From contig JAIUOC010000005.1 of the NCBI GenBank assembly GCA_020161265.1, forward strand, positions 186,001 to 250,000: a stretch of 64,000 nt of DNA. Direction: 5' to 3'. Positions 1-64,000 of this stretch are shown here, piece by piece. Source of the stretch: Chloroflexota bacterium. GTDB taxonomy: Bacteria > Chloroflexota > Chloroflexia > Chloroflexales > Herpetosiphonaceae. Each line of letters opens with the position of its first letter. The stretch's first letter is position 1. Under the pieces are notes generated by a model. That model saw only the letters and a program-made list of their open reading frames with translations, made no database searches and was not told where the DNA came from. The translations under genes and the position numbers were made by a program.

Positions 1-426
1 CAAATAGGCCAGCAACACATCATCATCAAACATAATTTCTAGGGGCATGTTGGCGGTGTAGCCGCCCTCAGAGTGGGCTAGCACATATTTGGCGCTGGGC
101 TTGAGCGCTGGAATATGGGTGAGAAAATCGCGAAAGCGCACACCCGTCCAGGTTGTGGCGAGTTTGCTCCAACGGGTGACGCAGTGAATATCGATATTTT
201 CGATTGTGACGGTTGGCAAAGCGCGAAATTCGTTGTATGAAAAGGTTTTTGGGGCTTCAATTTCGCCAAAAACCCGTAAATCCCAGGTTTGCCCAAGCTC
301 TTTGTAGATCGGAGTCTCGCCATAGTGCAAGACTGGAAATTTCTGGGTAACATATTGGCCAGGTGGAACGCGTTCTTCCATTCCTTCGGGGGTTGCATCA
401 AACTTTCTTTTAAATGCATCAAACAT
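1..426 (-). CDS. Sulfite oxidase-like molybdopterin oxidoreductase (partial, 3' end outside window)
   Basis: The first 142 residues of a small oxidoreductase of the sulfite-oxidase/YedY molybdopterin-binding fold. Seen: an N-terminal stretch with PPGQYVTQKFPVL, then IHCVTRWSKL, in which Cys82 sits where this family places the molybdenum-ligating cysteine, followed by the segment W-T-G-V-R-F. Members of this short cytoplasmic subfamily are usually about 200 residues, so roughly the last third lies beyond base 1. The ATG at 426 is preceded by AAGGAG at normal spacing, which fixes the start. The substrate is not known for this subfamily. The gene is divergent from the large histidine kinase, with about 120 bases between them. 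Confidence 0.8.
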   Translation of the reverse strand, partial: MFDAFKRKFDATPEGMEERVPPGQYVTQKFPVLHYGETPIYKELGQTWDLRVFGEIEAPKTFSYNEFRALPTVTIENIDIHCVTRWSKLATTWTGVRFRDFLTHIPALKPSAKYVLAHSEGGYTANMPLEIMFDDDVLLAYL

Positions 427-494
427 GAATTGACTCCTTCTTGCACAATAGCATTATTGTAGCACTGCTTATGCCAGCAACCAAGCCACGAGCT

Positions 495-523
495 TTGTCA
501 AAAAACCTAAGGTTTGGTAAGAT
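495..523 (+). promoter_or_regulatory. Sigma70-like promoter of the GAF histidine kinase gene
   Basis: TTGTCA at 495-500 and TAAGAT at 518-523 with a 17-base spacer. It lies about 25 bases upstream of the kinase start, so the predicted leader is short. Identified by eye only. Confidence 0.45.
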
Positions 524-546
524 AGGCCAGTCACATGTGAGGCGTG

Positions 547-3500
547 ATGTGTATGCAATCCCAAAAACAGGCATTTGAAGATTCCTCAGCCCACTTTTTG
601 CGCGAGTGGCTCCCGCGTTTGGCAACCGCCACGAGCATTAATGGGTTGCACACAAGTTTGAGCGCCGCCCTTAATCAATTTCGCCATAATCCCCACTATC
701 ATTTGGTTTGGCTTGATCTGGCCGAAACTCAGCCCGAAATTCCCTTAGAATTAATGCTCTCCAGCAACCAACAAGAGCAGCTTGAGCAAGGTGCGATTTT
801 AACCATCACTACGGCTGATGCCACGCAATGGACGATGTTGCCACTCTTGCACATTACCTTGCGCGGTTGGTTGGCCTTGCCCGAAGCAACCACGAATGAT
901 CAATTGCTCTTGCCCTTGGCGCTGCAAACCGCCGCCAGCATGTGCACGATCAGCAATAATCAACAATTGGTGGCTGAACTGCGCGAACTGACCCAATTTA
1001 ATCTGATCAGTCAACGCCTGAATAGCTCGCTAGAACTTGGGCCATTGATCGAGGCGGTGTATCGCGGTATCCAACAGATGTTTGGCCCGCAAAATCTATT
1101 TGTCTCGTTGTATGATCCTGAGTCGCAGTTGTTTCAAGTGGCAGCGCATTTTTATGCTGATGGCCGCAGCACGACTCCCAATTCGCAATGGACAGTTGCC
1201 CATGGCTTAACTGGGGTAATTATTCGGCGCAACGAGCCAATTATCACCGATCGCTATCTCGAAACCTGTGCTCAATATCATGTCACGCCATTGTTTATCG
1301 ATGATGATATTCCGCCGCTGTTTTGGGCGGGCGTGCCGCTGCGCTTCGGCGAACGCGTGCTTGGCACCTTGGTGATCTATACGCTTGAGCCAGAGGTACG
1401 CTACAACGCCGACACGTTACGCAAATTGGAGATGTTGGCTCATCGCGCTGCTGATAATTTTGAGCAGGCACGGCTCTACGAACGCACCACCCGCCAAGCT
1501 CGTCAACTTGAATTATTAAATGAACTTGGCCGCACTATCACCTCAACCCTCGATTTTGAGGCCGTGCCATCGTTGATCATGGGGCGGGTTCAAGAGCTGT
1601 TGAATGTTGAAGAGGGTTCGTTATTATTGCTTGATGAAGCAACCAACGAATTAGTCTTTCGCTATAGCCTGAGTCCGGTGGGCCAGCAACTCTTGGGTAA
1701 TCGCATCCCTGCCAATGTAGGGATCGCGGGCTTGGTGTTGCGCACAGGCGAATCATTGATTGCCAATCGTGCTGGCGATCATCCAGCTTTTTATACTGGC
1801 ATTGATATGTTGGTGGGCCACGAAACCCGCGATCTGCTGTGTGTGCCGTTGCTTGGCGCTGGCGGGGTCAAAGGGGTGATCGAAATTCTCAATCATCGCA
1901 ATGGTTTGCCATTTACTGCTGCCGACCGCGCTTTGCTCGAAGCGGTGGCCGACCAAGCCGTGATTGCGATTGAAAACTCCAATCTCTATACCCAAACCGA
2001 CCAAGCTCTGACCCGCCGCATCAGCGAACTCGACCAGCGTAACAAGCAATTTCAAGAGATTGTGCAAATTGGCAATGCGCTCAAAGCCGCTTCCAATCTT
2101 GGATCGGTTTTGCCAGCCTTAGCCGAGGCCGTGCAAAGTGCCACGGGCTTCAACCAAGTGACGATTAGCCTCGTCCAAACGACCCCAGGTCATAAAGCGA
2201 TTATCAAACGAGTTGCGAGCGTTGGCATTGATCGCCAAATTTTCGAGGCTCAAGCCAGCATTACGATTGAGCCTGAGCGGGTCGAAGCCTTGCTTAAACC
2301 GCAATATCGCCGTGGCGAATCGACCTATTATATCGATCATCGGCGCAATGGCGATGCGCGTTTGTGGCCTGATCCATCAAATGGAGTCGATGTGCCAGAG
2401 CTACGGACTGGCATGTGGCATCCTAACGATAGTTTATTTGCGGTGTTACGCAGCACCAATGGCGATTTGTTGGGCCTTTTGACGGTCTATGCACCCAAAA
2501 ATGGTCTTCAGCCAACCACCGATCAAATTCAAATGCTGGAGATCTTCGCCACGCAATTGGCGGTTGCGCTCGAAAACAATCGGCTCTACGAACGCCAACG
2601 CCAAACGGTCGAAGGTTTGACTGCTTTGAGTGCGCTTGGCATGGCGATCAACAGCACCTTTAGCAATGCGCAATCAATTTGGCAATTTACGGTTGGCGGG
2701 ATGGTCGATTGGACTGGCGCACTTGGCGCTGGGGTATTGCTCAGCGATCCCAATGATCCTACAACATTGCAACCAATTGTTGGCTTGGGGATCGAGCATA
2801 CACCTGACGAGGCGATTATTCAATTTGCCCATAAAGTGCTGGAGCGTGATAAACCCTTATTGCTTGGCGATAGCAGCAAATTGCCGAGTGTCTTGCGCGA
2901 TTTAGGTGGTCAAGCCTTGGTGATGTTACCGTTGCTGGCGACGCACCAAACCTTGGGCGTGATCTACTTGTGGTATCCCGAAACCTTGCCCAACCGCGAA
3001 GCCCAAGATTTGCTCTCGCTGTTTGTGGGCCAGGCCGCTGTGGCGGTCGAAACTCGGCGTTTGGCCGAAGAAGTCAGCAATGGCCGTGATCGCTTAGCCT
3101 CAATTTTGGCTTCTACTGAAGAAGGCATTATTTTGCTCAGTGCCGATTTGCGGGTGGTTGAAGTCAATGCCGCCGCTCAAACCATGATCGGCAGCAACGA
3201 AGTCGCCGAATTGCTGGGCGAGCCAGTCGATTTGCTGCTGACCCATTGGTGCGCTCAGTGGAATAAATCCGAGGAAGCGTGGAGCGAACTAACGCTGGCG
3301 ATCTACAAAGTTAGTCGCGGGCGTTTGGCTGAGGCGCGGGGCCAGTTGGAATTGGGCGGTTTGCGCAGCCAATGGCTCGAATGGACAACCCTGCCAGTTC
3401 AAAGCGCGGCCAACCAAAGCCCTCACCCAATTATTATTGTGCTACGCGATATTACCACCGAGATCGAGGCCGAAAACCTGCGCCACGACCTGACGTATAT

Positions 3501-4182
3501 GATGATTCACGATTTGCGTGGGCCATTGAGTTCGGTGATGACCTCGTTGGATATGCTGGCCAAAAAGATGGTTGGCGACCTGAGCGAAGGCCAAGATAAA
3601 ATTGTTAAAATCGCTTTGCGCAGCAGCGCACGTCTGCTCGATATGGTTAATTTGCTGATGGATATTAGCAAACTTGAAGCAGGCCAGATGCCAATCACGC
3701 CAATTACGGTGGCGATTGATGATGTGGTGCGTTCGGTGATGCAAAATTATGAGCCATTGCTCAACGAGCGCAAAGTCCATGTAGCGCTGAATATTGCTGA
3801 AAACACCCCTAAAGCCTCAGTCGATATTCAAACTCTCGAGCGGGTTGTACAAAACTTGCTGGATAATGCAATTAAGTTCAGCCCAGCGTTATCAACAATC
3901 ACAATTAGCGCCAACAAAGTTCAAGCCAATCAACTACCAAGCGATCATCCCAACGGTCAATGGATTTTGCTGGGCGTGCGCGATGCTGGGCCTGGCATTC
4001 CAGCCCAATATCGCGAACGGGTTTTTGAAAAGTTTGCCCAAGTCAAACAAACTGGGATCAAAGGCACTGGGTTGGGCTTGACCTACTGTCGTTTGGCGGT
4101 CGAAACCCACGGCGGACGGATTTGGGTTGCCAATGATGATGGCCCAGGCGCACTCTTCCTGCTGACTATTCCGATAGCCTAA
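547..4182 (+). CDS. Multi-GAF, PAS-containing soluble sensor histidine kinase
   Basis: A very long (about 1211 residues) cytoplasmic sensor kinase with no evident membrane segment. Order as read: an N-terminal region to about 160, at least three and probably four GAF-type repeats (about 165-315, 340-490, 510-690, 700-870; each ends in a VAVE/VAIEN-like helix), a PAS-like segment (about 885-985), then a HisKA dimerisation helix with phospho-acceptor His near 989 (MMIHDLRGPLSS). The HATPase_c domain shows the N box NLLDNAIKFSP near 1103, DAGPGIP and GTGLGLTYC. No receiver domain is fused and no response regulator is adjacent, so the partner is unknown. GTG 544, ATG 547 and ATG 553 are all possible starts; GAGG at 539-542 favours one of the ATGs. 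Confidence 0.9.
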   Translation: MCMQSQKQAFEDSSAHFLREWLPRLATATSINGLHTSLSAALNQFRHNPHYHLVWLDLAETQPEIPLELMLSSNQQEQLEQGAILTITTADATQWTMLPLLHITLRGWLALPEATTNDQLLLPLALQTAASMCTISNNQQLVAELRELTQFNLISQRLNSSLELGPLIEAVYRGIQQMFGPQNLFVSLYDPESQLFQVAAHFYADGRSTTPNSQWTVAHGLTGVIIRRNEPIITDRYLETCAQYHVTPLFIDDDIPPLFWAGVPLRFGERVLGTLVIYTLEPEVRYNADTLRKLEMLAHRAADNFEQARLYERTTRQARQLELLNELGRTITSTLDFEAVPSLIMGRVQELLNVEEGSLLLLDEATNELVFRYSLSPVGQQLLGNRIPANVGIAGLVLRTGESLIANRAGDHPAFYTGIDMLVGHETRDLLCVPLLGAGGVKGVIEILNHRNGLPFTAADRALLEAVADQAVIAIENSNLYTQTDQALTRRISELDQRNKQFQEIVQIGNALKAASNLGSVLPALAEAVQSATGFNQVTISLVQTTPGHKAIIKRVASVGIDRQIFEAQASITIEPERVEALLKPQYRRGESTYYIDHRRNGDARLWPDPSNGVDVPELRTGMWHPNDSLFAVLRSTNGDLLGLLTVYAPKNGLQPTTDQIQMLEIFATQLAVALENNRLYERQRQTVEGLTALSALGMAINSTFSNAQSIWQFTVGGMVDWTGALGAGVLLSDPNDPTTLQPIVGLGIEHTPDEAIIQFAHKVLERDKPLLLGDSSKLPSVLRDLGGQALVMLPLLATHQTLGVIYLWYPETLPNREAQDLLSLFVGQAAVAVETRRLAEEVSNGRDRLASILASTEEGIILLSADLRVVEVNAAAQTMIGSNEVAELLGEPVDLLLTHWCAQWNKSEEAWSELTLAIYKVSRGRLAEARGQLELGGLRSQWLEWTTLPVQSAANQSPHPIIIVLRDITTEIEAENLRHDLTYMMIHDLRGPLSSVMTSLDMLAKKMVGDLSEGQDKIVKIALRSSARLLDMVNLLMDISKLEAGQMPITPITVAIDDVVRSVMQNYEPLLNERKVHVALNIAENTPKASVDIQTLERVVQNLLDNAIKFSPALSTITISANKVQANQLPSDHPNGQWILLGVRDAGPGIPAQYRERVFEKFAQVKQTGIKGTGLGLTYCRLAVETHGGRIWVANDDGPGALFLLTIPIA

Positions 4183-4199
4183 CATTACATAACAGAAAA

Positions 4200-4230
4200 C
4201 CCCGCTCGTAACAACGAGCGGGGCATTTTT
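4200..4230. terminator. Bidirectional rho-independent terminator between the kinase gene and secF
   Basis: A perfect 9-bp GC-rich stem (4200-4208 with 4215-4223) and a 6-base loop. On the plus strand it is followed by CATTTTT, and on the minus strand by TTTTCTGTT. It sits between convergent genes and can serve both. Confidence 0.85.
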
Positions 4231-4254
4231 GGATCTGCGATGGGCAGGATCAAT

Positions 4255-5223
4255 TTAGGCAGCGGTGGCTGGCTTAACTTTATCTTTGCCACGGCCAAAC
4301 CAGTTGCGCCATTCGCGATTTTCCCACACCACCAACAATTGGGCAGCGTTGAAAATTGACGAATAGGTACCACTGATCAAACCAAGCAACAGAATCAAGA
4401 CAAACGAGCGAATGCTTTCGCCACCAAACAGCAACAAGGCGGTCAAGGTAAAGAACGAGGTAAATTGGGTGTTGATCGAACGCGTCAAGGTTTGAACGAT
4501 CGAGCGGTTGACCACCCGTTCGTAATCGTCGCTTGAGCGGCGCACGTTTTCGCGCACGCGGTCGAACACCACAATTGTATCGTGCACCGAGAAGCTAATC
4601 ACGGTCAAGACAGCGGTCATAAACAGTGCATCAACTTCGAGGCCAATTAACCAGCCAAGAATTGAAGCCAACCCGATCACGACTAATACGTCGTGCAACA
4701 TCGCGATAATTGCACACACGCCGTAGCGAATGGGGTTGGGAGTACCACGGAAGGCTGCCCACAAATAGCCCATGATTGCCAATGAGGCAATAAAGACAGC
4801 CACAATCGCATTGCGAATTGAGCGCCCACGCACGGTTTCACCGACGGTTTGTACCGTTTCGATCCGTGTATCAGCGCCGAACTTGCTGGTCAAGCCAGTT
4901 TCCACCGCTTTACGCTCAGCCGAATCGCTTTGCACCGACTTTGAGCGCACAAAGGCAATCACAAATTGTTGATTGTTGGTCGAACCTTGTGATAACTGGG
5001 TTCGCGCACCTTCGATGCCACTTTCAGCAAATACTGCGTTGACATCGTTTTCTAAGCCATCGCGGGTTTCGCTAATGCTTGGGATGTGAATTTCCCAGCG
5101 AGCACCACCCGAGAAGTCTACCCCAAGGTTCAAACCAAATACCAGCATGCTAATCAAGCCTGGAATAATTGTCAGGATTGAAATCGCAAACCATAAATAG
5201 CGCCGACGCACTAAATCTAACAT
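4255..5223 (-). CDS. secF: Protein translocase subunit SecF
   Basis: SecF works with SecD in the cytoplasmic membrane to complete Sec-dependent export using the proton gradient. Seen: a first membrane segment (residues about 8-30), the family motif VDFSGGARWEI, an extracytoplasmic domain, then five C-terminal membrane segments including SFSVHDTIVVFDRVREN, the highly conserved SecF signature. The 322-residue length is typical of stand-alone SecF. The gene starts 40 bases downstream of secD, is presumably co-transcribed with it, and has AAAGGA ahead of its ATG. The pair ends at the bidirectional terminator at 4200-4230. Confidence 0.97.
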   Translation of the reverse strand: MLDLVRRRYLWFAISILTIIPGLISMLVFGLNLGVDFSGGARWEIHIPSISETRDGLENDVNAVFAESGIEGARTQLSQGSTNNQQFVIAFVRSKSVQSDSAERKAVETGLTSKFGADTRIETVQTVGETVRGRSIRNAIVAVFIASLAIMGYLWAAFRGTPNPIRYGVCAIIAMLHDVLVVIGLASILGWLIGLEVDALFMTAVLTVISFSVHDTIVVFDRVRENVRRSSDDYERVVNRSIVQTLTRSINTQFTSFFTLTALLLFGGESIRSFVLILLLGLISGTYSSIFNAAQLLVVWENREWRNWFGRGKDKVKPATAA

Positions 5224-5263
5224 AGCCCAATCCTTTATCGATGGTATAGCTGAAAATCAACTA

Positions 5264-6784
5264 TTAAGCTTGCTCTGACGACAAGGCTGCCACTTCAGCA
5301 GCATCTTCTTCGGGGTTAACCCCAAACCAACGTGGATTCGAAACCCCAAGATCAATCGTCAAGCGCAACAACATGCGCGAAACGGTGATTGCCGTAAACA
5401 AGCTGACGATAATCCCCAAGGCCAAGGTCAATGCAAAGCCTTGGATGATACTTACGCCAAGCCCGTTGCCCAAGACATACAAGATAAAGCTTGTAATCAA
5501 GGTTGAAGCGTTGGAGTCGCGGATTGATGGCCAAGCGTGGTTGAAGCCATCTTCGACTGCCCGTTCCAATGAGCGGCCACGGTGCAATTCTTCTTTGATC
5601 CGCGCGAAAATCAACACGTTCGCGTCAACGGCCAAACCAATCGACAAAATAAAGCCTGCGATGCCTGGCAAGGTCAATGTGACCGGAACCAAGTTGTAAA
5701 TCGCAAACGAGAGGATGGTGTAGATGATCAAGGCAATGTCGGCTAATAAGCCAGGCAAGCGATAGTACATCAACATAAACAGCATAACCGCAATCAAGCC
5801 AATCGCGCCAGCAATTTTGCTTGCGTCAATTGAGTCGTTGCCTAGGGTTGCGCTGATGCTACGGTTACTATCTTCGATCAAGGTTACTGGCAAAGCCCCA
5901 TATTTGAGCTGGTTTTGCAATGCTTGCGCTTGTGAATTTTGCTCAGCAACCGTCGTGCCAGTTGAACCCATGGTAATGATCCCTTCGCCAGGCAAAGAGC
6001 CATTAATTTGGGGGCTTGAAATCACGCGGTTATCAACCACAATCGACATAGGCCGGCCAATGTTTTGGCTGGTGAAGCTGGCGATTTGGGTGGCTGAATC
6101 TGAGTTGGTTTGGAAGCGGAAGAACACTGCTGGACGGCCAGCTTGATCTGTTGTCAAAGCAACTTGGCTGGTGTCGAGATCGCTACCACGGGCAATCGTG
6201 GTATAGGGCGCTTCACAAGGCCGCTCAGTAGGCGTAGTTGGGGTTGTAGTCGTCAAATTATTGGTTGATGACAACGGATTGGTGCTACTCAAGCTGTCGG
6301 TGGTGGTTACCCCAGTTGTGCCAGTGACGCTGCTTGGCAACTGCACAGTGATTGGGTAACGTGGTGTAGCGGTGGTACAAACTTCGGTGCCATCGGGCAA
6401 ATACTGACCTTGAGGATCAATAAATTCGAGGTTACCAGCGCCTTTGAGCGCTTCCGAAGCTGCCGCAGGATCTTTGACCCCAGGCAATTCGACCACAATA
6501 CTATCACTGTTGACAACTTGAACAACCGATTCGCTTACGCCCAAGCCATTGACGCGGCGCTCGATCACACCAGCGGCATTTTCGAGTTTGGCGGCCAAAT
6601 CGGCTTCGTTAGGGTCGGCGGGACGTAAAAAGATTTGCGAGCCGCCTTGTAGGTCGAGACCTAAGTGGGTTGAAACATCGCGACCGGTCAGGCTTTGGAA
6701 CGACTTAGGAAAGAATACAATCCAAGTCGCTAAAGCAACTGCCACAATCGTCACGACGAGGGCACTAATTACTTGCTTACGCAC
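5264..6784 (-). CDS. secD: Protein translocase subunit SecD
   Basis: SecD is the partner of SecF in the SecDF accessory complex. I chose GTG at 6784, which gives 506 residues. It is preceded by GGAGG and opens directly into the first membrane helix (VISALVVTIVAVALATW). The longer open frame to 6919 runs back over the promoter. Seen: LGLDLQGGSQIFLRP (SecD signature), a P1 domain with an unusual T/S/P/N-rich low-complexity insert around residues 160-185, and five C-terminal membrane segments with GLAVDANVLIFARIKEE. The T/S/N-rich insert is the only odd feature. It is probably an exposed linker, and similar loops vary between phyla. Confidence 0.96.
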   Translation of the reverse strand: MRKQVISALVVTIVAVALATWIVFFPKSFQSLTGRDVSTHLGLDLQGGSQIFLRPADPNEADLAAKLENAAGVIERRVNGLGVSESVVQVVNSDSIVVELPGVKDPAAASEALKGAGNLEFIDPQGQYLPDGTEVCTTATPRYPITVQLPSSVTGTTGVTTTDSLSSTNPLSSTNNLTTTTPTTPTERPCEAPYTTIARGSDLDTSQVALTTDQAGRPAVFFRFQTNSDSATQIASFTSQNIGRPMSIVVDNRVISSPQINGSLPGEGIITMGSTGTTVAEQNSQAQALQNQLKYGALPVTLIEDSNRSISATLGNDSIDASKIAGAIGLIAVMLFMLMYYRLPGLLADIALIIYTILSFAIYNLVPVTLTLPGIAGFILSIGLAVDANVLIFARIKEELHRGRSLERAVEDGFNHAWPSIRDSNASTLITSFILYVLGNGLGVSIIQGFALTLALGIIVSLFTAITVSRMLLRLTIDLGVSNPRWFGVNPEEDAAEVAALSSEQA

Positions 6785-6878
6785 GACGAACGCTGCCTCC
6801 GTGTTTGGTGAAGGATGGGCGTGGCGAGGAATACAGCCCACCCAGAGATACCTAAAGAAACTCCCATCGCAACAGCGC

Positions 6879-6907
6879 ATTATAGGCGCGATACCCACTC
6901 GCGTCAA
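6879..6907 (-). promoter_or_regulatory. Sigma70-like promoter of secD-secF
   Basis: Read on the minus strand: TTGACG (6907-6902), a 17-base spacer, then a perfect TATAAT (6884-6879). It lies about 95 bases upstream of the chosen secD GTG. That is why the upstream ATG at 6919 cannot be the start: it would precede the promoter. Confidence 0.75.
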
Positions 6908-6939
6908 ACGCCCTTCCACATTATGACGAGTTAAAGAGA

Positions 6940-6970
6940 CCCCGCCTGTGTGGTTTAGGCACAGGCGGGG
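6940..6970 (-). terminator. Terminator hairpin of the M14 peptidase gene
   Basis: A perfect 11-bp GC-rich stem (6940-6950 with 6960-6970) and a 9-base loop, 30 bases past the peptidase stop. The following minus-strand sequence is only moderately T-rich (TCTCTTTAAC). Confidence 0.65.
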
Positions 6971-6999
6971 CTAGCTGGAAATTGCGCCGGGCTAGAGCG

Positions 7000-8898
7000 T
7001 TAGCGTTGGGTAACGCTAACATTATCCACAGCAGCTTCTACCAAGCTAGCAGTGCTGGCATCGGAAGCCTCGATCAAGATTCGCACCGATTGGCCAGCAT
7101 AGCTGTTTAAGCTCACAGTAGCGGCTGTCCAAGCAGCATCAACATCGGTTGCGCTGCCCAATTTTTCAAAGACTTTGACCGTGCCTGAGCTGGTGACGAG
7201 CGATACGCGGAAGTAATCGGCGCTACTTGCATTCGAGCCATGAGCCAAGTAGTAGCTGAAACTCAAGCTCAAATTACCAGAACTTGGCAAGGTGAAGGCT
7301 GGCGAACGGACTGACGACGCTCCACCATCAAGGTCGTATGCTCCAGCTGAGCTACCAGCCAAACGGCCCGTTACAAGGTTGTTGCTGCCGCTGACCGTCG
7401 TGCCAAGCTGCTTGGCTCCGCTGCTATCGGTTGCTTCAGGGTCGCCACGTTCCCATGCGCCGGTGGTTGCCGTATCAGTCGCATTGGGATTGGTTGTCCA
7501 ACCTTGGTTGGTTTCAAAATCATCGCTAAATACGGTGACGACTGGGTTTGGTGTGGCGGTTGGGCCTGGGGTTGCCGTTGGTGCAGGCGTAGCGGTTGGA
7601 GTTGGTGTTCCACCGCCGCTACAATATTGGGTTTCTTTGCCAATCACGCGATATGGACAATCAGTTTGTTCCAATAAATACAAGACTGATTCACGGTTAC
7701 GAGTGGTTTCACGGCTAATTACTTCGTCAGGTGGGTAGAAACCTGGGCTAGAAGAGCGAGGATACATTTCAAAGGTATAGGCAAAGATCCGATGTACCCC
7801 ATACGCCCAATCTTCGTATGTACCATCAGCTACATACAAATCGCTGGCTTGTTGTGGCGTATAACCATTGCTTGAGGCCATATTGCGGCCAAGCGCGGCC
7901 ATCGCATCATAATCGTCGCGCTGCATATCACTGGGATAGGCATCGTAGGTGTAGCCATATGGCCATAACACCAGCTCACTATAGGTGTGGAAGGAAATCG
8001 AGGTTTTGATTTGTTGTTTGCCGCCAACCACCCGACTTGCGACAAAATTGCGAATAGCTTGGGTTTCGGGAGCAGTAAAGGCCGCCGTGCCCCGATAGGT
8101 ATCGCTTGAGGTGGAACCACTTGAGCCACCACAGCAGCCCCATTTGTAGCTATAGTTGCGGTTAAGGTCGATGCCAACGTAGGAAGAGCCGCTGTTGGGT
8201 TGGCGATTTTTGCGCCAGCTACGATAGCTGCCACTGGCTACGTCATATTCGCTGCCATCAGGGTTCAAGCTAAAGACGATGTAGATTTCGCGGCTATTGA
8301 CGATATTGGTAATTCGATTGTCAATGCCATAGTTATCGACCAGCAAATGCAACAGATACAGGGTCATTTCAACCGTCAAGTGTTCGCGGGCATGGTGTTG
8401 GCCAATGAACAAGGCTTCTGGCTCGTTCTCATCGGTTGCAACATTATCGCTAATTTTAACTGCGATCAAATCACGGTTTTCATACGAGCGGCCAATGCTA
8501 AAGCGGCTCACAATGCTCGGCTTGCTGGCAACAACTGCCGCAATGTTGCTGGTCATCTCAGCATAATTGTGGTAGGCCGAATCTGCGCCTGGAAAATCGG
8601 TCAATTCAGGGAGTTCGACCAATTTAAAGCCTAAGCGCTCAATCGCCGCAGCTTCTTCGGCATTGGCGGTAACATCCAATACCTTACCATGAACGGCATC
8701 AATCGAAGCACCAGTTGCGGCAATCGCATTGCGATCTTCGCGCGTGGTCACGCCTTCAATATGATAGGCCCGCGATTGATCAAGCGGCTCCGTTTGCTGA
8801 ACTGGCTGCCGCGTTTGCCCTAAAGCACTCAGCGGAGCCATCAGCCCTACGGCTAATGCGAGTGAACCAACCAACCGAACGATGCGTGACGGCTTCAT
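7000..8898 (-). CDS. Secreted M14 zinc carboxypeptidase with C-terminal beta-sandwich domain
   Basis: An exported metallopeptidase of about 632 residues. The ATG at 8898 has AGGAGGG before it and opens a signal peptide ([21 protein letters not shown]). Residues about 45-95 form a propeptide-like segment. The M14 domain shows the zinc motif HHAREH (His169 and Glu172), [25 protein letters not shown] (third zinc ligand in FHTYSE) and YTFEMYP, which carries the catalytic Glu. [14 protein letters not shown]-type linker joins a C-terminal MAM/immune-inhibitor-A-like beta-sandwich ([11 protein letters not shown]...VDNVSVTQR). Family knowledge suggests digestion of external protein, fitting a predatory or saprophytic lifestyle. 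The upstream in-frame start at 9039 lacks a ribosome-binding site and a signal peptide. Confidence 0.93.
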
Positions 8899-9090
8899 GA
8901 ACCCTCCTGTAGAGATAGGGATTGCACCAACCACACGAACAACCTTGTTCGCTCGATAGTGTCCAAATGCCACTAATTCGACACAGGTGGCGTTGTCACT
9001 TGCTAGTGGTGTCGCTTGATGGTTTGGGGTGGATAGCAAATATGTTAAATGATCTTAATAAAATTGTCAAAAAAGTATTAATAGGCGAAG
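8899..9090. other. Upstream region of the M14 peptidase gene
   Basis: Contains the peptidase promoter region, although I could not pick a convincing -35/-10 pair. The end towards 9090 is AT-rich. With the adjoining repeat (9091-9394) it makes a 480-base stretch without a gene. Confidence 0.4.
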
Positions 9091-9394
9091 AGAACAAAGA
9101 GCAAAGAACATAGGAGTTGGGGATCGAAAATTAATTAACGCAGAGGCGCAAAGCGTTGAATGGCGATATATGGGCTGAGGGCTAGCGGAACATGGGGTGA
9201 AATTCAGGCGATTTGTAATTCAAAGGGGATTTTTTTAGCATAGAAGTGTAGCGCATAAATGGCTATGGGCTGTAGGCTATTGGCTATTGGATCATTCAAG
9301 ACCCACATGTCAATAGCCTACTCATCCTTCGTGCGCTTCGTGTCCTTCGTGGATCAAAATCTATGTTCTATGTTCTATGCTCTATGTTCTTTCT
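9091..9394. repeat. Modular inverted repeat element, copy 1
   Basis: The left end carries AGAACAAAGAGCAAAGAACA and the right end the reverse-complement word family (CTATGTTCTATGCTCTATG). Between them lie GGGGATCG, TTAACGCAGAGGCGCAAAGC, GGCTATTGGCTATTGG with a later inverted CAATAGCC, and TTCGTGTCCTTCGTGGAT. The same words recur at 11.9, 39.3, 40.8, 48.3, 50.6, 52.7 and 54.8 kb. The right end overlaps the last codons and the TAG stop of the GH2 gene at 9382. Confidence 0.75.
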
Positions 9395-11853
9395 TGATCC
9401 CAATGTAGCCACTTGATGTCAATTGGCTGTTGGCCTAAGCCATACGCTTGAATTCGTTGCGGTTGGTTGGGCAACAGATCAAGCAGATTATCGCTCCAAT
9501 TGATTTCAGCCGCAGTTTGTAGCCAAACCCCTTTGGCCGGGCGTTGACTGCTGATTTCTAGCCAATCGTCGGCAAGTCGGGTGACGCTAATTTGCGGATC
9601 ATAGGCTGGGAGATATTTGAATGGCTCGGGCCATGCGCTGGCTCTCGCCACAACCACTCCATCAATCAAGACTTGCATGCCAACCACGCTTTGTTCGGTC
9701 AAGTCTAGGTTGAGGCTGGAAATCGGGTTGGCTTGATTGGCAGCTAATTCACATTCAATGGTTTGCTCAAAAAGTAATCTGCCTTGCAAATCGTAGCCAG
9801 TTAATTGAATCGTTGCCAGTTTTGATTCAATTGTGCCATTGACCACCCAAGCCTCGATTGTTGCGCCATTGCGCTGTAATCCAGCGCTGATTGGTGCTAG
9901 CTCGCGGCCAATGCTATAGATGGCGGGTTTCTTGCGCAAGGCCGAATCGATAATGGCCCAACTAATCACTGGCCAACAATCGTTAAGTTGCCAAACTAAA
10001 GCTCCTGCCACTGCATAGCGGCCTGCGCCGCCCCAACGTCGTCGCCAGCCGCGATAGGCTGCCGCCAAAGCCTCGGCCTGCATCAATTGCGTGGCATACA
10101 CATACGATTCGAGGGTGTTTTCAAAGCGCAAGGTATCGTTGAGATACACCGCCAAACGGCGTGCGCCACCCTCCGATTTGTTGTGGTGCTCGACCGTGCG
10201 GCTTTGGGGATAGCGCTCATGCTCAGGAATGACGCTCAGCAAGGTTGGCAACGCTGCACATGATTCCATTCCAAACTCGCTGACAAAACGCCCTTCGTAT
10301 TTAGGATAATCTTGGTAGGGAGCCATCGTGCTATGCCAAACATCCCAGGTATGGCGGTCGCCACGGGTTTTATCATAGACATCGGCTCCGCCATACGGGC
10401 TGCCAGGCCAATAAATTGTGGTCGGATCGTAATTGGCACAGACTTTGGGCAACAAGCGTTCGTAAATTTCGCGGGCTGGAAAGCTGGTTTTGGTGAAATC
10501 GCCCTGAAAACTATGATCATAAGCTTTGAAAGTTTGGGCAATTTGGTAATCTTCGTTGTTGCCACACCACAGCACAATCGAGGGATGATGGCGCAAGCGC
10601 TGAACTTGGGCAATTGCCTCGGCCTCAACGCTGGCCAAAAATGCTGGATGAGCGGGATACATGCCGCAGGCAAACATAAAATCTTGCCAAACCAATAAAC
10701 CTAGCTGATCGCAAAGATCGTAAAAATGATCAACTTCGTAGATTCCGCCGCCCCAAATCCGAATCATCAACATATGGCTATCAACCGCTGCCTGCAACAA
10801 GCGGCGATAGTGCTCGTTGCTTACACGATTGGTCAGCAGATCGGCGGGAATCCAATTGGCTCCGCCGCTAAACATTGGCACATTGTTAATTTCAAACAAA
10901 AATGTTTCGCCTGTTTCATCGAGCAATGGCTCTTGCACCAAGCGCACACGCCGCACGCCAAGCTGTAATTCTTTTTGATCGAGCACCGTTTGCCCAGTAA
11001 AGACCTTGACTGCCAAGCGATAGCGATGTTGTTGACCATAGCCATGTGGCCACCATAAGTTTGGCTGATCAAGCGTGATTGAATGTTGGACATTGCCAGC
11101 AACAACCAATTGTTGTTCTTCAGCGATTAACTCGCCTGCTGGATTCCATAATTGAATCAGCACCGCAGTATCGGCTTGCGCATCCGCAACGGTTGCAGTT
11201 ACAGCAAAAACCGCCGTGCTACAATCATCAGCTACGCTGATTGGACAAGCCAGATCGCTCAAACGAGTTGCGCCCAATTCAAGGGTGATGGGCAGCCACG
11301 GACCAGCCGTCAACAGGGCTGGACCCCAATCCCAGCCATAATGATATTGGGCTTTGCGCAGATACAAACGGCTGGGATCGCCGTTCCACACCCCGAGTTG
11401 GCCCATTTTGGCTTGCAAGGCATGGCCATGCTTTAACGCCGAGCGAAATTCGATCAGCAATTGATTTGCGCCAACGTGGATTTGGTTACTGACCACTACT
11501 CGTTGCGGCACAAACATATTGTCGCTGTTTAATACTTCTTGACCATTAAGCCAAACCGTGGCGATCGTATCCAAGCCTGCGAAGTGCAAGGCGGCTGGTT
11601 GGTTGGCTTGCTCAGCGGTTAATTCAAAATCACAACGATAGAGCCAATCGACCTCAGCTACCCATTGCACCGCCAGCTCATTCAAGCCATCGAAGGGATC
11701 GGGAATGCGCTCGGCGGCGATCAAGGCTTCGTAAATTGTTCCAGGCACAGGCGCTGCCATCCAGCCTTCGCTACTCGTACTATCAGCGAACACAGTGCGT
11801 TGTGGATCACGTTGTTTGGCCTGCCATGCCTGCTGCAATGCGAGCTTTTGCAT
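9382..11853 (-). CDS. GH2 beta-mannosidase
   Basis: A glycoside hydrolase family 2 beta-mannosidase (823 residues, normal length) that releases mannose from the non-reducing end of manno-oligosaccharides. Seen: an N-terminal sugar-binding sandwich (VPGTIYEALIAAERIPDPF...YRCDFEL), HYGWDWGPAL, an immunoglobulin-like middle, then a TIM barrel with IRIWGGGIYE, the acid/base motif WCGNNED near residue 430 and the nucleophile motif VSEFGMES near 526. No signal peptide is present, so it is presumably cytoplasmic and acts on imported oligosaccharides. It is the last gene of the mannan locus. Oddity: its final residues (QERT-stop) are encoded by the AAGAACATAG end word of a dispersed repeat. Confidence 0.93.
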   Translation of the reverse strand: MQKLALQQAWQAKQRDPQRTVFADSTSSEGWMAAPVPGTIYEALIAAERIPDPFDGLNELAVQWVAEVDWLYRCDFELTAEQANQPAALHFAGLDTIATVWLNGQEVLNSDNMFVPQRVVVSNQIHVGANQLLIEFRSALKHGHALQAKMGQLGVWNGDPSRLYLRKAQYHYGWDWGPALLTAGPWLPITLELGATRLSDLACPISVADDCSTAVFAVTATVADAQADTAVLIQLWNPAGELIAEEQQLVVAGNVQHSITLDQPNLWWPHGYGQQHRYRLAVKVFTGQTVLDQKELQLGVRRVRLVQEPLLDETGETFLFEINNVPMFSGGANWIPADLLTNRVSNEHYRRLLQAAVDSHMLMIRIWGGGIYEVDHFYDLCDQLGLLVWQDFMFACGMYPAHPAFLASVEAEAIAQVQRLRHHPSIVLWCGNNEDYQIAQTFKAYDHSFQGDFTKTSFPAREIYERLLPKVCANYDPTTIYWPGSPYGGADVYDKTRGDRHTWDVWHSTMAPYQDYPKYEGRFVSEFGMESCAALPTLLSVIPEHERYPQSRTVEHHNKSEGGARRLAVYLNDTLRFENTLESYVYATQLMQAEALAAAYRGWRRRWGGAGRYAVAGALVWQLNDCWPVISWAIIDSALRKKPAIYSIGRELAPISAGLQRNGATIEAWVVNGTIESKLATIQLTGYDLQGRLLFEQTIECELAANQANPISSLNLDLTEQSVVGMQVLIDGVVVARASAWPEPFKYLPAYDPQISVTRLADDWLEISSQRPAKGVWLQTAAEINWSDNLLDLLPNQPQRIQAYGLGQQPIDIKWLHWDQERT

Positions 11854-11905
11854 GAATTATTGATGCTTTCTCTGCCACCAATTTGGTTGTGGCAAGCTAT
11901 AGAGT

Positions 11906-11986
11906 AGGGGGCAGGGGTTAGGGATCGGGGATCAGATCTAAAGCTAATCCTTATAGCTGATCCCTGAATCCTGACCTCTGATCCCT
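11906..11986. repeat. Modular inverted repeat element, copy 2
   Basis: The left arm is a run of GGGGTTAGGGATCGGGGATC-type words. The right arm holds the same words reversed (TGATCCCTGAATCCTGACCT and CTGATCCCT), so the 80 bases can fold back. It ends four bases before the manA stop codon. It could act as a transcript-end hairpin, but there is no T run. Confidence 0.7.
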
Positions 11987-11989
11987 CGG

Positions 11990-12970
11990 CTACACATACG
12001 CCCGAAGCAATTCGGCGCTTGGTTCAGGGTAGAGTTGGTATTGGCCTAATTGAGCAGGCACAATCACCGACATGCCATGGCTAAGATCAAGGCTGCCTGT
12101 GTCCCAAACCAAACTACAAGCGCCATTGATCACCGTCCAACAATCGAAACTGGTTACCGAGGTGCTCAGTGCTTGGATGCGGTTGAGTTGCCAGTGCTCC
12201 AAGCTGAAAAATGGACAACGTACCAGCAAACGTACCTCAGCATTCAGTTTGGTTGGTGTTACTAAGGCTGGCGCGGTTGCCGCAAAATCCAACACTTCGA
12301 AAGCTTGCTCAAGATGCAGTTGGCGCGGCAAGCCTGTGGCAGCATCACGCCGATCGTAATCGTAAACCCGATAGGTCAGATCTGATTTTTGCTGAATTTC
12401 GAACAGCACCACCCCAGGATTGATCGCATGAATCGTTTTGGCTGGCACAAATACCAAATCGCCTGCTTGTACTGCGACTTGACGTAATAAATCGGGCAAT
12501 GTATTGGTGGCTAAGGCCGCTTCGCAGGCTTGGCGATTGGTTGCCTCGCGAAAGCCATGCACAACCTCGGCTCCGTTTTCAGCTTCGAGAATGTACCAAG
12601 CCTCGGTTTTGCCGTGAAATCCGGTGGCGGCCTCGCGGCTGTGGGCGTACTCATCGTCGGGATGCACCTGCACCGAGAGCGGTTGGGCAGCGGCGATGAA
12701 TTTCAACAACAACGGAAAATCGTTGCCATAGCGTTCGCTGGTGGTTGTGCCAACCAAGGCCGCCCCAAATTGGCTGGTAACTTGGGCTAAACTTTGGCCA
12801 GCCAACGCGCCATTGACGATCAGATTTTGATCGTAGACCTGCCAAACTTCGCCCAGCTTGCTTTGCTCGGCTTCGGGCAAGTGCAGCCAGCGAGCCAATT
12901 GGGGACCACCCCAAATTGGCTCGACATAGCGTGCTTGGGTCAGCAACGGATAGAGCTCGATCACGCTCAT
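11990..12970 (-). CDS. manA: Class I mannose-6-phosphate isomerase
   Basis: Interconverts mannose-6-phosphate and fructose-6-phosphate, carrying mannose from the locus into glycolysis. Seen: [10 protein letters not shown] (zinc-binding QVHP motif of the cupin-type type I isomerases), [33 protein letters not shown] and [10 protein letters not shown]. The 326-residue length suits the short bacterial form. The ATG at 12970 overlaps the esterase stop as ATGA and has GAGGAA upstream. The eight-codon-longer alternative has no such support. A mannose kinase and phosphomannomutase would also be needed and are not in the window. Confidence 0.95.
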
Positions 12971-13953
12971 GCAGTGCGTTCCTCGTTGCCCCACAGTTTG
13001 GCAAGGAATTTGAGTTTTTCCAAGGTTTGGAAGTTCTCGCCGCCTTCATGGCGATTGAATTGCCAAACCGTGATCTCTTTTGGCCCTGCATAATGGTTGT
13101 AAGCAGCAAAAACGGTCGATGGCGGACAAACATCATCCATCAAGCCAACCGAGAAAAGGGTTGGGCAGGTAGCACGAGCAGCGAATTGCATGCCATCGAA
13201 ATAATCTAAGGTGTTGAATACTTGCTCGATTTTGGTGCGATGGCGGGCGCAATATTGGGCCACTTCGGCATATGGGTAGGTATCAACCATGGTGGTGGCA
13301 CGGCGATAGTGACATAAAAATGGCACATCGGGCAGCACTGCCGCAACATCTGGTTGCAAGCCAGCCGCTGCCAGCGAGATGCCGCCACCTTGACTGCCAC
13401 CTGCCAAAGCCACTTTGCCAGCATCCACCAAGGGATGTGAACGAGCGGCCTCGATTGCCCGCACCGCATCGGTGAACAAGCGGCGGTAGTAGTAGGTTTG
13501 TGGGTTGAGTACGCCGCGGGTCATAAAGCCAGGAATTTGGGGATTGCCACCCTCAATTTCGGTGTCAGGTGTATCGCCAGTGCGCCAATTCGAGCCTTGG
13601 CCGCGATTATCCATGGCGAAGACGGCATAGCCTGCGGTTGGCCACAGCAGCCAATCGATCGCCAAACCACGCCCGCCGCCATAGCCAATATATTCAACCA
13701 CACAGGGAATTGGCTTGGTGGTATTGCGTGGCAGCAAGAACCAACCCTTAATTGGCTGCCCACCATAGCCGTTGAAGGTCACATCGTAGGCTTCGATCAA
13801 GGGCAAGCCCATATCGTAAGGCTCAAAGCTGGCGTTTAATGGATATTGGCGGGCAGCGGCTAAAGTGCTTTGCCAAAATTGGTCAAAATCGGCTGGCTCG
13901 TTGCGATCAGGCCGATATTCGCGCAGTTGTTCTAAGGGCATATCAAAATGCAT
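12967..13953 (-). CDS. CE7-family acetyl (xylan/mannan) esterase
   Basis: An alpha/beta-hydrolase of carbohydrate esterase family 7 (acetyl xylan esterase/cephalosporin-C deacetylase), 328 residues. Seen: family opening [27 protein letters not shown] motif ([15 protein letters not shown]), nucleophile elbow GGSQGG near residue 188, acid residue in [12 protein letters not shown] and HE motif NRHEGGE with the catalytic His. There is no signal peptide, so it probably deacetylates imported oligosaccharides. Its position between epimerase and manA suggests acetylated mannan as the in vivo substrate rather than xylan; that is inference. It is tightly packed: five bases after the epimerase stop and overlapping manA. 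Confidence 0.92.
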
Positions 13954-13958
13954 GGCAG

Positions 13959-15209
13959 TTACCCTCGCATCTGAACACTCACATTGTGTTCAGCTAAACG
14001 TTCGATCATTTCAAAACAAACGCGGGCATGGTGATACGGGCATTCCCATGGGCCAACTTTTGGAATCGCTCCCAACGGCTGGTTTTGAGCGTCAAGAATT
14101 TTGAACCAATCACCATGATCGTGGTCGATAAAATAGCGTTGAATAAAACTCCAACTATCATAGGCGGCTTGAGCAAACTCAGGTTTGCCAGTAGCCTGAT
14201 AGGCGTTGTAGAAGCCAACAACGGCTTCAGCTTGGGGCCACCAATGGCGTTCTAAATTAATTGAGCCATCGGGAGCGCGTTCGTGAATAATGCTGCCATC
14301 GGCGTGGCGACCATTGCGATAGACCGCATCGGCCATGCCAAGGGCTAAAGTTTCGGTCTTGGCAATCAACCGAGCATCGCCCAGCACATGGGCGGCTTCC
14401 ATCAACAACCAACTGCCTTCAATATCGTGGCCATAGGAAATGCCATGTTCGTGGTGGTTCCATTGGTCATCGAAAAAGAGATGAAAACGACCTTGAACCG
14501 GATCGATGATATGTTCGCAGCAGGCCTCGATCAGGCTAGCCAATTGCTGGCGCACATCAGCCACATCCCAAACCCGCACCAAGTTGGCATAGGCTTCCAT
14601 CATATGCAACATAGTGTTCATGGTTTTGCGAGCTTCTGGCTCAAGCTTGCTCAGCCGGCTATCGCCCAAGGGTTGCCAAACCCGATCACAGCCCTCAATA
14701 TAGCCACCATAAACCGCATCAAAGGCATGATTTTCGATCAAGTGAAACAGGGTTTGCGCCAATTCTAAGGCGCTCTGATCACCTGTAGCTCGGACATATT
14801 CAGCCAACCCGTAGATGGCGAACGATTGAGCATAGGTTTGTTTATGGTCGGCCAAAGGCTGGCCGTTGGCATCGATCGACCAATACAATCCGCCGTATGT
14901 TTGATCCCAAAAAGCCTGTTTGAGGTAGGCATAGGCATACTCAGCCACCGCCAAATCGCGGGGATCGCCAAGCATGCGATAGGCACAGGCAAACGTCCAG
15001 AGAATCCGGCCACATAATACGGCTGAGCGAGGAAACTCATTATGGATTGTCAGATCGTTGGTTAAGCCGCCATAAAAGCCACCGTGCTCATGATCAAGCG
15101 TGTGGTTTGCCCAAAAAGGCAAAATATTGCCCAACACTTCATCGCGAAACTGGGCTTGCCAAATTTCGCGCAAGCCATGATCAAAGCCGCCATCTACGAG
15201 ATTCGCCAT
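13959..15209 (-). CDS. AGE-family epimerase (cellobiose/mannobiose 2-epimerase type)
   Basis: An N-acylglucosamine 2-epimerase-fold (alpha6/alpha6 barrel) enzyme of 416 residues. Family members interconvert reducing-end glucose and mannose in beta-1,4-linked disaccharides. Seen: [17 protein letters not shown], conserved [23 protein letters not shown] and [13 protein letters not shown], the His-bearing motifs of cellobiose 2-epimerases. In known mannan pathways this enzyme turns mannobiose into mannosyl-glucose for a GH130 phosphorylase. A GH130 gene lies in the same locus, so mannobiose 2-epimerase is the likely role. The GH5 stop and this ATG overlap as TAATG, with GAAGGA upstream. Confidence 0.9.
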
Positions 15210-16222
15210 TATTTTATTCCTTCTGGCGCTTCGGGTATACGGGCAGCGAGGAGCAAATCGAGTAAATCACGGTCAACGGAATAGCCATCAACAACTTCGT
15301 AGCGAGCATGTGGTCGGCCATGATTAATAATTCCAAATGCTCCTTCAAACTCCCAGAGACCGAAGCCCCAACCAAATTCTTGATAAACGCTGAGCAGATC
15401 GCGGAACCAACGCAAAGCAACATCATTGGGGGTACGGTTGTAGCAGCCAAATTCACCAATATGGATGGCGACGTTCCGCGCTTGTACGTCGCGCCATGGT
15501 TGGTAAAATTCAACTAAGCCGGCCCGATCCCAATAATGGTTGTGCCAGGTTACAGGGTAGGTTGGTGCCGCTAAACCTTCGTGACCATCCCACCAACTTG
15601 CTTGATAGTGGCTCACCGCCATTGGCTGATAGCCGCGACCGCTGTGGGTTACGCCCAAATCAGCGAGTTCGGGCATTGCCAAGTGCCCACCACCAAGCCC
15701 ATCGATCACAATCGCCCGTTGTGGGTCGATTGCGCGAATTGCTGCGACCGTCCGTTGCATGATCGCCGCATGGTTGAGTCGCGTCAAGCCATACTGATCG
15801 ACATTGGGCGGTTCGTTGAGCAAATCGAAGCTTAATTGGCTAGCCGAAATACCCTTGTAGCGTTGGGCGAAATACTCCCACAGCCACACGAAGCCTGCCT
15901 GAGCTTCGGCATCCAGCCATAAATTATGCCGTTCGAGATCGTTCCCATTGATACAATAGCCAGGCGCTCGATGCAAATTTAGGCTGACATGCAGGCCATA
16001 TTCACGACATGCTGCGATATAACGGTCAATATACCCGATGATCGTCTCATCGGGATTGGTATAGTGCCAATCGCGAGTCCAAAACCAATAATTGGTTGGA
16101 ATCCGAATGAAATTAAAGCCCTGTTTGGCGATCCAGGTTAAGGCTTTATGGTCTGGCTCGGCTGGCAACTTGCCTGGAACATAATGATACATCCATTGTA
16201 AATTGAAGCCATAATGTGGCAT
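15209..16222 (-). CDS. GH5 glycoside hydrolase (endo-mannanase/glucanase-like)
   Basis: A single-domain family 5 enzyme, 337 residues from the chosen ATG at 16222. Seen: GFNLQWMYHY at the N terminus, FIRIPTNYWFW, NLHRAPGY, acid/base motif FDLLNEPPN, NHYWDRAG, nucleophile motif HIGEFGCYN and WGFGLWEFEGAFG. A longer open frame starts at GTG 16336 and would add a hydrophobic stretch, but it has no ribosome-binding site, while 16222 has GAAGGAT. I therefore treat the enzyme as cytoplasmic. The pathway context (GH130, 2-epimerase, beta-mannosidase) favours beta-1,4-mannan oligosaccharides. GH5 subfamilies also cleave other glucans, so specificity is inferred. Confidence 0.85.
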   Translation of the reverse strand: MPHYGFNLQWMYHYVPGKLPAEPDHKALTWIAKQGFNFIRIPTNYWFWTRDWHYTNPDETIIGYIDRYIAACREYGLHVSLNLHRAPGYCINGNDLERHNLWLDAEAQAGFVWLWEYFAQRYKGISASQLSFDLLNEPPNVDQYGLTRLNHAAIMQRTVAAIRAIDPQRAIVIDGLGGGHLAMPELADLGVTHSGRGYQPMAVSHYQASWWDGHEGLAAPTYPVTWHNHYWDRAGLVEFYQPWRDVQARNVAIHIGEFGCYNRTPNDVALRWFRDLLSVYQEFGWGFGLWEFEGAFGIINHGRPHARYEVVDGYSVDRDLLDLLLAARIPEAPEGIK

Positions 16223-16368
16223 GAAACCATCCTTCGGGCTATTTTTTGCCAATAAAAAGCCACATAGGCCGCTGAGCGCCACTATCACGCACGCCACTGA
16301 TTGATAATTGTGCAACTGATAGCGACGACCCAACACCTACATGGCCAATGCTTGCCCCGCAATAAGGT

Positions 16369-18144
16369 TTATTGCTTGACTAATTTCAAGGCTAAATCGT
16401 AGTTGAAGCTTGGCACCGCAATGCTGGCTGCGTCGGCTTCAAGGGTTACCGTCGTTGGTTGCGACCATGCGCCAGTTTGCGGGTCGTACCACGTTGCTTG
16501 GTAGCTGCCGGCCTCAAGCCCATTCAACTTAAGCGTCAAATCGGCGTAGGTTGGTGGTACATATTCCCATGTATCGTTAAATTCACGCTTTTTGAGCGCT
16601 TCTTCATAGGCTTTGGTTAATGCTTCAGGCTCGTATTCGTTGCTGCGCACCCAGACTAAAGCCTGCGATTGCGTTTGTAAGGCCAAGGCCCGCGCTTTCA
16701 ACGGTGAAACTTGGGCCACAACTGGGCTGTAGATCGTGAGATCTTGGTCTTTGAAAAATTCGGCCAACTTGCTGTATTCGCTCCACAAGTTGTCGGGATC
16801 GACCAAAGTATCCCACCACCAATACATGCCGCTGCCAGCAAAGCCACTGAATGGCGCAGCCCACAAGCCTTGATGAAACTGCCAAACATCCCGATTGATT
16901 ACCTCGTCGCGCCCAGTGCCAGCATAGCCAAGTTCACTGACCAAGGCTGGTTTTTGTGGTGCTGCCGCGTTCAACTCACGGATTACCAAGGGGAAGGCTT
17001 GGCCTAAATCGCGGCCTGTGTAATCGTGGTGTTGGGTGAAGTTGATCTCTGGTTGTACCCACATCGAGGTACTGGTATTGCTGGCATAGCTGGTTGAAAC
17101 CAAATGTTGATAGGGATCAAACTGGGCCAAATGACGGGTCATTTCGCTGATCCATGGCTGCATCAAAGCATCATTGATTGGTGTCCAATTGGCTTCGTTC
17201 CACCATTCCCAAGCGAATAGGCTGGGTGAATGTGCCCAACGAGCCGCGATGTAACGCACTCGATGCTTGAACACTTCGCGCGATTGAATATCGGTGGCAA
17301 ACAAGCGCGGCTCGGCAATTGGCCCGCCATTCGCAGCGTTATACGGATTACTGGCCCACTCTGAATCAGTGGTGGTGCTAAATGCGCCATGGTTGATCAG
17401 CGTTAACATAATTGTGATGTTGCGCTGTTCGGCCAATTTGAAAATTTGGTCAAGCATCCACGCTTGTTGCATGCGTTTGGAATAATCGCCTAAGCCGGTA
17501 TCTTGCCATTCGATGCCAAACGACCATGAGGCCATCCAAATTCGCGCAATATTGCCACCGTTTTTGCTTAATTGATCAAACCAGTGTTCATATTCGCGCA
17601 AAATGCCCGTGCCTTGTTGGGTTGACCAGCCCAAATTGAGGCCGATTGGCATAAAGAAGGTGCCATCTTGGCGGGCGAAATAGCGCGGATTGCTGGTGTT
17701 GATCCGTACAAAGCCTGGCGATTGCTTATTCGCTGAAACTTCAATCGTAATCACGTCGCTGCTCAGCGCTGGCTTGGCTAGCTCGGCCTTTACTTGCCAT
17801 GCCCCTGGTTCGCTCGGCGTAAAGCGTACCCGCCATTCAGGGTTGCCTTTGGGTTGCAGCGAAAGTTGATCAAAATCTTGATACCAAAAGGCTGGCACGC
17901 GATAAATTTGGCCGGTTGCCGAGATAAAACTCACCATTAGATCGATTTGATTTGGATCGTAAGGATTGGCAACTTTGATATTGGTATCGATCGCCAACTC
18001 AATTGTGCCAAAAACCGCAGCATTGCCGGTTAAGGTACGTAAGCCGAGCGTTTGGTTGCCGCCCGATTCGTCAGCTTGGGTGCAGGCTGCAATCAACAGC
18101 AGCAGAACCATCCATAGGTGCAAACGATAGAGCCATCGACGCAT
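16369..18144 (-). CDS. Surface lipoprotein with DUF5060-like and GH5-like catalytic domains
   Basis: An exported lipoprotein of 591 residues with signal peptide and lipobox LIAAC. Residues about 40-135 resemble the DUF5060 beta-sandwich that precedes glycosidases (FGTIELAIDTNI...FTPSEPGAWQVKAEL). Residues about 150-470 are a TIM-barrel hydrolase with RYFARQDGTFFMPIGLN, WEWWNEANW (acid/base Glu), LVSELGYAGTG (probable nucleophile) and GMYWWWDTLV. A small C-terminal sandwich follows. Its role would be cleavage of mannan or glucomannan outside the membrane before uptake. Exact specificity cannot be read. It is followed by the GH5 gene after about 146 bases in which I see no clear promoter. Confidence 0.85.
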   Translation of the reverse strand: MRRWLYRLHLWMVLLLLIAACTQADESGGNQTLGLRTLTGNAAVFGTIELAIDTNIKVANPYDPNQIDLMVSFISATGQIYRVPAFWYQDFDQLSLQPKGNPEWRVRFTPSEPGAWQVKAELAKPALSSDVITIEVSANKQSPGFVRINTSNPRYFARQDGTFFMPIGLNLGWSTQQGTGILREYEHWFDQLSKNGGNIARIWMASWSFGIEWQDTGLGDYSKRMQQAWMLDQIFKLAEQRNITIMLTLINHGAFSTTTDSEWASNPYNAANGGPIAEPRLFATDIQSREVFKHRVRYIAARWAHSPSLFAWEWWNEANWTPINDALMQPWISEMTRHLAQFDPYQHLVSTSYASNTSTSMWVQPEINFTQHHDYTGRDLGQAFPLVIRELNAAAPQKPALVSELGYAGTGRDEVINRDVWQFHQGLWAAPFSGFAGSGMYWWWDTLVDPDNLWSEYSKLAEFFKDQDLTIYSPVVAQVSPLKARALALQTQSQALVWVRSNEYEPEALTKAYEEALKKREFNDTWEYVPPTYADLTLKLNGLEAGSYQATWYDPQTGAWSQPTTVTLEADAASIAVPSFNYDLALKLVKQ

Positions 18145-18191
18145 AATTCCCCCTGTACAACTTCAAATCCCGAAGCGGCGCAATTACTGCC

Positions 18192-19544
18192 CTATGGTTG
18201 TAAATTGCGATTCATGATCTCCGCTGCTTGATCTAAAGCATCTTGGGGATCAGCGTTGTTGTAGACGACTTCTTGCAATAATTTTTGGACATCGGTGGTG
18301 CTTTCTTCCCAGCCAACGCACTTGGGCGGACCTGCCGATTGCTCCAACAAGCCACGGAAGCCAGCTTCGATATGGGTTGGCATTTTGGCGGCGCTCAGCA
18401 AGGGCAAACTTGGCGGCACATAATAGTTACTGGCACTTTGGGCATAGGTCGATTGAGCGGCGACCGCTTCTTCGGTATACAAAAAGCGAATAAATTCGGC
18501 AGCCAAATCTTTGTTCTGCGAGGCTTCCATTACGCCGATGACCCGCCCGCCAAGGAACGAGACACTTTGGCCTTTGGGGCTTTTGGGCAGTGGAGCTAAA
18601 TCCCATTTGCCCGCCAACTCAGGCCGATTAAATTCAATGCTGGCAACGCTCCATGTTCCGGCATAGCTCACCAGATAATCGCCACTTTCGAGGCCACCTT
18701 CAATATCGAGGGCGGTATCGGTGGGAATTTGATATTTGGTGTAGAGATCGCGGAAGTAGGTCAATGCTTGTAAGCCAGCCGCCGAATTAATTGTGGCTTT
18801 GGAGCAATCGTCGTTATACAAACTGCCACCAGCTGAATATAAAAAGGTAAAGTAGCTGATCCAGCCAGCGTTATCCCAGCCAATCGCAAAGCCTTTTTTA
18901 TTGATCGTGCGAGCTTTTTCTAGCACTTTGGTCAGTTCAGTCCAGTTTTGGGGAGCTTGCTGCATACCGACTAAATCGCGTAGCAGATCGGTGCGATAGA
19001 ACATTCCCATCAACGCCACATCGAGTTGCAATGCATAGACCTCGCCTGTATCCAAAATCAACGAATCTTGGAGTTGCGGCAACATCTTTTGCTTAACATC
19101 GCTTACCACATCAGGATAGGCCTTTTGCAGATCGATCATCCCGCCCAATTTGCCAAACTCGATGCCCCACGACATGCCGCCAGCCATCAGATCTGGCCCG
19201 CGATCGGCGGCGATGGCCTCAAGAATTTGGGTATGGGCATCGCTCCAAGGCAAGGCTTGAACTTTGATCAAGACCCCAGGATTTTTCTGCACAAAAACAT
19301 CTGCTGCTGCTTGAATTGAAAGTGCCTCGACCTCTGAGCCAGTTGACCAAATAACCAAGGCCTTATCTGCCGAGTTGGCGAGGGCTGGTACGGCGGTTGG
19401 CGGCGTGTCGGTGGGTAAGCTGGTTGGGTTGATTTGGGTTGGTGGCGTGGCTGCTTGACCGCAAGCTGCCAAAATCAGCAGAACGATCAAACTGAATCCG
19501 AGGCTCCGAACTGTGCGGGGTGGCTGAGATGGCTTACGGTGCAT
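18192..19544 (-). CDS. Family 1 extracellular sugar-binding lipoprotein of an ABC importer
   Basis: A 450-residue substrate-binding lipoprotein. The ATG at 19544 is preceded by GGGAGG and opens a signal peptide with lipobox LILAACGQ, then a P/T-rich linker. The mature domain is of the MalE/UgpB type (FVQKNPGVLIKVQALPWSD, GGMSWGIEFGKLGG, AGTWSVASIEFNRPELAGKWDLAPLP, FLGGRVIGVMEAS). It presumably captures manno-oligosaccharides. No permease or ATPase gene is in the locus, which is unusual: partners must be encoded elsewhere. Its own promoter and two operator-like palindromes lie directly upstream. Confidence 0.9.
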   Translation of the reverse strand: MHRKPSQPPRTVRSLGFSLIVLLILAACGQAATPPTQINPTSLPTDTPPTAVPALANSADKALVIWSTGSEVEALSIQAAADVFVQKNPGVLIKVQALPWSDAHTQILEAIAADRGPDLMAGGMSWGIEFGKLGGMIDLQKAYPDVVSDVKQKMLPQLQDSLILDTGEVYALQLDVALMGMFYRTDLLRDLVGMQQAPQNWTELTKVLEKARTINKKGFAIGWDNAGWISYFTFLYSAGGSLYNDDCSKATINSAAGLQALTYFRDLYTKYQIPTDTALDIEGGLESGDYLVSYAGTWSVASIEFNRPELAGKWDLAPLPKSPKGQSVSFLGGRVIGVMEASQNKDLAAEFIRFLYTEEAVAAQSTYAQSASNYYVPPSLPLLSAAKMPTHIEAGFRGLLEQSAGPPKCVGWEESTTDVQKLLQEVVYNNADPQDALDQAAEIMNRNLQP

Positions 19545-19570
19545 AACGCTGACCTCCCTTGGCCTATACA

Positions 19571-19582
19571 TGCATCGATGCA
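19571..19582. promoter_or_regulatory. LacI-family operator candidate 1
   Basis: The perfect 12-bp palindrome TGCATCGATGCA with a central CG, the usual symmetry of LacI/GalR operators. It lies downstream of the predicted -10 of the binding-protein gene, in the transcribed leader, where a repressor could act as a roadblock. Confidence 0.5.
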
Positions 19583-19606
19583 GGTTGTTTGGGTATTGGC
19601 AGGTTG

Positions 19607-19617
19607 TGCATCGATAA
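19607..19617. promoter_or_regulatory. LacI-family operator candidate 2
   Basis: TGCATCGATAA is a near-copy of the palindrome at 19571. The two centres are about 36 bases apart, and this one sits ten bases from the -10 box. The repetition of TGCATCGAT in one promoter supports regulator binding. Confidence 0.45.
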
Positions 19618-19626
19618 CCCTTCCCA

Positions 19627-19655
19627 AACATAATTAAGTATATATGTTAGTGCAA
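19627..19655 (-). promoter_or_regulatory. Promoter of the sugar-binding lipoprotein gene
   Basis: On the minus strand: TTGCAC (19655-19650), a 17-base spacer, TATGTT (19632-19627). It is followed by the two operator candidates and the start codon about 80 bases on. Confidence 0.5.
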
Positions 19656-19695
19656 GTCTAGCGCTATCCCTTGGGCCAGCATCAATCTTCCTATT

Positions 19696-19731
19696 ACGAG
19701 GTAGGTACGTTAGGTGAACAACCTACCTCGT
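19696..19731. terminator. Hairpin between GH130 and binding-protein genes
   Basis: A perfect 11-bp stem (ACGAGGTAGGT at 19696-19706 with its complement at 19721-19731) and a 14-base loop, 44 bases past the GH130 stop. There is no T run on either side, so it may be an attenuator or processing hairpin rather than a strong terminator. Confidence 0.45.
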
Positions 19732-19774
19732 TTGGAACGCCGCCCTAGACCGAATGGCCTAGTACTAGAACATT

Positions 19775-20773
19775 CTAGATCTCTGAATTGGCTTTAAGGA
19801 AGCTCAGCACTTCATCAACTTGGGCAAAAGCAATACCGGTAACAGTATCAGCACAGCCATAATAAATGGCAATTCGGCCTGTGGCAGCGTCGGTCAAGGC
19901 CGCACATGGGAAGGCCACATTCGGCACATCGCCAACACATTCATACAAGGTTTGGGGCGCAAGCAGATATGGCGCGGTGCGATAAATCACTTTCCAAGGC
20001 TGCTCCAAATCGAGCAAGGCGGCCCCAAAGCTATAGACAAAGCCATTGCACGAAGTCAACACGCCGTGATAGAACAACAACCAACCTTCGGTGGTTTCGA
20101 TCGGGGTTGGGCCTGCGCCGATTTTGGTGCTTTGCCAGCCGCCTTTCGTGCCCATTACAAAGCGATGTTTGCCCCAGTGTTCCATATCGGGGCTTTCGCT
20201 GTAGTAAATATCGCCAAATGGCGTGTGGCCATTATCGCTGGGGCGGCTGACCATGGCATATTTGCCATTGATTCGGCGTGGGAAGAGCACCCCATTGCGA
20301 TTAAACGGTAAGAAGGCATTTTCTAACTGATGGAAGGTTTCAAAATCGTAGGTATAAGCCACACCGATAGTTGGGCCGTGATAGCCATTACACCAGGTGA
20401 CATAATAGCGATCTTCGATCCAACAGACCCGCGGATCATAACGATATTCAAAGGCCGTAACTTCGGGATCGCCCGAAAATTCCAATGGCTTGGGATCGAT
20501 CTCCCAATTGACGGCATCTTTGCTAAAGCCACGGTGAATGTTCATCACGCGGCGTTTATCATCGCAGCGAAACACGCCAGCAAAGCCATCTTTGAAGGGC
20601 ACAACAGCGCTGTTGAAGATACTATTTGAGGTGGGAATGGCATCACGCGGAATCACAGGATTGCCGCTGTAGCGCCAAACAACATCTGAATTGCCGACCG
20701 GACGTTCTTCCCATGGAATTGAGGGGAGCGCACTTCCAAGGATGGTGGTGGATTGAAGCGTCGCTGCTTCCAT
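19775..20773 (-). CDS. GH130 family glycoside phosphorylase (probable mannooligosaccharide phosphorylase)
   Basis: A five-bladed beta-propeller enzyme of 332 residues. GH130 enzymes phosphorolyse beta-mannosides and release mannose-1-phosphate. Seen: [54 protein letters not shown] (the D in YDPRV is the expected catalytic acid region), [38 protein letters not shown]. The length and opening motif resemble beta-1,4-mannooligosaccharide phosphorylases (GH130_2) more than the longer mannosylglucose phosphorylases, from memory. Beta-1,2-mannosidase activity also occurs in the family. It lies 23 bases downstream of lacI and is probably co-transcribed with it. Confidence 0.9.
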
Positions 20774-20796
20774 AGCTGATACTCCTACAAGGCAAC

Positions 20797-21837
20797 CTAC
20801 TTTGGTGGTTGCAAACGTTGAACTGATTGGCGTTCAAGCAACCTTGGCCGCAGCGAGACTGTCGCCGGAGCCTGGTCTGGATATTCGGCTCGATTGGCTA
20901 ACAATTGCACCGCAAAGCGCCCCATGCTGACTTTATCGACATGCATTGTGGTAAGCGCTGGCGCAACATGCTGAGCCAGATCAATATTATCGAAACCAAT
21001 AATTGATAAATCTTGGGGAATTTGGCGATGCAACGCCCTGGCAGCTTGGGTTGCGCCAATTGCCATAATATCGTTGGCACAAAACAGCGCGGTGATCTGC
21101 GGATGGCGCTGCAACAGAATGCTCGATGTATCGCTGCCTTCATGCATTGTGAGCAAGCAATCGCCAAAATACTGATCATGGATGCCATGATCGGTTAAGG
21201 CTTGAATATAGCCTTTGCGCCGTTCGGCAATGCTAGGGTAGGCCTCTTTGGTTGTCCCAATCAGGCCAATATGACGATGCCCATAGCTAATCAGATAGCT
21301 GACCGCTTCATAGGCCGCGCGGAAGTTATCTGAAACCACTGAATCGTAGACATGTTCGTGTGAGTAGCCATCGACCAAAACCGCCGGAATGCCCTCACGT
21401 TGCAAGAGCTTGGTGATAGTTGCATCGGCGAATGCGCCAACCAACAACACCCCATCAAGGTGATCTTCCGAGAGCAAACGGGGCATCTCTTGAGGATGAT
21501 TATCCATATCAACTGGCACAGTGGCATACATCAAGTTAATATGCATTTTGCGACAGGCGGCCTCGATACCTGCGACAATCGGGGCATAAAATGGGTTGGT
21601 CAGTGGGCTATCGTCGCCAATTGAGGCCTTAACAATTACGCCTGCGTTGTGCAACGATTGCGAAACCAACTTCTCATGATTCAAGCGCTTGCGATAACCA
21701 AGATCACGGGCAATATCCAACACGCGGCGGCGTGTCTCGTCGTTAATCCCAGGCTTGTCGCGTAATACTAATGAAACTGTGGCCAACGAGACACCGCTTT
21801 GCCGCGCAATGTCTTCCATCGTGATCCGCTGTGTCAT
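20797..21837 (-). CDS. LacI-family transcriptional regulator of the mannan locus
   Basis: A 346-residue regulator. The N-terminal helix-turn-helix is [26 protein letters not shown], followed by the hinge and a periplasmic-binding-fold effector domain ([78 protein letters not shown]). The ATG at 21837 with AGGAGA upstream starts exactly at the usual first residues of the HTH. The 22-codon extension is not credible. Position at the head of the locus, and the TGCATCGATGCA-type sites before the binding-protein gene, suggest local control by a mannan-derived sugar. The effector is unknown. Confidence 0.93.
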
Positions 21838-22164
21838 ACATGTTCTCCTAGTCACCTTTGAATAGGCTCTCATGATGCCATAAAATAACGCTTTGGTTAT
21901 CAAGCAACTTTATTGAAAAATTTAGAATAGTTTCAGCAACTCAATGTAGGTCATGGAGCCGCTTAGATTGCTAGCTGTTTCGGCCATAACCCAACTGCTA
22001 CTGTAAAATTCTGTAAAGTTTATCTAAAAATTTTAGTAGAATTTCACTAAATATAGCGTATTGCAACCTAAATGTCAAGCTTAAATTTTAGCAATTAGAT
22101 CGAATCTTTGCATGGAGTTTTAGGCTGGTTTAAGCGGTTGATTTTAGGGCTTTACGCATGACTA
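21838..22164. other. Gene-free AT-rich region upstream of lacI
   Basis: Holds the lacI promoter region. The middle is very AT-rich and contains the perfect inverted repeat CTAAAA-A-TTTTAG at 22024-22036, which could be a regulator site. Direct repeats CTGTAAAATT/CTGTAAAGTT lie just upstream of it on the plus strand. No open frame with a plausible start was found. Confidence 0.4.
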
Positions 22165-22200
22165 AGGCGTAAGCAGGTTGTTTAATTCCCGCTTACGCCT
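22165..22200. terminator. Hairpin after the GGDEF-EAL regulator gene
   Basis: A perfect 10-bp stem (AGGCGTAAGC at 22165-22174 with its complement at 22191-22200) and a 16-base loop, about 50 bases past the regulator stop. There is no T run, so its strength as a terminator is uncertain. Confidence 0.4.
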
Positions 22201-22252
22201 CTGTTATGTTGATGCTTAGTTTAGGAGAATACAGTTATGCCCAAAACTGCGT

Positions 22253-24364
22253 TTAGGCAACTTTGGCATTTAGTGGAACCGGAACCATGACCGTGCCTTG
22301 GGCAAAGTTGCGAATCAATGCCCGCGCCTCTTCTGGTGGCAACGCTTTGGAATACCACCAGCCTTGGCCAAAATCGCAGCCCATTTCGATCAACATCTGC
22401 GCGGTTTGGGCATCTTCTACGCCCTCGGCGACCACGGCACAACCCAACGAGCGTGCCATCAAGCTAATTAACTGGGCGATTGAGTGCTTACTGGCTCCGC
22501 TCTCAGGCTGAATAAACGTCCGATCGATCTTCAAAACATCAATTGGGGCACTATGCAACAAACTCAGTGAGGCATAGCCAGTGCCAAAATCGTCGATATG
22601 CACTTGGACGCCCAAATCATGCAATTCGTGCATCACTTCGACCGCACGATTACTTTGCATCATCACGCCTTCGGTAATTTCGGCACACAAATGCCGTGCA
22701 GGCATGCCAGTTTCAGCCAAAATGCTTTGAACTTGCTGAATCAGATTGGCTTGGAAAAATTGGCGATGGGTAAAATTAACGCTCAATTCCAAAGGCGGAT
22801 GAAACTGAAATTCGTTTTGCCAAGCACAAATTTGTTGGCACGATTCGCGTAACAACTTCCAGCCAATTTGGGCTAAAATCCCAGTTTCTTCGGCAATAGC
22901 AAAAAACGAGGCTGGGCCAATCACGCCTTGAGTTGGGTGATTCCAACGCAACAACGCCTCAAAGCCCGATAACTCGCCCGTGGCTAGTTTGATAATTGGC
23001 TGATAATGCAAGCACAATTCATCGCGTTCGACCGCGCGGCGTAATTCAACCTCAAGTTGCAATGTACGCAAGGCCTCAACATGCATCTCTTCATCAAAGA
23101 CGGCGCGACAACCACGACCTTGTGATTTAGCCCGATACATCGCGCTATCCACATCGCGCAACACTTCGTGATAATGCTTGTAATGATCGTCAATCACCAC
23201 AATTCCAATGCTGGCTGCGGTAAAAACTTTATAGCCATCAATATGATATGGCTCAGCAACAACGCTTAATAAACGATCGGTAACTCGTAGAACATCATGC
23301 AGATCATTAACGCCATCAAGTAAAATGGTAAATTCATCGCCGCCCAGCCGTGCTACTAAATCATGGGAGCGAATACAACGCTCTAATCGTTGACCAACTT
23401 GGATTAACAATTTATCGCCAACAATATGGCCTAAGCTATCATTGATAATTTTAAAGCGATCAAGATCGATAAATAGCACGGCGTGGTGATGGTGTAAATG
23501 ATAATGATCAAGAATATATTGCAAACGATTGATAAAAACATTCCGATTGGCTAAGCCTGTTAGGGCATCGTGCAAAGCTTGATGGCGAATATGCTCCTCT
23601 GCCGCATCAAGATCGCGCATATCACGCAGCACTAATACAATTCCAGCAATAGCTTCATCTTCTTCGCGAATTTGCGAAATACTCGGTGCAACTACTAATT
23701 CTTCTTGCTCGTTTATCAGAATTTGACGCGGGAGTAATACATGATGATTAGCTTGTTGAATTAGATAGGGCAAATCAAATTGATAGGTTATTTTGCTTTC
23801 ACGATCCATAAGATTAACCACATCGCCTATAAATTGGCCAATTAATGCATCATTCGGTCGATTTAACAAGCTACTGGCGGTCGGATTGGCGAATTTAATC
23901 AAGCCATAGATATCTGTTGTAATAATTGCATCATCAACGCTGTTCAAAGTGCTTGAATATAAGCGTTCCATGCGCCGCAAGCGCTGATCCACGCGATGGC
24001 GATACAAGCCCATTTCGATTGCACTTAGCAAATCACGATCTTCAAAGGGCTTGACCAAGTAGGCATACGGTTCGGTTGCCTTGGCGCGACTCAAGGTTTC
24101 AGGGTCAGAGTAGGCGGTAAGATAAATAATCGGCAAACCATAACGTTTTTGAATTTGTTCGGCGGTGCTGATGCCATCAAGTTGGCCTTGCAAATGAATG
24201 TCCATCACGATCAAATCGGGGCATTGTTCGGCAATAAATTCGAGCGCGGCCTCACCGCAACTAAAGCTGCCAATCACGTTATAGCCCGCTGCCTTGAGCG
24301 CTTGCGCCATATCCAAGGCCACAATTACTTCATCTTCAACAATGACAATGCTTGCTTTGCTCAT
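22253..24364 (-). CDS. Response regulator with PAS, GGDEF and EAL domains (c-di-GMP turnover)
   Basis: A 703-residue cytoplasmic protein. The REC domain (1-125) has acidic pocket E10/D11 and phospho-acceptor Asp55 (LIVMDIHL). A PAS domain follows (about 140-260). The diguanylate cyclase domain carries an intact ARLGGDEF motif near residue 342. The EAL phosphodiesterase domain (about 440-690) has SGFEALLRW near 469 and conserved DDFGTGYASLSLL. Both catalytic signatures look intact, so it could make or degrade cyclic di-GMP, or do both under different phosphorylation states. It starts 11 bases downstream of the HisKA_2 kinase gene with AAAGGA before its ATG, so the two likely form one signalling unit. 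Confidence 0.94.
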   Translation of the reverse strand: MSKASIVIVEDEVIVALDMAQALKAAGYNVIGSFSCGEAALEFIAEQCPDLIVMDIHLQGQLDGISTAEQIQKRYGLPIIYLTAYSDPETLSRAKATEPYAYLVKPFEDRDLLSAIEMGLYRHRVDQRLRRMERLYSSTLNSVDDAIITTDIYGLIKFANPTASSLLNRPNDALIGQFIGDVVNLMDRESKITYQFDLPYLIQQANHHVLLPRQILINEQEELVVAPSISQIREEDEAIAGIVLVLRDMRDLDAAEEHIRHQALHDALTGLANRNVFINRLQYILDHYHLHHHHAVLFIDLDRFKIINDSLGHIVGDKLLIQVGQRLERCIRSHDLVARLGGDEFTILLDGVNDLHDVLRVTDRLLSVVAEPYHIDGYKVFTAASIGIVVIDDHYKHYHEVLRDVDSAMYRAKSQGRGCRAVFDEEMHVEALRTLQLEVELRRAVERDELCLHYQPIIKLATGELSGFEALLRWNHPTQGVIGPASFFAIAEETGILAQIGWKLLRESCQQICAWQNEFQFHPPLELSVNFTHRQFFQANLIQQVQSILAETGMPARHLCAEITEGVMMQSNRAVEVMHELHDLGVQVHIDDFGTGYASLSLLHSAPIDVLKIDRTFIQPESGASKHSIAQLISLMARSLGCAVVAEGVEDAQTAQMLIEMGCDFGQGWWYSKALPPEEARALIRNFAQGTVMVPVPLNAKVA

Positions 24365-24375
24365 ATGCTGGTCCT

Positions 24376-26994
24376 TTATTTACGTGGAATTGTTAGCTTA
24401 AACACAGTGCCAGCCGTTGAAAGTTGCTGAATCGAGGCACCAAGTTGGCGAATCAGGGCATGCACTAATTCAAGCCCCATCGAGTTGGATGGTTGACGAT
24501 CAGTTGGCATCCCGATGCCGTCATCGCCAATTTCTAGCTCCACAAACTGCTGATCATAGCTGCCCTTCAACCAAATCCGGCCAGTCTCTTGGGCGACAAA
24601 GGCATGTTTGAAACTATTCGTCAGAAGTTCATTGATAATTAATCCTAGCTGAATCGTTGTATCAGTATTCAGGTTTACTGGCTCAAGCTGGATATTAATT
24701 GAAATTGTTGGGCGATTAGTATGTGAACGGCGGAAAAACTGCACAAGATGCTTGATATATTCGGCTAAATCGATATACCGTAAATCTGATGAACGATACA
24801 ATTGTTCGTGAACAAGTGCCATTGCATGAATGCGGCTTTGGCTTTCGAGAAAACGATCGCGGGTATTTGGATCGCTAATTTGGCGAGCTTGTAAATTGAG
24901 CAAGCTTGAAACAATTTGTAAATTGTTCTTAACTCGATGATGAATTTCTTGTAGGAGCACCATTTTTTCTTCCAACGATGCTTGCAATTGTTCACGATGC
25001 GAATAGAGTTCGCTAACATCTTGCAATGCTGATAAAATTGAGCTGGCATACCCAGTTTCATCAGTTTGAAATACTGTATCGTAGCCAATAATCCAGCGCC
25101 ATTGACCATCGCGGTGCTTAATGCGAAAGCGATTTTGAATAATTGTACCTGGCTTGGAAGTATATAAACTTGGCAAATAAGCATCAATTTGGATCAAATC
25201 ATCAGGATGAATTAAGCTACGTAAATCCATTTCTTGCATTTCGAGCATTTCGTTTGTCCCATACCCAAGCATCGATTCTAATGAGCGATTGATATACGTT
25301 ATTTGATTGAGCTTTACATCATATTTATAGACAATACAGGGAATCGAAGCGTTAATTTGCTCAACAAGATGCTTACTTTCTTCCAACGATTGCTGAAGAT
25401 TACGACTCGCGGTGATATCTTCGAGCACAAAACAAAAACGTTGGCCAATTGGCGAAGTGATGACAACTGGCCCAATTGTTGCAGTATAGATAATGTTCGA
25501 ATCGAATGGATCGTTATAGTCAAAGCGTTCAGGCTGACCTTTGGTTCGGCTGCGCTGAAAATATTGAATCCAACGATCAATATCTGCTTGGGGTATTCCA
25601 AGCTGGCTCATCGTCATTTCAGCATAGTTAGCTGCAAGTTGCCATTGCTTAACCGTCATTGTATTGGCGGTCAACAACACTAAATCAGCTTCAGGCGTAA
25701 TTTCAACTACTCCCATCATTACGGGAGTACTAGCATAAAAACTACGTAATAAGGCTTGGCTCTCGACTAAGGCCTCTTCGGTTTTACGTCGCCGATCGAG
25801 TTCACGATTGAGCTGGACATTTTTATTTGATAACTCATTTGTGCGTTCTTCAACCTGTTCTTCTAAACGACGAACCATCAGCATTAATGCCTGCTCTTGT
25901 TCGCGCAACTCAGCATATAAACGGGTTTGTTCGAGTGCTTCAACAAAACGCGTGCCAATATCACGCGCAATCTCAAGATCTTCTTGCATAAATGGCAAAT
26001 TGATGTGAGTACGCAATAAACTTAAGATTCCAACTGGATGTTCATTCCAATAGAGTCCAACCATAAGTATGCTGTGTAATTTATATTCACCTAATAGCGG
26101 TTGAAATTCGCTTGATTCAAGTAGTAATTGATGCTCATAGATATTTAATGCTAAAGGTTGATTAGAAATAAGCACTTGATAGCGTAACGAATCTGGTGAT
26201 AATTGATCAGCCCATTCTGCCGACATCCGATAGAGTTGGGTGCGATAATCGGCTTGATGATGATGAAAAATCTCTTGCTGAATCTGGTTGGTTTGGCTCA
26301 TACTCAGAATTTGGATCATACAGCCATCGCTAAAATGCTGGCACAAATGCTTACTCAACGCCATGAGCATACGATCCAAATTCAAACCAGTGCGAGCCAA
26401 AATATGCGACGATTCGCTCATCATCTGCATGCGCTGGTAGGCTTGCACCTCGTATTCGCGGGCATAGCGAGCATCCAAATGCAGGCTGAGATTAGCAATT
26501 GCTTGTGCTAACACAACATAAAGTGGATGTTCGCTGGGTGGGCTAGCCTCGGCGACTTCGAGCACAACGATGCCCCACAAACGACCATAGGCTTGCAAAG
26601 GAATCAGCCACACAGGTTCGTTTGTGCTAGGCAGTGGTAAACCAAATTCAGTTGGTTTAGCCAAGCGTTGAGGAGCCAAAAGTGCCTGCGGAGCACTGAA
26701 ATAATACTGTTCCAGCCAAGCTAAACGGGTTGCTTGAGCTAAAAGTTGATAGTGATCTGCTTGGCCGAGCACAAAACCTTGCAGCAATGTTTTCGGATCG
26801 GTGGGGATAAATAGCAGCCAAGTGGTCAAATGGGTCAGCCAAGGTTTAAAATAGTGGGACAGGCTTTCGCCAGCTAAACTTTCATTGGCAACCAAGGTCA
26901 CAAACTGATTAAGCGCCAATTGCCAAGGCGTAGCTTGCTGGCCTAGGGCGATAGTTGGCAAAGCATCGGCATCAGATTGTTGCAGAAAACTCAT
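24376..26994 (-). CDS. GAF/PAS sensor histidine kinase of the HisKA_2 class
   Basis: A soluble sensor kinase of about 872 residues. Order: an N-terminal GAF-like region (about 20-180), a second GAF (about 200-360), a coiled segment (REQEQALMLMVRRLEEQVEER), two PAS domains (about 430-530 and 545-665, the second with PAC-like RWIIGYDTVFQ), then HisKA_2 with acceptor motif HHRVKNNLQIVSSLL near 685 and HATPase_c with IINELLTNSFKHAF and GDDGIGMP. I chose ATG 26994 because AAAGGTGG precedes it; the frame is open 12 codons further. HisKA_2 kinases often pair with atypical regulators. Here the adjacent REC-GGDEF-EAL gene is the obvious target. Confidence 0.92.
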   Translation of the reverse strand: MSFLQQSDADALPTIALGQQATPWQLALNQFVTLVANESLAGESLSHYFKPWLTHLTTWLLFIPTDPKTLLQGFVLGQADHYQLLAQATRLAWLEQYYFSAPQALLAPQRLAKPTEFGLPLPSTNEPVWLIPLQAYGRLWGIVVLEVAEASPPSEHPLYVVLAQAIANLSLHLDARYAREYEVQAYQRMQMMSESSHILARTGLNLDRMLMALSKHLCQHFSDGCMIQILSMSQTNQIQQEIFHHHQADYRTQLYRMSAEWADQLSPDSLRYQVLISNQPLALNIYEHQLLLESSEFQPLLGEYKLHSILMVGLYWNEHPVGILSLLRTHINLPFMQEDLEIARDIGTRFVEALEQTRLYAELREQEQALMLMVRRLEEQVEERTNELSNKNVQLNRELDRRRKTEEALVESQALLRSFYASTPVMMGVVEITPEADLVLLTANTMTVKQWQLAANYAEMTMSQLGIPQADIDRWIQYFQRSRTKGQPERFDYNDPFDSNIIYTATIGPVVITSPIGQRFCFVLEDITASRNLQQSLEESKHLVEQINASIPCIVYKYDVKLNQITYINRSLESMLGYGTNEMLEMQEMDLRSLIHPDDLIQIDAYLPSLYTSKPGTIIQNRFRIKHRDGQWRWIIGYDTVFQTDETGYASSILSALQDVSELYSHREQLQASLEEKMVLLQEIHHRVKNNLQIVSSLLNLQARQISDPNTRDRFLESQSRIHAMALVHEQLYRSSDLRYIDLAEYIKHLVQFFRRSHTNRPTISINIQLEPVNLNTDTTIQLGLIINELLTNSFKHAFVAQETGRIWLKGSYDQQFVELEIGDDGIGMPTDRQPSNSMGLELVHALIRQLGASIQQLSTAGTVFKLTIPRK

Positions 26995-27085
26995 GCAGCT
27001 ACCACCTTTCATAATCGGCCAATTGCGCAAGGCAGATCATAGCAAGGCTTCACAGGTTCGTCAGGATGACTAGCGCCTTATTTGT

Positions 27086-27108
27086 AGGGTAGACATCTGG
27101 TCTACCCT
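27086..27108. terminator. Hairpin past the epoxide-hydrolase-like gene
   Basis: A perfect 9-bp stem (AGGGTAGAC with GTCTACCCT) and a 5-base loop, 15 bases beyond the hydrolase stop codon. Neither side has a T run. It may be a weak terminator or an mRNA 3'-end stabiliser. Confidence 0.4.
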
Positions 27109-27122
27109 GCTTCACCATGGTT

Positions 27123-27989
27123 CTACCACTCACCCCGTACAAATGGGATCAACACAGCATTCACCTCATTGGGCGCTTCTTGTTGTACCCAATGGCTCAC
27201 ATCGCTCAGGTAGCGGATGCGTAAATCGGTTACATAGCGCTCAGTGCCATAGGTTAATTCTTGGCCCAGCGCTGTATCAGCAGTGCCCCAAATTAACAAC
27301 GTTGGCACATGAATATGATACGTCGATAATTGACGGAGATAGCGCGAGCCTTGGCGGATATAGGCGCGATACCAATTAATCATCGCCCGTAATGCCCCAG
27401 GTTGGCCCCAAGCCTGATGATAGGCCTGAATATCTTCAGCGCTAAACACGCCAGGCCGTTGCACCGCGCCAGTTAAAGCTTTGGTCAGCACTTGAAAGTT
27501 GTTGCGTTTGGCCGACCACTCAGGCAAATGAGGTACTTGAAAGGCAAACATATACCACGAACGCAGCATCTGACGTGGGTTAGTCAAAAGACCTTTGGCC
27601 ATGAGCAGCGGATGCGGCACATTCATAATGACCAAGCGCTCAACATAACCATGATAGCGCATGGCAAACATCCACGCTACCGCTGCGCCCCAATCGTGGC
27701 CGACAATTGTTGCTCGCTCAAAGCCCAAATGCTCGATGAGCGCCCGTACATCATCAATTAATAGATCAATTGTGTAGTGCTGCCACAACGCTGGCTTATC
27801 CGAGAGGTTATAGCCACGTTGATCGAGTGCAACGACCGTGTGGGTTTCGGCCAAGGCTGGAATTTGATGCCGCCACGAATACCAAAATTCGGGAAAGCCA
27901 TGCAACAGCACCACCAACGGCCCGCTGCCAGCTCGTACATAATGCAAATTAAGCCCATTGATCAAGGCTGTTGCATGTTCAAGTTCCAT
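27123..27989 (-). CDS. Alpha/beta-hydrolase, epoxide hydrolase-like
   Basis: A 288-residue cytoplasmic alpha/beta-hydrolase. Seen: oxyanion motif HGFPEFWYSWRHQ (30-42), DQRGYNLSDKP, nucleophile elbow VGHDWGAA with Asp99 in the nucleophile position, acid region LLIWGTADTALG and terminal His in SDVSHWVQQEAP. The Asp nucleophile and HGFPE motif fit epoxide hydrolases and fluoroacetate or haloalkane dehalogenases rather than esterases. The substrate is unknown. Its ATG overlaps the stop of the upstream 73-residue gene as TAATG, so translation is probably coupled with the two small genes before it. Confidence 0.87.
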   Translation of the reverse strand: MELEHATALINGLNLHYVRAGSGPLVVLLHGFPEFWYSWRHQIPALAETHTVVALDQRGYNLSDKPALWQHYTIDLLIDDVRALIEHLGFERATIVGHDWGAAVAWMFAMRYHGYVERLVIMNVPHPLLMAKGLLTNPRQMLRSWYMFAFQVPHLPEWSAKRNNFQVLTKALTGAVQRPGVFSAEDIQAYHQAWGQPGALRAMINWYRAYIRQGSRYLRQLSTYHIHVPTLLIWGTADTALGQELTYGTERYVTDLRIRYLSDVSHWVQQEAPNEVNAVLIPFVRGEW

Positions 27990-28210
27990 TAATCGTCCTC
28001 TTTTTTCAGTAAGGTTTCGCGGGCATTGGCGGCTTTGGCAGCGAGCAAACGCAAGGCATATTCGGTTTCTGAATCGTTATGCAAGTGGGCCGGCTTCATC
28101 AATAGGCCAGCCATTTGCTGCAAATGCGCCAATTCGGCTGGGTTTTTGGCCTCGATCGCTTGGGCAATTGCTTGGCGCAAGTGTTGTTGAATAAACTCAA
28201 TTGTTAACAT
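27989..28210 (-). CDS. Small helical protein of unknown function (73 residues)
   Basis: Not recognised. Predicted all-helical, Ala/Leu/Gln-rich with a charged C terminus (ETLLKKEDD). No membrane segment, signal peptide or metal motif. Its stop overlaps the hydrolase ATG, and its own ATG follows the stop of the 28213 gene by two bases, behind a purine-rich GGAGC. Tight coupling on both sides argues that it is a real gene rather than chance. It could be a small partner of the hydrolase, but nothing in the sequence shows that. Confidence 0.7.
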   Translation of the reverse strand: MLTIEFIQQHLRQAIAQAIEAKNPAELAHLQQMAGLLMKPAHLHNDSETEYALRLLAAKAANARETLLKKEDD

Positions 28211-28212
28211 AA

Positions 28213-28407
28213 TTAAGCTCCTTTCACGGCCTGCGCTAAATGAGCAAAGCGTTGGGCATTGGCTGAATCATCGGCTTGGCGGGCTAGATCGGCCAAAAAT
28301 TCACATAAACGCTGCATCTGGCGTAACTCAATTTGGCCACCATCAAGCGTTTTACGGGCAATCAAGGCCTCGGCATACTCGTAAATAGCATCAATCGATA
28401 AAGCCAT
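28213..28407 (-). CDS. Small helical protein of unknown function (about 64 residues)
   Basis: Not recognised. Short, soluble, predicted helical (YEYAEALIARKTLDG, MQRLCEFLADLARQ, AQRFAHLAQAVKG), with one Cys. There are three consecutive candidate starts (TTG 28413, ATG 28410, ATG 28407); GGAGG at 28414-28418 gives the best spacing to 28407. It is the first gene of a three-gene unit with the 73-residue protein and the hydrolase. It resembles the 73-residue neighbour in size and composition, which may reflect an old duplication, but the identity is too low to be sure by eye. Confidence 0.65.
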   Translation of the reverse strand: MALSIDAIYEYAEALIARKTLDGGQIELRQMQRLCEFLADLARQADDSANAQRFAHLAQAVKGA

Positions 28408-28548
28408 CATCAACCTCCATACACCAATAATTTGTTAATTGAGGATTGCTGCCATCATTGAAACTTCTGTGTTAGACTGTGCAACAGTTGCTCATAGCAT
28501 AGCGTAGCATACAGCAGGAAATGGTGCTGAGCCTAAGGAACCATAGAT

Positions 28549-30009
28549 ATGAGTATAGCAACCGAGCGAACGTTGTGTCCAATCTGTGGCACCGATAATC
28601 GCAATGATGCCAAATTCTGCCAGCAATGTGGCAATAATATAGTTTTGAATAATCGCTATCGCATCACCCGTGCCATCAAGGAAGGCGGCATGGGCGCGGT
28701 GTATGCTGCCACCGATCAAAGTGGTAAACGCTATGCGCTTAAATCATTGATCGATCGGTTTAACGATAAAGCCGAACGTGACGAGGCAATTGAACGTTTT
28801 AAAGAAGAGGCCTCGATTCTACGTGAATTGCAGCACCCGCAAATTCCCCATGTGTATGGCGATTTTTTGCATGGTGGGCGCTACTACCTCGCGATGGATT
28901 TTGTCGAGGGCGACGATTTAGAAGATTTGCAGCGCCATCAAGCCAACGAACAATTCGATGAACCAACTGTGTTGCACTGGGCTGAGCAAATTGCCAATGT
29001 ACTCGATTATTTGCACGAACGGCGTTTGATCTATCGCGATGTCAAGCCATCTAATATTATGATCGAACGGAAAACTGGTGATGTTAAAGTTGTTGATTTT
29101 GGGATTGCCAAATTATTTCAGCCCAACGAGCGCGGCACATTAATTGGCACACCTGGCTATTCGCCGCCTGAGCAATATCAAGGCCAAGCTACCCCGCAAT
29201 CGGATATTTACGCCTTGGGCGCGACCTTGCATCATTTATTAACCGGCCGCGACCCACGCGATGAAGCGCCGTTTTCCTTTCCACCAGTGCGCCAGCTTGC
29301 GCCCAAGGTTTCGGCGGCCACCGAGCAGGCTATCAGCAAAGCCTTGGAAATGGAAATTAGCAAGCGTTGGAAAAGTGCCGCAGCCTTTCGCGCCGCTTTG
29401 CCCTTGGAATCATTGCGCAAACCTAAGCCTAAGCCCAAGCCTCAACCACAAGCAACGGTGATTCTGGAGCAAAAACCGCAAAAACCAGCCATGGCCGCCA
29501 GCGTTGGCGCGATTCCGCAACCGCAAAAGGCTGCACCAACCACGAGCACCAAGCCCAAACCCAAGCCCAAAAGCCAGCCTTTGCCTGCCAAACCTAAACC
29601 AGCCGCCAAGCCGCAAAAGCGCTTTCGGCCATGGATTCCCCTGCTAACAATTATCATTGTCGGGGTGTTATTGGCGCTCGGCATTCCAGGCATGGATCAA
29701 AAGATTTTGAATTTGTTCAACTCAAGCACTACCACCAGCGTTACGCCAATTCCGCAAGCGGCCACCACCCGCTGGGTTGAGCGCAATATTGTGGTTAGTG
29801 TTGCTGAGGGCACAAGCGATACTGAGATTGCCAATCAATTGAAACAGCAATATCGCCAAGCGATAGTTGCTGAATTTGGCAATACTGCTAAAATCAACGA
29901 GGCATTGCTGACCTTTGTCGGTGGAAATCCCCGCAATATCGGCACTGATGCTAGTGGCATCCGCTACGAAGTAACAATTCGCGCCTCGGTTGCCATTCCT
30001 AAGCCCTAA
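28549..30009 (+). CDS. Membrane-anchored Ser/Thr protein kinase with N-terminal zinc ribbon
   Basis: A Hanks-type kinase of 486 residues. Residues 10-27 form a zinc ribbon (C10, C13, C24, C27). The kinase domain (about 37-290) has glycine loop KEGGMGAVY, ATP-anchoring Lys65, catalytic loop YRDVKPSN with Asp164 (Tyr replaces the usual His of HRD) and DFG Asp183, then GTPGYSPPEQY. A K/P/Q-rich linker (about 293-357) leads to one membrane helix (about 360-381) and an external domain of roughly 100 residues that ends in RYEVTIRASVAIPKP. AAGGA precedes the ATG. It presumably senses something outside through its C-terminal domain. Targets are unknown; a GT4 gene follows after 27 bases. Confidence 0.93.
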   Translation: MSIATERTLCPICGTDNRNDAKFCQQCGNNIVLNNRYRITRAIKEGGMGAVYAATDQSGKRYALKSLIDRFNDKAERDEAIERFKEEASILRELQHPQIPHVYGDFLHGGRYYLAMDFVEGDDLEDLQRHQANEQFDEPTVLHWAEQIANVLDYLHERRLIYRDVKPSNIMIERKTGDVKVVDFGIAKLFQPNERGTLIGTPGYSPPEQYQGQATPQSDIYALGATLHHLLTGRDPRDEAPFSFPPVRQLAPKVSAATEQAISKALEMEISKRWKSAAAFRAALPLESLRKPKPKPKPQPQATVILEQKPQKPAMAASVGAIPQPQKAAPTTSTKPKPKPKSQPLPAKPKPAAKPQKRFRPWIPLLTIIIVGVLLALGIPGMDQKILNLFNSSTTTSVTPIPQAATTRWVERNIVVSVAEGTSDTEIANQLKQQYRQAIVAEFGNTAKINEALLTFVGGNPRNIGTDASGIRYEVTIRASVAIPKP

Positions 30010-30035
30010 TCCGCACGAGGAAGTTGCAGACATTT

Positions 30036-31076
30036 ATGCTAAAGCCACTCTACATTTCGCCGCTCGGCAAGGGCGGCGTTGATATTGGCATTCAAAATAT
30101 CACCCGTTCGATGCAACGAGCTGGCCATCAACCAAGTTTACGCCGTTTATCGCACCTATTTAATTTTGCCCCGATGGCAGCGAAATTAGCACTTGGCCGC
30201 AATTGGTGGCAAGGCCATGATCTGGTTCAGGCACGTTCACGTTGCGCATGGGCCTTACGCGCACCTGGCTTGCCACTCATCACGACGGTGCATCACATCG
30301 TGACTGACCCGCTACTCCAGCCTTATAGCTCACCGCAACAACGTTTGTTTTATCGCTTGGTTGAAAAAACCTACGATGGCTTATCGGTACGTTTGGCTGA
30401 TGAAGTGATTTGTGTCAGCCGTTACACGCAGGAGCAAACCCGCCTGACCTATGGCGATCGCCCAACTACCGTGATTTATGATGGGATTGATACTGAAGCT
30501 TTTACTCCAGCTCCTGAGTTTCAGCGCACCAACGATTTGCCTGAGCATACCGCACCGATTCGTTTGCTGTTTGTTGGCAATCGCACGCGGCGCAAAGGCT
30601 TTGATCTGCTGCCAAAAATTATGGATCAACTGGGGCCGCAATATGTGCTGTATTACACCGAGTCGTTTCAAGGGGTACAGGCAGCGCCGCCGCATCCGCA
30701 GATGGTGCGGATCGGCACGCCCGACCGTGATGGTTTGATTGCGGCCTATCGTTCCTGTGATGTATTGCTGTTTCCGGCGCGAGTTGAAGGCTTTGGGATT
30801 GTTGCAGCCGAGGCAGGAGCTTGTGGCAAGCCTGTCATCACCACCAACGCCTCAGCCTTGCCCGAAGTGGTTAATCATGGCGAAACTGGGCTGCTCTGCG
30901 AATTGGATAATGTCCAAGCCTTTGTTCAAGCCATCCAAGAGTTGGGCGAAGATCCAGCACGGCGTTTGCAGATGGGTCAAGCTGCCCGCGAACGCGTAGC
31001 CAGCAATTTTGGCTACGATGTCTTGGCGCGAGAGCTAGAAGTAGTGTATCGTCGTGCTTTATTTGGCACTGCCTAG
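30036..31076 (+). CDS. Family 4 glycosyltransferase
   Basis: A GT-B fold retaining glycosyltransferase of 346 residues. Seen: SPLGKGGVDIGIQNITRSM near the N terminus, CVSRYTQEQ, VIYDGIDTEAF, phosphate-binding region LLFVGNRTRRKGFDLLPKIM, and the E-x7-E motif ARVEGFGIVAAEAGACGKPV typical of GT4. No membrane helix is evident, so it acts at the cytoplasmic face on a lipid or protein-linked acceptor. Donor and acceptor cannot be read from sequence. Start ATG 30036 has GAGGAAG upstream. It ends before a strong terminator and is probably co-transcribed with the kinase gene. Confidence 0.9.
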   Translation: MLKPLYISPLGKGGVDIGIQNITRSMQRAGHQPSLRRLSHLFNFAPMAAKLALGRNWWQGHDLVQARSRCAWALRAPGLPLITTVHHIVTDPLLQPYSSPQQRLFYRLVEKTYDGLSVRLADEVICVSRYTQEQTRLTYGDRPTTVIYDGIDTEAFTPAPEFQRTNDLPEHTAPIRLLFVGNRTRRKGFDLLPKIMDQLGPQYVLYYTESFQGVQAAPPHPQMVRIGTPDRDGLIAAYRSCDVLLFPARVEGFGIVAAEAGACGKPVITTNASALPEVVNHGETGLLCELDNVQAFVQAIQELGEDPARRLQMGQAARERVASNFGYDVLARELEVVYRRALFGTA

Positions 31077-31095
31077 AAACTAGCTATTGCGTAAT

Positions 31096-31128
31096 AAAAA
31101 AGCAGTAGTTTGATACTACTGCTTTTTT
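31096..31128. terminator. Bidirectional rho-independent terminator
   Basis: Stem AGCAGTAGT-type (GC core 31102-31109 with 31115-31122), flanked by six A on the left and six T on the right, so it works on both strands. It separates the GT4 gene from the convergent small membrane protein genes. Confidence 0.92.
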
Positions 31129-31150
31129 GTTTAATTTAATGTTGCTAATT

Positions 31151-31564
31151 TTACTTGTTTGGGGCAAACCATGCACGAGTTTTATCACGCGATAAATACC
31201 AAATAATCGCCATACTAATTATTATCGAAATAGTTTGTGCTAGTTCTGGTTGATAATCAAAGAGGAATCGTAAAATCCAATATAAAACCACAATAATTGA
31301 TTCCAAGATAACTACAAGCTTCCTGATTTTTTCACGAAACCCAAATATACCTTGGACGATTTTGATATGAAAAAATGTAAAAGCTCCATAAAACAGTACC
31401 ATAAAGCCATATGGCAGCAAATAGCCTGGCGGCAGGTCAAGAAATCTCAGCGCAAAAATCAACATCATACCGCCTGTAAAGGTAGCTCGTGCTGCAAAAA
31501 GAAAGCCAATCAAAAGAATTCCCAATGGTTTTTTGCCATATTTTACTTGCTGAATCTGTTGCAT
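31151..31564 (-). CDS. Small four-helix membrane protein, tandem family member 4
   Basis: An uncharacterised 137-residue integral membrane protein with about four hydrophobic helices. It shares the pattern GIFGFREKIRKLVVILES...AIIWYLSRDKTRAWF with the protein at 32100 (GIFKQRERVRRLGVFIEC...VIIWYLRRTETLDYF), so the two are clear paralogues. GAGGAA precedes the ATG. It is the last of four same-strand genes with this architecture. No catalytic motif is visible. A role as a membrane-embedded accessory or sensor is only a guess. Confidence 0.8.
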   Translation of the reverse strand: MQQIQQVKYGKKPLGILLIGFLFAARATFTGGMMLIFALRFLDLPPGYLLPYGFMVLFYGAFTFFHIKIVQGIFGFREKIRKLVVILESIIVVLYWILRFLFDYQPELAQTISIIISMAIIWYLSRDKTRAWFAPNK

Positions 31565-31602
31565 ACCTACTATTCCTCGTTGTTTTTATCAATATTCAAG
31601 TG

Positions 31603-32070
31603 CTAATTTATTTCGGGCTGAAACACATCGATTATTTCCGGTTGCTGCAAATAATGAATAATCAGATAACTTATTGCTATCACCGCAGCCTCAATCCAAA
31701 AATACCAATTGGATTGAGCCAGACTGAACCCAGCCAACCCAATCACTGTCCAATCCCACCAAATTGTGGCATTTCGTGCGAAAGGGTATTTTTTGAGTAG
31801 GCCTATGCCGAGCAAGCTATGAATTGTGATGGCAACGCCGATCGCTCCGATAAACACCAACGCCAACCAATGGCGAGTTTGAATCCAATGTTGCAGTAAA
31901 TCTACGCCCGTACTACCCCCACTTAGCGGGTCAACTACACCTGATCCTTGTTGTAAGGCCCAAAATAGGGCATAGCCACCAAAGAGTGCAGTGACAAATT
32001 GGTAGCCAGCAATCAGTTTGATTGGTAAGGGAGTTGGCTTTAATGATGGGACAAAATAGCCTCGTAGCAT
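31603..32070 (-). CDS. Small four-helix membrane protein, tandem family member 3
   Basis: 155 residues from ATG 32070, which has GAGGAG at good spacing; the GTG three codons earlier is less likely. The architecture matches its neighbours: a short N-terminal tail with P-L-x-L-K-L-like entry (PLPIKLIAGYQF), four hydrophobic stretches, a central basic loop (LLKKYPFARN) and a C-terminal helix followed by IIHYLQQPEIIDVF, which corresponds to the IIWYLRR-type end of the paralogues. It is the most diverged of the set. Function unknown. Confidence 0.78.
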   Translation of the reverse strand: MLRGYFVPSLKPTPLPIKLIAGYQFVTALFGGYALFWALQQGSGVVDPLSGGSTGVDLLQHWIQTRHWLALVFIGAIGVAITIHSLLGIGLLKKYPFARNATIWWDWTVIGLAGFSLAQSNWYFWIEAAVIAISYLIIHYLQQPEIIDVFQPEIN

Positions 32071-32099
32071 GATTCTCACTCCTCTAGTTTGTAGTGCGA

Positions 32100-32507
32100 T
32101 TAGGCTCCATAGAAATAATCTAAGGTTTCAGTTCGGCGTAAATACCAAATGATGACAATACTGAGGCCAGCCGAAAACCAATCCGATGCTTCAAAATCAC
32201 CTGTCAGCAGAGCAAAGGCTGAAAACGCCAACGACACACATTCAATAAAAACACCAAGTCGGCGCACTCGCTCGCGTTGCTTGAAAATGCCCCATGTAAT
32301 GATTGCGTATAAGATCGTCATGCCAGCATAGAGCAACAATTGTAGTAAGGGAATGAAGAAGTCTGATCCAAACCATGTCTGCAACCTTGAGCCTAATAAA
32401 ACCGTTAGAACTGCTAGCAACAGTGAGCCTAAGCCATATCGCACGCCAACGAGCTTCAGCCCAAGCGGGGCAGGCAATTTGGTTTGATTTGTGGGAACGC
32501 TATACAT
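32100..32507 (-). CDS. Small four-helix membrane protein, tandem family member 2
   Basis: 135 residues, integral membrane. Opens with PAPLGLKLVGVRYGLGSLLL, which matches SPTSLGLKLIGWRYYLSAAT of the next upstream gene, so these two are the closest pair. The basic loop GIFKQRERVRRLGVFIE and the terminal VIIWYLRRTETLDYFYG define the family. GGAGAG precedes the ATG. About 30 bases separate it from member 3. Function unknown. Confidence 0.8.
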   Translation of the reverse strand: MYSVPTNQTKLPAPLGLKLVGVRYGLGSLLLAVLTVLLGSRLQTWFGSDFFIPLLQLLLYAGMTILYAIITWGIFKQRERVRRLGVFIECVSLAFSAFALLTGDFEASDWFSAGLSIVIIWYLRRTETLDYFYGA

Positions 32508-32556
32508 ACTCTCTCCAATTCAGATTAATATTCTCAGGTTGATACGCACAATCTGC

Positions 32557-32931
32557 TTAATGGTTGCACAACGCTACAAGCTTTTGGCGGGTGAGATACC
32601 ACAGGCAAACCCAACTTACGACCTAATCGATCAGCCCAAACCACGATATGTTCCATAACCAACCAATGATCCGTCGGGTTTCGAGTATTACCGCAGTTCG
32701 GTGAGCTTCGGATTTGCGCTTGATCAGGCCATTGCCAACCCAAGCCAGCAGCCAAGCAATCGCGCCAAACAAGCCACTCATAAACAGCCATAGCCCTAAA
32801 TCAAAGGCAGCACTATTCTTGATGAGCGGGTAGACGGTTGTTGCCGCGCTGAGGTAATAGCGCCAACCAATTAACTTAAGTCCTAAAGAGGTTGGGCTAA
32901 AAAGTGACGCTGAATGATCACGTTGCATCAT
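32557..32931 (-). pseudogene. Tandem family member 1, interrupted by an in-frame TAG
   Basis: From ATG 32931 (GAGAGGA upstream) the frame runs 102 codons to a TAG at 32623-32625. Directly after the TAG, in the same frame, 21 more codons read VVSWVCLWYLTRQK and on to a TAA at 32557. That stretch aligns with the C-terminal helix and WYLRR end of the paralogue at 32100. The simplest reading is a single nonsense change in a gene otherwise like its neighbours (ancestral length about 124). It may still make a shortened protein lacking the last helix. Readthrough is less likely. Confidence 0.72.
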
Positions 32932-33010
32932 GATTGTCCTCTCTCGTAGCATAATTCGCAATTCAATACGCCGCCGATCGGCATGTTGTTGGCCAATCGG
33001 CGGCTTTCGT

Positions 33011-33991
33011 TTAAGCAATCGGGCGTAAATAGTGCACGCTGAACAGGTTTTGGGGGTCTGTCCAAACCTCGGCTACCGCAAGTTGGGCTTGGGCTGCCAA
33101 CGCGGCAAATTCTTGCAGATGATATTTGTAAGAGCATTCAGTCCAAATTGGCTCGCCACGGCGAAAATCAATTTGCTGATCGCCAATCCACACTGTTTGA
33201 TCGTGCAAACTGACCAAGTGCATTTCAATTCGGCCTTGAATTGGGTTGTAGCAGGCATAATGGCGAAAGTTGGCTAGCGCGAAGTTGGCATCAAGCTCAC
33301 GATTAATTCGCGCCAGTAGATTGAGATTAAATGCCGCAGTCACTCCAGCCGCATCATTGTAGGCCGCATGCAACAGGCTCGGATCTTTTTTAAGATCAAC
33401 GCCAAGCAGCACGCCACCATCAGGCAAGCATAGTTCACGCATCATCTTTAAAAAGCTCAAGGCTTCGTCGGGGTGAAAATTGCCGATTGTTGAGCCTGGG
33501 TAAAACACCACCGTGCGACCAACTGGGCGTTGAGCCTGGGGCAAACTCAATGGCTGGGTATAATCGGCACACATGGGCAAAATTTCGATTGCTGGATAGC
33601 GCTCGGCTAAATCTTGGCTGGCGGCGAGCAAATGTTCGCGCGAAATATCAATTGGCAGATAGGCCGCTGGCGCTTCAAGTTGATCGAGCAGCAAACGGGT
33701 TTTGCGGCTGGCTCCGCTGCCATATTCAACCAAACGCACATCAGGCCCAACCCAGTGGCGAATTGCGGGCATGGCTTGCTGCAAAATTGCTAGTTCAGTA
33801 CGGGTTGGGTAATATTCGACTAGTTCGCAAATGGCATCGAAAATCTGCGAACCTTCTGCATCGTAGAAAAATTTACAAGGCAAGGTTTTGATTGGTTGAC
33901 GCAAGCCCTCAAGCACTTCGCTGCGAAAGCAGGCTACAGTGGGGGCGGCATCAAGCAAACGTACTTTGGCTACTTGTTGGGTTTCGCTCAT
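33011..33991 (-). CDS. egtD: L-histidine N-alpha-methyltransferase EgtD
   Basis: Trimethylates histidine to hercynine with S-adenosylmethionine, the first step of ergothioneine synthesis. 326 residues, normal length. Seen: LPCKFFYDAEGSQIFDAICE, EYYPTRTELAIL, LVEYGSGASRKTRLLL (SAM loop), YLPIDISREHL, VVFYPGSTIGNFHPDEA and a C-terminal EIHLVS/YKYHLQEF-like end of the DUF2260 family. Its ATG overlaps the egtB stop as ATGA, so the two are translationally coupled and should be made in a fixed ratio. Confidence 0.96.
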   Translation of the reverse strand: MSETQQVAKVRLLDAAPTVACFRSEVLEGLRQPIKTLPCKFFYDAEGSQIFDAICELVEYYPTRTELAILQQAMPAIRHWVGPDVRLVEYGSGASRKTRLLLDQLEAPAAYLPIDISREHLLAASQDLAERYPAIEILPMCADYTQPLSLPQAQRPVGRTVVFYPGSTIGNFHPDEALSFLKMMRELCLPDGGVLLGVDLKKDPSLLHAAYNDAAGVTAAFNLNLLARINRELDANFALANFRHYACYNPIQGRIEMHLVSLHDQTVWIGDQQIDFRRGEPIWTECSYKYHLQEFAALAAQAQLAVAEVWTDPQNLFSVHYLRPIA

Positions 33992-35280
33992 GCTTCACCA
34001 TCTGCTGCCAAGCGCAAACCACTAAATTGCCAACGAGCATCGGGCGGAAAGAAATTGCGATAGGTCAGGCGGGCATGGGAGCGCGAGGTGGCACATGAAG
34101 CGCCGCGTAACACATATTGCCCCGACATAAATTTGCCATTGTACTCACCCAGTGCACCTGCTGCTGGCTGAAACCTAGGATATGGCGAGTAGGCACTTTG
34201 AGTCCATTGCCAAACTTCGCCAAACATTTGTTGAGGTAAATTGCTGCTATCAAGATTGAGTGCTGCTGGATGATAGCGGCCTGCATCAGCGTATGATCCA
34301 TCGAGCGCTACGGTTTGGGCTGCCAACTCCCATTCGGCTTCGGTTGGCAAGCGCTTGCCCGCCCAACGAGCAAAAGCATCAGCCTCGTAATAGCTGAGAT
34401 GACAAACTGGCTCGGCTAGATCAAGCGGACGCAAACCCCCAAGCGTCATCTGCTGCCATACCCCATCGAGTTGCTCCCAATACATCGGCGCAGTCCAGCC
34501 AGCATCTTCGCGGGTGTACCAGCCTGATGAGAGCCACAAATCTTGGCGGGCATAGCCAGCATCTTCGATAAAGGCCAAATATTCGCCGTTGGTGACAAGC
34601 CGTGAGGCCAATTTAAAATTGTGTACAAATTGGCGATGGCGTGGCGATTCATTATCGAAAGCAAAACTTTGACCCTCGTAACCAAGCCAAATAATGCCTT
34701 CGGGATAGCTGAGCCAATGCAATGGCGCGGCAGGCTGGTGGTTGCTTAGGGCAAATTCACGGTAGGCTGGGCGCAAGGGGTTTTCGGAAAAAACATGCTT
34801 GAGGTCAGTCAACATTAATTCTTGATGCTGCTGCTCGTGATGAATCCCCAAATCGAGAATTGGCTCCCAACGGGCAAAGGTTTCGGCATCCATCGCAATC
34901 AACAAGGCCAACATCTGCTGATCAACATAGGCACGGTAGCGGTAGGTTTCCTCGACGGTTGGCCGCGAAATCAAACCGCGTTTGGGGCGACAATGGCGTT
35001 TGCCGAGCGTTACATAATATGAATTAAAGAGGTAGGCATATTGGGGATGCAATGTTTGGTAGTTAGGCACGGCTTGGGTCAGTACAAACGTTTCAAAAAA
35101 CCAACTGGTATGGGCGAGATGCCACTTGGTTGGGCTAATATCGGGCATCGACTGAATCACATAATCTTCGGTTACAAGCGGCTCACAAAGATACTCCGAG
35201 AATTGGCGCACTGCCTGATAGTGTTCAATCAAACGAGCTTGGCGGGCTTGCACAGGCATCGCTGAAAGCGACGAATCCAT
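33988..35280 (-). CDS. egtB: Ergothioneine biosynthesis sulfoxide synthase EgtB
   Basis: An iron-dependent enzyme that joins hercynine to a thiol (gamma-glutamylcysteine or cysteine) using oxygen. N-terminal DinB-like helical domain with iron-ligand motifs HLAHTSWFFE and GIHHEQQHQELMLTD, then a formylglycine-generating-enzyme-like lectin fold (EGIIWLGYEG, NFKLASRLVTNGEYLAFI, RLPTEAEWE, GEVWQWTQSAY, RGASCATSRSHARLTYRNFF). About 430 residues. ATG 35280 has GGAG at good spacing; earlier in-frame ATGs at 35292 and 35301 are possible. egtC and egtE are absent nearby, as in many non-actinobacteria. Which thiol it uses cannot be settled from sequence. Confidence 0.95.
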   Translation of the reverse strand: MDSSLSAMPVQARQARLIEHYQAVRQFSEYLCEPLVTEDYVIQSMPDISPTKWHLAHTSWFFETFVLTQAVPNYQTLHPQYAYLFNSYYVTLGKRHCRPKRGLISRPTVEETYRYRAYVDQQMLALLIAMDAETFARWEPILDLGIHHEQQHQELMLTDLKHVFSENPLRPAYREFALSNHQPAAPLHWLSYPEGIIWLGYEGQSFAFDNESPRHRQFVHNFKLASRLVTNGEYLAFIEDAGYARQDLWLSSGWYTREDAGWTAPMYWEQLDGVWQQMTLGGLRPLDLAEPVCHLSYYEADAFARWAGKRLPTEAEWELAAQTVALDGSYADAGRYHPAALNLDSSNLPQQMFGEVWQWTQSAYSPYPRFQPAAGALGEYNGKFMSGQYVLRGASCATSRSHARLTYRNFFPPDARWQFSGLRLAADGEA

Positions 35281-35500
35281 CAGTGTCTCCATCGACTGCA
35301 TCCTTTGCTATTGCCCCGAAGTACACACTCAAGGGCGGCGGGTGACGAACAGAGGTCAGTTGGTCGGTAACCAACGTGAGGCAACTCTTGGTGTCGCGAC
35401 GCGATAAAAGGTGGGATGAGTGCCAAATAAACGGCGTTGTCATAGCAGCCGGCAATGCCATGACAAATGGACGAAGGCAGTGTAGCATAACCCAAGTCGC
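35281..35500 (-). promoter_or_regulatory. Structured 5' region upstream of egtB
   Basis: The roughly 200 bases before egtB hold several inverted repeats: TTGTCAT with ATGACAA (about 35435-35466), GTTGGT with ACCAAC (35359-35364/35370-35375), and CACTCA with TGAGTG-type arms enclosing the latter. A weak promoter-like pair (TTGCTA...TATGCT) lies near 35490. This may be a regulated leader. It does not match the SAM riboswitch cores I know. Confidence 0.35.
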
Positions 35501-35554
35501 TTGAACATAGCAAAATCCGCAAATTTGTTCAAGCATTCTTTAAGGAGTTTTTCG

Positions 35555-35767
35555 ATGCAGTATGAACTTGTTGTGCGCGTTGAGGCTGGGCAATATCGCG
35601 CAATCTGCCCGCAAATTGCTGGGGTGGTAGGCTATGGAGCCAGCCCTGGAGCTGCTTTGGATGCTGCGTTGGCCGCCTTACAAAATTATTGCATTCAGCA
35701 TGGCTTGCCCGTGCCACAATTGGAAGTAACACGGGCAAGCCTTAAAACCAGCGGTGGGCGAGCTTAG
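35555..35767 (+). CDS. HicB-like small protein (orphan)
   Basis: 70 residues with the pattern of the HicB/UPF0150 fold: YELVVRVEAGQYRAICPQIAGVVGYGASPGAALDAALAALQNYC. It has AAGGAG before ATG 35555. HicB proteins are usually antitoxins to a HicA mRNA interferase, but no hicA-sized gene with the dsRBD-like fold is next to it, and it has no added DNA-binding domain. It is most likely a stand-alone member. Its stop overlaps the convergent yccF-like stop by two bases. Confidence 0.72.
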   Translation: MQYELVVRVEAGQYRAICPQIAGVVGYGASPGAALDAALAALQNYCIQHGLPVPQLEVTRASLKTSGGRA

Positions 35768-36204
35768 CCTAAAGTCGTAATCGCTGGTACGCGGTTGAAC
35801 ATCCAAAATGATAACGGTAAGCCTAAGCCAAAACTAAACCCAGCGATTGCCCATGCGGTTGCCAGCCAAATGCCGCTAAACCACCAACCAATGAGGATAA
35901 AGTAGATCGCCCGAATGATGAATGATTGTTGAGGGCGACTGTGGCCAACGACCACCTGTCCATTTGAGAGCACCACCATTTGGGCATTGGCGGGATTTGG
36001 GCGTAAAGTCATCATTTGCGGCAGCCGATTGAGCAACATCAGGCCAAGTGGCAAGCCAATAATGCTGACAATTAACAACCATGCCAAGCCTGTGACCACT
36101 GCTCCTAACCACAAGCCGACAAAAATAAACCACAAGCCACGAATCAAGCAGCCAGGCCCAGCATTGCCATTGTTGATGATCACGGTTGGCGGTGGATAAC
36201 TCAT
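35764..36204 (-). CDS. YccF-domain membrane protein
   Basis: 146 residues with two YccF-like halves, each made of a paired helix hairpin ending in a G-x-P-x-G-x-x-x-x-N-R-x-P motif (IGLPLGLMLLNRLPQMMTLRP and the second copy GLPLSFWMFNRVPAITTLG). It is an inner membrane protein of unknown function. The short N terminus (YPPPTVIINNGNAGPG) is proline/glycine rich. The gene is convergent with, and abuts, the HicB-like gene. Confidence 0.85.
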   Translation of the reverse strand: MSYPPPTVIINNGNAGPGCLIRGLWFIFVGLWLGAVVTGLAWLLIVSIIGLPLGLMLLNRLPQMMTLRPNPANAQMVVLSNGQVVVGHSRPQQSFIIRAIYFILIGWWFSGIWLATAWAIAGFSFGLGLPLSFWMFNRVPAITTLG

Positions 36205-36462
36205 TGGATTCCCTTTCTAACTCTAGATGCTTGGGCTTAGCATACTCTATGCAATGTTCACAAATGTGGGCTATGTACTTGAACTAGATCAGATTTTGAT
36301 TAATTATTGATGAGTTTTAGAAATTGTTCATGATTTGTCGATAGTTTGTACATCCATCAAAAGCTCACTCGCGTAAAACAAGACAATAGCGCTATAACGA
36401 GTTGAGATAGGTCAGGGTTAACCAGTTTCGCTGAAGATTGTTGTTTTTTGGAGGATTCTAAA

Positions 36463-37137
36463 ATGGTACGACGTTTGATGTTGATGACATTGGCTTTGTT
36501 AGCAGTTGTCGGGTTAAGCACACCACAGGCAAGCAAAGCCGCCACGATGAATTATGTTCGAGTTATGCACGCCTCACCCGATGCTCCAGCAGTCGATATT
36601 TTTGTCGATGGCAAAGCCGTGTTAACCAGCGTGCCATTCTTTGCGCTGAGCGGCCAATTAGCCTTACCAGATGGCACCTATACAATTGATATTGCTCCAG
36701 CTGGCGCAGGTGTCGCAGCATCAGTCTTTGAAACCAAATTAACGCTTGAAGGTGGCTATACTGGCACGGTTGCCGCAGTTGGCAGCTTGGGTTTAGGTAA
36801 TTTTGATGTCAAATTGTATGAAGATAATTACTCGATGACTGGCGCTGGGATGAGCCGCGTGCGGGTTATTCACGGCTCACCCGATGCACCAGCCGTCGAT
36901 ATCAAAATTGCTGGCACGCAAAATGTTGTAGTCAAAGGGGCTAAATTCGGCGATGCAGCAACTTTAGAAGTTCCAGCAGGGAGCTATAGCTTTGATATCA
37001 GCCCAGCTGGTAGCTCAACCGTGTTGTTTACCACGCCAGCCCTACGCTTCGAATCAGGTTGGGGCTATAGCTTGGTCGCTAGCGGTTTCGCCAGCAAGAA
37101 TTTCTGGGTTCAATCACGCGTCGATATGGTGAAATAA
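36463..37137 (+). CDS. Secreted protein with two DUF4397 domains
   Basis: 224 residues from ATG 36463, which has GGAGG upstream. A signal peptide (RRLMLMTLALLAVVGLSTPQASKA) is followed by two tandem repeats of the DUF4397 type, each opening with V-R-V-x-H-x-S-P-D-A-P-A-V-D-I (at about residues 32 and 125 of the preprotein). There is no anchor, so it is probably released or wall-associated. The function of the domain is not known; it is common in secreted proteins of gliding and soil bacteria. The gene is alone and has its own terminator. Confidence 0.88.
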   Translation: MVRRLMLMTLALLAVVGLSTPQASKAATMNYVRVMHASPDAPAVDIFVDGKAVLTSVPFFALSGQLALPDGTYTIDIAPAGAGVAASVFETKLTLEGGYTGTVAAVGSLGLGNFDVKLYEDNYSMTGAGMSRVRVIHGSPDAPAVDIKIAGTQNVVVKGAKFGDAATLEVPAGSYSFDISPAGSSTVLFTTPALRFESGWGYSLVASGFASKNFWVQSRVDMVK

Positions 37138-37150
37138 ACTGAATTGATTG

Positions 37151-37197
37151 AATCAGCCGTGTGGTGATCTTGTCCATCACCACACGGCTGATTTTTT
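37151..37197. terminator. Strong terminator after the DUF4397 gene
   Basis: A long perfect stem (AATCAGCCGTGTGGTGAT at 37151-37168 with 37176-37193), a 7-base loop, then a run of T to 37197. The acs stop codon on the other strand lies at its edge, so it may also slow convergent transcription. Confidence 0.93.
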
Positions 37198-39157
37198 ATT
37201 GTTCCAAGGTGCTCAAATCGCCTTCGGGCAAGCCTAGGGCACGAGCTTTAAGCACCCGCCGCATAATTTTGCCTGAGCGGGTTTTCGGCAAACTTGGCAC
37301 AAATTGCACAGCCTCAGGTCGGGCAATTGGTCCCATCACTTTGCCAACGTGGGCAATCAGCGCATCCTCAAGATCTTGGTTGGCTTCGTAGCCATTCTTC
37401 AAAATTACAAAGGTATGAATCGCATTGCCTTTGACTTCGTGAGGCAAGCCAATCGCGGCGGCTTCGGCAACTGATGGGTGCGAGACCAAAGCCGATTCGA
37501 CTTCAGCCGTGCCCAGCCGATAGCCGGAAACCTTGATTACATCGTCGATCCGGCCAATTACCCAGAAATAGCCGTCTTCGTCTTTGCGAGCTGAATCGCC
37601 AGCGGTGTACACGCCTGGAATTCGGCTCCAATATTGCTCGATATAGCGCTCAGGGTTGTTATAGATCGTGCGCAACATTGAAGGCCATGGATTGCGGATA
37701 ATCAACAAGCCATCTTCATCGTCGCTGGCGTGTTCACCTTGATCGTTGACTACATCGGCATCGATGCCAAACGAGGCACGAGTGCCCGAGCCTGGCTTGA
37801 GTGGCGTGGTTGGATTGGGCGTGATCATCATGCTACCCGTTTCAGTTTGCCACCAAGTATCCATAATTGGGCAATTGTTGCGGCCAATTACCCTATGATA
37901 CCAACGCCATGCTTCGGGGTTAATTGGTTCGCCGACCGAGCCAAGCAAACGCAATGAGCCAAGATCATGGCGGTTAGGCCAAGCTTCGCCAAAGCGCATC
38001 AAGCCGCGAATTGCGGTAGGAGCAGTGTAGAGCACGGTTACGCCATAGCGCTCGACAATATTCCACCAGCGGTTGGGGAAGGGGAAAGTTGGTGCACCTT
38101 CGTACATCACCTGAGTTGCGCCAAGCATCAAGGGGCCATAGACAATGTAGGAGTGGCCCGTGACCCAGCCTGGATCGGCGGCACACCAATACACATCATC
38201 TTCTTTGATATCAAGATTAAAGTGCAGAGTTGTCGCAACTCCAACCTGATAGCCGCCATGGGTATGCACTAAGCCTTTGGGAGCGCCAGTCGTCCCCGAA
38301 GTGTAGAGCATATATAAAGGATGTTCAGCATCAAGTTGCTCGGTTTCGCACTTGGTCGAAGCGATCGGCAGGGCCATCAATTCTTCATACCACAAGTCGC
38401 GGCCTTGTTGCATTTCGACTTCGTGGCCAGTGCGCTTGACCACAATCACAATTTCGACGACTGGCGAATGTTTAATCGCATCGTCGGTGATCTTTTTCAG
38501 TTCAACGACCTTGCCATTCATATAACCGCCGTCAGCCGTAATCACCACCCGCGATTGGGCATCTTGGATGCGGGTTTGCAGCGCTTCGACGCTAAAACCA
38601 CCATAGACCACGCTATGCATCGCGCCAATTTTGGCACAAGCCAACATCGCAATGACAATTTCGGGAACCCGTGGCAAATAGATCGTCACGGTATCGCCCT
38701 TTTTGACCCCCATCGATTTGAGCACATTGGCAAATTTATTGACCCGTTTGAACAATTGCCAATAGCTGTAGGTCTTGTTATCGCCCTTTTCACTTTCCCA
38801 AATCAAGGCCAACTTATTCTTGCGCCAGGTTTTGACATGGCGATCAAGCGCATTATGCACAATGTTGATCTTGCCATCGTTAAACCATTGGTAAAACGGC
38901 GCTTTGCTATCATCGAGCACTTTGCTAAATGGCACATACCAATCGACCATCCGAGTAGCCATGTCGGCCCAGAAATCTTGGTAATGCTCAATTGACCATT
39001 GACGCATTGCTTCGACATCGGCGAAACCTTTTTCACGAGCGTAGGCCAGCACGTTCGAGTTTTCAACCAAGGCAGCAGGTGGGTAGTAGAATGCTGATTC
39101 AGCGTCGTTGCTTGCCGAAAATTGACCAACAGTGGTTGGTGCAGCATGCTCAGTCAT
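37196..39157 (-). CDS. acs: Acetyl-coenzyme A synthetase
   Basis: Activates acetate to acetyl-CoA with ATP in two steps. 653 residues, the normal length. Seen: P-loop-like YTSGTTGAPKGLVHTHGGY, YGGFSVEALQTRI, WWQTETGSMMITP, TAGDSARKDEDGYFWVIGRIDDVIKVSGYRLGT and the C-terminal PKTRSGKIMRRVL, whose Lys is the usual acetylation switch in this family. AGGAGG precedes the ATG. The gene stands alone. Confidence 0.97.
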   Translation of the reverse strand: MTEHAAPTTVGQFSASNDAESAFYYPPAALVENSNVLAYAREKGFADVEAMRQWSIEHYQDFWADMATRMVDWYVPFSKVLDDSKAPFYQWFNDGKINIVHNALDRHVKTWRKNKLALIWESEKGDNKTYSYWQLFKRVNKFANVLKSMGVKKGDTVTIYLPRVPEIVIAMLACAKIGAMHSVVYGGFSVEALQTRIQDAQSRVVITADGGYMNGKVVELKKITDDAIKHSPVVEIVIVVKRTGHEVEMQQGRDLWYEELMALPIASTKCETEQLDAEHPLYMLYTSGTTGAPKGLVHTHGGYQVGVATTLHFNLDIKEDDVYWCAADPGWVTGHSYIVYGPLMLGATQVMYEGAPTFPFPNRWWNIVERYGVTVLYTAPTAIRGLMRFGEAWPNRHDLGSLRLLGSVGEPINPEAWRWYHRVIGRNNCPIMDTWWQTETGSMMITPNPTTPLKPGSGTRASFGIDADVVNDQGEHASDDEDGLLIIRNPWPSMLRTIYNNPERYIEQYWSRIPGVYTAGDSARKDEDGYFWVIGRIDDVIKVSGYRLGTAEVESALVSHPSVAEAAAIGLPHEVKGNAIHTFVILKNGYEANQDLEDALIAHVGKVMGPIARPEAVQFVPSLPKTRSGKIMRRVLKARALGLPEGDLSTLEQ

Positions 39158-39257
39158 TGAGATGCCTCCTAATTATTACTCACAAGCGGCGGGACAAGTG
39201 CGAGGTCTGCCCCAATTGTAGCGTCGATGCTTGGGTTATGTCAAAGTTCTCAGGAGT

Positions 39258-39415
39258 GAGAACATAGAGCAAAGAACAGAGGGCTTGGGGACTGGTCGTT
39301 GGGGACTGGGGATCGGAAATAAAGCTACAGGATGCATGATGCGAGATAAAATGGATAGTTCGGGCAATTCGTGGCTAAAACAGCCTTTGTGCTCTTCGTG
39401 TCCTTCGTGGATTAA
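39258..39415. repeat. Modular repeat element, copy 3
   Basis: Left: GAGAACATAGAGCAAAGAAC. Middle: GGGGACTGGTCGTTGGGGAC then GGGGATCGG. Right: GGGCAATTCGTGGCTAAAAC followed by TTCGTGTCCTTCGTGGATTA. The word order matches copy 1 with its middle shortened. It lies between acs and hemW, which are divergent, so it occupies the shared upstream region (318 bases without a gene). Confidence 0.7.
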
Positions 39416-39475
39416 ATTTTCGCATCTCAGTAGTTCTTCATGGCGCAAAGCCTCAAATCGCACTACAATAATGCT

Positions 39476-40750
39476 ATGACAACACACGATTTAAAACATC
39501 TCTATATTCATATTCCGTTTTGCCAAACTCGTTGTGCCTACTGCGATTTCAATACGTTTGCCAATCGTGAAGATTTTATGCAGCGCTATATCGATGCGTT
39601 GTGTTTGCACCTTGAGCGCATGGCGAGCGGCGAAACTACACCTGACCCAACTTGGCCCGCAACCACTGCCCAACCTATGCCATGGGCCAGCTACCGCTTG
39701 CAGGATCTGGCTGGGCCATTGCAGCAAGCCGATTTGCCAGCAACGGTGTTTTTGGGTGGCGGCACACCAACAGCCCTGCCTTTGCCTTTGCTTGAGCAAT
39801 TAATGCAAACAATCGGGCGAATTATTCCGCTGGAGCAGGCCGAAGTTACTAGCGAGGCCAACCCAGGTACAGTGCTTGACCTGAATTATCTTCGGGCCAT
39901 GCGTTCGATGGGGATTAATCGCTTAAGTATGGGCGTACAAACGCTCCATGATCCAACCTTGCGCGTTTTGGGGCGCATTCATACTGCCAGCGAGGCTTAT
40001 GCTTCGTATCAAGCGGCCCGCAAGGTTGGCTTTGAAAATATCAATCTTGATTTTATGTTTGGCTTGCCGGGCCAAGATATTGCCCAATGGCGAGCGATGC
40101 TCAAGGAAATTGTCAGTTGGGATACTGAACATTTTGCCTTGTATTCGTTGATTGTTGAGCCAACTACCCCACTAGCAGCCCAAGTAACCGCTGGTCGGGT
40201 GAGCATTCCCAATGATGATGCAACTGGCGAGATGTACGAGGCTGCAATGGACATTTTAGGGGCGGCTGGTTATGGCCATTATGAGATTTCTAATTGGGCT
40301 AAAACCCAAAGCGCAACTTTTAATCCAAGCGAGAGCTTACCAGCTTATGCCTCACGTCATAATGTGGCTTATTGGCTCAACGCCGATTATCTGGGAGTTG
40401 GCGCAGGCGCTCATAGCCATTGGCGCGGCTGGCGCTGGGTTGATCAACGGGTGTTGGAGCCGTTTGCTCAGCAGGTTGAACGTGGCCATGCACCATTAAT
40501 TGATGTTCAACAGTGCGAACCACATGATCGCGATTTTGAAACGATTATGATGGGCTTGCGACTGAATTGTGGTTTAGGCTTGGCGCATTTTCAACAACGC
40601 ACTGGCCACGATTTACTCGAACGCTATCAACCAGTGATCGATCAATTGATCGCACAAGGCATGCTTGAACAAACCCCAAACGCGATTCGCTTTACGCCGC
40701 GTGGGCGCATGGTCGGCAATCAAGTGATCGAACGCTTTTTGGTCGATTGA
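39476..40750 (+). CDS. hemW: Radical SAM heme chaperone HemW
   Basis: Formerly named as an oxygen-independent coproporphyrinogen oxidase; family work assigns HemW as a heme chaperone. 424 residues from ATG 39476. Seen: YIHIPFCQTRCAYCDF (4Fe-4S CxxxCxxC), FLGGGTPTALP, EANPGTVL, INRLSMGVQTL and the HemW marker HNVAYW, plus a C-terminal HemN_C domain. No clear ribosome-binding site precedes the ATG. A three-codon ORF (ATGCTATGA) overlaps the start, so translation could depend on coupling. The longer frame to 39440 is not supported. Confidence 0.93.
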   Translation: MTTHDLKHLYIHIPFCQTRCAYCDFNTFANREDFMQRYIDALCLHLERMASGETTPDPTWPATTAQPMPWASYRLQDLAGPLQQADLPATVFLGGGTPTALPLPLLEQLMQTIGRIIPLEQAEVTSEANPGTVLDLNYLRAMRSMGINRLSMGVQTLHDPTLRVLGRIHTASEAYASYQAARKVGFENINLDFMFGLPGQDIAQWRAMLKEIVSWDTEHFALYSLIVEPTTPLAAQVTAGRVSIPNDDATGEMYEAAMDILGAAGYGHYEISNWAKTQSATFNPSESLPAYASRHNVAYWLNADYLGVGAGAHSHWRGWRWVDQRVLEPFAQQVERGHAPLIDVQQCEPHDRDFETIMMGLRLNCGLGLAHFQQRTGHDLLERYQPVIDQLIAQGMLEQTPNAIRFTPRGRMVGNQVIERFLVD

Positions 40751-40754
40751 CGAC

Positions 40755-40935
40755 GAGGGATCAGTTTTCAGGGGTCAGGGATCAGTTTTTTGATCCACGA
40801 AGGACACGAAGGGCACGAAGTAAGGCTATTGGCTATAGACAATTGGCACAATGGTTGGTATTGCAATCCAATCTTTGCTAGCCAAAAGCCTATAGCCCAA
40901 TCGTTTCATCCCTCCTAATTTATCCTTCATCCTTA
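40755..40935. repeat. Modular inverted repeat element, copy 4
   Basis: Starts five bases after the hemW stop. GAGGGATCAG, AGGGGTCAGGGATCAG, then GATCCACGAAGGACACGAAG (the reverse complement of the TTCGTGTCCTTCGTGGAT word), TAAGGCTATTGGCTATAGAC, and in the right half the inverted AAGCCTATAGCCCAAT and CATCCCTCC/ATCCTTCATCC words. It ends just before the cobalamin operon promoter. Confidence 0.72.
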
Positions 40936-40946
40936 TCTTTGGCCTT

Positions 40947-40976
40947 TTGACTTTAACTTACGATTGCCCGTATAAT
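40947..40976 (+). promoter_or_regulatory. Promoter of the cobalamin operon
   Basis: TTGACT at 40947-40952, an 18-base spacer and a perfect TATAAT at 40971-40976. Transcription would start near 40983, a few bases before the riboswitch. Confidence 0.75.
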
Positions 40977-40998
40977 CGCGACTGCAATTTACAAGTTT

Positions 40999-41119
40999 GT
41001 TTGTGGTGCGTTGCTGTCCCGGATGACACACACGCGCAATGGGGGAAGCCAGTTAGAGTCTGGCGCTGTCCCGCAACGGTAGGAAGCCCACGCTTCAAGC
41101 CCGATAACCCGCCACAAAC
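40999..41119 (+). promoter_or_regulatory. Cobalamin (adenosylcobalamin-type) riboswitch
   Basis: All class hallmarks are present in order: P1 (GTTTGTGG at 40999 with CCACAAAC at 41112), GGTGCG, AATGGGGGAAGCC, TCTGGCGCTGTCCCGCAACGG and the B12 box region AGCCCGATAACCCGCC. Known members bind a B12 form and shut off the downstream B12 genes. Here cobO-cobN and probably the whole cobalamin block follow. Confidence 0.95.
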
Positions 41120-41194
41120 TCATCGACACTCCAACATTTCCCTCGCGGATCAGGGAAGGAGTTGCTAGACCCTGCTGGGTTTAGTGCCTCTTTT

Positions 41195-41224
41195 CCTCTT
41201 TGGCATGAGCCGAAGAGGTTTTTT
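41195..41224 (+). terminator. Riboswitch-controlled terminator (expression platform)
   Basis: Stem CCTCTTTGGC (41195-41204) with GCCGAAGAGG (41209-41218), a 4-base loop, then TTTTTT to 41224, about 40 bases before cobO. Another hairpin (TTCCCT/AGGGAA near 41140-41157) lies between the aptamer and this stem and may take part in the switch. Transcriptional control is the simplest reading. Confidence 0.85.
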
Positions 41225-41266
41225 CTTGGCTGTTTGCATGCTGGTGTGTCGCCCAACGGAGCCAGC

Positions 41267-42298
41267 ATGAGCGATGCCCCACTGACGATGCGAGCCTATG
41301 GGCGCCATTTATTTATTTGTACTGGTGATCAATGTAATGGCGATGCCGATGGTGCGGCCTTAGCCCAACACGCCCTCGAACAACTTGGCGATCGGCGCAA
41401 ATTACGCAATCCCGAACGGGTCAAATGCTCGACGGTCAGTTGTTTGGGTGTCTGCCAGCGCGGCCCAATTGCGGTGGTTTACCCCGAAGGCATTTGGTAT
41501 CAGCAGCTTGATCACGATTTAGTTGAACAAATCGTTCAAGAGCATTTGATCAATGGCGAGCCAGTTGAAGCAGCAATTTTTCATCGGCTGTATCCAGCGG
41601 GCCAAGAGCCAGAATACGCTCCGGCAGTGCGCGGCGATCAAGCATTTAATCCAATTGAATTACAACCCGATGATGCGGTTGAGCAATTGGAGCCAATTAT
41701 TGCTGCTGGCACGCAACTGCATTCAACCGAGGAAAAACAGCGCTATCGCGAACAAGTACGCAAATTGCGCAAAGGCAAAAAAGGCCTTGTGATCGTCAAC
41801 ACCGGTAATGGCAAGGGCAAAACGTCGGCGGCCTTGGGCGTGATGACCCGGGCGTGGGGTCGCGATCTCAAGGTTAAAGTCATTCAATTTCTCAAACACG
41901 AAAATGCCAAGTTTGGCGAATCGCGGGCTGCTGCCAAAATGGAAATTGAGTTTGGTGGCACTGGCGATGGCTTCACTTGGACCTCGAAAGACCTTGATGC
42001 GACCAAAGCCAAAGCCTTGCATGGCTGGGAATTGGCTAAAACCGCGATTAGCTCGAATCAATATCAGATCGTCATTCTCGATGAATTTACCTATGTGATG
42101 GCCTTTGGCTGGCTTGATGTCAACGAGATTGTGGCTTGGTTGGCGGCCAACAAGCCTGAACTATTGCATGTGATTATTACAGGCCGTGATGCTCCCGCTG
42201 CCCTGATCGAGCACGCCGACCTGGTAACCGAGATGCGCGAGATCAAACATCCGTTTACAACTCAAGGCATTCGTGCCCAGATCGGGATTGACTTCTGA
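41267..42298 (+). CDS. cobO: CobO-type corrinoid adenosyltransferase fused to an N-terminal 2Fe-2S ferredoxin-like domain
   Basis: 343 residues from ATG 41267 with GGAG upstream. Residues 10-100 form a thioredoxin-like 2Fe-2S ferredoxin: C18-x4-C23, then C54, C59 and C63 in [16 protein letters not shown] linker (about 100-165) leads to a BtuR/CobA/CobO domain: [19 protein letters not shown] (P-loop 180-187), [33 protein letters not shown]. CobO adds the adenosyl group to reduced Co(I) corrinoids. The fused ferredoxin could deliver the electron that generates Co(I); that is inference. CobO alone is usually about 200 residues. The stop overlaps the cobN ATG as TGATG. Confidence 0.92.
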
Positions 42299-45200
42299 TG
42301 ACTGAACGTTTGCAACGCAATATGGTCGAGCGCATCGATGGGCGCATGGTTAACGCTGGTTATAAACGCGGAATGTTATTTATCTGCGCTCATGGCTGCT
42401 GCTGTGGGATTACCGAGCGTGGTTTTGCCCCGGTTTGGCCCGAAATTCACCAACACGAATGGGAAAGCCGCAAGCTGCGCAATATTGTGCATTTGAATAT
42501 GGGCGGTTGTTTGGGGCCATGCCCATTGGCAAATGTGGCCATGCTGATGTTTGATGGCCAGCCGATTTGGTTTCATTCGCTCAATCAGCCAGAGTTGGTG
42601 GTGGCGCTCTACGACTACATCGAAGCCATGATTCAGGCCGATCAGGTCTTGCCTGCGCCCTCCAATCTCAAGCCGCATGTTTTCAATGGCTTTAAATGGG
42701 ATGCTCAGGCGACCGCCGCAATCAGCCCAGCGCCAGCATTACCAGCCAGCCCGCCCAGCCTTGGCAATAGCATCGTATTTTTGACCCAAGCGGATACCGA
42801 TATCCTTTTAATTGAGCAAGCGCGTCGCCAATTGCCCAGCGATTTTGCCAATTTGCAAACTGCCAATGTGGGCGATGCCGAAGATCAAACGGCGCTTGAT
42901 ACTTTGCTTGATCGCTTATTGCCCCAAGCCGAAATTGTGGTTGTCCGTTTGATTACGGGCAGTCGGGGCTTTGAGCATGGCATCGAGCGCTTGCAACAGT
43001 GGACGCAACAAACCAATGGCTTTGTGCTGTATTTGCCTGGCTTCGAGGCGCTTGACCCTGAATTGATGGCGCTTTCGAATGTTGGCGTGCCGCTGGCGCA
43101 CCTAATCAGCAGCTATTTTATGCAGGGTGGTTTGGAAAATGTCGTCAATGCTTTGGCTTGCTTGAGCGACCACTTATTGCTCACCGGTTGGGGCTACGAC
43201 GCGCCACAGGAATTACCACGCCATGGCATCTACACGCCAGCATTAAATCGCTGTGAAGGCTGCGCCGCTGCCCAATGCCAAACGAATGTGCAAACCGATC
43301 AACCAACCGTGGGCGTGCTGTTCTATCGAGCGCACATGCTCAGCGGCAACACCGATTTTGTTGATGCCATTTGTCGGGCGATCGCAGCTCAGGGCATGCA
43401 ACCACGGGCGGTCTATACCCACTCGCTCAAGGAAGGCGGCAGCAACAATCTGCCCGCTGCCTTGGAATGTTTGCAAGCCGATGGGCCAATTGCTGCCTTG
43501 ATTTGCAGTTTGTCGTTTGCTTTGGGTAATGTCAATACCGAAGGCCCAACCCTCGCTGGCGCGGAAATCGATATGCTGCAACAACTGAATGTGCCGATTA
43601 TCCAAGCGATTGCTAGTGGCCGCTCACGTGAGCAATGGCAACGAGCAGGCCGTGGATTAAGCTCGTTGGATACAGCGATCAATGTGGCGATTCCCGAATT
43701 TGATGGCCGGATTATCACCGTGCCAATCTCGTTCAAGGAGCAAGACCCCAATTCTGGTGGCGTGCGCTATATGCCAGATCTTGAGCGGGTTGAACGAGTG
43801 GTCGGGATTACGCGACGCTTAGTCAATTTGCGCCACAAACCAAACGCTGAAAAACGCATAGCTTTTGTGTTTACCAACAGCAGCGCCAAAGCCTCACGGG
43901 TTGGCAACGCGGTTGGCTTGGATGCGCCAGCCTCATTATTGACCTTGCTCCACGTCATGCAAGCCGAGGGCTATCAGGTTGGCAAATTGCCAGTTAGCAG
44001 CGATCAATTATTATTCGATTTGATCGATCGTTGTTCATATGACGAAACCTGGCTGACTGAGCAACAATTAGCCCAAGCGGTGCATGTGCCAGTCGATCAA
44101 TATCAACAATGGTTTGCTGAACTACCCGCCAATTTACAAGCCAGCATGATCAAACAATGGGGCGAAGCGCCTGGCACAGCCTATTTGAGCGAGCATGGGT
44201 TAGCCTTGGCTGGCTTGGAGTTTGGTAATGTGTTTGTGGCGTTGCAGCCGCCGCGTGGCTATGGCATGGACCCAAATGCAATTTACCATATGCCCGATTT
44301 GCCGCCGCCGCACAGCTATTATGCGCTCTATCGTTGGCTGCGCGATGGCTGGCAGGCCGATGCGCTGGTGCATATGGGCAAACACGGCACGCTGGAATGG
44401 CTACCAGGTAAGAGCGTTGGCCTGAGCCGCGAGTGCTTCCCTGATGCGTTAATTGGCGATTTGCCAGTGATTTATCCGTTTATCATCAATGATCCAGGCG
44501 AAGGCAATCAAGCCAAACGCCGTAGCCATGCGGTGATCATCGACCATATGACTCCGCCAATGACCAGCGCCGGAGCTTATGGCCAGCTGGCCGAATTGGC
44601 GCAGTTGGTCAATGAATATTATCAAGTTGAGCAACTCGACCCCAATAAATTGCCCTTGTTGCAGCGCCAAATTTGGAACTTGCTGCAAACCAGCAATCTC
44701 AGCGATGATTTGCAATTTATTCTCAAGGCCAACCACGGCGACCACACCCACGATTGGGATGGCTCGTTCCTTGAAGATGGCACGCCCACCGCCTTTGCCG
44801 AGATGGAAGGTCGCCAAGTCGCCCACTTGCTCGAAGATATTGAAGGCTATTTGTGCGAACTAACCGGAGCGCAAATTCGCGATGGCTTGCACATTTTAGG
44901 CACTCTGGCCGAAGGCGACCAACTGCCAGAATTGCTGTTTCACCTGACCAAACTACCCAACCTTGATGTGCCCAGTTTGCCAGTGGCGGTGGGCAAGCTC
45001 TACGGCTTGGATTGGAATAATTTGCAAGCCAATTTGGGCGAGCGCTTAGCTCAGCCGTTGCAATTGGCCGACCAAACGCTTTACAGCAATGGCGATGTGG
45101 CGGCATGGCTCGAACAACATTGCAAAACAATGTTACATAACTTGGAACAACAGACTTGGCAGGTTACTGCGATTCCGACAGTGTTGCAAGCGAGTTTATT

Positions 45201-46605
45201 GCCTAGCGCAGCAGCTTGGGATCAAACCGTCGTTGCACCATTGGAATTTATCTGCACTCAGCTCATTCCCAATTTGCATGAAAGTGCGCGAGCCGAAATT
45301 GCCAGCCTGCTGCATAGCTTGAATGGTGGCTATATTCCAGCGGGGCCAAGTGGAGCGCCAACTCGTGGTATGGCCCATGTGTTGCCAACAGGCCGCAATT
45401 TCTATGCAGTCGATCCGCGTTCGTTGCCCAGCGCAGCGGCTTGGCAAGTTGGCCAACACTTGGCTGATGATTTGATTCGGCGCTATCAACGCGAAGAAGG
45501 CAGCTACCCGCGCAGCGTTGGCATCAGCATTTGGGGCACTAGTGCCATGCGCACCTATGGCGATGATATTGCCCAAGTGCTGGCCTTGCTGGGCGTGCGG
45601 CCAGTTTGGCAAGCCGAAAACCGCCGCATCACGGGCGTTGAAGTGATTCCCTTGGCCGAACTTGGCCGCCCACGAATTAATGTGGTTTGTCGAATTAGCG
45701 GCTTCTTCCGCGATGCCTTCCCCCACTTGGTCAGTTTGCTGGATCAAGCCGCCCAAACCGTGATTGAGCTTGATGAGCCACTTGATCAGAATTTTGCTCG
45801 TCAGCAGGCCTTTGCGGCCACTGAGCAGCTAATTAAAAACGGCTTAGCGCCCGAAATTGCCCAACAACAAGCGCGTTATCGGGTTTGGGGCTGCAAGCCA
45901 GGCAGTTATGGCGCAGGCATTTTGCCCTTGATTGATAGCCAAAATTGGCAAGATGACGCAGATTTTGCCCGAGCCTACATCGCTTGGGGTGGTTATGCCT
46001 ACACCAGCGACGAATATGGGGTTGAGGCTGCCGATGCCTTTGGCACAGCCTTGAGTGAAGTTCAAGTTGCCACCAAAAACCAAGATAATCGCGAACACGA
46101 TATTTTTGATAGCGACGACTATATGCAGTATCACGGCGGCATGATCGCCACGATTCGCGCCTTGACTGGCCGCAACCCACGCCGCTACTTTGGCGATTCG
46201 AGCAACCCCCAGCGCCCGCAAACCCGCGATCTGCGCGAAGAAGCGCGGCGGGTATTTCGCAGCCGCGTGGTTAATCCAAAGTGGATCGAAAGCATGCGCC
46301 GTCATGGCTACAAAGGCGCGTTGGAGCTAGCCGCCACCGTCGATTATCTCTTTGGCTACGATGCCACGGCCCAAGTTGTTGATGATTGGATGTATCACTC
46401 GATTGCTGAGCACTATTTGCGCGACGAGGAGATGCAACAATTTTTTGCCGATAGCAACCCATGGGCTTGGCAAGCGATTGCTGAACGCCTACTCGAAGCG
46501 ATTGATCGCGATTTATGGCACGACCCTGAACAACACGATATCGATCTGCTCAAAGCTGCCCAATCCTTGGGTTTGAGCAATTTACAACAACGAGGCCAGC
46601 TATGA
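42298..46605 (+). CDS. cobN: Cobaltochelatase subunit CobN with N-terminal 2Fe-2S ferredoxin-like domain
   Basis: 1435 residues. The C-terminal approximately 1270 form the CobN/magnesium-chelatase H family large subunit that inserts cobalt into the corrin ring with ATP: YRAHMLSGNTDFVDAIC, GYGMDPNAIYHMPDLPPPH, HMGKHGTLEWLPGKSVGLS, GTSAMRTYGDDIAQVLALLG, RISGFFRDAFPHL and YHGGMIATIRALTGRNPR. The first approximately 105 residues are an extra ferredoxin-like domain with C30, the C34-C36 run, and C71/C75 in GGCLGPCP. A small extra ATPase pair (CobS/CobT or ChlI/ChlD type) is needed and is not in the window. The ATG shares a base with the cobO stop. Confidence 0.94.
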   Translation: MTERLQRNMVERIDGRMVNAGYKRGMLFICAHGCCCGITERGFAPVWPEIHQHEWESRKLRNIVHLNMGGCLGPCPLANVAMLMFDGQPIWFHSLNQPELVVALYDYIEAMIQADQVLPAPSNLKPHVFNGFKWDAQATAAISPAPALPASPPSLGNSIVFLTQADTDILLIEQARRQLPSDFANLQTANVGDAEDQTALDTLLDRLLPQAEIVVVRLITGSRGFEHGIERLQQWTQQTNGFVLYLPGFEALDPELMALSNVGVPLAHLISSYFMQGGLENVVNALACLSDHLLLTGWGYDAPQELPRHGIYTPALNRCEGCAAAQCQTNVQTDQPTVGVLFYRAHMLSGNTDFVDAICRAIAAQGMQPRAVYTHSLKEGGSNNLPAALECLQADGPIAALICSLSFALGNVNTEGPTLAGAEIDMLQQLNVPIIQAIASGRSREQWQRAGRGLSSLDTAINVAIPEFDGRIITVPISFKEQDPNSGGVRYMPDLERVERVVGITRRLVNLRHKPNAEKRIAFVFTNSSAKASRVGNAVGLDAPASLLTLLHVMQAEGYQVGKLPVSSDQLLFDLIDRCSYDETWLTEQQLAQAVHVPVDQYQQWFAELPANLQASMIKQWGEAPGTAYLSEHGLALAGLEFGNVFVALQPPRGYGMDPNAIYHMPDLPPPHSYYALYRWLRDGWQADALVHMGKHGTLEWLPGKSVGLSRECFPDALIGDLPVIYPFIINDPGEGNQAKRRSHAVIIDHMTPPMTSAGAYGQLAELAQLVNEYYQVEQLDPNKLPLLQRQIWNLLQTSNLSDDLQFILKANHGDHTHDWDGSFLEDGTPTAFAEMEGRQVAHLLEDIEGYLCELTGAQIRDGLHILGTLAEGDQLPELLFHLTKLPNLDVPSLPVAVGKLYGLDWNNLQANLGERLAQPLQLADQTLYSNGDVAAWLEQHCKTMLHNLEQQTWQVTAIPTVLQASLLPSAAAWDQTVVAPLEFICTQLIPNLHESARAEIASLLHSLNGGYIPAGPSGAPTRGMAHVLPTGRNFYAVDPRSLPSAAAWQVGQHLADDLIRRYQREEGSYPRSVGISIWGTSAMRTYGDDIAQVLALLGVRPVWQAENRRITGVEVIPLAELGRPRINVVCRISGFFRDAFPHLVSLLDQAAQTVIELDEPLDQNFARQQAFAATEQLIKNGLAPEIAQQQARYRVWGCKPGSYGAGILPLIDSQNWQDDADFARAYIAWGGYAYTSDEYGVEAADAFGTALSEVQVATKNQDNREHDIFDSDDYMQYHGGMIATIRALTGRNPRRYFGDSSNPQRPQTRDLREEARRVFRSRVVNPKWIESMRRHGYKGALELAATVDYLFGYDATAQVVDDWMYHSIAEHYLRDEEMQQFFADSNPWAWQAIAERLLEAIDRDLWHDPEQHDIDLLKAAQSLGLSNLQQRGQL

Positions 46606-47366
46606 ACAACAACGATTGGTATCGCTATTTTGCGCCGCGCCAAGTTGCCACATTAAGCGCCGAACGCCAACAGGGCGATTATGCTGCCGCCCAGTACGAC
46701 CTTGATTTTGTGTTGGCTCAGATTGGCCTTGGCTCAAACGCGAGTATTTTGGAAATTGGTTGTGGTTGGGGTCGGCATAGCGTGGCGCTGGCCGAACGTG
46801 GCTTTGCTCATGTTTTGAGCATCGACATTGCACCCGAATTGCTGCAAGCGGCCCAAGCTTTTGCCCAGCAACGCGGCCAAACCTGCCAATTTCGCCAACA
46901 AGATTTTATCGAAATTAGCGATCAGCCGTTTGATGCGATCTTCTCGTTGTACGACCGCAGTTGTTGCGGCTACCCTAGCGAAGCGGCTGATGCCCAGAGT
47001 TTGCAGCATTTAGCCAATTTGCTGCAACCCAATGGCTGGCTGATTTTTGGCATCAACGATTGGCCGTTTGCGCTGCCTGAAGCTAGCCAACGCTGGGCTG
47101 AAACTGAACAAGGCTTGGAGTTGTACGAGGTGATTCCGGATCGCAGCGCCATGACCTGCACCGATCGCTTGACAGTGCTCAAGGCAGGTCAACGCACCAG
47201 CTATGAATTGACGCGCCGCCATTACTATTTGCCCGAATTGCAGCGCTTGCTGGGTAATGCAGGCTTACAGTTAGTCAGCGCATGGCATCGCTTGGATATA
47301 ACGCGACCGTATGGCGATGGCAGCAATGGTTTATTTATCGTGGCTCAGCGAGCGAGCAATGGCTAA
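46602..47366 (+). CDS. Class I SAM-dependent methyltransferase in the cobalamin operon
   Basis: 254 residues with a Rossmann SAM fold: motif I ILEIGCGWGRHSVALAE, acidic strand end VLSIDIAPELL, then QQDFIEI and FDAIFSLYDRS. It does not match the named corrin methyltransferases (CbiE/F/H/J/L), which have a different fold (class III); this is a small-molecule methyltransferase type like UbiE. Its ATG overlaps the cobN stop as ATGA and its own end overlaps cbiB, so it is firmly in the operon. Role unknown. It may methylate a corrinoid precursor, or be unrelated to B12. Confidence 0.85.
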   Translation: MNNNDWYRYFAPRQVATLSAERQQGDYAAAQYDLDFVLAQIGLGSNASILEIGCGWGRHSVALAERGFAHVLSIDIAPELLQAAQAFAQQRGQTCQFRQQDFIEISDQPFDAIFSLYDRSCCGYPSEAADAQSLQHLANLLQPNGWLIFGINDWPFALPEASQRWAETEQGLELYEVIPDRSAMTCTDRLTVLKAGQRTSYELTRRHYYLPELQRLLGNAGLQLVSAWHRLDITRPYGDGSNGLFIVAQRASNG

Positions 47367-48276
47367 ACGAGCACTGAGTGGTTTATTGGCCTTGGCCTGC
47401 GATGCGCTCTTGCCTGAATTGCCCAACCAAGTGCATCCAGTTGTTTGGATGGGCAAGTGGATCAAGCGAGGCGAGCAGTTCGCGCCAAGCAACGAGGCTG
47501 GCCGTTTGGTTTGGGGCGCAATTTGGCTCGGCATGGGCATGGGCTTGAGTGCAGATTTGGCTGCCCGAATTCCCAAACATCCATTGGCTCAAGCCTTGGT
47601 TGCCCAAAGTTTGCTGGCCTATCGAGCGCTCGATCGAGCGGTTGGCGAGGTGCAAACCGCATTGGTAGCCGATGATTTGGCTGAAGCACGACGGTTGTTA
47701 AGCTGGCATTTGGTCAGCCGCGATACGGCGGAGCTAAGCCCAAGCGACGTTGCCGCCGCCGCAATTGAATCGCTGGCCGAAAATCTCTCGGATAGCGTGA
47801 TTGCCCCGTTGTTTTGGTATTTGGTAGCAGGCTTGCCAGGCTTGGCGGCCTATCGCATGAGCAATACCTTCGATGCGATGTGGGGCTATCGCAATCAACA
47901 GTTTGAATATCTTGGCAAAGTTGCCGCCCGTTGCGATGATGCACTCAATTTAGTTCCCGCACGTTTGACCGCTGGCCTGCTTTGGCTGGTTGCCCATGGC
48001 CAACGCCAACGAACATGGCAGGTAGTTTGGCGTGATCATGGTAAAACAGCCTCGCCCAATGCTGGTTGGCCAATGGCGGCCATGGCTGGGGCGCTGGATA
48101 CTCAGTTGATCAAAATTGGGCATTATGCACTTGGCGATGGCTTAACCCAGCCCGACCCAGCCCTGATACAAACTGCTCGCCAGCTAACCCGCCGCGTGAT
48201 GTTTCTAGTTGTGGCAGGCTTGGCGATTGGCGCTTGGGGAGCAGAACATGTTAACGCAGAGGGTGAATGGCTTTAG
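47359..48276 (+). CDS. cbiB: Adenosylcobinamide-phosphate synthase CbiB (CobD type)
   Basis: A membrane enzyme that attaches aminopropanol phosphate to adenosylcobyric acid. 305 residues from ATG 47359. Seen: family opening ALACDALLPELPNQVHPVVWMGKWI, SYLAYRALDRAVGEV-like helix (LLAYRALDRAVGEV), IESLAENLSDSVIAPLFWYLV, YRMSNTFDAMWGYRN, and ASPNAGWPMAAMAGAL. The frame overlaps the methyltransferase by eight bases. Oddity: its last residues (AEGEWL) and TAG stop read through the beginning of a dispersed repeat that shares TTAACGCAGAGG with copy 1. Confidence 0.95.
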   Translation: MAKRALSGLLALACDALLPELPNQVHPVVWMGKWIKRGEQFAPSNEAGRLVWGAIWLGMGMGLSADLAARIPKHPLAQALVAQSLLAYRALDRAVGEVQTALVADDLAEARRLLSWHLVSRDTAELSPSDVAAAAIESLAENLSDSVIAPLFWYLVAGLPGLAAYRMSNTFDAMWGYRNQQFEYLGKVAARCDDALNLVPARLTAGLLWLVAHGQRQRTWQVVWRDHGKTASPNAGWPMAAMAGALDTQLIKIGHYALGDGLTQPDPALIQTARQLTRRVMFLVVAGLAIGAWGAEHVNAEGEWL

Positions 48277-48374
48277 GCTATCGGCTATCGGAACATTTTT
48301 TGGGATTGCAATGGCTTCAACAGCCAACAGCCAATAGCCAAATTTTCATCCTTCATCCCTCATAATTCATCCTT
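48259..48374. repeat. Modular inverted repeat element, copy 5
   Basis: GGTGAATGG, then TTAGGCTATCGGCTATCGG on the left and, inverted, CAACAGCCAATAGCC on the right, followed by CATCCTTCATCCCTC and ATTCATCCTT. It contains the last codons of cbiB and fills the gap to btuF. Confidence 0.7.
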
Positions 48375-48397
48375 CTATAAAATGGGGTTCAATTCAC

Positions 48398-49456
48398 ATG
48401 ACCAAGGTTCGATTTAGCCGATTTTTGAGCGTTTTCTTGTTGTTGGGCAGCCTTGTAGCTTGTGGCGCTGCCGAAAATGGCGTGACCCAATTACCAGCGA
48501 CAACCGTGCCGCCAACCGCCACAACTGATAGTGTTGCCGTAGCGCCAACCGCCACCACAGCAGTGAGTGTAACTGCCGAATTGACCCCAACCGTTGTGGT
48601 CAGCAATACCAGCAGCAGCTATCCCTTAACGATCAAGGATAGCCTTGGACGCGAAGTGACTTTAACCGCACAACCAAGTCGGATCGTCTCGTTAGCACCA
48701 TCGAATACTGAAATTCTGTTTGCAGTTGGTGCGGGCGATGCGTTGGTTGGCGTGACTAAATATTGCAATTATCCCGAAGCAGCCAAGAGCATCGATCAAA
48801 TTGGTGGCTTCTCGGCCAAAACGATTAGCATCGAAACCATTGTGGCGCTCAAGCCTGATGTTGTGTTTTCGGGCGATGAAAGCCAACAAACGGTGATTGA
48901 TGCTCTAGCGCAAGCCAATATTCCGGTAATCGCAATCAAAGCTGAAAACTTCGCAGCCGTCTATGAAAATATTAATTTGATTGGTCAAGCGACTAATCAT
49001 CCAACTGAGGCGGCTCAAGTTGTAGCCGAGATGCAAACGCGGATTGATGCAGTAACCACCAAAACCAAGACACTGGCAGCTGCCGATAAATTAAGCGTGT
49101 TCTATGAAGTTTATGACGAGCCATTGATGACTGCTGGCCCGCAAACCTTTATTGGTCAAATGGTTGAACTCGCTGGCGCAACTAATATTTTTGCCGATGT
49201 CAGCGAAGAGTATCCTGAAATCAGTGCCGAAGAAGTGGTTAACCGCCAACCAGCGGTGATCATCGGGCCTGAATCACATGGCGATAAACTGACGATTGAT
49301 CTGATCGCCCAACGTCCAGGCTGGAGCCAAATCAAGGCAGTCAAGGATGGCAAGATCATCGTTTTGAATGGTGATATGCTTTCGCGGCCAGGCCCACGGT
49401 TGGCCGATGCCTTAGAAGCACTGAGCCAAGCCTTGTACCCAGAATTGTTTAACTAA
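48398..49456 (+). CDS. btuF: Cobalamin-binding lipoprotein BtuF of the corrinoid ABC importer
   Basis: 352 residues with signal peptide and lipobox LVACG, a T/V/P-rich spacer to about residue 75, then the BtuF/FecB helical-backbone binding fold: YPLTIKDSLGREVTLTAQPSR, RIVSLAPSNTEILFAVGAGD, VGVTKYCNYPEAA, IETIVALKPDVVFS, VINRQPAVIIGPESHG-like (VVNRQPAVIIGPES). It delivers corrinoid to BtuC-BtuD. The location in the riboswitch-led cobalamin block supports B12 rather than iron-siderophore uptake, which the fold alone would not decide. GGGG precedes the ATG; the site is weak. Confidence 0.93.
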   Translation: MTKVRFSRFLSVFLLLGSLVACGAAENGVTQLPATTVPPTATTDSVAVAPTATTAVSVTAELTPTVVVSNTSSSYPLTIKDSLGREVTLTAQPSRIVSLAPSNTEILFAVGAGDALVGVTKYCNYPEAAKSIDQIGGFSAKTISIETIVALKPDVVFSGDESQQTVIDALAQANIPVIAIKAENFAAVYENINLIGQATNHPTEAAQVVAEMQTRIDAVTTKTKTLAAADKLSVFYEVYDEPLMTAGPQTFIGQMVELAGATNIFADVSEEYPEISAEEVVNRQPAVIIGPESHGDKLTIDLIAQRPGWSQIKAVKDGKIIVLNGDMLSRPGPRLADALEALSQALYPELFN

Positions 49457-49533
49457 GCCTGATTGAGCTTAATCAGCGTGTGCCAAGCAGCGTCAGCAAT
49501 GGTGCTGCTTGCTCCAGTTTTGAAGGGTTGGTT

Positions 49534-50568
49534 TTGGCACGATTAATATCCAAGCCCTATTGGCGCGATTTGCTTGCATTTGGCGGGCTACTTGGCTTGT
49601 TGCTCTTAACGATGGTGCTGAGCCTTGGCATTGGTGCGGTGCAATTTAGCCCCAGCGAAGTGCTGCAAGCGATCATTCAGCCTCAACATCCGAGCACCAA
49701 CAGTACTGCCGTGACGATCGTTTGGGATTTGCGGATGGCTCGCATGCTCTTGGCGGCTTTGATTGGCGCTGGGTTGGCTAGTGCGGGTGCGGCATTTCAG
49801 GGCTTATTTCAAAATCCCTTGGCTGATCCATTTGCGATCGGTGCATCGGGCGGGGCGGCCTTGGGAGCAACTTTGGCGATTGTGCTGCAAATTCAGTGGC
49901 AATGGCTGGGTTTTAGTGCAGTTGCGCTGTGTGCCTTTATTGGTGCTTTGCTGGCGGTTGGCGTGGTGTATACGATTGCCGAAGTTGGTGGGCACGCACC
50001 GCGCACCGCCTTGCTCTTGGCAGGAGCAGCGCTCAGCACCATGCTTTCGGCCACAGTTTCGTTATTGTTATTGATGAACGAGCAACCGTTGTATGAAGTA
50101 TTTGCCTGGCTGCTGGGCGGTTTATCGGGCCGTAGCTGGGATAATTTGCGCAGCAGCCTGCCATTTGTGGTGCTGGGTATTGCTTGGCTTTGGCTGTTAG
50201 CACGGCGGATCGATGCCCTGAGTTGTGGCGATGAAGTGGCCCAAAGTTTGGGCTTATCGCTGTGGCGTACTCGAAGTGCTGTGATTGCCGCCGCCAGCAT
50301 CACGACTGCTGCAACTGTAGCTAATGGCGGCATTATCGGCTTTGTTGGCTTGATTGCGCCACATATTGCCCGCTTGCTGTTTGGAGCCAACCATGCCCGT
50401 TTGATTCCTGCCAGCGGCTTGGTTGGGGCGATGTTGCTGGTGCTCGCTGATACAACGGCTCGTACCATCGCGGCACCATTGGAGTTGCCTGTTGGCATTT
50501 TAACCGCCATGCTCGGCGGCCCATTCTTTTTGTATCTGCTCAAGCGGTCGCGAGGGGTCAGGGGTTAG
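49534..50568 (+). CDS. btuC: Corrinoid ABC importer permease BtuC (FecCD family)
   Basis: 344 residues, about ten membrane helices. Start at TTG 49534 is preceded by GAAGGG at ideal spacing and gives the usual short cytoplasmic N terminus; the longer frame from GTG 49480 adds an odd polar leader. Seen: AGLASAGAAFQGLFQNPLADPFAIGASGGAALGA (conserved FecCD motif), LLLAGAALSTMLSATVSLLLL, GLSGRSWDNLR, NGGIIGFVGLIAPHIARLLFG. Its C-terminal residues RGVRG and the TAG stop are encoded by the AGGGGTCAGGGGTTAGGG start of a dispersed repeat. Confidence 0.94.
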   Translation: MARLISKPYWRDLLAFGGLLGLLLLTMVLSLGIGAVQFSPSEVLQAIIQPQHPSTNSTAVTIVWDLRMARMLLAALIGAGLASAGAAFQGLFQNPLADPFAIGASGGAALGATLAIVLQIQWQWLGFSAVALCAFIGALLAVGVVYTIAEVGGHAPRTALLLAGAALSTMLSATVSLLLLMNEQPLYEVFAWLLGGLSGRSWDNLRSSLPFVVLGIAWLWLLARRIDALSCGDEVAQSLGLSLWRTRSAVIAAASITTAATVANGGIIGFVGLIAPHIARLLFGANHARLIPASGLVGAMLLVLADTTARTIAAPLELPVGILTAMLGGPFFLYLLKRSRGVRG

Positions 50569-50770
50569 GGAGAAGGAGGAAGTGAGGGATGAAGGATGAG
50601 GGCTATGGGCTTTTGGCTATAGGCTATTGGACAGTTTTTGTGGTTATGAGGCAATAGGACAGCAAGAACATCATCAAATAAATCTGTGCAATCTGTGGCT
50701 AAAAAATAATCATTCGTGTAATTCGTGGCGAAAAACAGCCTTCGCGTAAATTCGTTTCCTTCGTGGATAA
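50553..50770. repeat. Modular repeat element, copy 6
   Basis: AGGGGTCAGGGGTTAGGG (overlapping the btuC stop), GGGATGAAGGATGAG, GGGCTATGGGCTTTTGGC then TATAGGCTATTGG with a weak inverted GGCAATAGG, then a tandem block AATCTGTGCAATCTGTGGC and CATTCGTGTAATTCGTGGC, and finally TTCCTTCGTGGATAA. It is the richest copy and separates btuC from btuD. Confidence 0.72.
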
Positions 50771-50795
50771 TTTAATTCCTAGAAAGCCATAATCT

Positions 50796-51605
50796 ATGTC
50801 AAACCCAATTCTTACAATCGAGCAGCTTGGTTGTCGTTATGGCTCGCGCGATGTATTTGCCCAGGTCGATTTACAGGCTACCAAGGGCGAAGTTTTGGCG
50901 CTGCTTGGGCCGAATGGCGCTGGCAAAAGCACATTATTGCGTTGTTTGGCACGCTTACAACGTCCGCAACAGGGCCAAATCTGGCTTGATGGGCAGCCAT
51001 TGTGGCAGATAAAACCGCGTTTGGTAGCCCAGCAAGTTGCCTTTGCCCCGCAGCAAGCTGGATTAAACCCCGAATTAACTGTTGAGCAAATGCTGTTGCT
51101 TGGTCGCACGCCGCATCGTGGTTGGCTGCTCCCGATGACTAAGACTGATCGAACAATTGTCGAAACATTACTTGAGCGTTTTAATTTAACCAAGTATCGG
51201 CGGCAAAGTCTGGCCGAGCTTTCGGGTGGTGAACAACGGCGGGTGATTATTGCCCGAGCCTTGGCCCAGCAGCCCAAAATGTTATTGCTCGATGAGCCAA
51301 CCGCCCATCTTGATTTGAAGTATCAGCTAGAAATTATGCAATTGGTCAGCGATTTGGCGCATAACGACGGGGTGTGTGTCATTTTGACCTTGCACGATCT
51401 GAATCAAGCCAGCCTGTGCGCCGACCGCATCGCCTTACTCGCTCATGGCCGCTTGCAGGCAGTTGGTGCACCAAGCACCGTTTTGCGCAGCGAATTGATC
51501 GAAGCAGCCTATGAAGTGCCAATTCAAATGATTGAGCATCCTAACCATAATTTACCGCTGGTGATGCTCCAACCACAGCGCAAGGAAGCAGTATGGCCCA
51601 ATTAG
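50796..51605 (+). CDS. btuD: Corrinoid ABC importer ATPase BtuD
   Basis: 269 residues. Walker A LLGPNGAGKST (38-46), Q loop VAFAPQQAG, signature LSGGEQRRV (near 142), Walker B MLLLDEPTAHLD, switch His in ILTLHDLNQA. It couples ATP hydrolysis to BtuC-BtuF import and is the FepC/BtuD type of ATPase. It is separated from btuC by a repeat, yet its 3' end overlaps cobU by 13 bases, so btuD-cobU-cobD-cobQ are one tight block. Confidence 0.95.
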   Translation: MSNPILTIEQLGCRYGSRDVFAQVDLQATKGEVLALLGPNGAGKSTLLRCLARLQRPQQGQIWLDGQPLWQIKPRLVAQQVAFAPQQAGLNPELTVEQMLLLGRTPHRGWLLPMTKTDRTIVETLLERFNLTKYRRQSLAELSGGEQRRVIIARALAQQPKMLLLDEPTAHLDLKYQLEIMQLVSDLAHNDGVCVILTLHDLNQASLCADRIALLAHGRLQAVGAPSTVLRSELIEAAYEVPIQMIEHPNHNLPLVMLQPQRKEAVWPN

Positions 51606-52138
51606 TTCTATTCACTGGCGGCGCTCGCAGCGGCAAAAGCTGGCGAGCCGAACAATATACCAGCCAACAAGCCGAGCATATCGTTTATATCGCCACCGCT
51701 CAAGCTGGCGATGCTGAAATGCAACAACGGATTAGTTTGCATCAAGTCCAACGCCCCAGCCATTGGCAAACGCTCGAAGCGCCGCTGGCAGTCAGCCAAA
51801 CTCTAGCACAACTGCCAAGCGGCAGTGTGGTGTTGCTCGATTGTCTAACCTTGCTGGTGAGCAACCTCTTGCTTGCCAACGAAATTCAGCCCGAACCGAT
51901 CGTGCAAGCTGAAATTCAGGCAATTTTGGCGGCTCAGCAAGCCCGCGATTTACATTTGATTATCGTGACCAATGAGGTTGGGATGGGCATTGTACCAGCC
52001 TATGCCCTGGGTCGAGTCTATCGCGACCTGATTGGGCGGGCCAACCAGCAAATCGCCGCCGCAGCCAACGCGGTTTATCTCGTTGTGGCGGGCATTCCGA
52101 TCGAAATCCGCCAACTGCAAGCAGCGTGGGTCAAGTAA
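51593..52138 (+). CDS. cobU: Adenosylcobinamide kinase/adenosylcobinamide-phosphate guanylyltransferase
   Basis: A bifunctional nucleotide-loop enzyme of 181 residues (normal). Seen: P-loop FTGGARSGKSWRAE (8-20), RISLHQVQRP with His50 in the position that is guanylylated in CobU, PSGSVVLLDCLTLLVSNLL, and VTNEVGMGIVPAYALGRVYRD. It phosphorylates adenosylcobinamide and transfers GMP to it. It overlaps btuD at the front and shares its stop with the cobD start as TAATG. Confidence 0.96.
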   Translation: MAQLVLFTGGARSGKSWRAEQYTSQQAEHIVYIATAQAGDAEMQQRISLHQVQRPSHWQTLEAPLAVSQTLAQLPSGSVVLLDCLTLLVSNLLLANEIQPEPIVQAEIQAILAAQQARDLHLIIVTNEVGMGIVPAYALGRVYRDLIGRANQQIAAAANAVYLVVAGIPIEIRQLQAAWVK

Positions 52139-53310
52139 TGCAGCAGCCAATTCATGGGGCAATTGATTATGCTGAATTGCAGCAACGTGGGCTTGTAGCC
52201 AGCCAAATCGACGATTTCAGTAGCAACGTCAATCCGCTTGGCACGCCGAGTTTTATTCGCGAAGCGCTGGCAACTGTTGATTTGGCGCATTACCCCGATC
52301 GTCAATCGTTGGCCTTGCGGGCGGCGCTGGCCAAACGCCATGGTTGTGAACCTGAACAGCTATTGATTGGTAATGGCAGCAATGAGTTAATTCATCTGAT
52401 TGCGCGGGCCTTGTTGCAACCGAATGATCCGGTTTTGCTGATTGAGCCAACTTTTGGCGAATATGCCTATGCTAGTAGTTTGGCTGGCGCTCGATTGTTG
52501 CGCTATCAAGCAACTGCCGAAACTGGTTTTGCAATTGATCTTGGGGCTTGTTGTCATTTGATCAAGCAACATCGCCCACGCTTGGTTTGGCTGTGCAATC
52601 CCAATAATCCCACTGGCAGCTATTTGGATGCTGAAGCGATTGCCCAACTTCAAGCAGCGTGTACCGCAGTTCAAGCCTATTTGGTGCTCGATTTGGCATA
52701 TGCTGATTTAGGGGTCAGGGGACAGGGGTTAGGAGTTAGGAATCAGGAGTCTAAGTATATCCGAATCTTAACTGAAGAAGATCAATTTAGGGGTCTAGGT
52801 GTTAGAGAACAAGGGGCGAAATATTATGAGTATCAACCCTCTGACCTCTTGACCCTAGCCCCTGACCCCTACACGATTTACCTCTACTCGCTGACCAAAA
52901 GCTATGCCTTGGCGGGGTTGCGCTTGGGCTATGTGGTGGCTGAGCAAGCGGTTATCGCTAGTTTGCAGCGTTGGCAGCCGCAATGGAGCGTCAATAGTTT
53001 GGCTCAGGCCGCCGGCCTAGCGATTTGCCAAAATCCGCATTGGCTAGCCCAACAGCTTGAGCAATGGTGGATTTGGAGCGAACAATTACGCCAAGGCTTG
53101 CGCCAACTCGGCTTGAAGGTCTTGCCAAGTTGCTTGCCATTTTTCTTAGTTGAAGTGACCAACGCTCAGCAAACTCGCAGTGCTTTGCTGGCTCATGCTT
53201 GTTTGGTGCGCGATTGTAGCTCGTTTGGCTTGCCGCAGTTTGTACGGATCGCCCCGCGTCAACCAGCCGCAAATCAACACTTGCTGAATGCTTGGAGAAG
53301 TTTATGCTAG
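52138..53310 (+). CDS. cobD: Threonine-phosphate decarboxylase CobD-like PLP enzyme carrying a translated repeat insertion
   Basis: A class I/II aminotransferase-fold enzyme expected to make aminopropanol phosphate for CbiB. 390 residues. Seen: [77 protein letters not shown], then PLP Lys254 in [16 protein letters not shown]. HisC is the close alternative; cobU/cobQ neighbours favour CobD. Oddity: residues about 191-245 are encoded by a copy of the dispersed repeat (52710-52870). The Ala of AY to Lys distance is 67 residues, about 40 more than I recall for HisC-type enzymes. The frame stays open, so it may be a functional enzyme with a large loop, or inactive. Confidence 0.88.
52710..52870. 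repeat. Modular inverted repeat element, copy 7, inside cobD
   Basis: 161 bases bounded by perfect 12-bp inverted ends AGGGGTCAGGGG (52710-52721) and CCCCTGACCCCT (52859-52870). Further G-rich words (GACAGGGGTTAGGAGTTAGG) lie on the left and C-rich ones (CCCTCTGACCTCTTGACCC) on the right. GATTTA occurs at 52705-52710 and again at 52875-52880 and may be a target duplication. It has no transposase. The length is not a multiple of three, so removing it exactly would not restore the cobD frame. Confidence 0.8.
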
Positions 53311-54761
53311 CCCCAGTTTTGATGGTCGTTGGAACCGCCTCGTCGGTTGGTAAAAGCACCTTGGTTAGTGCGCTTTGCCGAATCGCCGCCCGCCGTGGCA
53401 TTCGCGTTGCACCCTTCAAAGCCCAAAATATGAGCAATAACGCCGCTGTTACTGCCAACGGCGAAGAAATTGCCCGTAGTATTGCAGTCCAAGCAGCGGC
53501 AGCTAAACTCACACCCAGCGTGCAGATGAACCCAATTTTGATCAAGCCTGAAGGCCAACGCCGGAGCCAAATTATTGTGCAAGGCCGACCGTGGCGCACG
53601 CTTGAGGCAATCGATTATTGGCAACGTAAACAGATGCTCTGGGAAATTGTTGCCAACAGCCTCGATCAGTTACGCCAAACATATGATTTGGTGATAGCTG
53701 AGGGCGCTGGCAGCCCAGTTGAATTGAATCTTAAAGCTCACGATATTACCAATATGCGCGTGGCAACCTATGCTCAAGCCCAAACGTTGTTGGTCGGCGA
53801 TATTGACGTTGGCGGGATTTTCGCGGCGATGTTGGGCACATTGATGCTATTAGAGCCAGAGGAACGTCAATTAATCGCTGGCTTAATTGTCAATCGGTTT
53901 CGTGGCGACCCCGACTTATTTACTGATGGGATTCAAATTCTCGAACAACGCAGCAACAAACCAGTCTTAGGGGTTGTGCCATGGCTGCCGCAACTTGGCT
54001 TGCCCGAAGAAGATGCGGTTGCTTTGGAACGACCTGATCAAACAACCAACAATGCATCCCTGACGATTGGGGTGATTCAACTACCAGCGATCGCCAACTT
54101 CGACGATTTTGATCCCTTGGCCCAAGAGCAGGGAGTGGCAGTGCGCTATATCAACCAGCCGCATGAATTACAGCATTGCCAAGCGCTGATTTTGCCAGGC
54201 ACAAAGCACACGTTGGCTGCGCGGCAGTGGTTAACTGAGCATGGCTTCGATCGGGCAATTCAACAATTTCAAGGGCCAATTGTCGGCATTTGTGGCGGCT
54301 ATCAGTTGCTCGGCCAGCAAATTGATGATCCAGAGGCGGTTGAAGGCACTGGCGGTAGCATGGCAGGCTTAGGTTTATTACCAACCACCACGATCTTTCA
54401 GCGCCACAAGCAAACGCGCCAAGTTCAGGCGCTCAGCCATTTGCCATGGGCCAAAACTTACCCACTAACTGGCTATGAAATTCATATGGGGCGAACTGAG
54501 CTGTTGGCTGATCAACCAGCATTTAGCATTGAACAAGCTGAATCAACCCATGCTGATGGCTGTATGCGGGCTGATGGCAAGGTTTGGGGCTGTTATATTC
54601 ATGGTATTTTTGCTAATACCGAGTTTCGCCAAGCTTGGCTGAGTAGCCTTGGTTGGCAGGTTCAGCCTTCAATTCAACCAATCGATCCTTTCGAGCGGCT
54701 CGCCGACCATGTAGAAGCTTGTTTGGAGCCGAATTTATTAGCAAAATTACTGGGAACTTAA
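53304..54761 (+). CDS. cobQ: Cobyric acid synthase
   Basis: A glutamine-dependent amidotransferase that amidates adenosylcobyrinic a,c-diamide at four side chains. 485 residues from ATG 53304, which overlaps the cobD stop and has GGAGAAG upstream. N-terminal ATP domain: [65 protein letters not shown]-terminal glutaminase: [10 protein letters not shown] (nucleophile Cys330) and GCYIHGIF (His433), with [10 protein letters not shown] between them. It is a complete enzyme of normal length and the last plus-strand gene of the cobalamin block. Confidence 0.96.
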
Positions 54762-54765
54762 GCCT

Positions 54766-54952
54766 AAGAACATAGAGCACGAATGGCTATAGACTTTTGG
54801 CTATGGGAACAGGAATTAAACAAATTTAGGTTAATCAGCCTTTGCGATCTTCGCATGCTTGGCGGTTTTAACCTTCGTGCCCTTCATTGCCCAAAATCTG
54901 ACCCCTAGCCCCTGAAACCTGATCCCTATGCTCTATGTTCTTTGCTCTATGC
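54766..54952. repeat. Modular inverted repeat element, copy 8
   Basis: AAGAACATAGAGCAC on the left and its reverse complement family ATGCTCTATGTTCTTTGCTC on the right end. In between: GGCTATAGACTTTTGGCTAT, TTCGCATGCTTGGCGG, TTCGTGCCCTTC, and CTGACCCCTAGCCCCTGA. It lies between convergent cobQ and the ECF gene, and includes the last eight codons and the stop of the ECF gene. Confidence 0.75.
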
Positions 54953-55742
54953 TCTGATCAGTTTGCCAATTGAGCCGTAACTGAAACCGCCGCAAGACTG
55001 CCAGAATTGGCTTGCCAAAGGCCATAATCAGCAAAACATTGAATAAGGCTCGTGTGGCATCCCAACCAAGCGAAGTTAGCAGATAAAAGGCCCAATAGCG
55101 TTCTAAGGTTGGGCCAAGCCCCAAACCTGGTTGCCAGGAAATTGCGCTTTCACCAGCGCTAAATGGCCAAAATGTCAGGTTCATCAAGCCGCCGAAGAGC
55201 AAGCCCCAAACCCAGCCAAATATTGCTAGCATGACGACTTCACCCCAACCAGCATCGGCCAATTTCAACCAGCGTTTGAGCGGCAGCAACAAGGCGGTGC
55301 TTAATCCCAACCAGCCCATTGCCAACATCTGAAACGGCATCCATGGGCCAATGCCTGCCACCAACAAGGCCGAAACTGCTAAACTCAGGCTGCCTAGTAA
55401 AAATCCAAAGCGCCCACCATACACAAAACCCGTCAAAATGACCAAAAAGAAAAAGGTTGGGCTATCACCCGGGCCAGCAGGCAATCGTAGCACTGCATTG
55501 ATCGCCACCAACATGCCCAAGGCTGCCACCACCCGTGAGTTCATCGCATGCGTATTCAGATCCGCCAGAATAATCCCAAGCAATAATGGCCCGAGCAACA
55601 ACATAATCAAAGGCGCATCGGCAGCATGATTATCGCCCGCCTGAACTTCGCTTAGAAAAAATGGATAAAAAAAGGCAACCAGCCCGATCAGACTGGTTAC
55701 CCCAACTAACACACGACTAGCAAATGGTGTGGCTCGGTTCAT
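54933..55742 (-). CDS. ECF transporter S component (possible corrinoid/cobalt-related substrate binder)
   Basis: An integral membrane protein of 269 residues with about six helices. The pattern LNTHAMNSRVVAALGMLVAINAVLRL, FFFLVILTGFVYGGRFGFLLGSLSLAVSALL and ALFNVLLIMAFGKPIL matches the S components of energy-coupling-factor importers. Next to cobalamin genes, a CbrT-like vitamin B12 role is attractive, but the substrate is not proven. The A and T components are not in the window; a shared module elsewhere would be needed. The stop of rluD overlaps its ATG as ATGA. The last residues (DQSIEQRT) and the stop come from a repeat end. Confidence 0.82.
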   Translation of the reverse strand: MNRATPFASRVLVGVTSLIGLVAFFYPFFLSEVQAGDNHAADAPLIMLLLGPLLLGIILADLNTHAMNSRVVAALGMLVAINAVLRLPAGPGDSPTFFFLVILTGFVYGGRFGFLLGSLSLAVSALLVAGIGPWMPFQMLAMGWLGLSTALLLPLKRWLKLADAGWGEVVMLAIFGWVWGLLFGGLMNLTFWPFSAGESAISWQPGLGLGPTLERYWAFYLLTSLGWDATRALFNVLLIMAFGKPILAVLRRFQLRLNWQTDQSIEQRT

Positions 55743-56710
55743 GAAACAGCTTCAATCAATGGGTCGGGATAGACAATTGTTTCGTAGCGGGTGCGCAAGG
55801 TCGTCAAAATTTTCTCTAATTCGACTGGCAGCGGCACTTCCCACGAGCGCCATTCGCCAGTGCTTGGCAGGCGAAAGCCCAAATGGTAGGCATGCAAAAA
55901 GTGGCGTTCGATGCCAAAGGTTTCTTTGGGCTTGCGATGACCATACAGCGCATCATTTAAAATAGGCCGATTGCGATAGGAAAAATGCACCCGAATTTGA
56001 TGGGTGCGGCCTGTTTCGAGGGTTGCACGCACCAACGAATAGGGGCCAAGCACCTCTAGCACTTGATAATGAGTAACCGCATAGCGCCCTTCAGGCATCA
56101 CCATCATACGCAAACGGTTATTGGGGTTGCGGCCAATTGGCGCATCGATTGTGCCAGTTGGTTCACGCCAATGGCCTTCGACTAGTGCCAGATATTTTTT
56201 ATGCATGCGCCGTGCCATCTGTTGCTCAGTTAGCATCATGCGTGCTTGATCATGCTTGGCAATCACCAATAACCCTGAGGTTTCTTTATCCAAGCGATGC
56301 ACGATGCCAGGCCGCAAATCGCCGCTCGTGGTCAAATGCGGATAGCGATAGAGCAAGGCATTGACTAATGTGCCATTTGTATGGCCAGGCGCAGGATGCA
56401 CGACCATGCCTGCTGCCTTGTTGACCAACAGCACATCATCATCTTCGTAGATCACATCAAGCGGCAAATCTTCGGCCACGATATCGGTCGGCTTTGCCAG
56501 CGGCAAAAAGATCTCAATCTGATCGCCAATTTGTACTGGCAAGCTCGCTTTTGCGCCACGCCCATTGACTCGAATGTGTAAATCGGTAATTAATTGTTGA
56601 ACATACGTCCGCGATAAATCTGGCATATTGGCAGAAACAAGCCGATCTAAACGTTGGCCTGCTTCTGCTTCGCCCACCTGAATCGTGGTTAAATTGGCCG
56701 TTGGCTCCAT
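55739..56710 (-). CDS. rluD: RluD/RluA-family ribosomal large-subunit pseudouridine synthase
   Basis: 323 residues. N-terminal S4 RNA-binding domain (GQRLDRLVSANMPDLSRTYVQQLI), then the synthase core with HPAPGHTNGTLVNALL and catalytic Asp141 in GIVHRLDKETSGLLVIAK, KKYLALVEGHW, and ETGRTHQIRVHFSYRNRPI. It converts uridines in 23S rRNA to pseudouridine, and the length and S4 domain favour the RluD group. AGAGGA precedes the ATG. It is upstream of, and coupled by overlap to, the ECF S component, an association with no obvious functional reason. Confidence 0.94.
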   Translation of the reverse strand: MEPTANLTTIQVGEAEAGQRLDRLVSANMPDLSRTYVQQLITDLHIRVNGRGAKASLPVQIGDQIEIFLPLAKPTDIVAEDLPLDVIYEDDDVLLVNKAAGMVVHPAPGHTNGTLVNALLYRYPHLTTSGDLRPGIVHRLDKETSGLLVIAKHDQARMMLTEQQMARRMHKKYLALVEGHWREPTGTIDAPIGRNPNNRLRMMVMPEGRYAVTHYQVLEVLGPYSLVRATLETGRTHQIRVHFSYRNRPILNDALYGHRKPKETFGIERHFLHAYHLGFRLPSTGEWRSWEVPLPVELEKILTTLRTRYETIVYPDPLIEAVS

Positions 56711-56734
56711 CGCTCAATCCTCTGCTGTGCTGGG

Positions 56735-57088
56735 TTAACTATTGGCGGCCTCAATTGAAAGCGCTGCATACGGCAACACCTCTAGCCGCTCGATTGGAAT
56801 TGGCTTGCCAGTTTTAAGGCAAATGCCATAAGTGCCATGATCGATTCGATCAAGCGCAGCTTCAACCTCGCCAATCAAGCGTTGGCGATCTTCAATTAAG
56901 GCAAAATTCTTTTCACGCTCAAAAATATCCGAGGCATCATCGGCAATATGATTACTAACCCCAAACTCAGCATCTTGATTGAGCTGGTTGGTGGCCTCTT
57001 CCAAACGCTGAACTTCTTCATTCAGATGGTTATGCATATCGTGCAAGCGCTCTTTGAAATAACCTAATTGTGCTTTTGATAAAGTCAT
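56735..57088 (-). CDS. TraR/DksA-like protein lacking the zinc-finger cysteines
   Basis: 117 residues from ATG 57088 (GGGAG upstream). N-terminal coiled-coil (LGYFKERLHDMHNHLNEEVQRLEE), the acidic coil-tip-like region HIADDASDIFEREKNF, then the DksA C-terminal motif GTYGICLKTGKPIPIERLEVLPYA. DksA uses four zinc Cys (or substitutes) in this part; here only Cys90 is left and the final CxxC is replaced by SIEAANS. Zinc-poor DksA variants are known. It may still reach the RNA polymerase secondary channel through the coiled coil. The regulatory role is inferred. Confidence 0.85.
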   Translation of the reverse strand: MTLSKAQLGYFKERLHDMHNHLNEEVQRLEEATNQLNQDAEFGVSNHIADDASDIFEREKNFALIEDRQRLIGEVEAALDRIDHGTYGICLKTGKPIPIERLEVLPYAALSIEAANS

Positions 57089-57249
57089 CGGGTACTCCCA
57101 CACAAATTTTAAGCCAGGATTATAGCACGCCCATGGGCAAGACTCTAGCCATGAACTGCGATTTTGCTCGAATCTTGTAGAGATCTAACGCTTTTGCTGC
57201 TTGTGTGGATGGATCGTGGCGCTATTGTACACGATATTTAGCTATATGC

Positions 57250-58323
57250 TTAGTGACTAGCCCATTCTAAAAACCAATAGGGTTGGACGGGAGTCAAAGC
57301 ACGATCTTCGCCAGTTGCCAGGGTATATTCCATCAAGCCATCATAGCCATGGATAAAGAGAAAATGCTCGCCATCAGGATTCCAGGCTGTGCGACCATCG
57401 TCAATATTTTGCGCTAAGGGCTTCAAGGCTCCATCGCTGGCAGTGACTTGCCATAATGAAACTGGTTCGCCGTGAGCGCTGGCAATCTTGACCCCTAACA
57501 ACACTTCCCACCAAGCCAAGCTTGGTTCTGCGCCGCCACCAATTGCGCCAGGCCCACCGCCAACCGTCATCACAATGCTGCTGCCATCAGGCGCCCAGCG
57601 CGGGGCGACAATTGATTTGAAGGGCGGATCTGGCTGGCCCAACGGCTGGGCATTGCTACCATCAAGTTTGGCTAGCATCAACGAGGGAAAGCCAATTTCA
57701 ACATTCGGCTGAACATAGACCATCTGTTGACCATCGGGCGAAAGTGCAGGCGTAGTTGCACCTTCAACCACGACTGTTTCTTGATTGCTACCCAAGGCAT
57801 AGCGTGCGACGGCAATTTCTTCGCCAACGAATTGGTTTTTCGCATCGAGCAGCGTGCGACGGCGAGTCAAATATAACGATTGATTATCGCTAGCCCAGCT
57901 TGGCTCACTTAATGAAACATCGATGTTGCCATAGGCCAAAAGGCTGCCTTTGCCAGTGGCTGCATCGATTCCACAGACAATACTCGATTGCAACCACGGA
58001 ATCGCCAAATCAATTGGTGGCAACATCAACGAATAGGCTAAGGTTTTACGATCATGCGACCATGCAGCATCACGAATTAAGGTGCGTTCCTTGACAGTGG
58101 TCAATTGACTAGCCTCTGTGCCATCGCCATTGATCGACCACATATTGCCTTCGAGGCCGACGATCACTGGTTTGATGATCGGCGCAGTATCAACACAATA
58201 GCCAGCCAAGTTAGCAGCATCGGGTGCTGTTGGAACTTGAGGAGCAGTCGTAACGCTGTTTGAGGCCGCGCCACAGCCAGCTAAACCAACAATTAAACCA
58301 ACAATTAAAAGCTGTTTTTTCAT
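57250..58323 (-). CDS. Lipoprotein with TolB/WD40-like beta-propeller repeats
   Basis: 357 residues with signal peptide and lipobox GLAGCG, then a propeller built from repeats of the form A-W-S-x-D-x-x-x-L-A-Y-x (DAAWSHDRKTLAYSL, EPSWASDNQSLYLTRR, TPALSPDGQQMVYV, APRWAPDGSSIVMT, RTAWNPDGEHFLFI). The repeats match PD40/TolB-type blades. The protein is presumably tethered outside the membrane. It may bind a partner protein or glycan; nothing more specific is visible. No operon partner is on the same strand within 70 bases. Confidence 0.85.
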   Translation of the reverse strand: MKKQLLIVGLIVGLAGCGAASNSVTTAPQVPTAPDAANLAGYCVDTAPIIKPVIVGLEGNMWSINGDGTEASQLTTVKERTLIRDAAWSHDRKTLAYSLMLPPIDLAIPWLQSSIVCGIDAATGKGSLLAYGNIDVSLSEPSWASDNQSLYLTRRRTLLDAKNQFVGEEIAVARYALGSNQETVVVEGATTPALSPDGQQMVYVQPNVEIGFPSLMLAKLDGSNAQPLGQPDPPFKSIVAPRWAPDGSSIVMTVGGGPGAIGGGAEPSLAWWEVLLGVKIASAHGEPVSLWQVTASDGALKPLAQNIDDGRTAWNPDGEHFLFIHGYDGLMEYTLATGEDRALTPVQPYWFLEWASH

Positions 58324-58350
58324 TATGATTGTGCCATTTGATTAAAACAA

Positions 58351-58377
58351 ACCGCTGAGTGTTTTGCACTCAGCGGT
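58351..58377 (-). terminator. Rho-independent terminator of the 5'-nucleotidase gene
   Basis: A perfect 11-bp stem (58351-58361 with 58367-58377) and a 5-base loop. On the minus strand it is followed by TTGTTTTAATC. It lies 26 bases past the nucleotidase stop codon. Confidence 0.85.
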
Positions 58378-58402
58378 ATTGTAACGCGTTTTACTAAGTT
58401 CG

Positions 58403-61021
58403 TTATTTGCCAACTAATGGCAGATAAAGCTTGTTGTTGACCACCGTGACCACAAAGGTACGTTCGAAGGTGTCTTCGCCATCATCAACGGTAACCGTGA
58501 TGGTAGTTGTACCAGTTTGGCCGACGGCTGGAGTCAAGCTCAAGGTGCGTTCTGAACCAGTGCCAACAATTGAAATATTGGCATTTGGTACCAAGGTCGT
58601 GTTTGATGATTCAGCGGTAACGGTTAAGTTGACGGCTGCATCATCAATATCGGCCACGGTAAACAGAATTGGCCCAAGGGTTGAATTGACGTTGATCGTT
58701 TCATCCATAAAGGCCGAAAGCTCAGGTGCATCGTTAACCGCATTGACGGTCAGGGCAACGGTCTGGGTATAGGCTGAAACGCCATCCTGAATAAAGAAGT
58801 TCAGGTTGGTTGTGCCCGAAGCATTCAAGACTGGAGCAATTGTAAAGGTACGGGTATAAACGTTGGTTGCGCCAGTTTCCACAATATCAGCATTGGCAAC
58901 CAAATCTTGGTCATCCGAGAAGGCTGTAATCGTAATATCGCTGGCTCTAGTGTCGCTATCGATTATGCCAATATTAAGCGTGACCGAAGCATCTTCATCG
59001 GTGGTCAGGCTGGCAACGCTGTTGGCAGTTGGCTTATCGTTCACCACCACCACAAAGGTATCGCTGGCTGAGCCTTGACCATTAACTCGAATTTGAATGG
59101 TAACTGTGCCTGTACGTCCAGCCACTGGCGTGACCGTTACCGTTCGATTGATACCACTGCCAGTCAAAACAATATTGGCATTTGGCACCAAAGTAGTGTT
59201 TGATGAAGTTCCGGTCAAGGTTACGGTGGTGGTATTGGGGTCGGTCACCAACCGTGGATCAGTAATCATGAAGTTCATGGCCCCAGTCGTGCCATCCTTG
59301 GGAATATTCCGATCGTGAATATCCTGGATCTGGGTTACATCAAGCAAGCGATCTTGGATGCTGGGGATAATTGGTGTCGTTTGGCTGATATACTCCAACA
59401 CCACATCGGCCATAACCGCCAAGGTTGTGCCTTTGCCATCGTTGAGCATGGTATAGCCATCGCCACCAGCGTTAGTAAAGTCGTTGGTCGCGAGGGTATA
59501 GATTGAAGTGGTATTTGAAAGCACCTGCGTGCCGTTATCCAAGGTGATCGATTGAATTTGTTGGCCGATGGCCTTTGATGAATCGAAGGTCACTTTGAAG
59601 CCCGAAATTTGCGGGAAGCGACCATTTGCCCCAGGCAACGCGCCCAAACCAAATTCCATTGCTTGCCACAATTGGCCACCAGTAACGGTTCGGGTTACCA
59701 CTGTATTGCCGAATGGTAAGACCGCATAGATATCGCCTAACACCAAATCATAGCCTGGGCCAGTTGGGTAGCCGACGCTCGCACGCCGTAAGTTGCGATT
59801 GATTGGCGTGTAGGACGATGGCAAGGTATCGCGCAAGCCACCACCATTGGTAAAGGCAATTTGGGTGCCATATTTGACCCGCATGGCATCGGTTACCAAG
59901 TTGCCCAATGGCACTTCAGCAACCCGTTCGACGTTGTTGCCACGAGTGAAGAAGCCACTAGTCGTACCAATCGGAGTGTCAAATTGTTGCGCCAATTGAG
60001 CACGATAAGGAGCCAACATGGCTTCAATCGCAGCAACTTTAGGCACGTTGGCGGTTGGCGTAACAAAGGTAGCACTCTTGTTGGTTACGGTTTCGGTCGT
60101 GGTATCGTAGGTCAAATTAACCTTAAGATACTGCAAACCTTTGCTCTTGTTTTCGGTAACCAACGCCCCGTTGATCGTATTTTGGAAGTTCAAGTCGGTG
60201 TGATCGCCTAAGATCAAATCGAAGCCAGTCACGCCGTTGGCAAAATCGATCAATGGGCCTTGATTTGGGGCAGTGATCCCTTTGTGGGTAATTGCCACAA
60301 ATACATCAGCGCCTTCAGTTTCGGCTTGGGCTTTGGCTGCCATAGCTCCAGCAACTGAATCGGTAATTTGAATTGGCCCAAAGTTGCCTGGCTTGACCAA
60401 GCTTGGAGCTTCTTCGTTGACCAAACCAATGACCGCAACTTGTACGCCTTGGAATTCAAAAATTTTGTAGGGCGCTACACCAGTCAACACGCCAGTGGTG
60501 TTGATCAAGTTGGCTGCTACATACTGAAAAGGAATTCCATTGTTGTAGATTGAGCTAGGGGTTAATGGACTGGTTGGCGAGCCAGCCAATTCGATCATTT
60601 GTTGCAAGTGAGCAACACCACGGTCGAAGTTGTGGTTGCCAAAGGTATTCACCTGAATACCCATCATGCGTTGGGCCAACACAGCGGGCACTTCATCGAA
60701 CATCCCCGAAAGCGGAGGAGTAGCCCCAAAGTCATCGCCAGCAGTTAAGGTAATGGTGTTGGGGTTAGCAGCGCGATCAGCATTCCAATAGGTTGCAATC
60801 GTCGAGGCTCCCCCAGCTGCTGGTGTACCACTTGGGTCGAGTTGCCCGTGCCAGTCGGAAACATTCAACAATTGAATATCGACAATAGCAACCGGCGCGG
60901 CACTGGTCAAGGTTGAGCTGAGCGGAACAAGCGCACTCAAAATGGCGCAGAGGGCAACAAGGACAAGTAGTTTTCGCTTCGTCATAACCAGGTGATGACA
61001 GAGGTTTGGCACCTTTGCCAT
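58403..61021 (-). CDS. Secreted 5'-nucleotidase/UshA-family metallophosphatase with tandem beta-sandwich repeats
   Basis: 872 residues. ATG 61021 has GGAGGAACG directly before it and leads to a second basic-hydrophobic stretch (MTKRKLLVLVALCAILSALVPL) that acts as the export signal. The calcineurin-like domain has LLNVSDWHGQLDP, TAGDDFG, FGNHNFDRG and ITHKG; GDHTDLNF follows. The 5'-nucleotidase C domain has LGNLVTDAMRVKYG, FTNGGGLRD and TNDFTNAGGDGYTML. Three beta-sandwich (cadherin/Ig-like) repeats follow, each with a NTTLVPNANI- or DLVANADI-like segment. The C terminus is KLYLPLVGK, a pattern I associate with secreted Chloroflexota proteins. It is likely to release phosphate from external nucleotides. 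Confidence 0.92.
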   Translation of the reverse strand: MAKVPNLCHHLVMTKRKLLVLVALCAILSALVPLSSTLTSAAPVAIVDIQLLNVSDWHGQLDPSGTPAAGGASTIATYWNADRAANPNTITLTAGDDFGATPPLSGMFDEVPAVLAQRMMGIQVNTFGNHNFDRGVAHLQQMIELAGSPTSPLTPSSIYNNGIPFQYVAANLINTTGVLTGVAPYKIFEFQGVQVAVIGLVNEEAPSLVKPGNFGPIQITDSVAGAMAAKAQAETEGADVFVAITHKGITAPNQGPLIDFANGVTGFDLILGDHTDLNFQNTINGALVTENKSKGLQYLKVNLTYDTTTETVTNKSATFVTPTANVPKVAAIEAMLAPYRAQLAQQFDTPIGTTSGFFTRGNNVERVAEVPLGNLVTDAMRVKYGTQIAFTNGGGLRDTLPSSYTPINRNLRRASVGYPTGPGYDLVLGDIYAVLPFGNTVVTRTVTGGQLWQAMEFGLGALPGANGRFPQISGFKVTFDSSKAIGQQIQSITLDNGTQVLSNTTSIYTLATNDFTNAGGDGYTMLNDGKGTTLAVMADVVLEYISQTTPIIPSIQDRLLDVTQIQDIHDRNIPKDGTTGAMNFMITDPRLVTDPNTTTVTLTGTSSNTTLVPNANIVLTGSGINRTVTVTPVAGRTGTVTIQIRVNGQGSASDTFVVVVNDKPTANSVASLTTDEDASVTLNIGIIDSDTRASDITITAFSDDQDLVANADIVETGATNVYTRTFTIAPVLNASGTTNLNFFIQDGVSAYTQTVALTVNAVNDAPELSAFMDETINVNSTLGPILFTVADIDDAAVNLTVTAESSNTTLVPNANISIVGTGSERTLSLTPAVGQTGTTTITVTVDDGEDTFERTFVVTVVNNKLYLPLVGK

Positions 61022-61399
61022 CGTTCCTCCTTTCGTGGAACGACAATGATTTATTAAGAGTGTTGGCTGATTTGACACAATCTATTGTACTCGATCTTAA
61101 TAACCGAGCAACTATTAGAATTATTTAATGGCTGGTTAAATTTAGGTTATGGTTAGGCCTTAAAGCTAAATATTTGATGAGAATGCCAAAATACTCTAGG
61201 AGCGGTTTCAGCAGCGATTATGAGAAAAATTGTTGCCAACGAGCACCAATCGTAGCTATTTTTTAATCTTTCTGCTGGTGAATTATGTTGACGAAATCTG
61301 CAAGCCTTGGTATCCTCCCCCGCCGATACACCATGCATTGTGTATTGCATCCTAGTTTCGATGGTGGCTCCATGTTGAGCCTGGTTTTCTGGAGGTTCC
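61022..61399. other. Gene-free region between the divergent nucleotidase and M23 peptidase genes
   Basis: 378 bases, AT-rich in the middle. A TTGACA (61072-61077) with CTTAAT 18 bases on could start the plus-strand transcript, but it is far from the gene. The last 100 bases before 61400 show no repeat or hairpin I trust. No open frame with a credible start was seen. Confidence 0.35.
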
Positions 61400-62530
61400 A
61401 TGGTGAAACGGACACTGCGCTCGGTGTTGTTTGGGGTTATCGGGGTCGCGGTGTTGCTGGGGTTTGCTCAATCGGCACAGGCCGAAGGCAAGCCAACGTT
61501 GTATCTACCAACGCCGCCAGGCCAAACGTGGGAAGTGATTCAAGGCTATAACTGCGGGACACACGACGGTTGGGGCCGACTCTCGTTCGATTTGGTCAAT
61601 ACCGAAGGCGATACGTATGGTGCACCAATCTATGCCGCAGCCGATGGTACAATCTTTTTCTGGACAGGCCGCTCTGGTTCGCTGATTCTCTCTCACGGTG
61701 ATGGCTACTACACGATGTATTCACACTTATCATCGTGGATCGAAGCACCAGTTGGCACTTCGGTCAAGCGTGGTCAATATATCGGCAACGCAGGCGCGAC
61801 TAATCCCTCACCCACAGTTCCCCACTTACACTTTACCTTTTTCCGCGGCGATGGCGCATATGCCTACAATCGCCAACCAGTGGCTTTAGCCTTTGCCGAA
61901 GGCCACGACTTTCCGGATACTGGCAAATGTAATCAATATGCTGGCACGCAATTAGTTGCTAATGGCGAAGCCGATAATGTTGCGCCAACCCTCGAATGGG
62001 CTGGCCCAGCCGAACGCACCTGGGTCAACAGTGGGCGGCTCGATTGGCAATTAGCCGATAATCAAAGCATCCTTGGCTTTAGCCAAAATTGGGATGCCCC
62101 CGCCGCGACTGAAAAACCGCAGTTTGCCGCCAACACAGGCTTCCTTGAGTTGATCACAGGTCAACATACCGCCTATGTGACGGCGTGGGATGCCGCTGGC
62201 AATCAAGCAAGCTTCCAACGGGAAATCTGGTTTGATCCAACTGCGCCCAGTTTGCCAACTACGACCGTGACCGAAAGCCTCAAGCTCAACGGCAGCCAAG
62301 CCAGTTTGGTGCTCAATTGGCAAGCAGCTAGCGATGCCGATTCAGGGATCAAGGGCTATCAAGTCTATTTTGGCACTGATCCGTTGGGGACAAGCGAATG
62401 GTTTGTGGCTGAGCAACAAGTTGATGTTGGCTTGCGCGAACCAGGCTTCTACTACTTCCGCATCCGCAGCGAAGATAACGCCCATAATTTCAGCGAATGG
62501 ACAACCCTGCAAACGGTGCAAATTAATTAA
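61400..62530 (+). CDS. Secreted M23-family peptidase with a C-terminal fibronectin-like region
   Basis: 376 residues. GGAGG lies before the ATG, followed by a signal peptide (LRSVLFGVIGVAVLLGFAQSAQA). The LytM/M23 domain (about 35-165) holds the zinc site: a His in YNCGTHDGWG, Asp in FDLVNTEGD, and HxH in VPHLHFTFF. Two further beta-sandwich parts follow (VAPTLEWAGPAERTWV..., then SLPTTTVTESLKLNGSQAS... resembling FN3). Members cleave peptide cross-bridges in cell walls, either the cell's own or a prey's. The three parts are typical of exported lytic enzymes. Confidence 0.9.
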   Translation: MVKRTLRSVLFGVIGVAVLLGFAQSAQAEGKPTLYLPTPPGQTWEVIQGYNCGTHDGWGRLSFDLVNTEGDTYGAPIYAAADGTIFFWTGRSGSLILSHGDGYYTMYSHLSSWIEAPVGTSVKRGQYIGNAGATNPSPTVPHLHFTFFRGDGAYAYNRQPVALAFAEGHDFPDTGKCNQYAGTQLVANGEADNVAPTLEWAGPAERTWVNSGRLDWQLADNQSILGFSQNWDAPAATEKPQFAANTGFLELITGQHTAYVTAWDAAGNQASFQREIWFDPTAPSLPTTTVTESLKLNGSQASLVLNWQAASDADSGIKGYQVYFGTDPLGTSEWFVAEQQVDVGLREPGFYYFRIRSEDNAHNFSEWTTLQTVQIN

Positions 62531-62666
62531 ATCAAGCAGTTAATTTCCTGCGCTTAACCGCATATCAGCGATCTCCACAAACGTGCTAGCCGAGTGTCAT
62601 TGCCAAGCGGGCTGATGACCTTTATACTCAGTTTATCCCCGTCTAGCCTTTGGGAGGATCGCTGAT

Positions 62667-63458
62667 ATGGTGTTCTTTGGGATCGTCTTGCTGATCGCGG
62701 CTGTTATCTGCTTCTTTTTCGCCCGCAGTCAATCCAATAAATTGGCCGATCTGAATGCTACCGACACGTATACAACCCAAATGTTGCATGATTTGCATAA
62801 AAAAGTTGTAGCAACGCTCGGGGCCGAGGCGCTGGCCGAACCCTGCGAAATAGAAGGCCAAGTGAGCTGCGATAATCCATTGGTCGCCCCGATTTCAGGT
62901 CAAACCTGTATTGCCTACCGTTTTTCGTTAACTCGCGAATATAGCGAAGTTGTGCATGACACCGATAACGAAGGTCGCAAACGTACCCGTACCCAAACTG
63001 GCAGCGAAACGATTAAATCTGAGGAAGAGTGCGCCTATTTTTGGATCAACGATAATCTTGGCAAGGTCTGGGTTGACCCAACTGATGCAGAGATTGAGTA
63101 TGAAGCGGGCCAAAATATTCTGCTGCCTTCGCCGGATAAAGCCTCGATTCTGCATTTTGGCGATTTTGAATTTGCCGCGCCAGCCTCAAACAATGGTGCT
63201 CGCCGCACCACTGGCTATCGTGCTCAAGAAGAGCTTTTTACCGATGATGGGCGAGCCTACATTCTTGGTTGTGTGACCGATGACGAGGGTGAGCCAACCA
63301 TCGCCTACCACGAAAAGAAGCTTGATCGTATGATGGTTAGCCGCAAAACTGAACGCGAATTGGCCAATAGCGCTGCTGGTTGGTCACGCAATCTCTATTA
63401 TGGTGCTGCTGGCTCAGCCGTGGCTGGCATCATCTTCACGATTTGGGGTTTGTTGTAA
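62667..63458 (+). CDS. GIDE-domain membrane protein without RING finger
   Basis: 263 residues. Hydrophobic N-terminal helix (FFGIVLLIAAVICFFFA) and C-terminal helix (GAAGSAVAGIIFTIWGLL), with a soluble middle that matches the GIDE domain of eukaryotic mitochondrial ubiquitin ligases (VKCDNPLVAPISGQTCIAYRFS-like; here VSCDNPLVAPISGQTC). GTRTQTGSE-like basic/acid patches occur before KVWVDPTDAEIEYEAGQN. There is no RING motif, so no ligase activity is implied. Bacterial homologues exist but their function is unknown. GGGAGG precedes the ATG. Confidence 0.85.
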   Translation: MVFFGIVLLIAAVICFFFARSQSNKLADLNATDTYTTQMLHDLHKKVVATLGAEALAEPCEIEGQVSCDNPLVAPISGQTCIAYRFSLTREYSEVVHDTDNEGRKRTRTQTGSETIKSEEECAYFWINDNLGKVWVDPTDAEIEYEAGQNILLPSPDKASILHFGDFEFAAPASNNGARRTTGYRAQEELFTDDGRAYILGCVTDDEGEPTIAYHEKKLDRMMVSRKTERELANSAAGWSRNLYYGAAGSAVAGIIFTIWGLL

Positions 63459-63463
63459 TAATC

Positions 63464-64000
63464 CTATTTTAAGCTTCCATACATCCGTAAAATTGGATCG
63501 ATTGCGCTGAGGTGGCTCAAGGCCCAAGCCAAACTGCTAGCCTGAACTGCCTCAGCCAACCAACGACTGCCTCGTGGCCAACGCCACGCCTGCCCGCGCA
63601 ACCACTCCAACCAATAGGCTCCAAGTACCAACAACAATGGCACAATCGGCAGATAAAAACGATCTTTGTTCCATGTTAGGGCAATAATTGGAATATAGCT
63701 TAAACTCAGCCATGCTAATAAGCTCAAACGTGGGTCAGCCCGTTTCAACACCGCTAAGCCCAATCCCAAAAGCATCAATAAGCCAAATGGCCAAATAAAG
63801 ATTGTATGCAAGGTAAAGCTGAAAAATTGGCTTAAATTAGCTTGCCAATGACGAAATAGGCCATACGGGTCAAACGCCACAATATCGTATAGGCCTGTAT
63901 CGCTGGGCGCGGTGGCAATCGCTTCGGGGCTATCGGCAGCTACCACCGCATCAACCCGATTGTAGGCAGCTTGCCAGATATTCTCATATTGTTGTGAGAA
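63464..64000 (-). CDS. Membrane glycosyltransferase, ArnT/GT39-like (partial, 5' end outside window)
   Basis: The C-terminal 178 residues of a multi-helix membrane protein. The frame is open through base 64000. Seen: FSQQYENIWQAAYNRVD, YDPYGLFRHWQANLSQFFSF-like loop, helices around FLWPFGLLMLLGLGLAVL and LPIVPLLLVLGAYWLEWL, and the RFYLPIVP pattern that follows the KDRFY motif seen in dolichyl-phosphate-mannose-type transferases. The catalytic N-terminal part is missing, so assignment is moderate. A starting GTG at 63946 is not the true start. Confidence 0.6.
   Translation of the reverse strand, partial: FSQQYENIWQAAYNRVDAVVAADSPEAIATAPSDTGLYDIVAFDPYGLFRHWQANLSQFFSFTLHTIFIWPFGLLMLLGLGLAVLKRADPRLSLLAWLSLSYIPIIALTWNKDRFYLPIVPLLLVLGAYWLEWLRGQAWRWPRGSRWLAEAVQASSLAWALSHLSAIDPILRMYGSLK

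Follow-up and report, generated by a model that had tools for sequence, protein, structure and literature searches.

The STRR heptamers of filamentous cyanobacteria are short tandem 7-nt units in intergenic space, and the REP/BIME elements that occur with RAYT transposases are intergenic inverted-repeat mosaics, often located past stop codons. Three published cases resemble the arrangement described here. In marine Beggiatoaceae, the TAACTGA heptanucleotide repeats are mostly intergenic and stop all three frames in one direction; that report also gives 13 sets that overlap the stop codon of the upstream gene and says that the repeats fit only at gene ends (MacGregor 2015, PMC4679880). In Xanthomonas and Nostoc, heptamers of the GGGAATC and GGGGA(C/T)T types downstream of genes lie mostly 0–50 bp from the stop codon on the coding strand, some of them overlapping it (Rehm 2015, PMC4692102). 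In Erwinia carotovora, an ERIC / RU-1 element is fused to the 3′ end of an amidase gene, where the normal stop is eliminated and the C terminus is supplied by the element (Delihas 2007, PMC2759123).

We analysed a stretch of 64,000 nucleotides (the window) from a genome of the genus Herpetosiphon (6.04 Mb in 13 contigs; G000), in which a GH2 beta-mannosidase gene ends inside an array of AGARCAW heptamers. We found array-coded stop codons, turnover of the protein tails among six species, and a bias of the arrays in both position and orientation. Like the STRR heptamers, the Herpetosiphon arrays consist of short tandem 7-nt intergenic units. Unlike REP/BIME, they are not linked to Y1 (RAYT-type) transposases, none of which was found in G002 or G005, both among the array-richest genomes; RAYT-driven spread was rejected, since the presence of a Y1 transposase does not match the presence of arrays. 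With the TAACTGA repeats they share the 7-nt unit length, the mostly intergenic location, the all-frame stop and the overlap with stop codons. However, the unit differs, the TAACTGA sets mostly point at a downstream start codon whereas the Herpetosiphon arrays point at an upstream stop, and an inverted-repeat composite as found here is not described for TAACTGA in the accessible part of the source (PMC4679880). The Xanthomonas and Nostoc heptamers are likewise 7-nt units near stops, and units resembling GGGGATT/GGGGACT are part of the Herpetosiphon elements too, but the published units are G-rich, quadruplex-forming and stop-less, whereas AGARCAT carries a TAG and supplies the stop (PMC4692102). 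As in the Erwinia ERIC / RU-1 case, an intergenic repeat gives a gene its C terminus; the 127-bp ERIC / RU-1 element, however, has an open frame and adds dozens of residues, while the Herpetosiphon array stops within about seven codons (PMC2759123). The kind of event is thus already known, because heptamers overlapping stops and an ERIC eliminating a stop have been published (PMC4679880, PMC4692102, PMC2759123). In the open-access literature we found no match for heptameric repeats with Chloroflexi and no mention of intergenic repeats in Herpetosiphon, including word finds in genome papers. As far as this literature shows, the turnover of C termini across the genus and the comparison with stop-less arrays are new.

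The array-coded end of the beta-mannosidase gene

The beta-mannosidase gene (9382–11853, minus strand) encodes 823 amino acids and matches four families above the Pfam cut-off (Glyco_hydro_2_N2, Glyco_hydro_2, Mannosidase_ig and Ig_mannosidase); the last domain ends at residue 804, ahead of the array-coded tail. The protein terminates in KWLHWDQERT, with the DNA reading gat caa gaa AGA ACA TAG. The final two codons and the stop (9382–9390, minus strand; in-frame TAG at 9382–9384) lie in a heptamer array, AGAACATAGAGCATAGAACATAGAACATAG, whose AGARCAW units run in the sense direction of the gene (9361–9390, minus strand). The first-pass annotation had read the residues QERT and the TAG from a single word forming the end of a repeat, AAGAACATAG (9382–9391, minus strand). 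This word is real and was correctly placed: it occurs four times in the window against 0.07 expected, and 106 times genome-wide against 2 for the reversed control. The end of the repeat is, however, the whole array (AGARCAW)n at 9361–9390 rather than one word, and 'QERT' was an overstatement because what AAGAACATAG contributes is limited to R, T, the stop and the last base of the E codon; Q and E are encoded upstream, outside recognisable units.

We compared this C terminus with those of orthologues in five other Herpetosiphon genomes, including H. aurantiacus (six species in all). The five congeneric mannosidases show 86–96% protein identity, and all of them stop inside an AGARCAW array with different tails (ART, QRA, QEQRA, NREHRA and NESIEHRA). 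In each of the five, homology stops at WLHWDQ and an array-type tail follows. Across the six species the tail depends on the phase and length of the array. The best order-level homologues (about 50% identity) have no array at the aligned position and end there in RWLGME, RWLGMM or RWLGMEG. No orthologue with the same end residues but without the repeat was found among the five congeners and the order-level homologues, and a plasmid search with the mannosidase gene gave no match. As judged from the sequences, only a few native residues, about 0–4, can have been lost. An empty site, that is, an array-free mannosidase, was not found within the genus (array in 6/6 species). Because every congener carries the array, its arrival predates the genus and leaves no empty site to compare. 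It had been proposed that an insertion landed at the 3′ end of the gene and replaced the native terminus. The array does supply the end and sits at the native end position, and replacement of the native end by the array is plausible; a single insertion event at this gene is less likely.

In G021, which belongs to another family of the order, a different short-unit repeat (GTTTCAAGTACCAAGTTTCAAGTTCC...) begins directly after the TAG stop of a beta-mannosidase homologue (L050), which may mean that short-unit repeats close to stops are widespread in the order.

Composite elements and the position of arrays at stop codons

The mannosidase array is one end of a composite inverted-repeat intergenic element, an imperfect palindrome of roughly 300 nt (9091–9390; fold z −4.8). 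A facing heptamer array forms its other end (9091–9113, plus strand), and a CACGAAGGA-type module within it (9327–9359, minus strand) has related copies near 39385 and 40788. In general, AGARCAW arrays are the inward-facing ends of such elements, with 14 inward pairs and no outward pair. The modules between the paired arrays are GGGGATC-like, CACGAAGGA, GCGCAGAG and GGCTATN. Because the arrays face inward, a gene entering from either side meets a sense array. Ten convergent gene pairs include three at which the element extends to both stops, either slightly overlapping them or ending no more than 5 nt away. The idea that the arms of one element are copies of each other was not supported, as likeness within elements is no higher than between them. 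No Rfam family was detected in the element, and the window as a whole gave one Rfam hit, a cobalamin riboswitch (40987–41130), which lies just after another stretch of CACGAAG module (40788–40820). A further two-unit array in the window (39259–39274, plus strand) lies away from any gene end.

A second palindromic element of about 150–180 nt, with the ends TGTAATGGTTYAT...ATRAACCATTACA, is abundant in G001 and G003; in G000 the form that was searched for is absent. It often lies inside AGAACAT arrays (7/8 in one set, 9/20 in another) and usually beside a TAG/CTA word (L223, L244, L259, L337–L356). At the mannosidase locus of G003 (L065:9194–9368), it splits the array behind the mannosidase.

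We then examined the position of arrays relative to genes in 566 kb of loci from the source genome, most of them chosen by the AAGAACATAG word, with gene ends called by a home-made program. These loci contain 99 arrays with two or more units; in the whole genome the two-unit pattern, comprising tandem 7-nt units in several sequence variants at many intergenic sites, has 379 matches against 0 for the reversed pattern. The nearest gene feature is a sense 3′ end for 45 of the 99 arrays, 39 of which lie −23 to +18 nt from the stop. When arrays are placed at random within the same intergenic space, 8.8 sense arrays are expected within −25 to +20 nt of a stop (sd 2.7, maximum 19, 2000 trials), against the 39/99 observed. 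For antisense arrays near stops, 8.8 are expected and none was observed. Many arrays start 0–18 nt past an intact native stop.

Read in the sense direction, repeats of AGARCAT (with TAG) or GGATGAR (with TGA) leave no frame open. Since the AGARCAT unit carries a TAG and 7 is not a multiple of 3, at least three units stop every frame. A complete in-frame stop lies inside the array in 11/99 cases, at the offsets −9 or −23 that this three-frame rule predicts; one further array overlaps the stop by two bases, and in several the overlap is limited to the final A of a TAA. The second case in the window is an ECF transporter substrate-binding gene (54933–55742, minus strand), whose last six residues, SIEQRT, and stop are read from an array at 54926–54955 (minus strand). 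A single facing unit word, AAGAACATAG (54766–54775, plus strand), lies 4 nt past the stop of the convergent gene at 53292–54761. Beyond these two, array-coded stops were found in genes for an ABC transporter, a GH3 enzyme, a DUF2520 protein, a luciferase-like monooxygenase, a member of the competence-protein family, a glycosyltransferase, an aminotransferase, a class II tRNA synthetase with an editing domain (ProRS-like) and an NFACT (RqcH-like) protein.

G021 and G048 represent other families within the order. Nearly all of their three-unit arrays consist of AGAACAA, a unit with no stop in any frame. These arrays also lie just past stops in the sense direction (median +8.5 nt among those within −25 to +20). 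None of the 54 stop-less arrays reaches at least 2 nt into a gene, against 12/99 in the source genome (Fisher p 0.004), a comparison that is suggestive rather than firm because the G021 and G048 gene models were trained on few loci. As the stop-less arrays keep the positional bias, a stop in the unit explains entry only, not proximity. This suggests that proximity to stops is a property of the element, whereas entry into a gene needs a unit with its own stop. Among 151 genomes sampled across the phylum (a sample without G021 and G048), the three-unit array was found in this genus only. The two-unit pattern is also present in G021, G024 and G048 and the three-unit one in G021 and G048; the array pattern is present in a few genomes of the order and absent from the sampled other genera of the family.

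Turnover of protein tails among six species

We compared the 3′ ends of 12 further genes with those of their orthologues in the five congeners and found tails exchanged at one position. At the mannosidase and 12 further loci, the number of units at one site differs between close relatives among the six species. The ECF gene ends in SIEQRT in the source genome and in SLEHRT in G003. The luciferase-like gene (L095) ends in RREGQ[AV]RT in four species and in RREPAPTGQ in two; its array differs between G000 and G001, yet the rest of the downstream element can be aligned. Since the remainder of an element can be orthologous, the changes at such genes were gain, loss or rewriting of the array within an element already in place, not the arrival of a whole element together with its array. 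The competence-protein gene (L100) ends in ENIEQRT in two species and elsewhere in HEEREGREVRI (from a CACGAAG module), GQESGV (from a GGGTCAGGAGTC module), MKDEG (from GGATGAA heptamers) or NIEHRS. The ABC-transporter gene (L022) ends in GVRA in the source genome and in K[ND]E[LG], KYEG or KE elsewhere; its ancestral end is uncertain because the tails in the other species also resemble GGATGAR units.

GGATGAR is a second stop-bearing, tail-coding heptamer, which gives ends such as MKDEG, KYEG and KDEG in orthologues of L100, L103, L030 and L022 (G002, G004 and G005). A further gene in G002 and G004 (L070:9859–10365 and L074:7155–7661) ends in ASAKNIEQ inside an array, at offset −17.

Possible origins of the array-coded ends

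We consider it likely that the mannosidase end derives from the outer, stop-bearing array of an abutting composite element, and that such arrays keep rewriting the predicted tails of their neighbours. The last two residues and the stop of the mannosidase would then be the outer heptamer array of the element that abuts the coding end. A gene that loses its own stop, or that is overrun by an array, would end immediately with a short tail, predicted to be R[TA], E[HQ]R[TA] or [SN]IE[HQ]R[TA]. As the arrays stop all frames, they would therefore be tolerated at 3′ ends, and we infer that tolerance, not benefit, is the reason arrays enter genes. Unit gain, unit loss and phase shift would repeatedly rewrite the last 2–8 residues of neighbouring proteins, with slippage as the probable cause of the gain and loss.

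Only slightly short of an even chance, in our judgement, is a course of stop loss and drift, in which the array first lay 0–20 nt past the native stop and a mutation of that stop then let the reading frame run on to the first TAG in frame within the array. The many arrays that still begin within 18 nt of an intact stop are consistent with this course, as is the gene at L026, whose orthologues in G003 and G005 still end a few codons ahead of the stop position in G000 and G001. Some tails, however, begin right where the array does and retain no spacer codons. Loss of the stop is compatible with the abutting-array explanation and, at the mannosidase, inseparable from direct overrun.

It is rather unlikely that, in the ancestor of the genus, a mobile element of the ERIC or MITE kind inserted in one step into the final mannosidase codons and replaced the native terminus. 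The array begins at the expected native end, the elements bear inward-facing terminal arrays, and there is a precedent in Erwinia carotovora, where ERIC took the place of a gene's stop codon (PMC2759123). Neither a clean empty site nor a target duplication was found among the loci compared, however, and at L095 the remaining element aligns between G000 and G001 although their arrays are different. Furthermore, the two arms of an element resemble each other no more than they resemble the arms of other elements, so there is no sign of a fixed terminal repeat.

Somewhat less likely again is that a task at the mRNA 3′ end, as a terminator or a REP-like stabilising hairpin, selects elements right after stops, the coded tail being a by-product. 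The sharp bias in position and orientation agrees with such a task, as do the filling of the space between convergent genes and the strong folds predicted for 13/14 paired elements (z between −3.6 and −7.8). On the other hand, the intrinsic-terminator pattern (a GC-rich stem followed by a T run) is absent at both elements in the window (54600–55100 and 8890–9450), arrays have been gained and lost between close species, and most genes have no such element. We regard it as very improbable that a dedicated Herpetosiphon process writes arrays just past stops and that tails are actively and repeatedly swapped among fixed repeat-coded endings. TAG-rich intergenic sequence of any kind ends some reading frames, but a stop codon falling within the repeat by mere chance can be dismissed, given 39 arrays near stops where 8.8 are expected, never in antisense, and an arrangement shared by all six species at the mannosidase.

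The abutting-array explanation offers a testable rule on the entry of repeats into genes: units that stop all frames enter, and stop-less units do not. In Herpetosiphon annotations, tails such as -RT, -EHRA, -SIEQRT and -KDEG are repeat-coded and should not be taken as conserved motifs or signals. Through array-read ends at the mannosidase and about ten other genes, protein ends differ from species to species, and the C-terminal ends that differ between close species include those of the ProRS-like tRNA synthetase and the RqcH-like NFACT protein.
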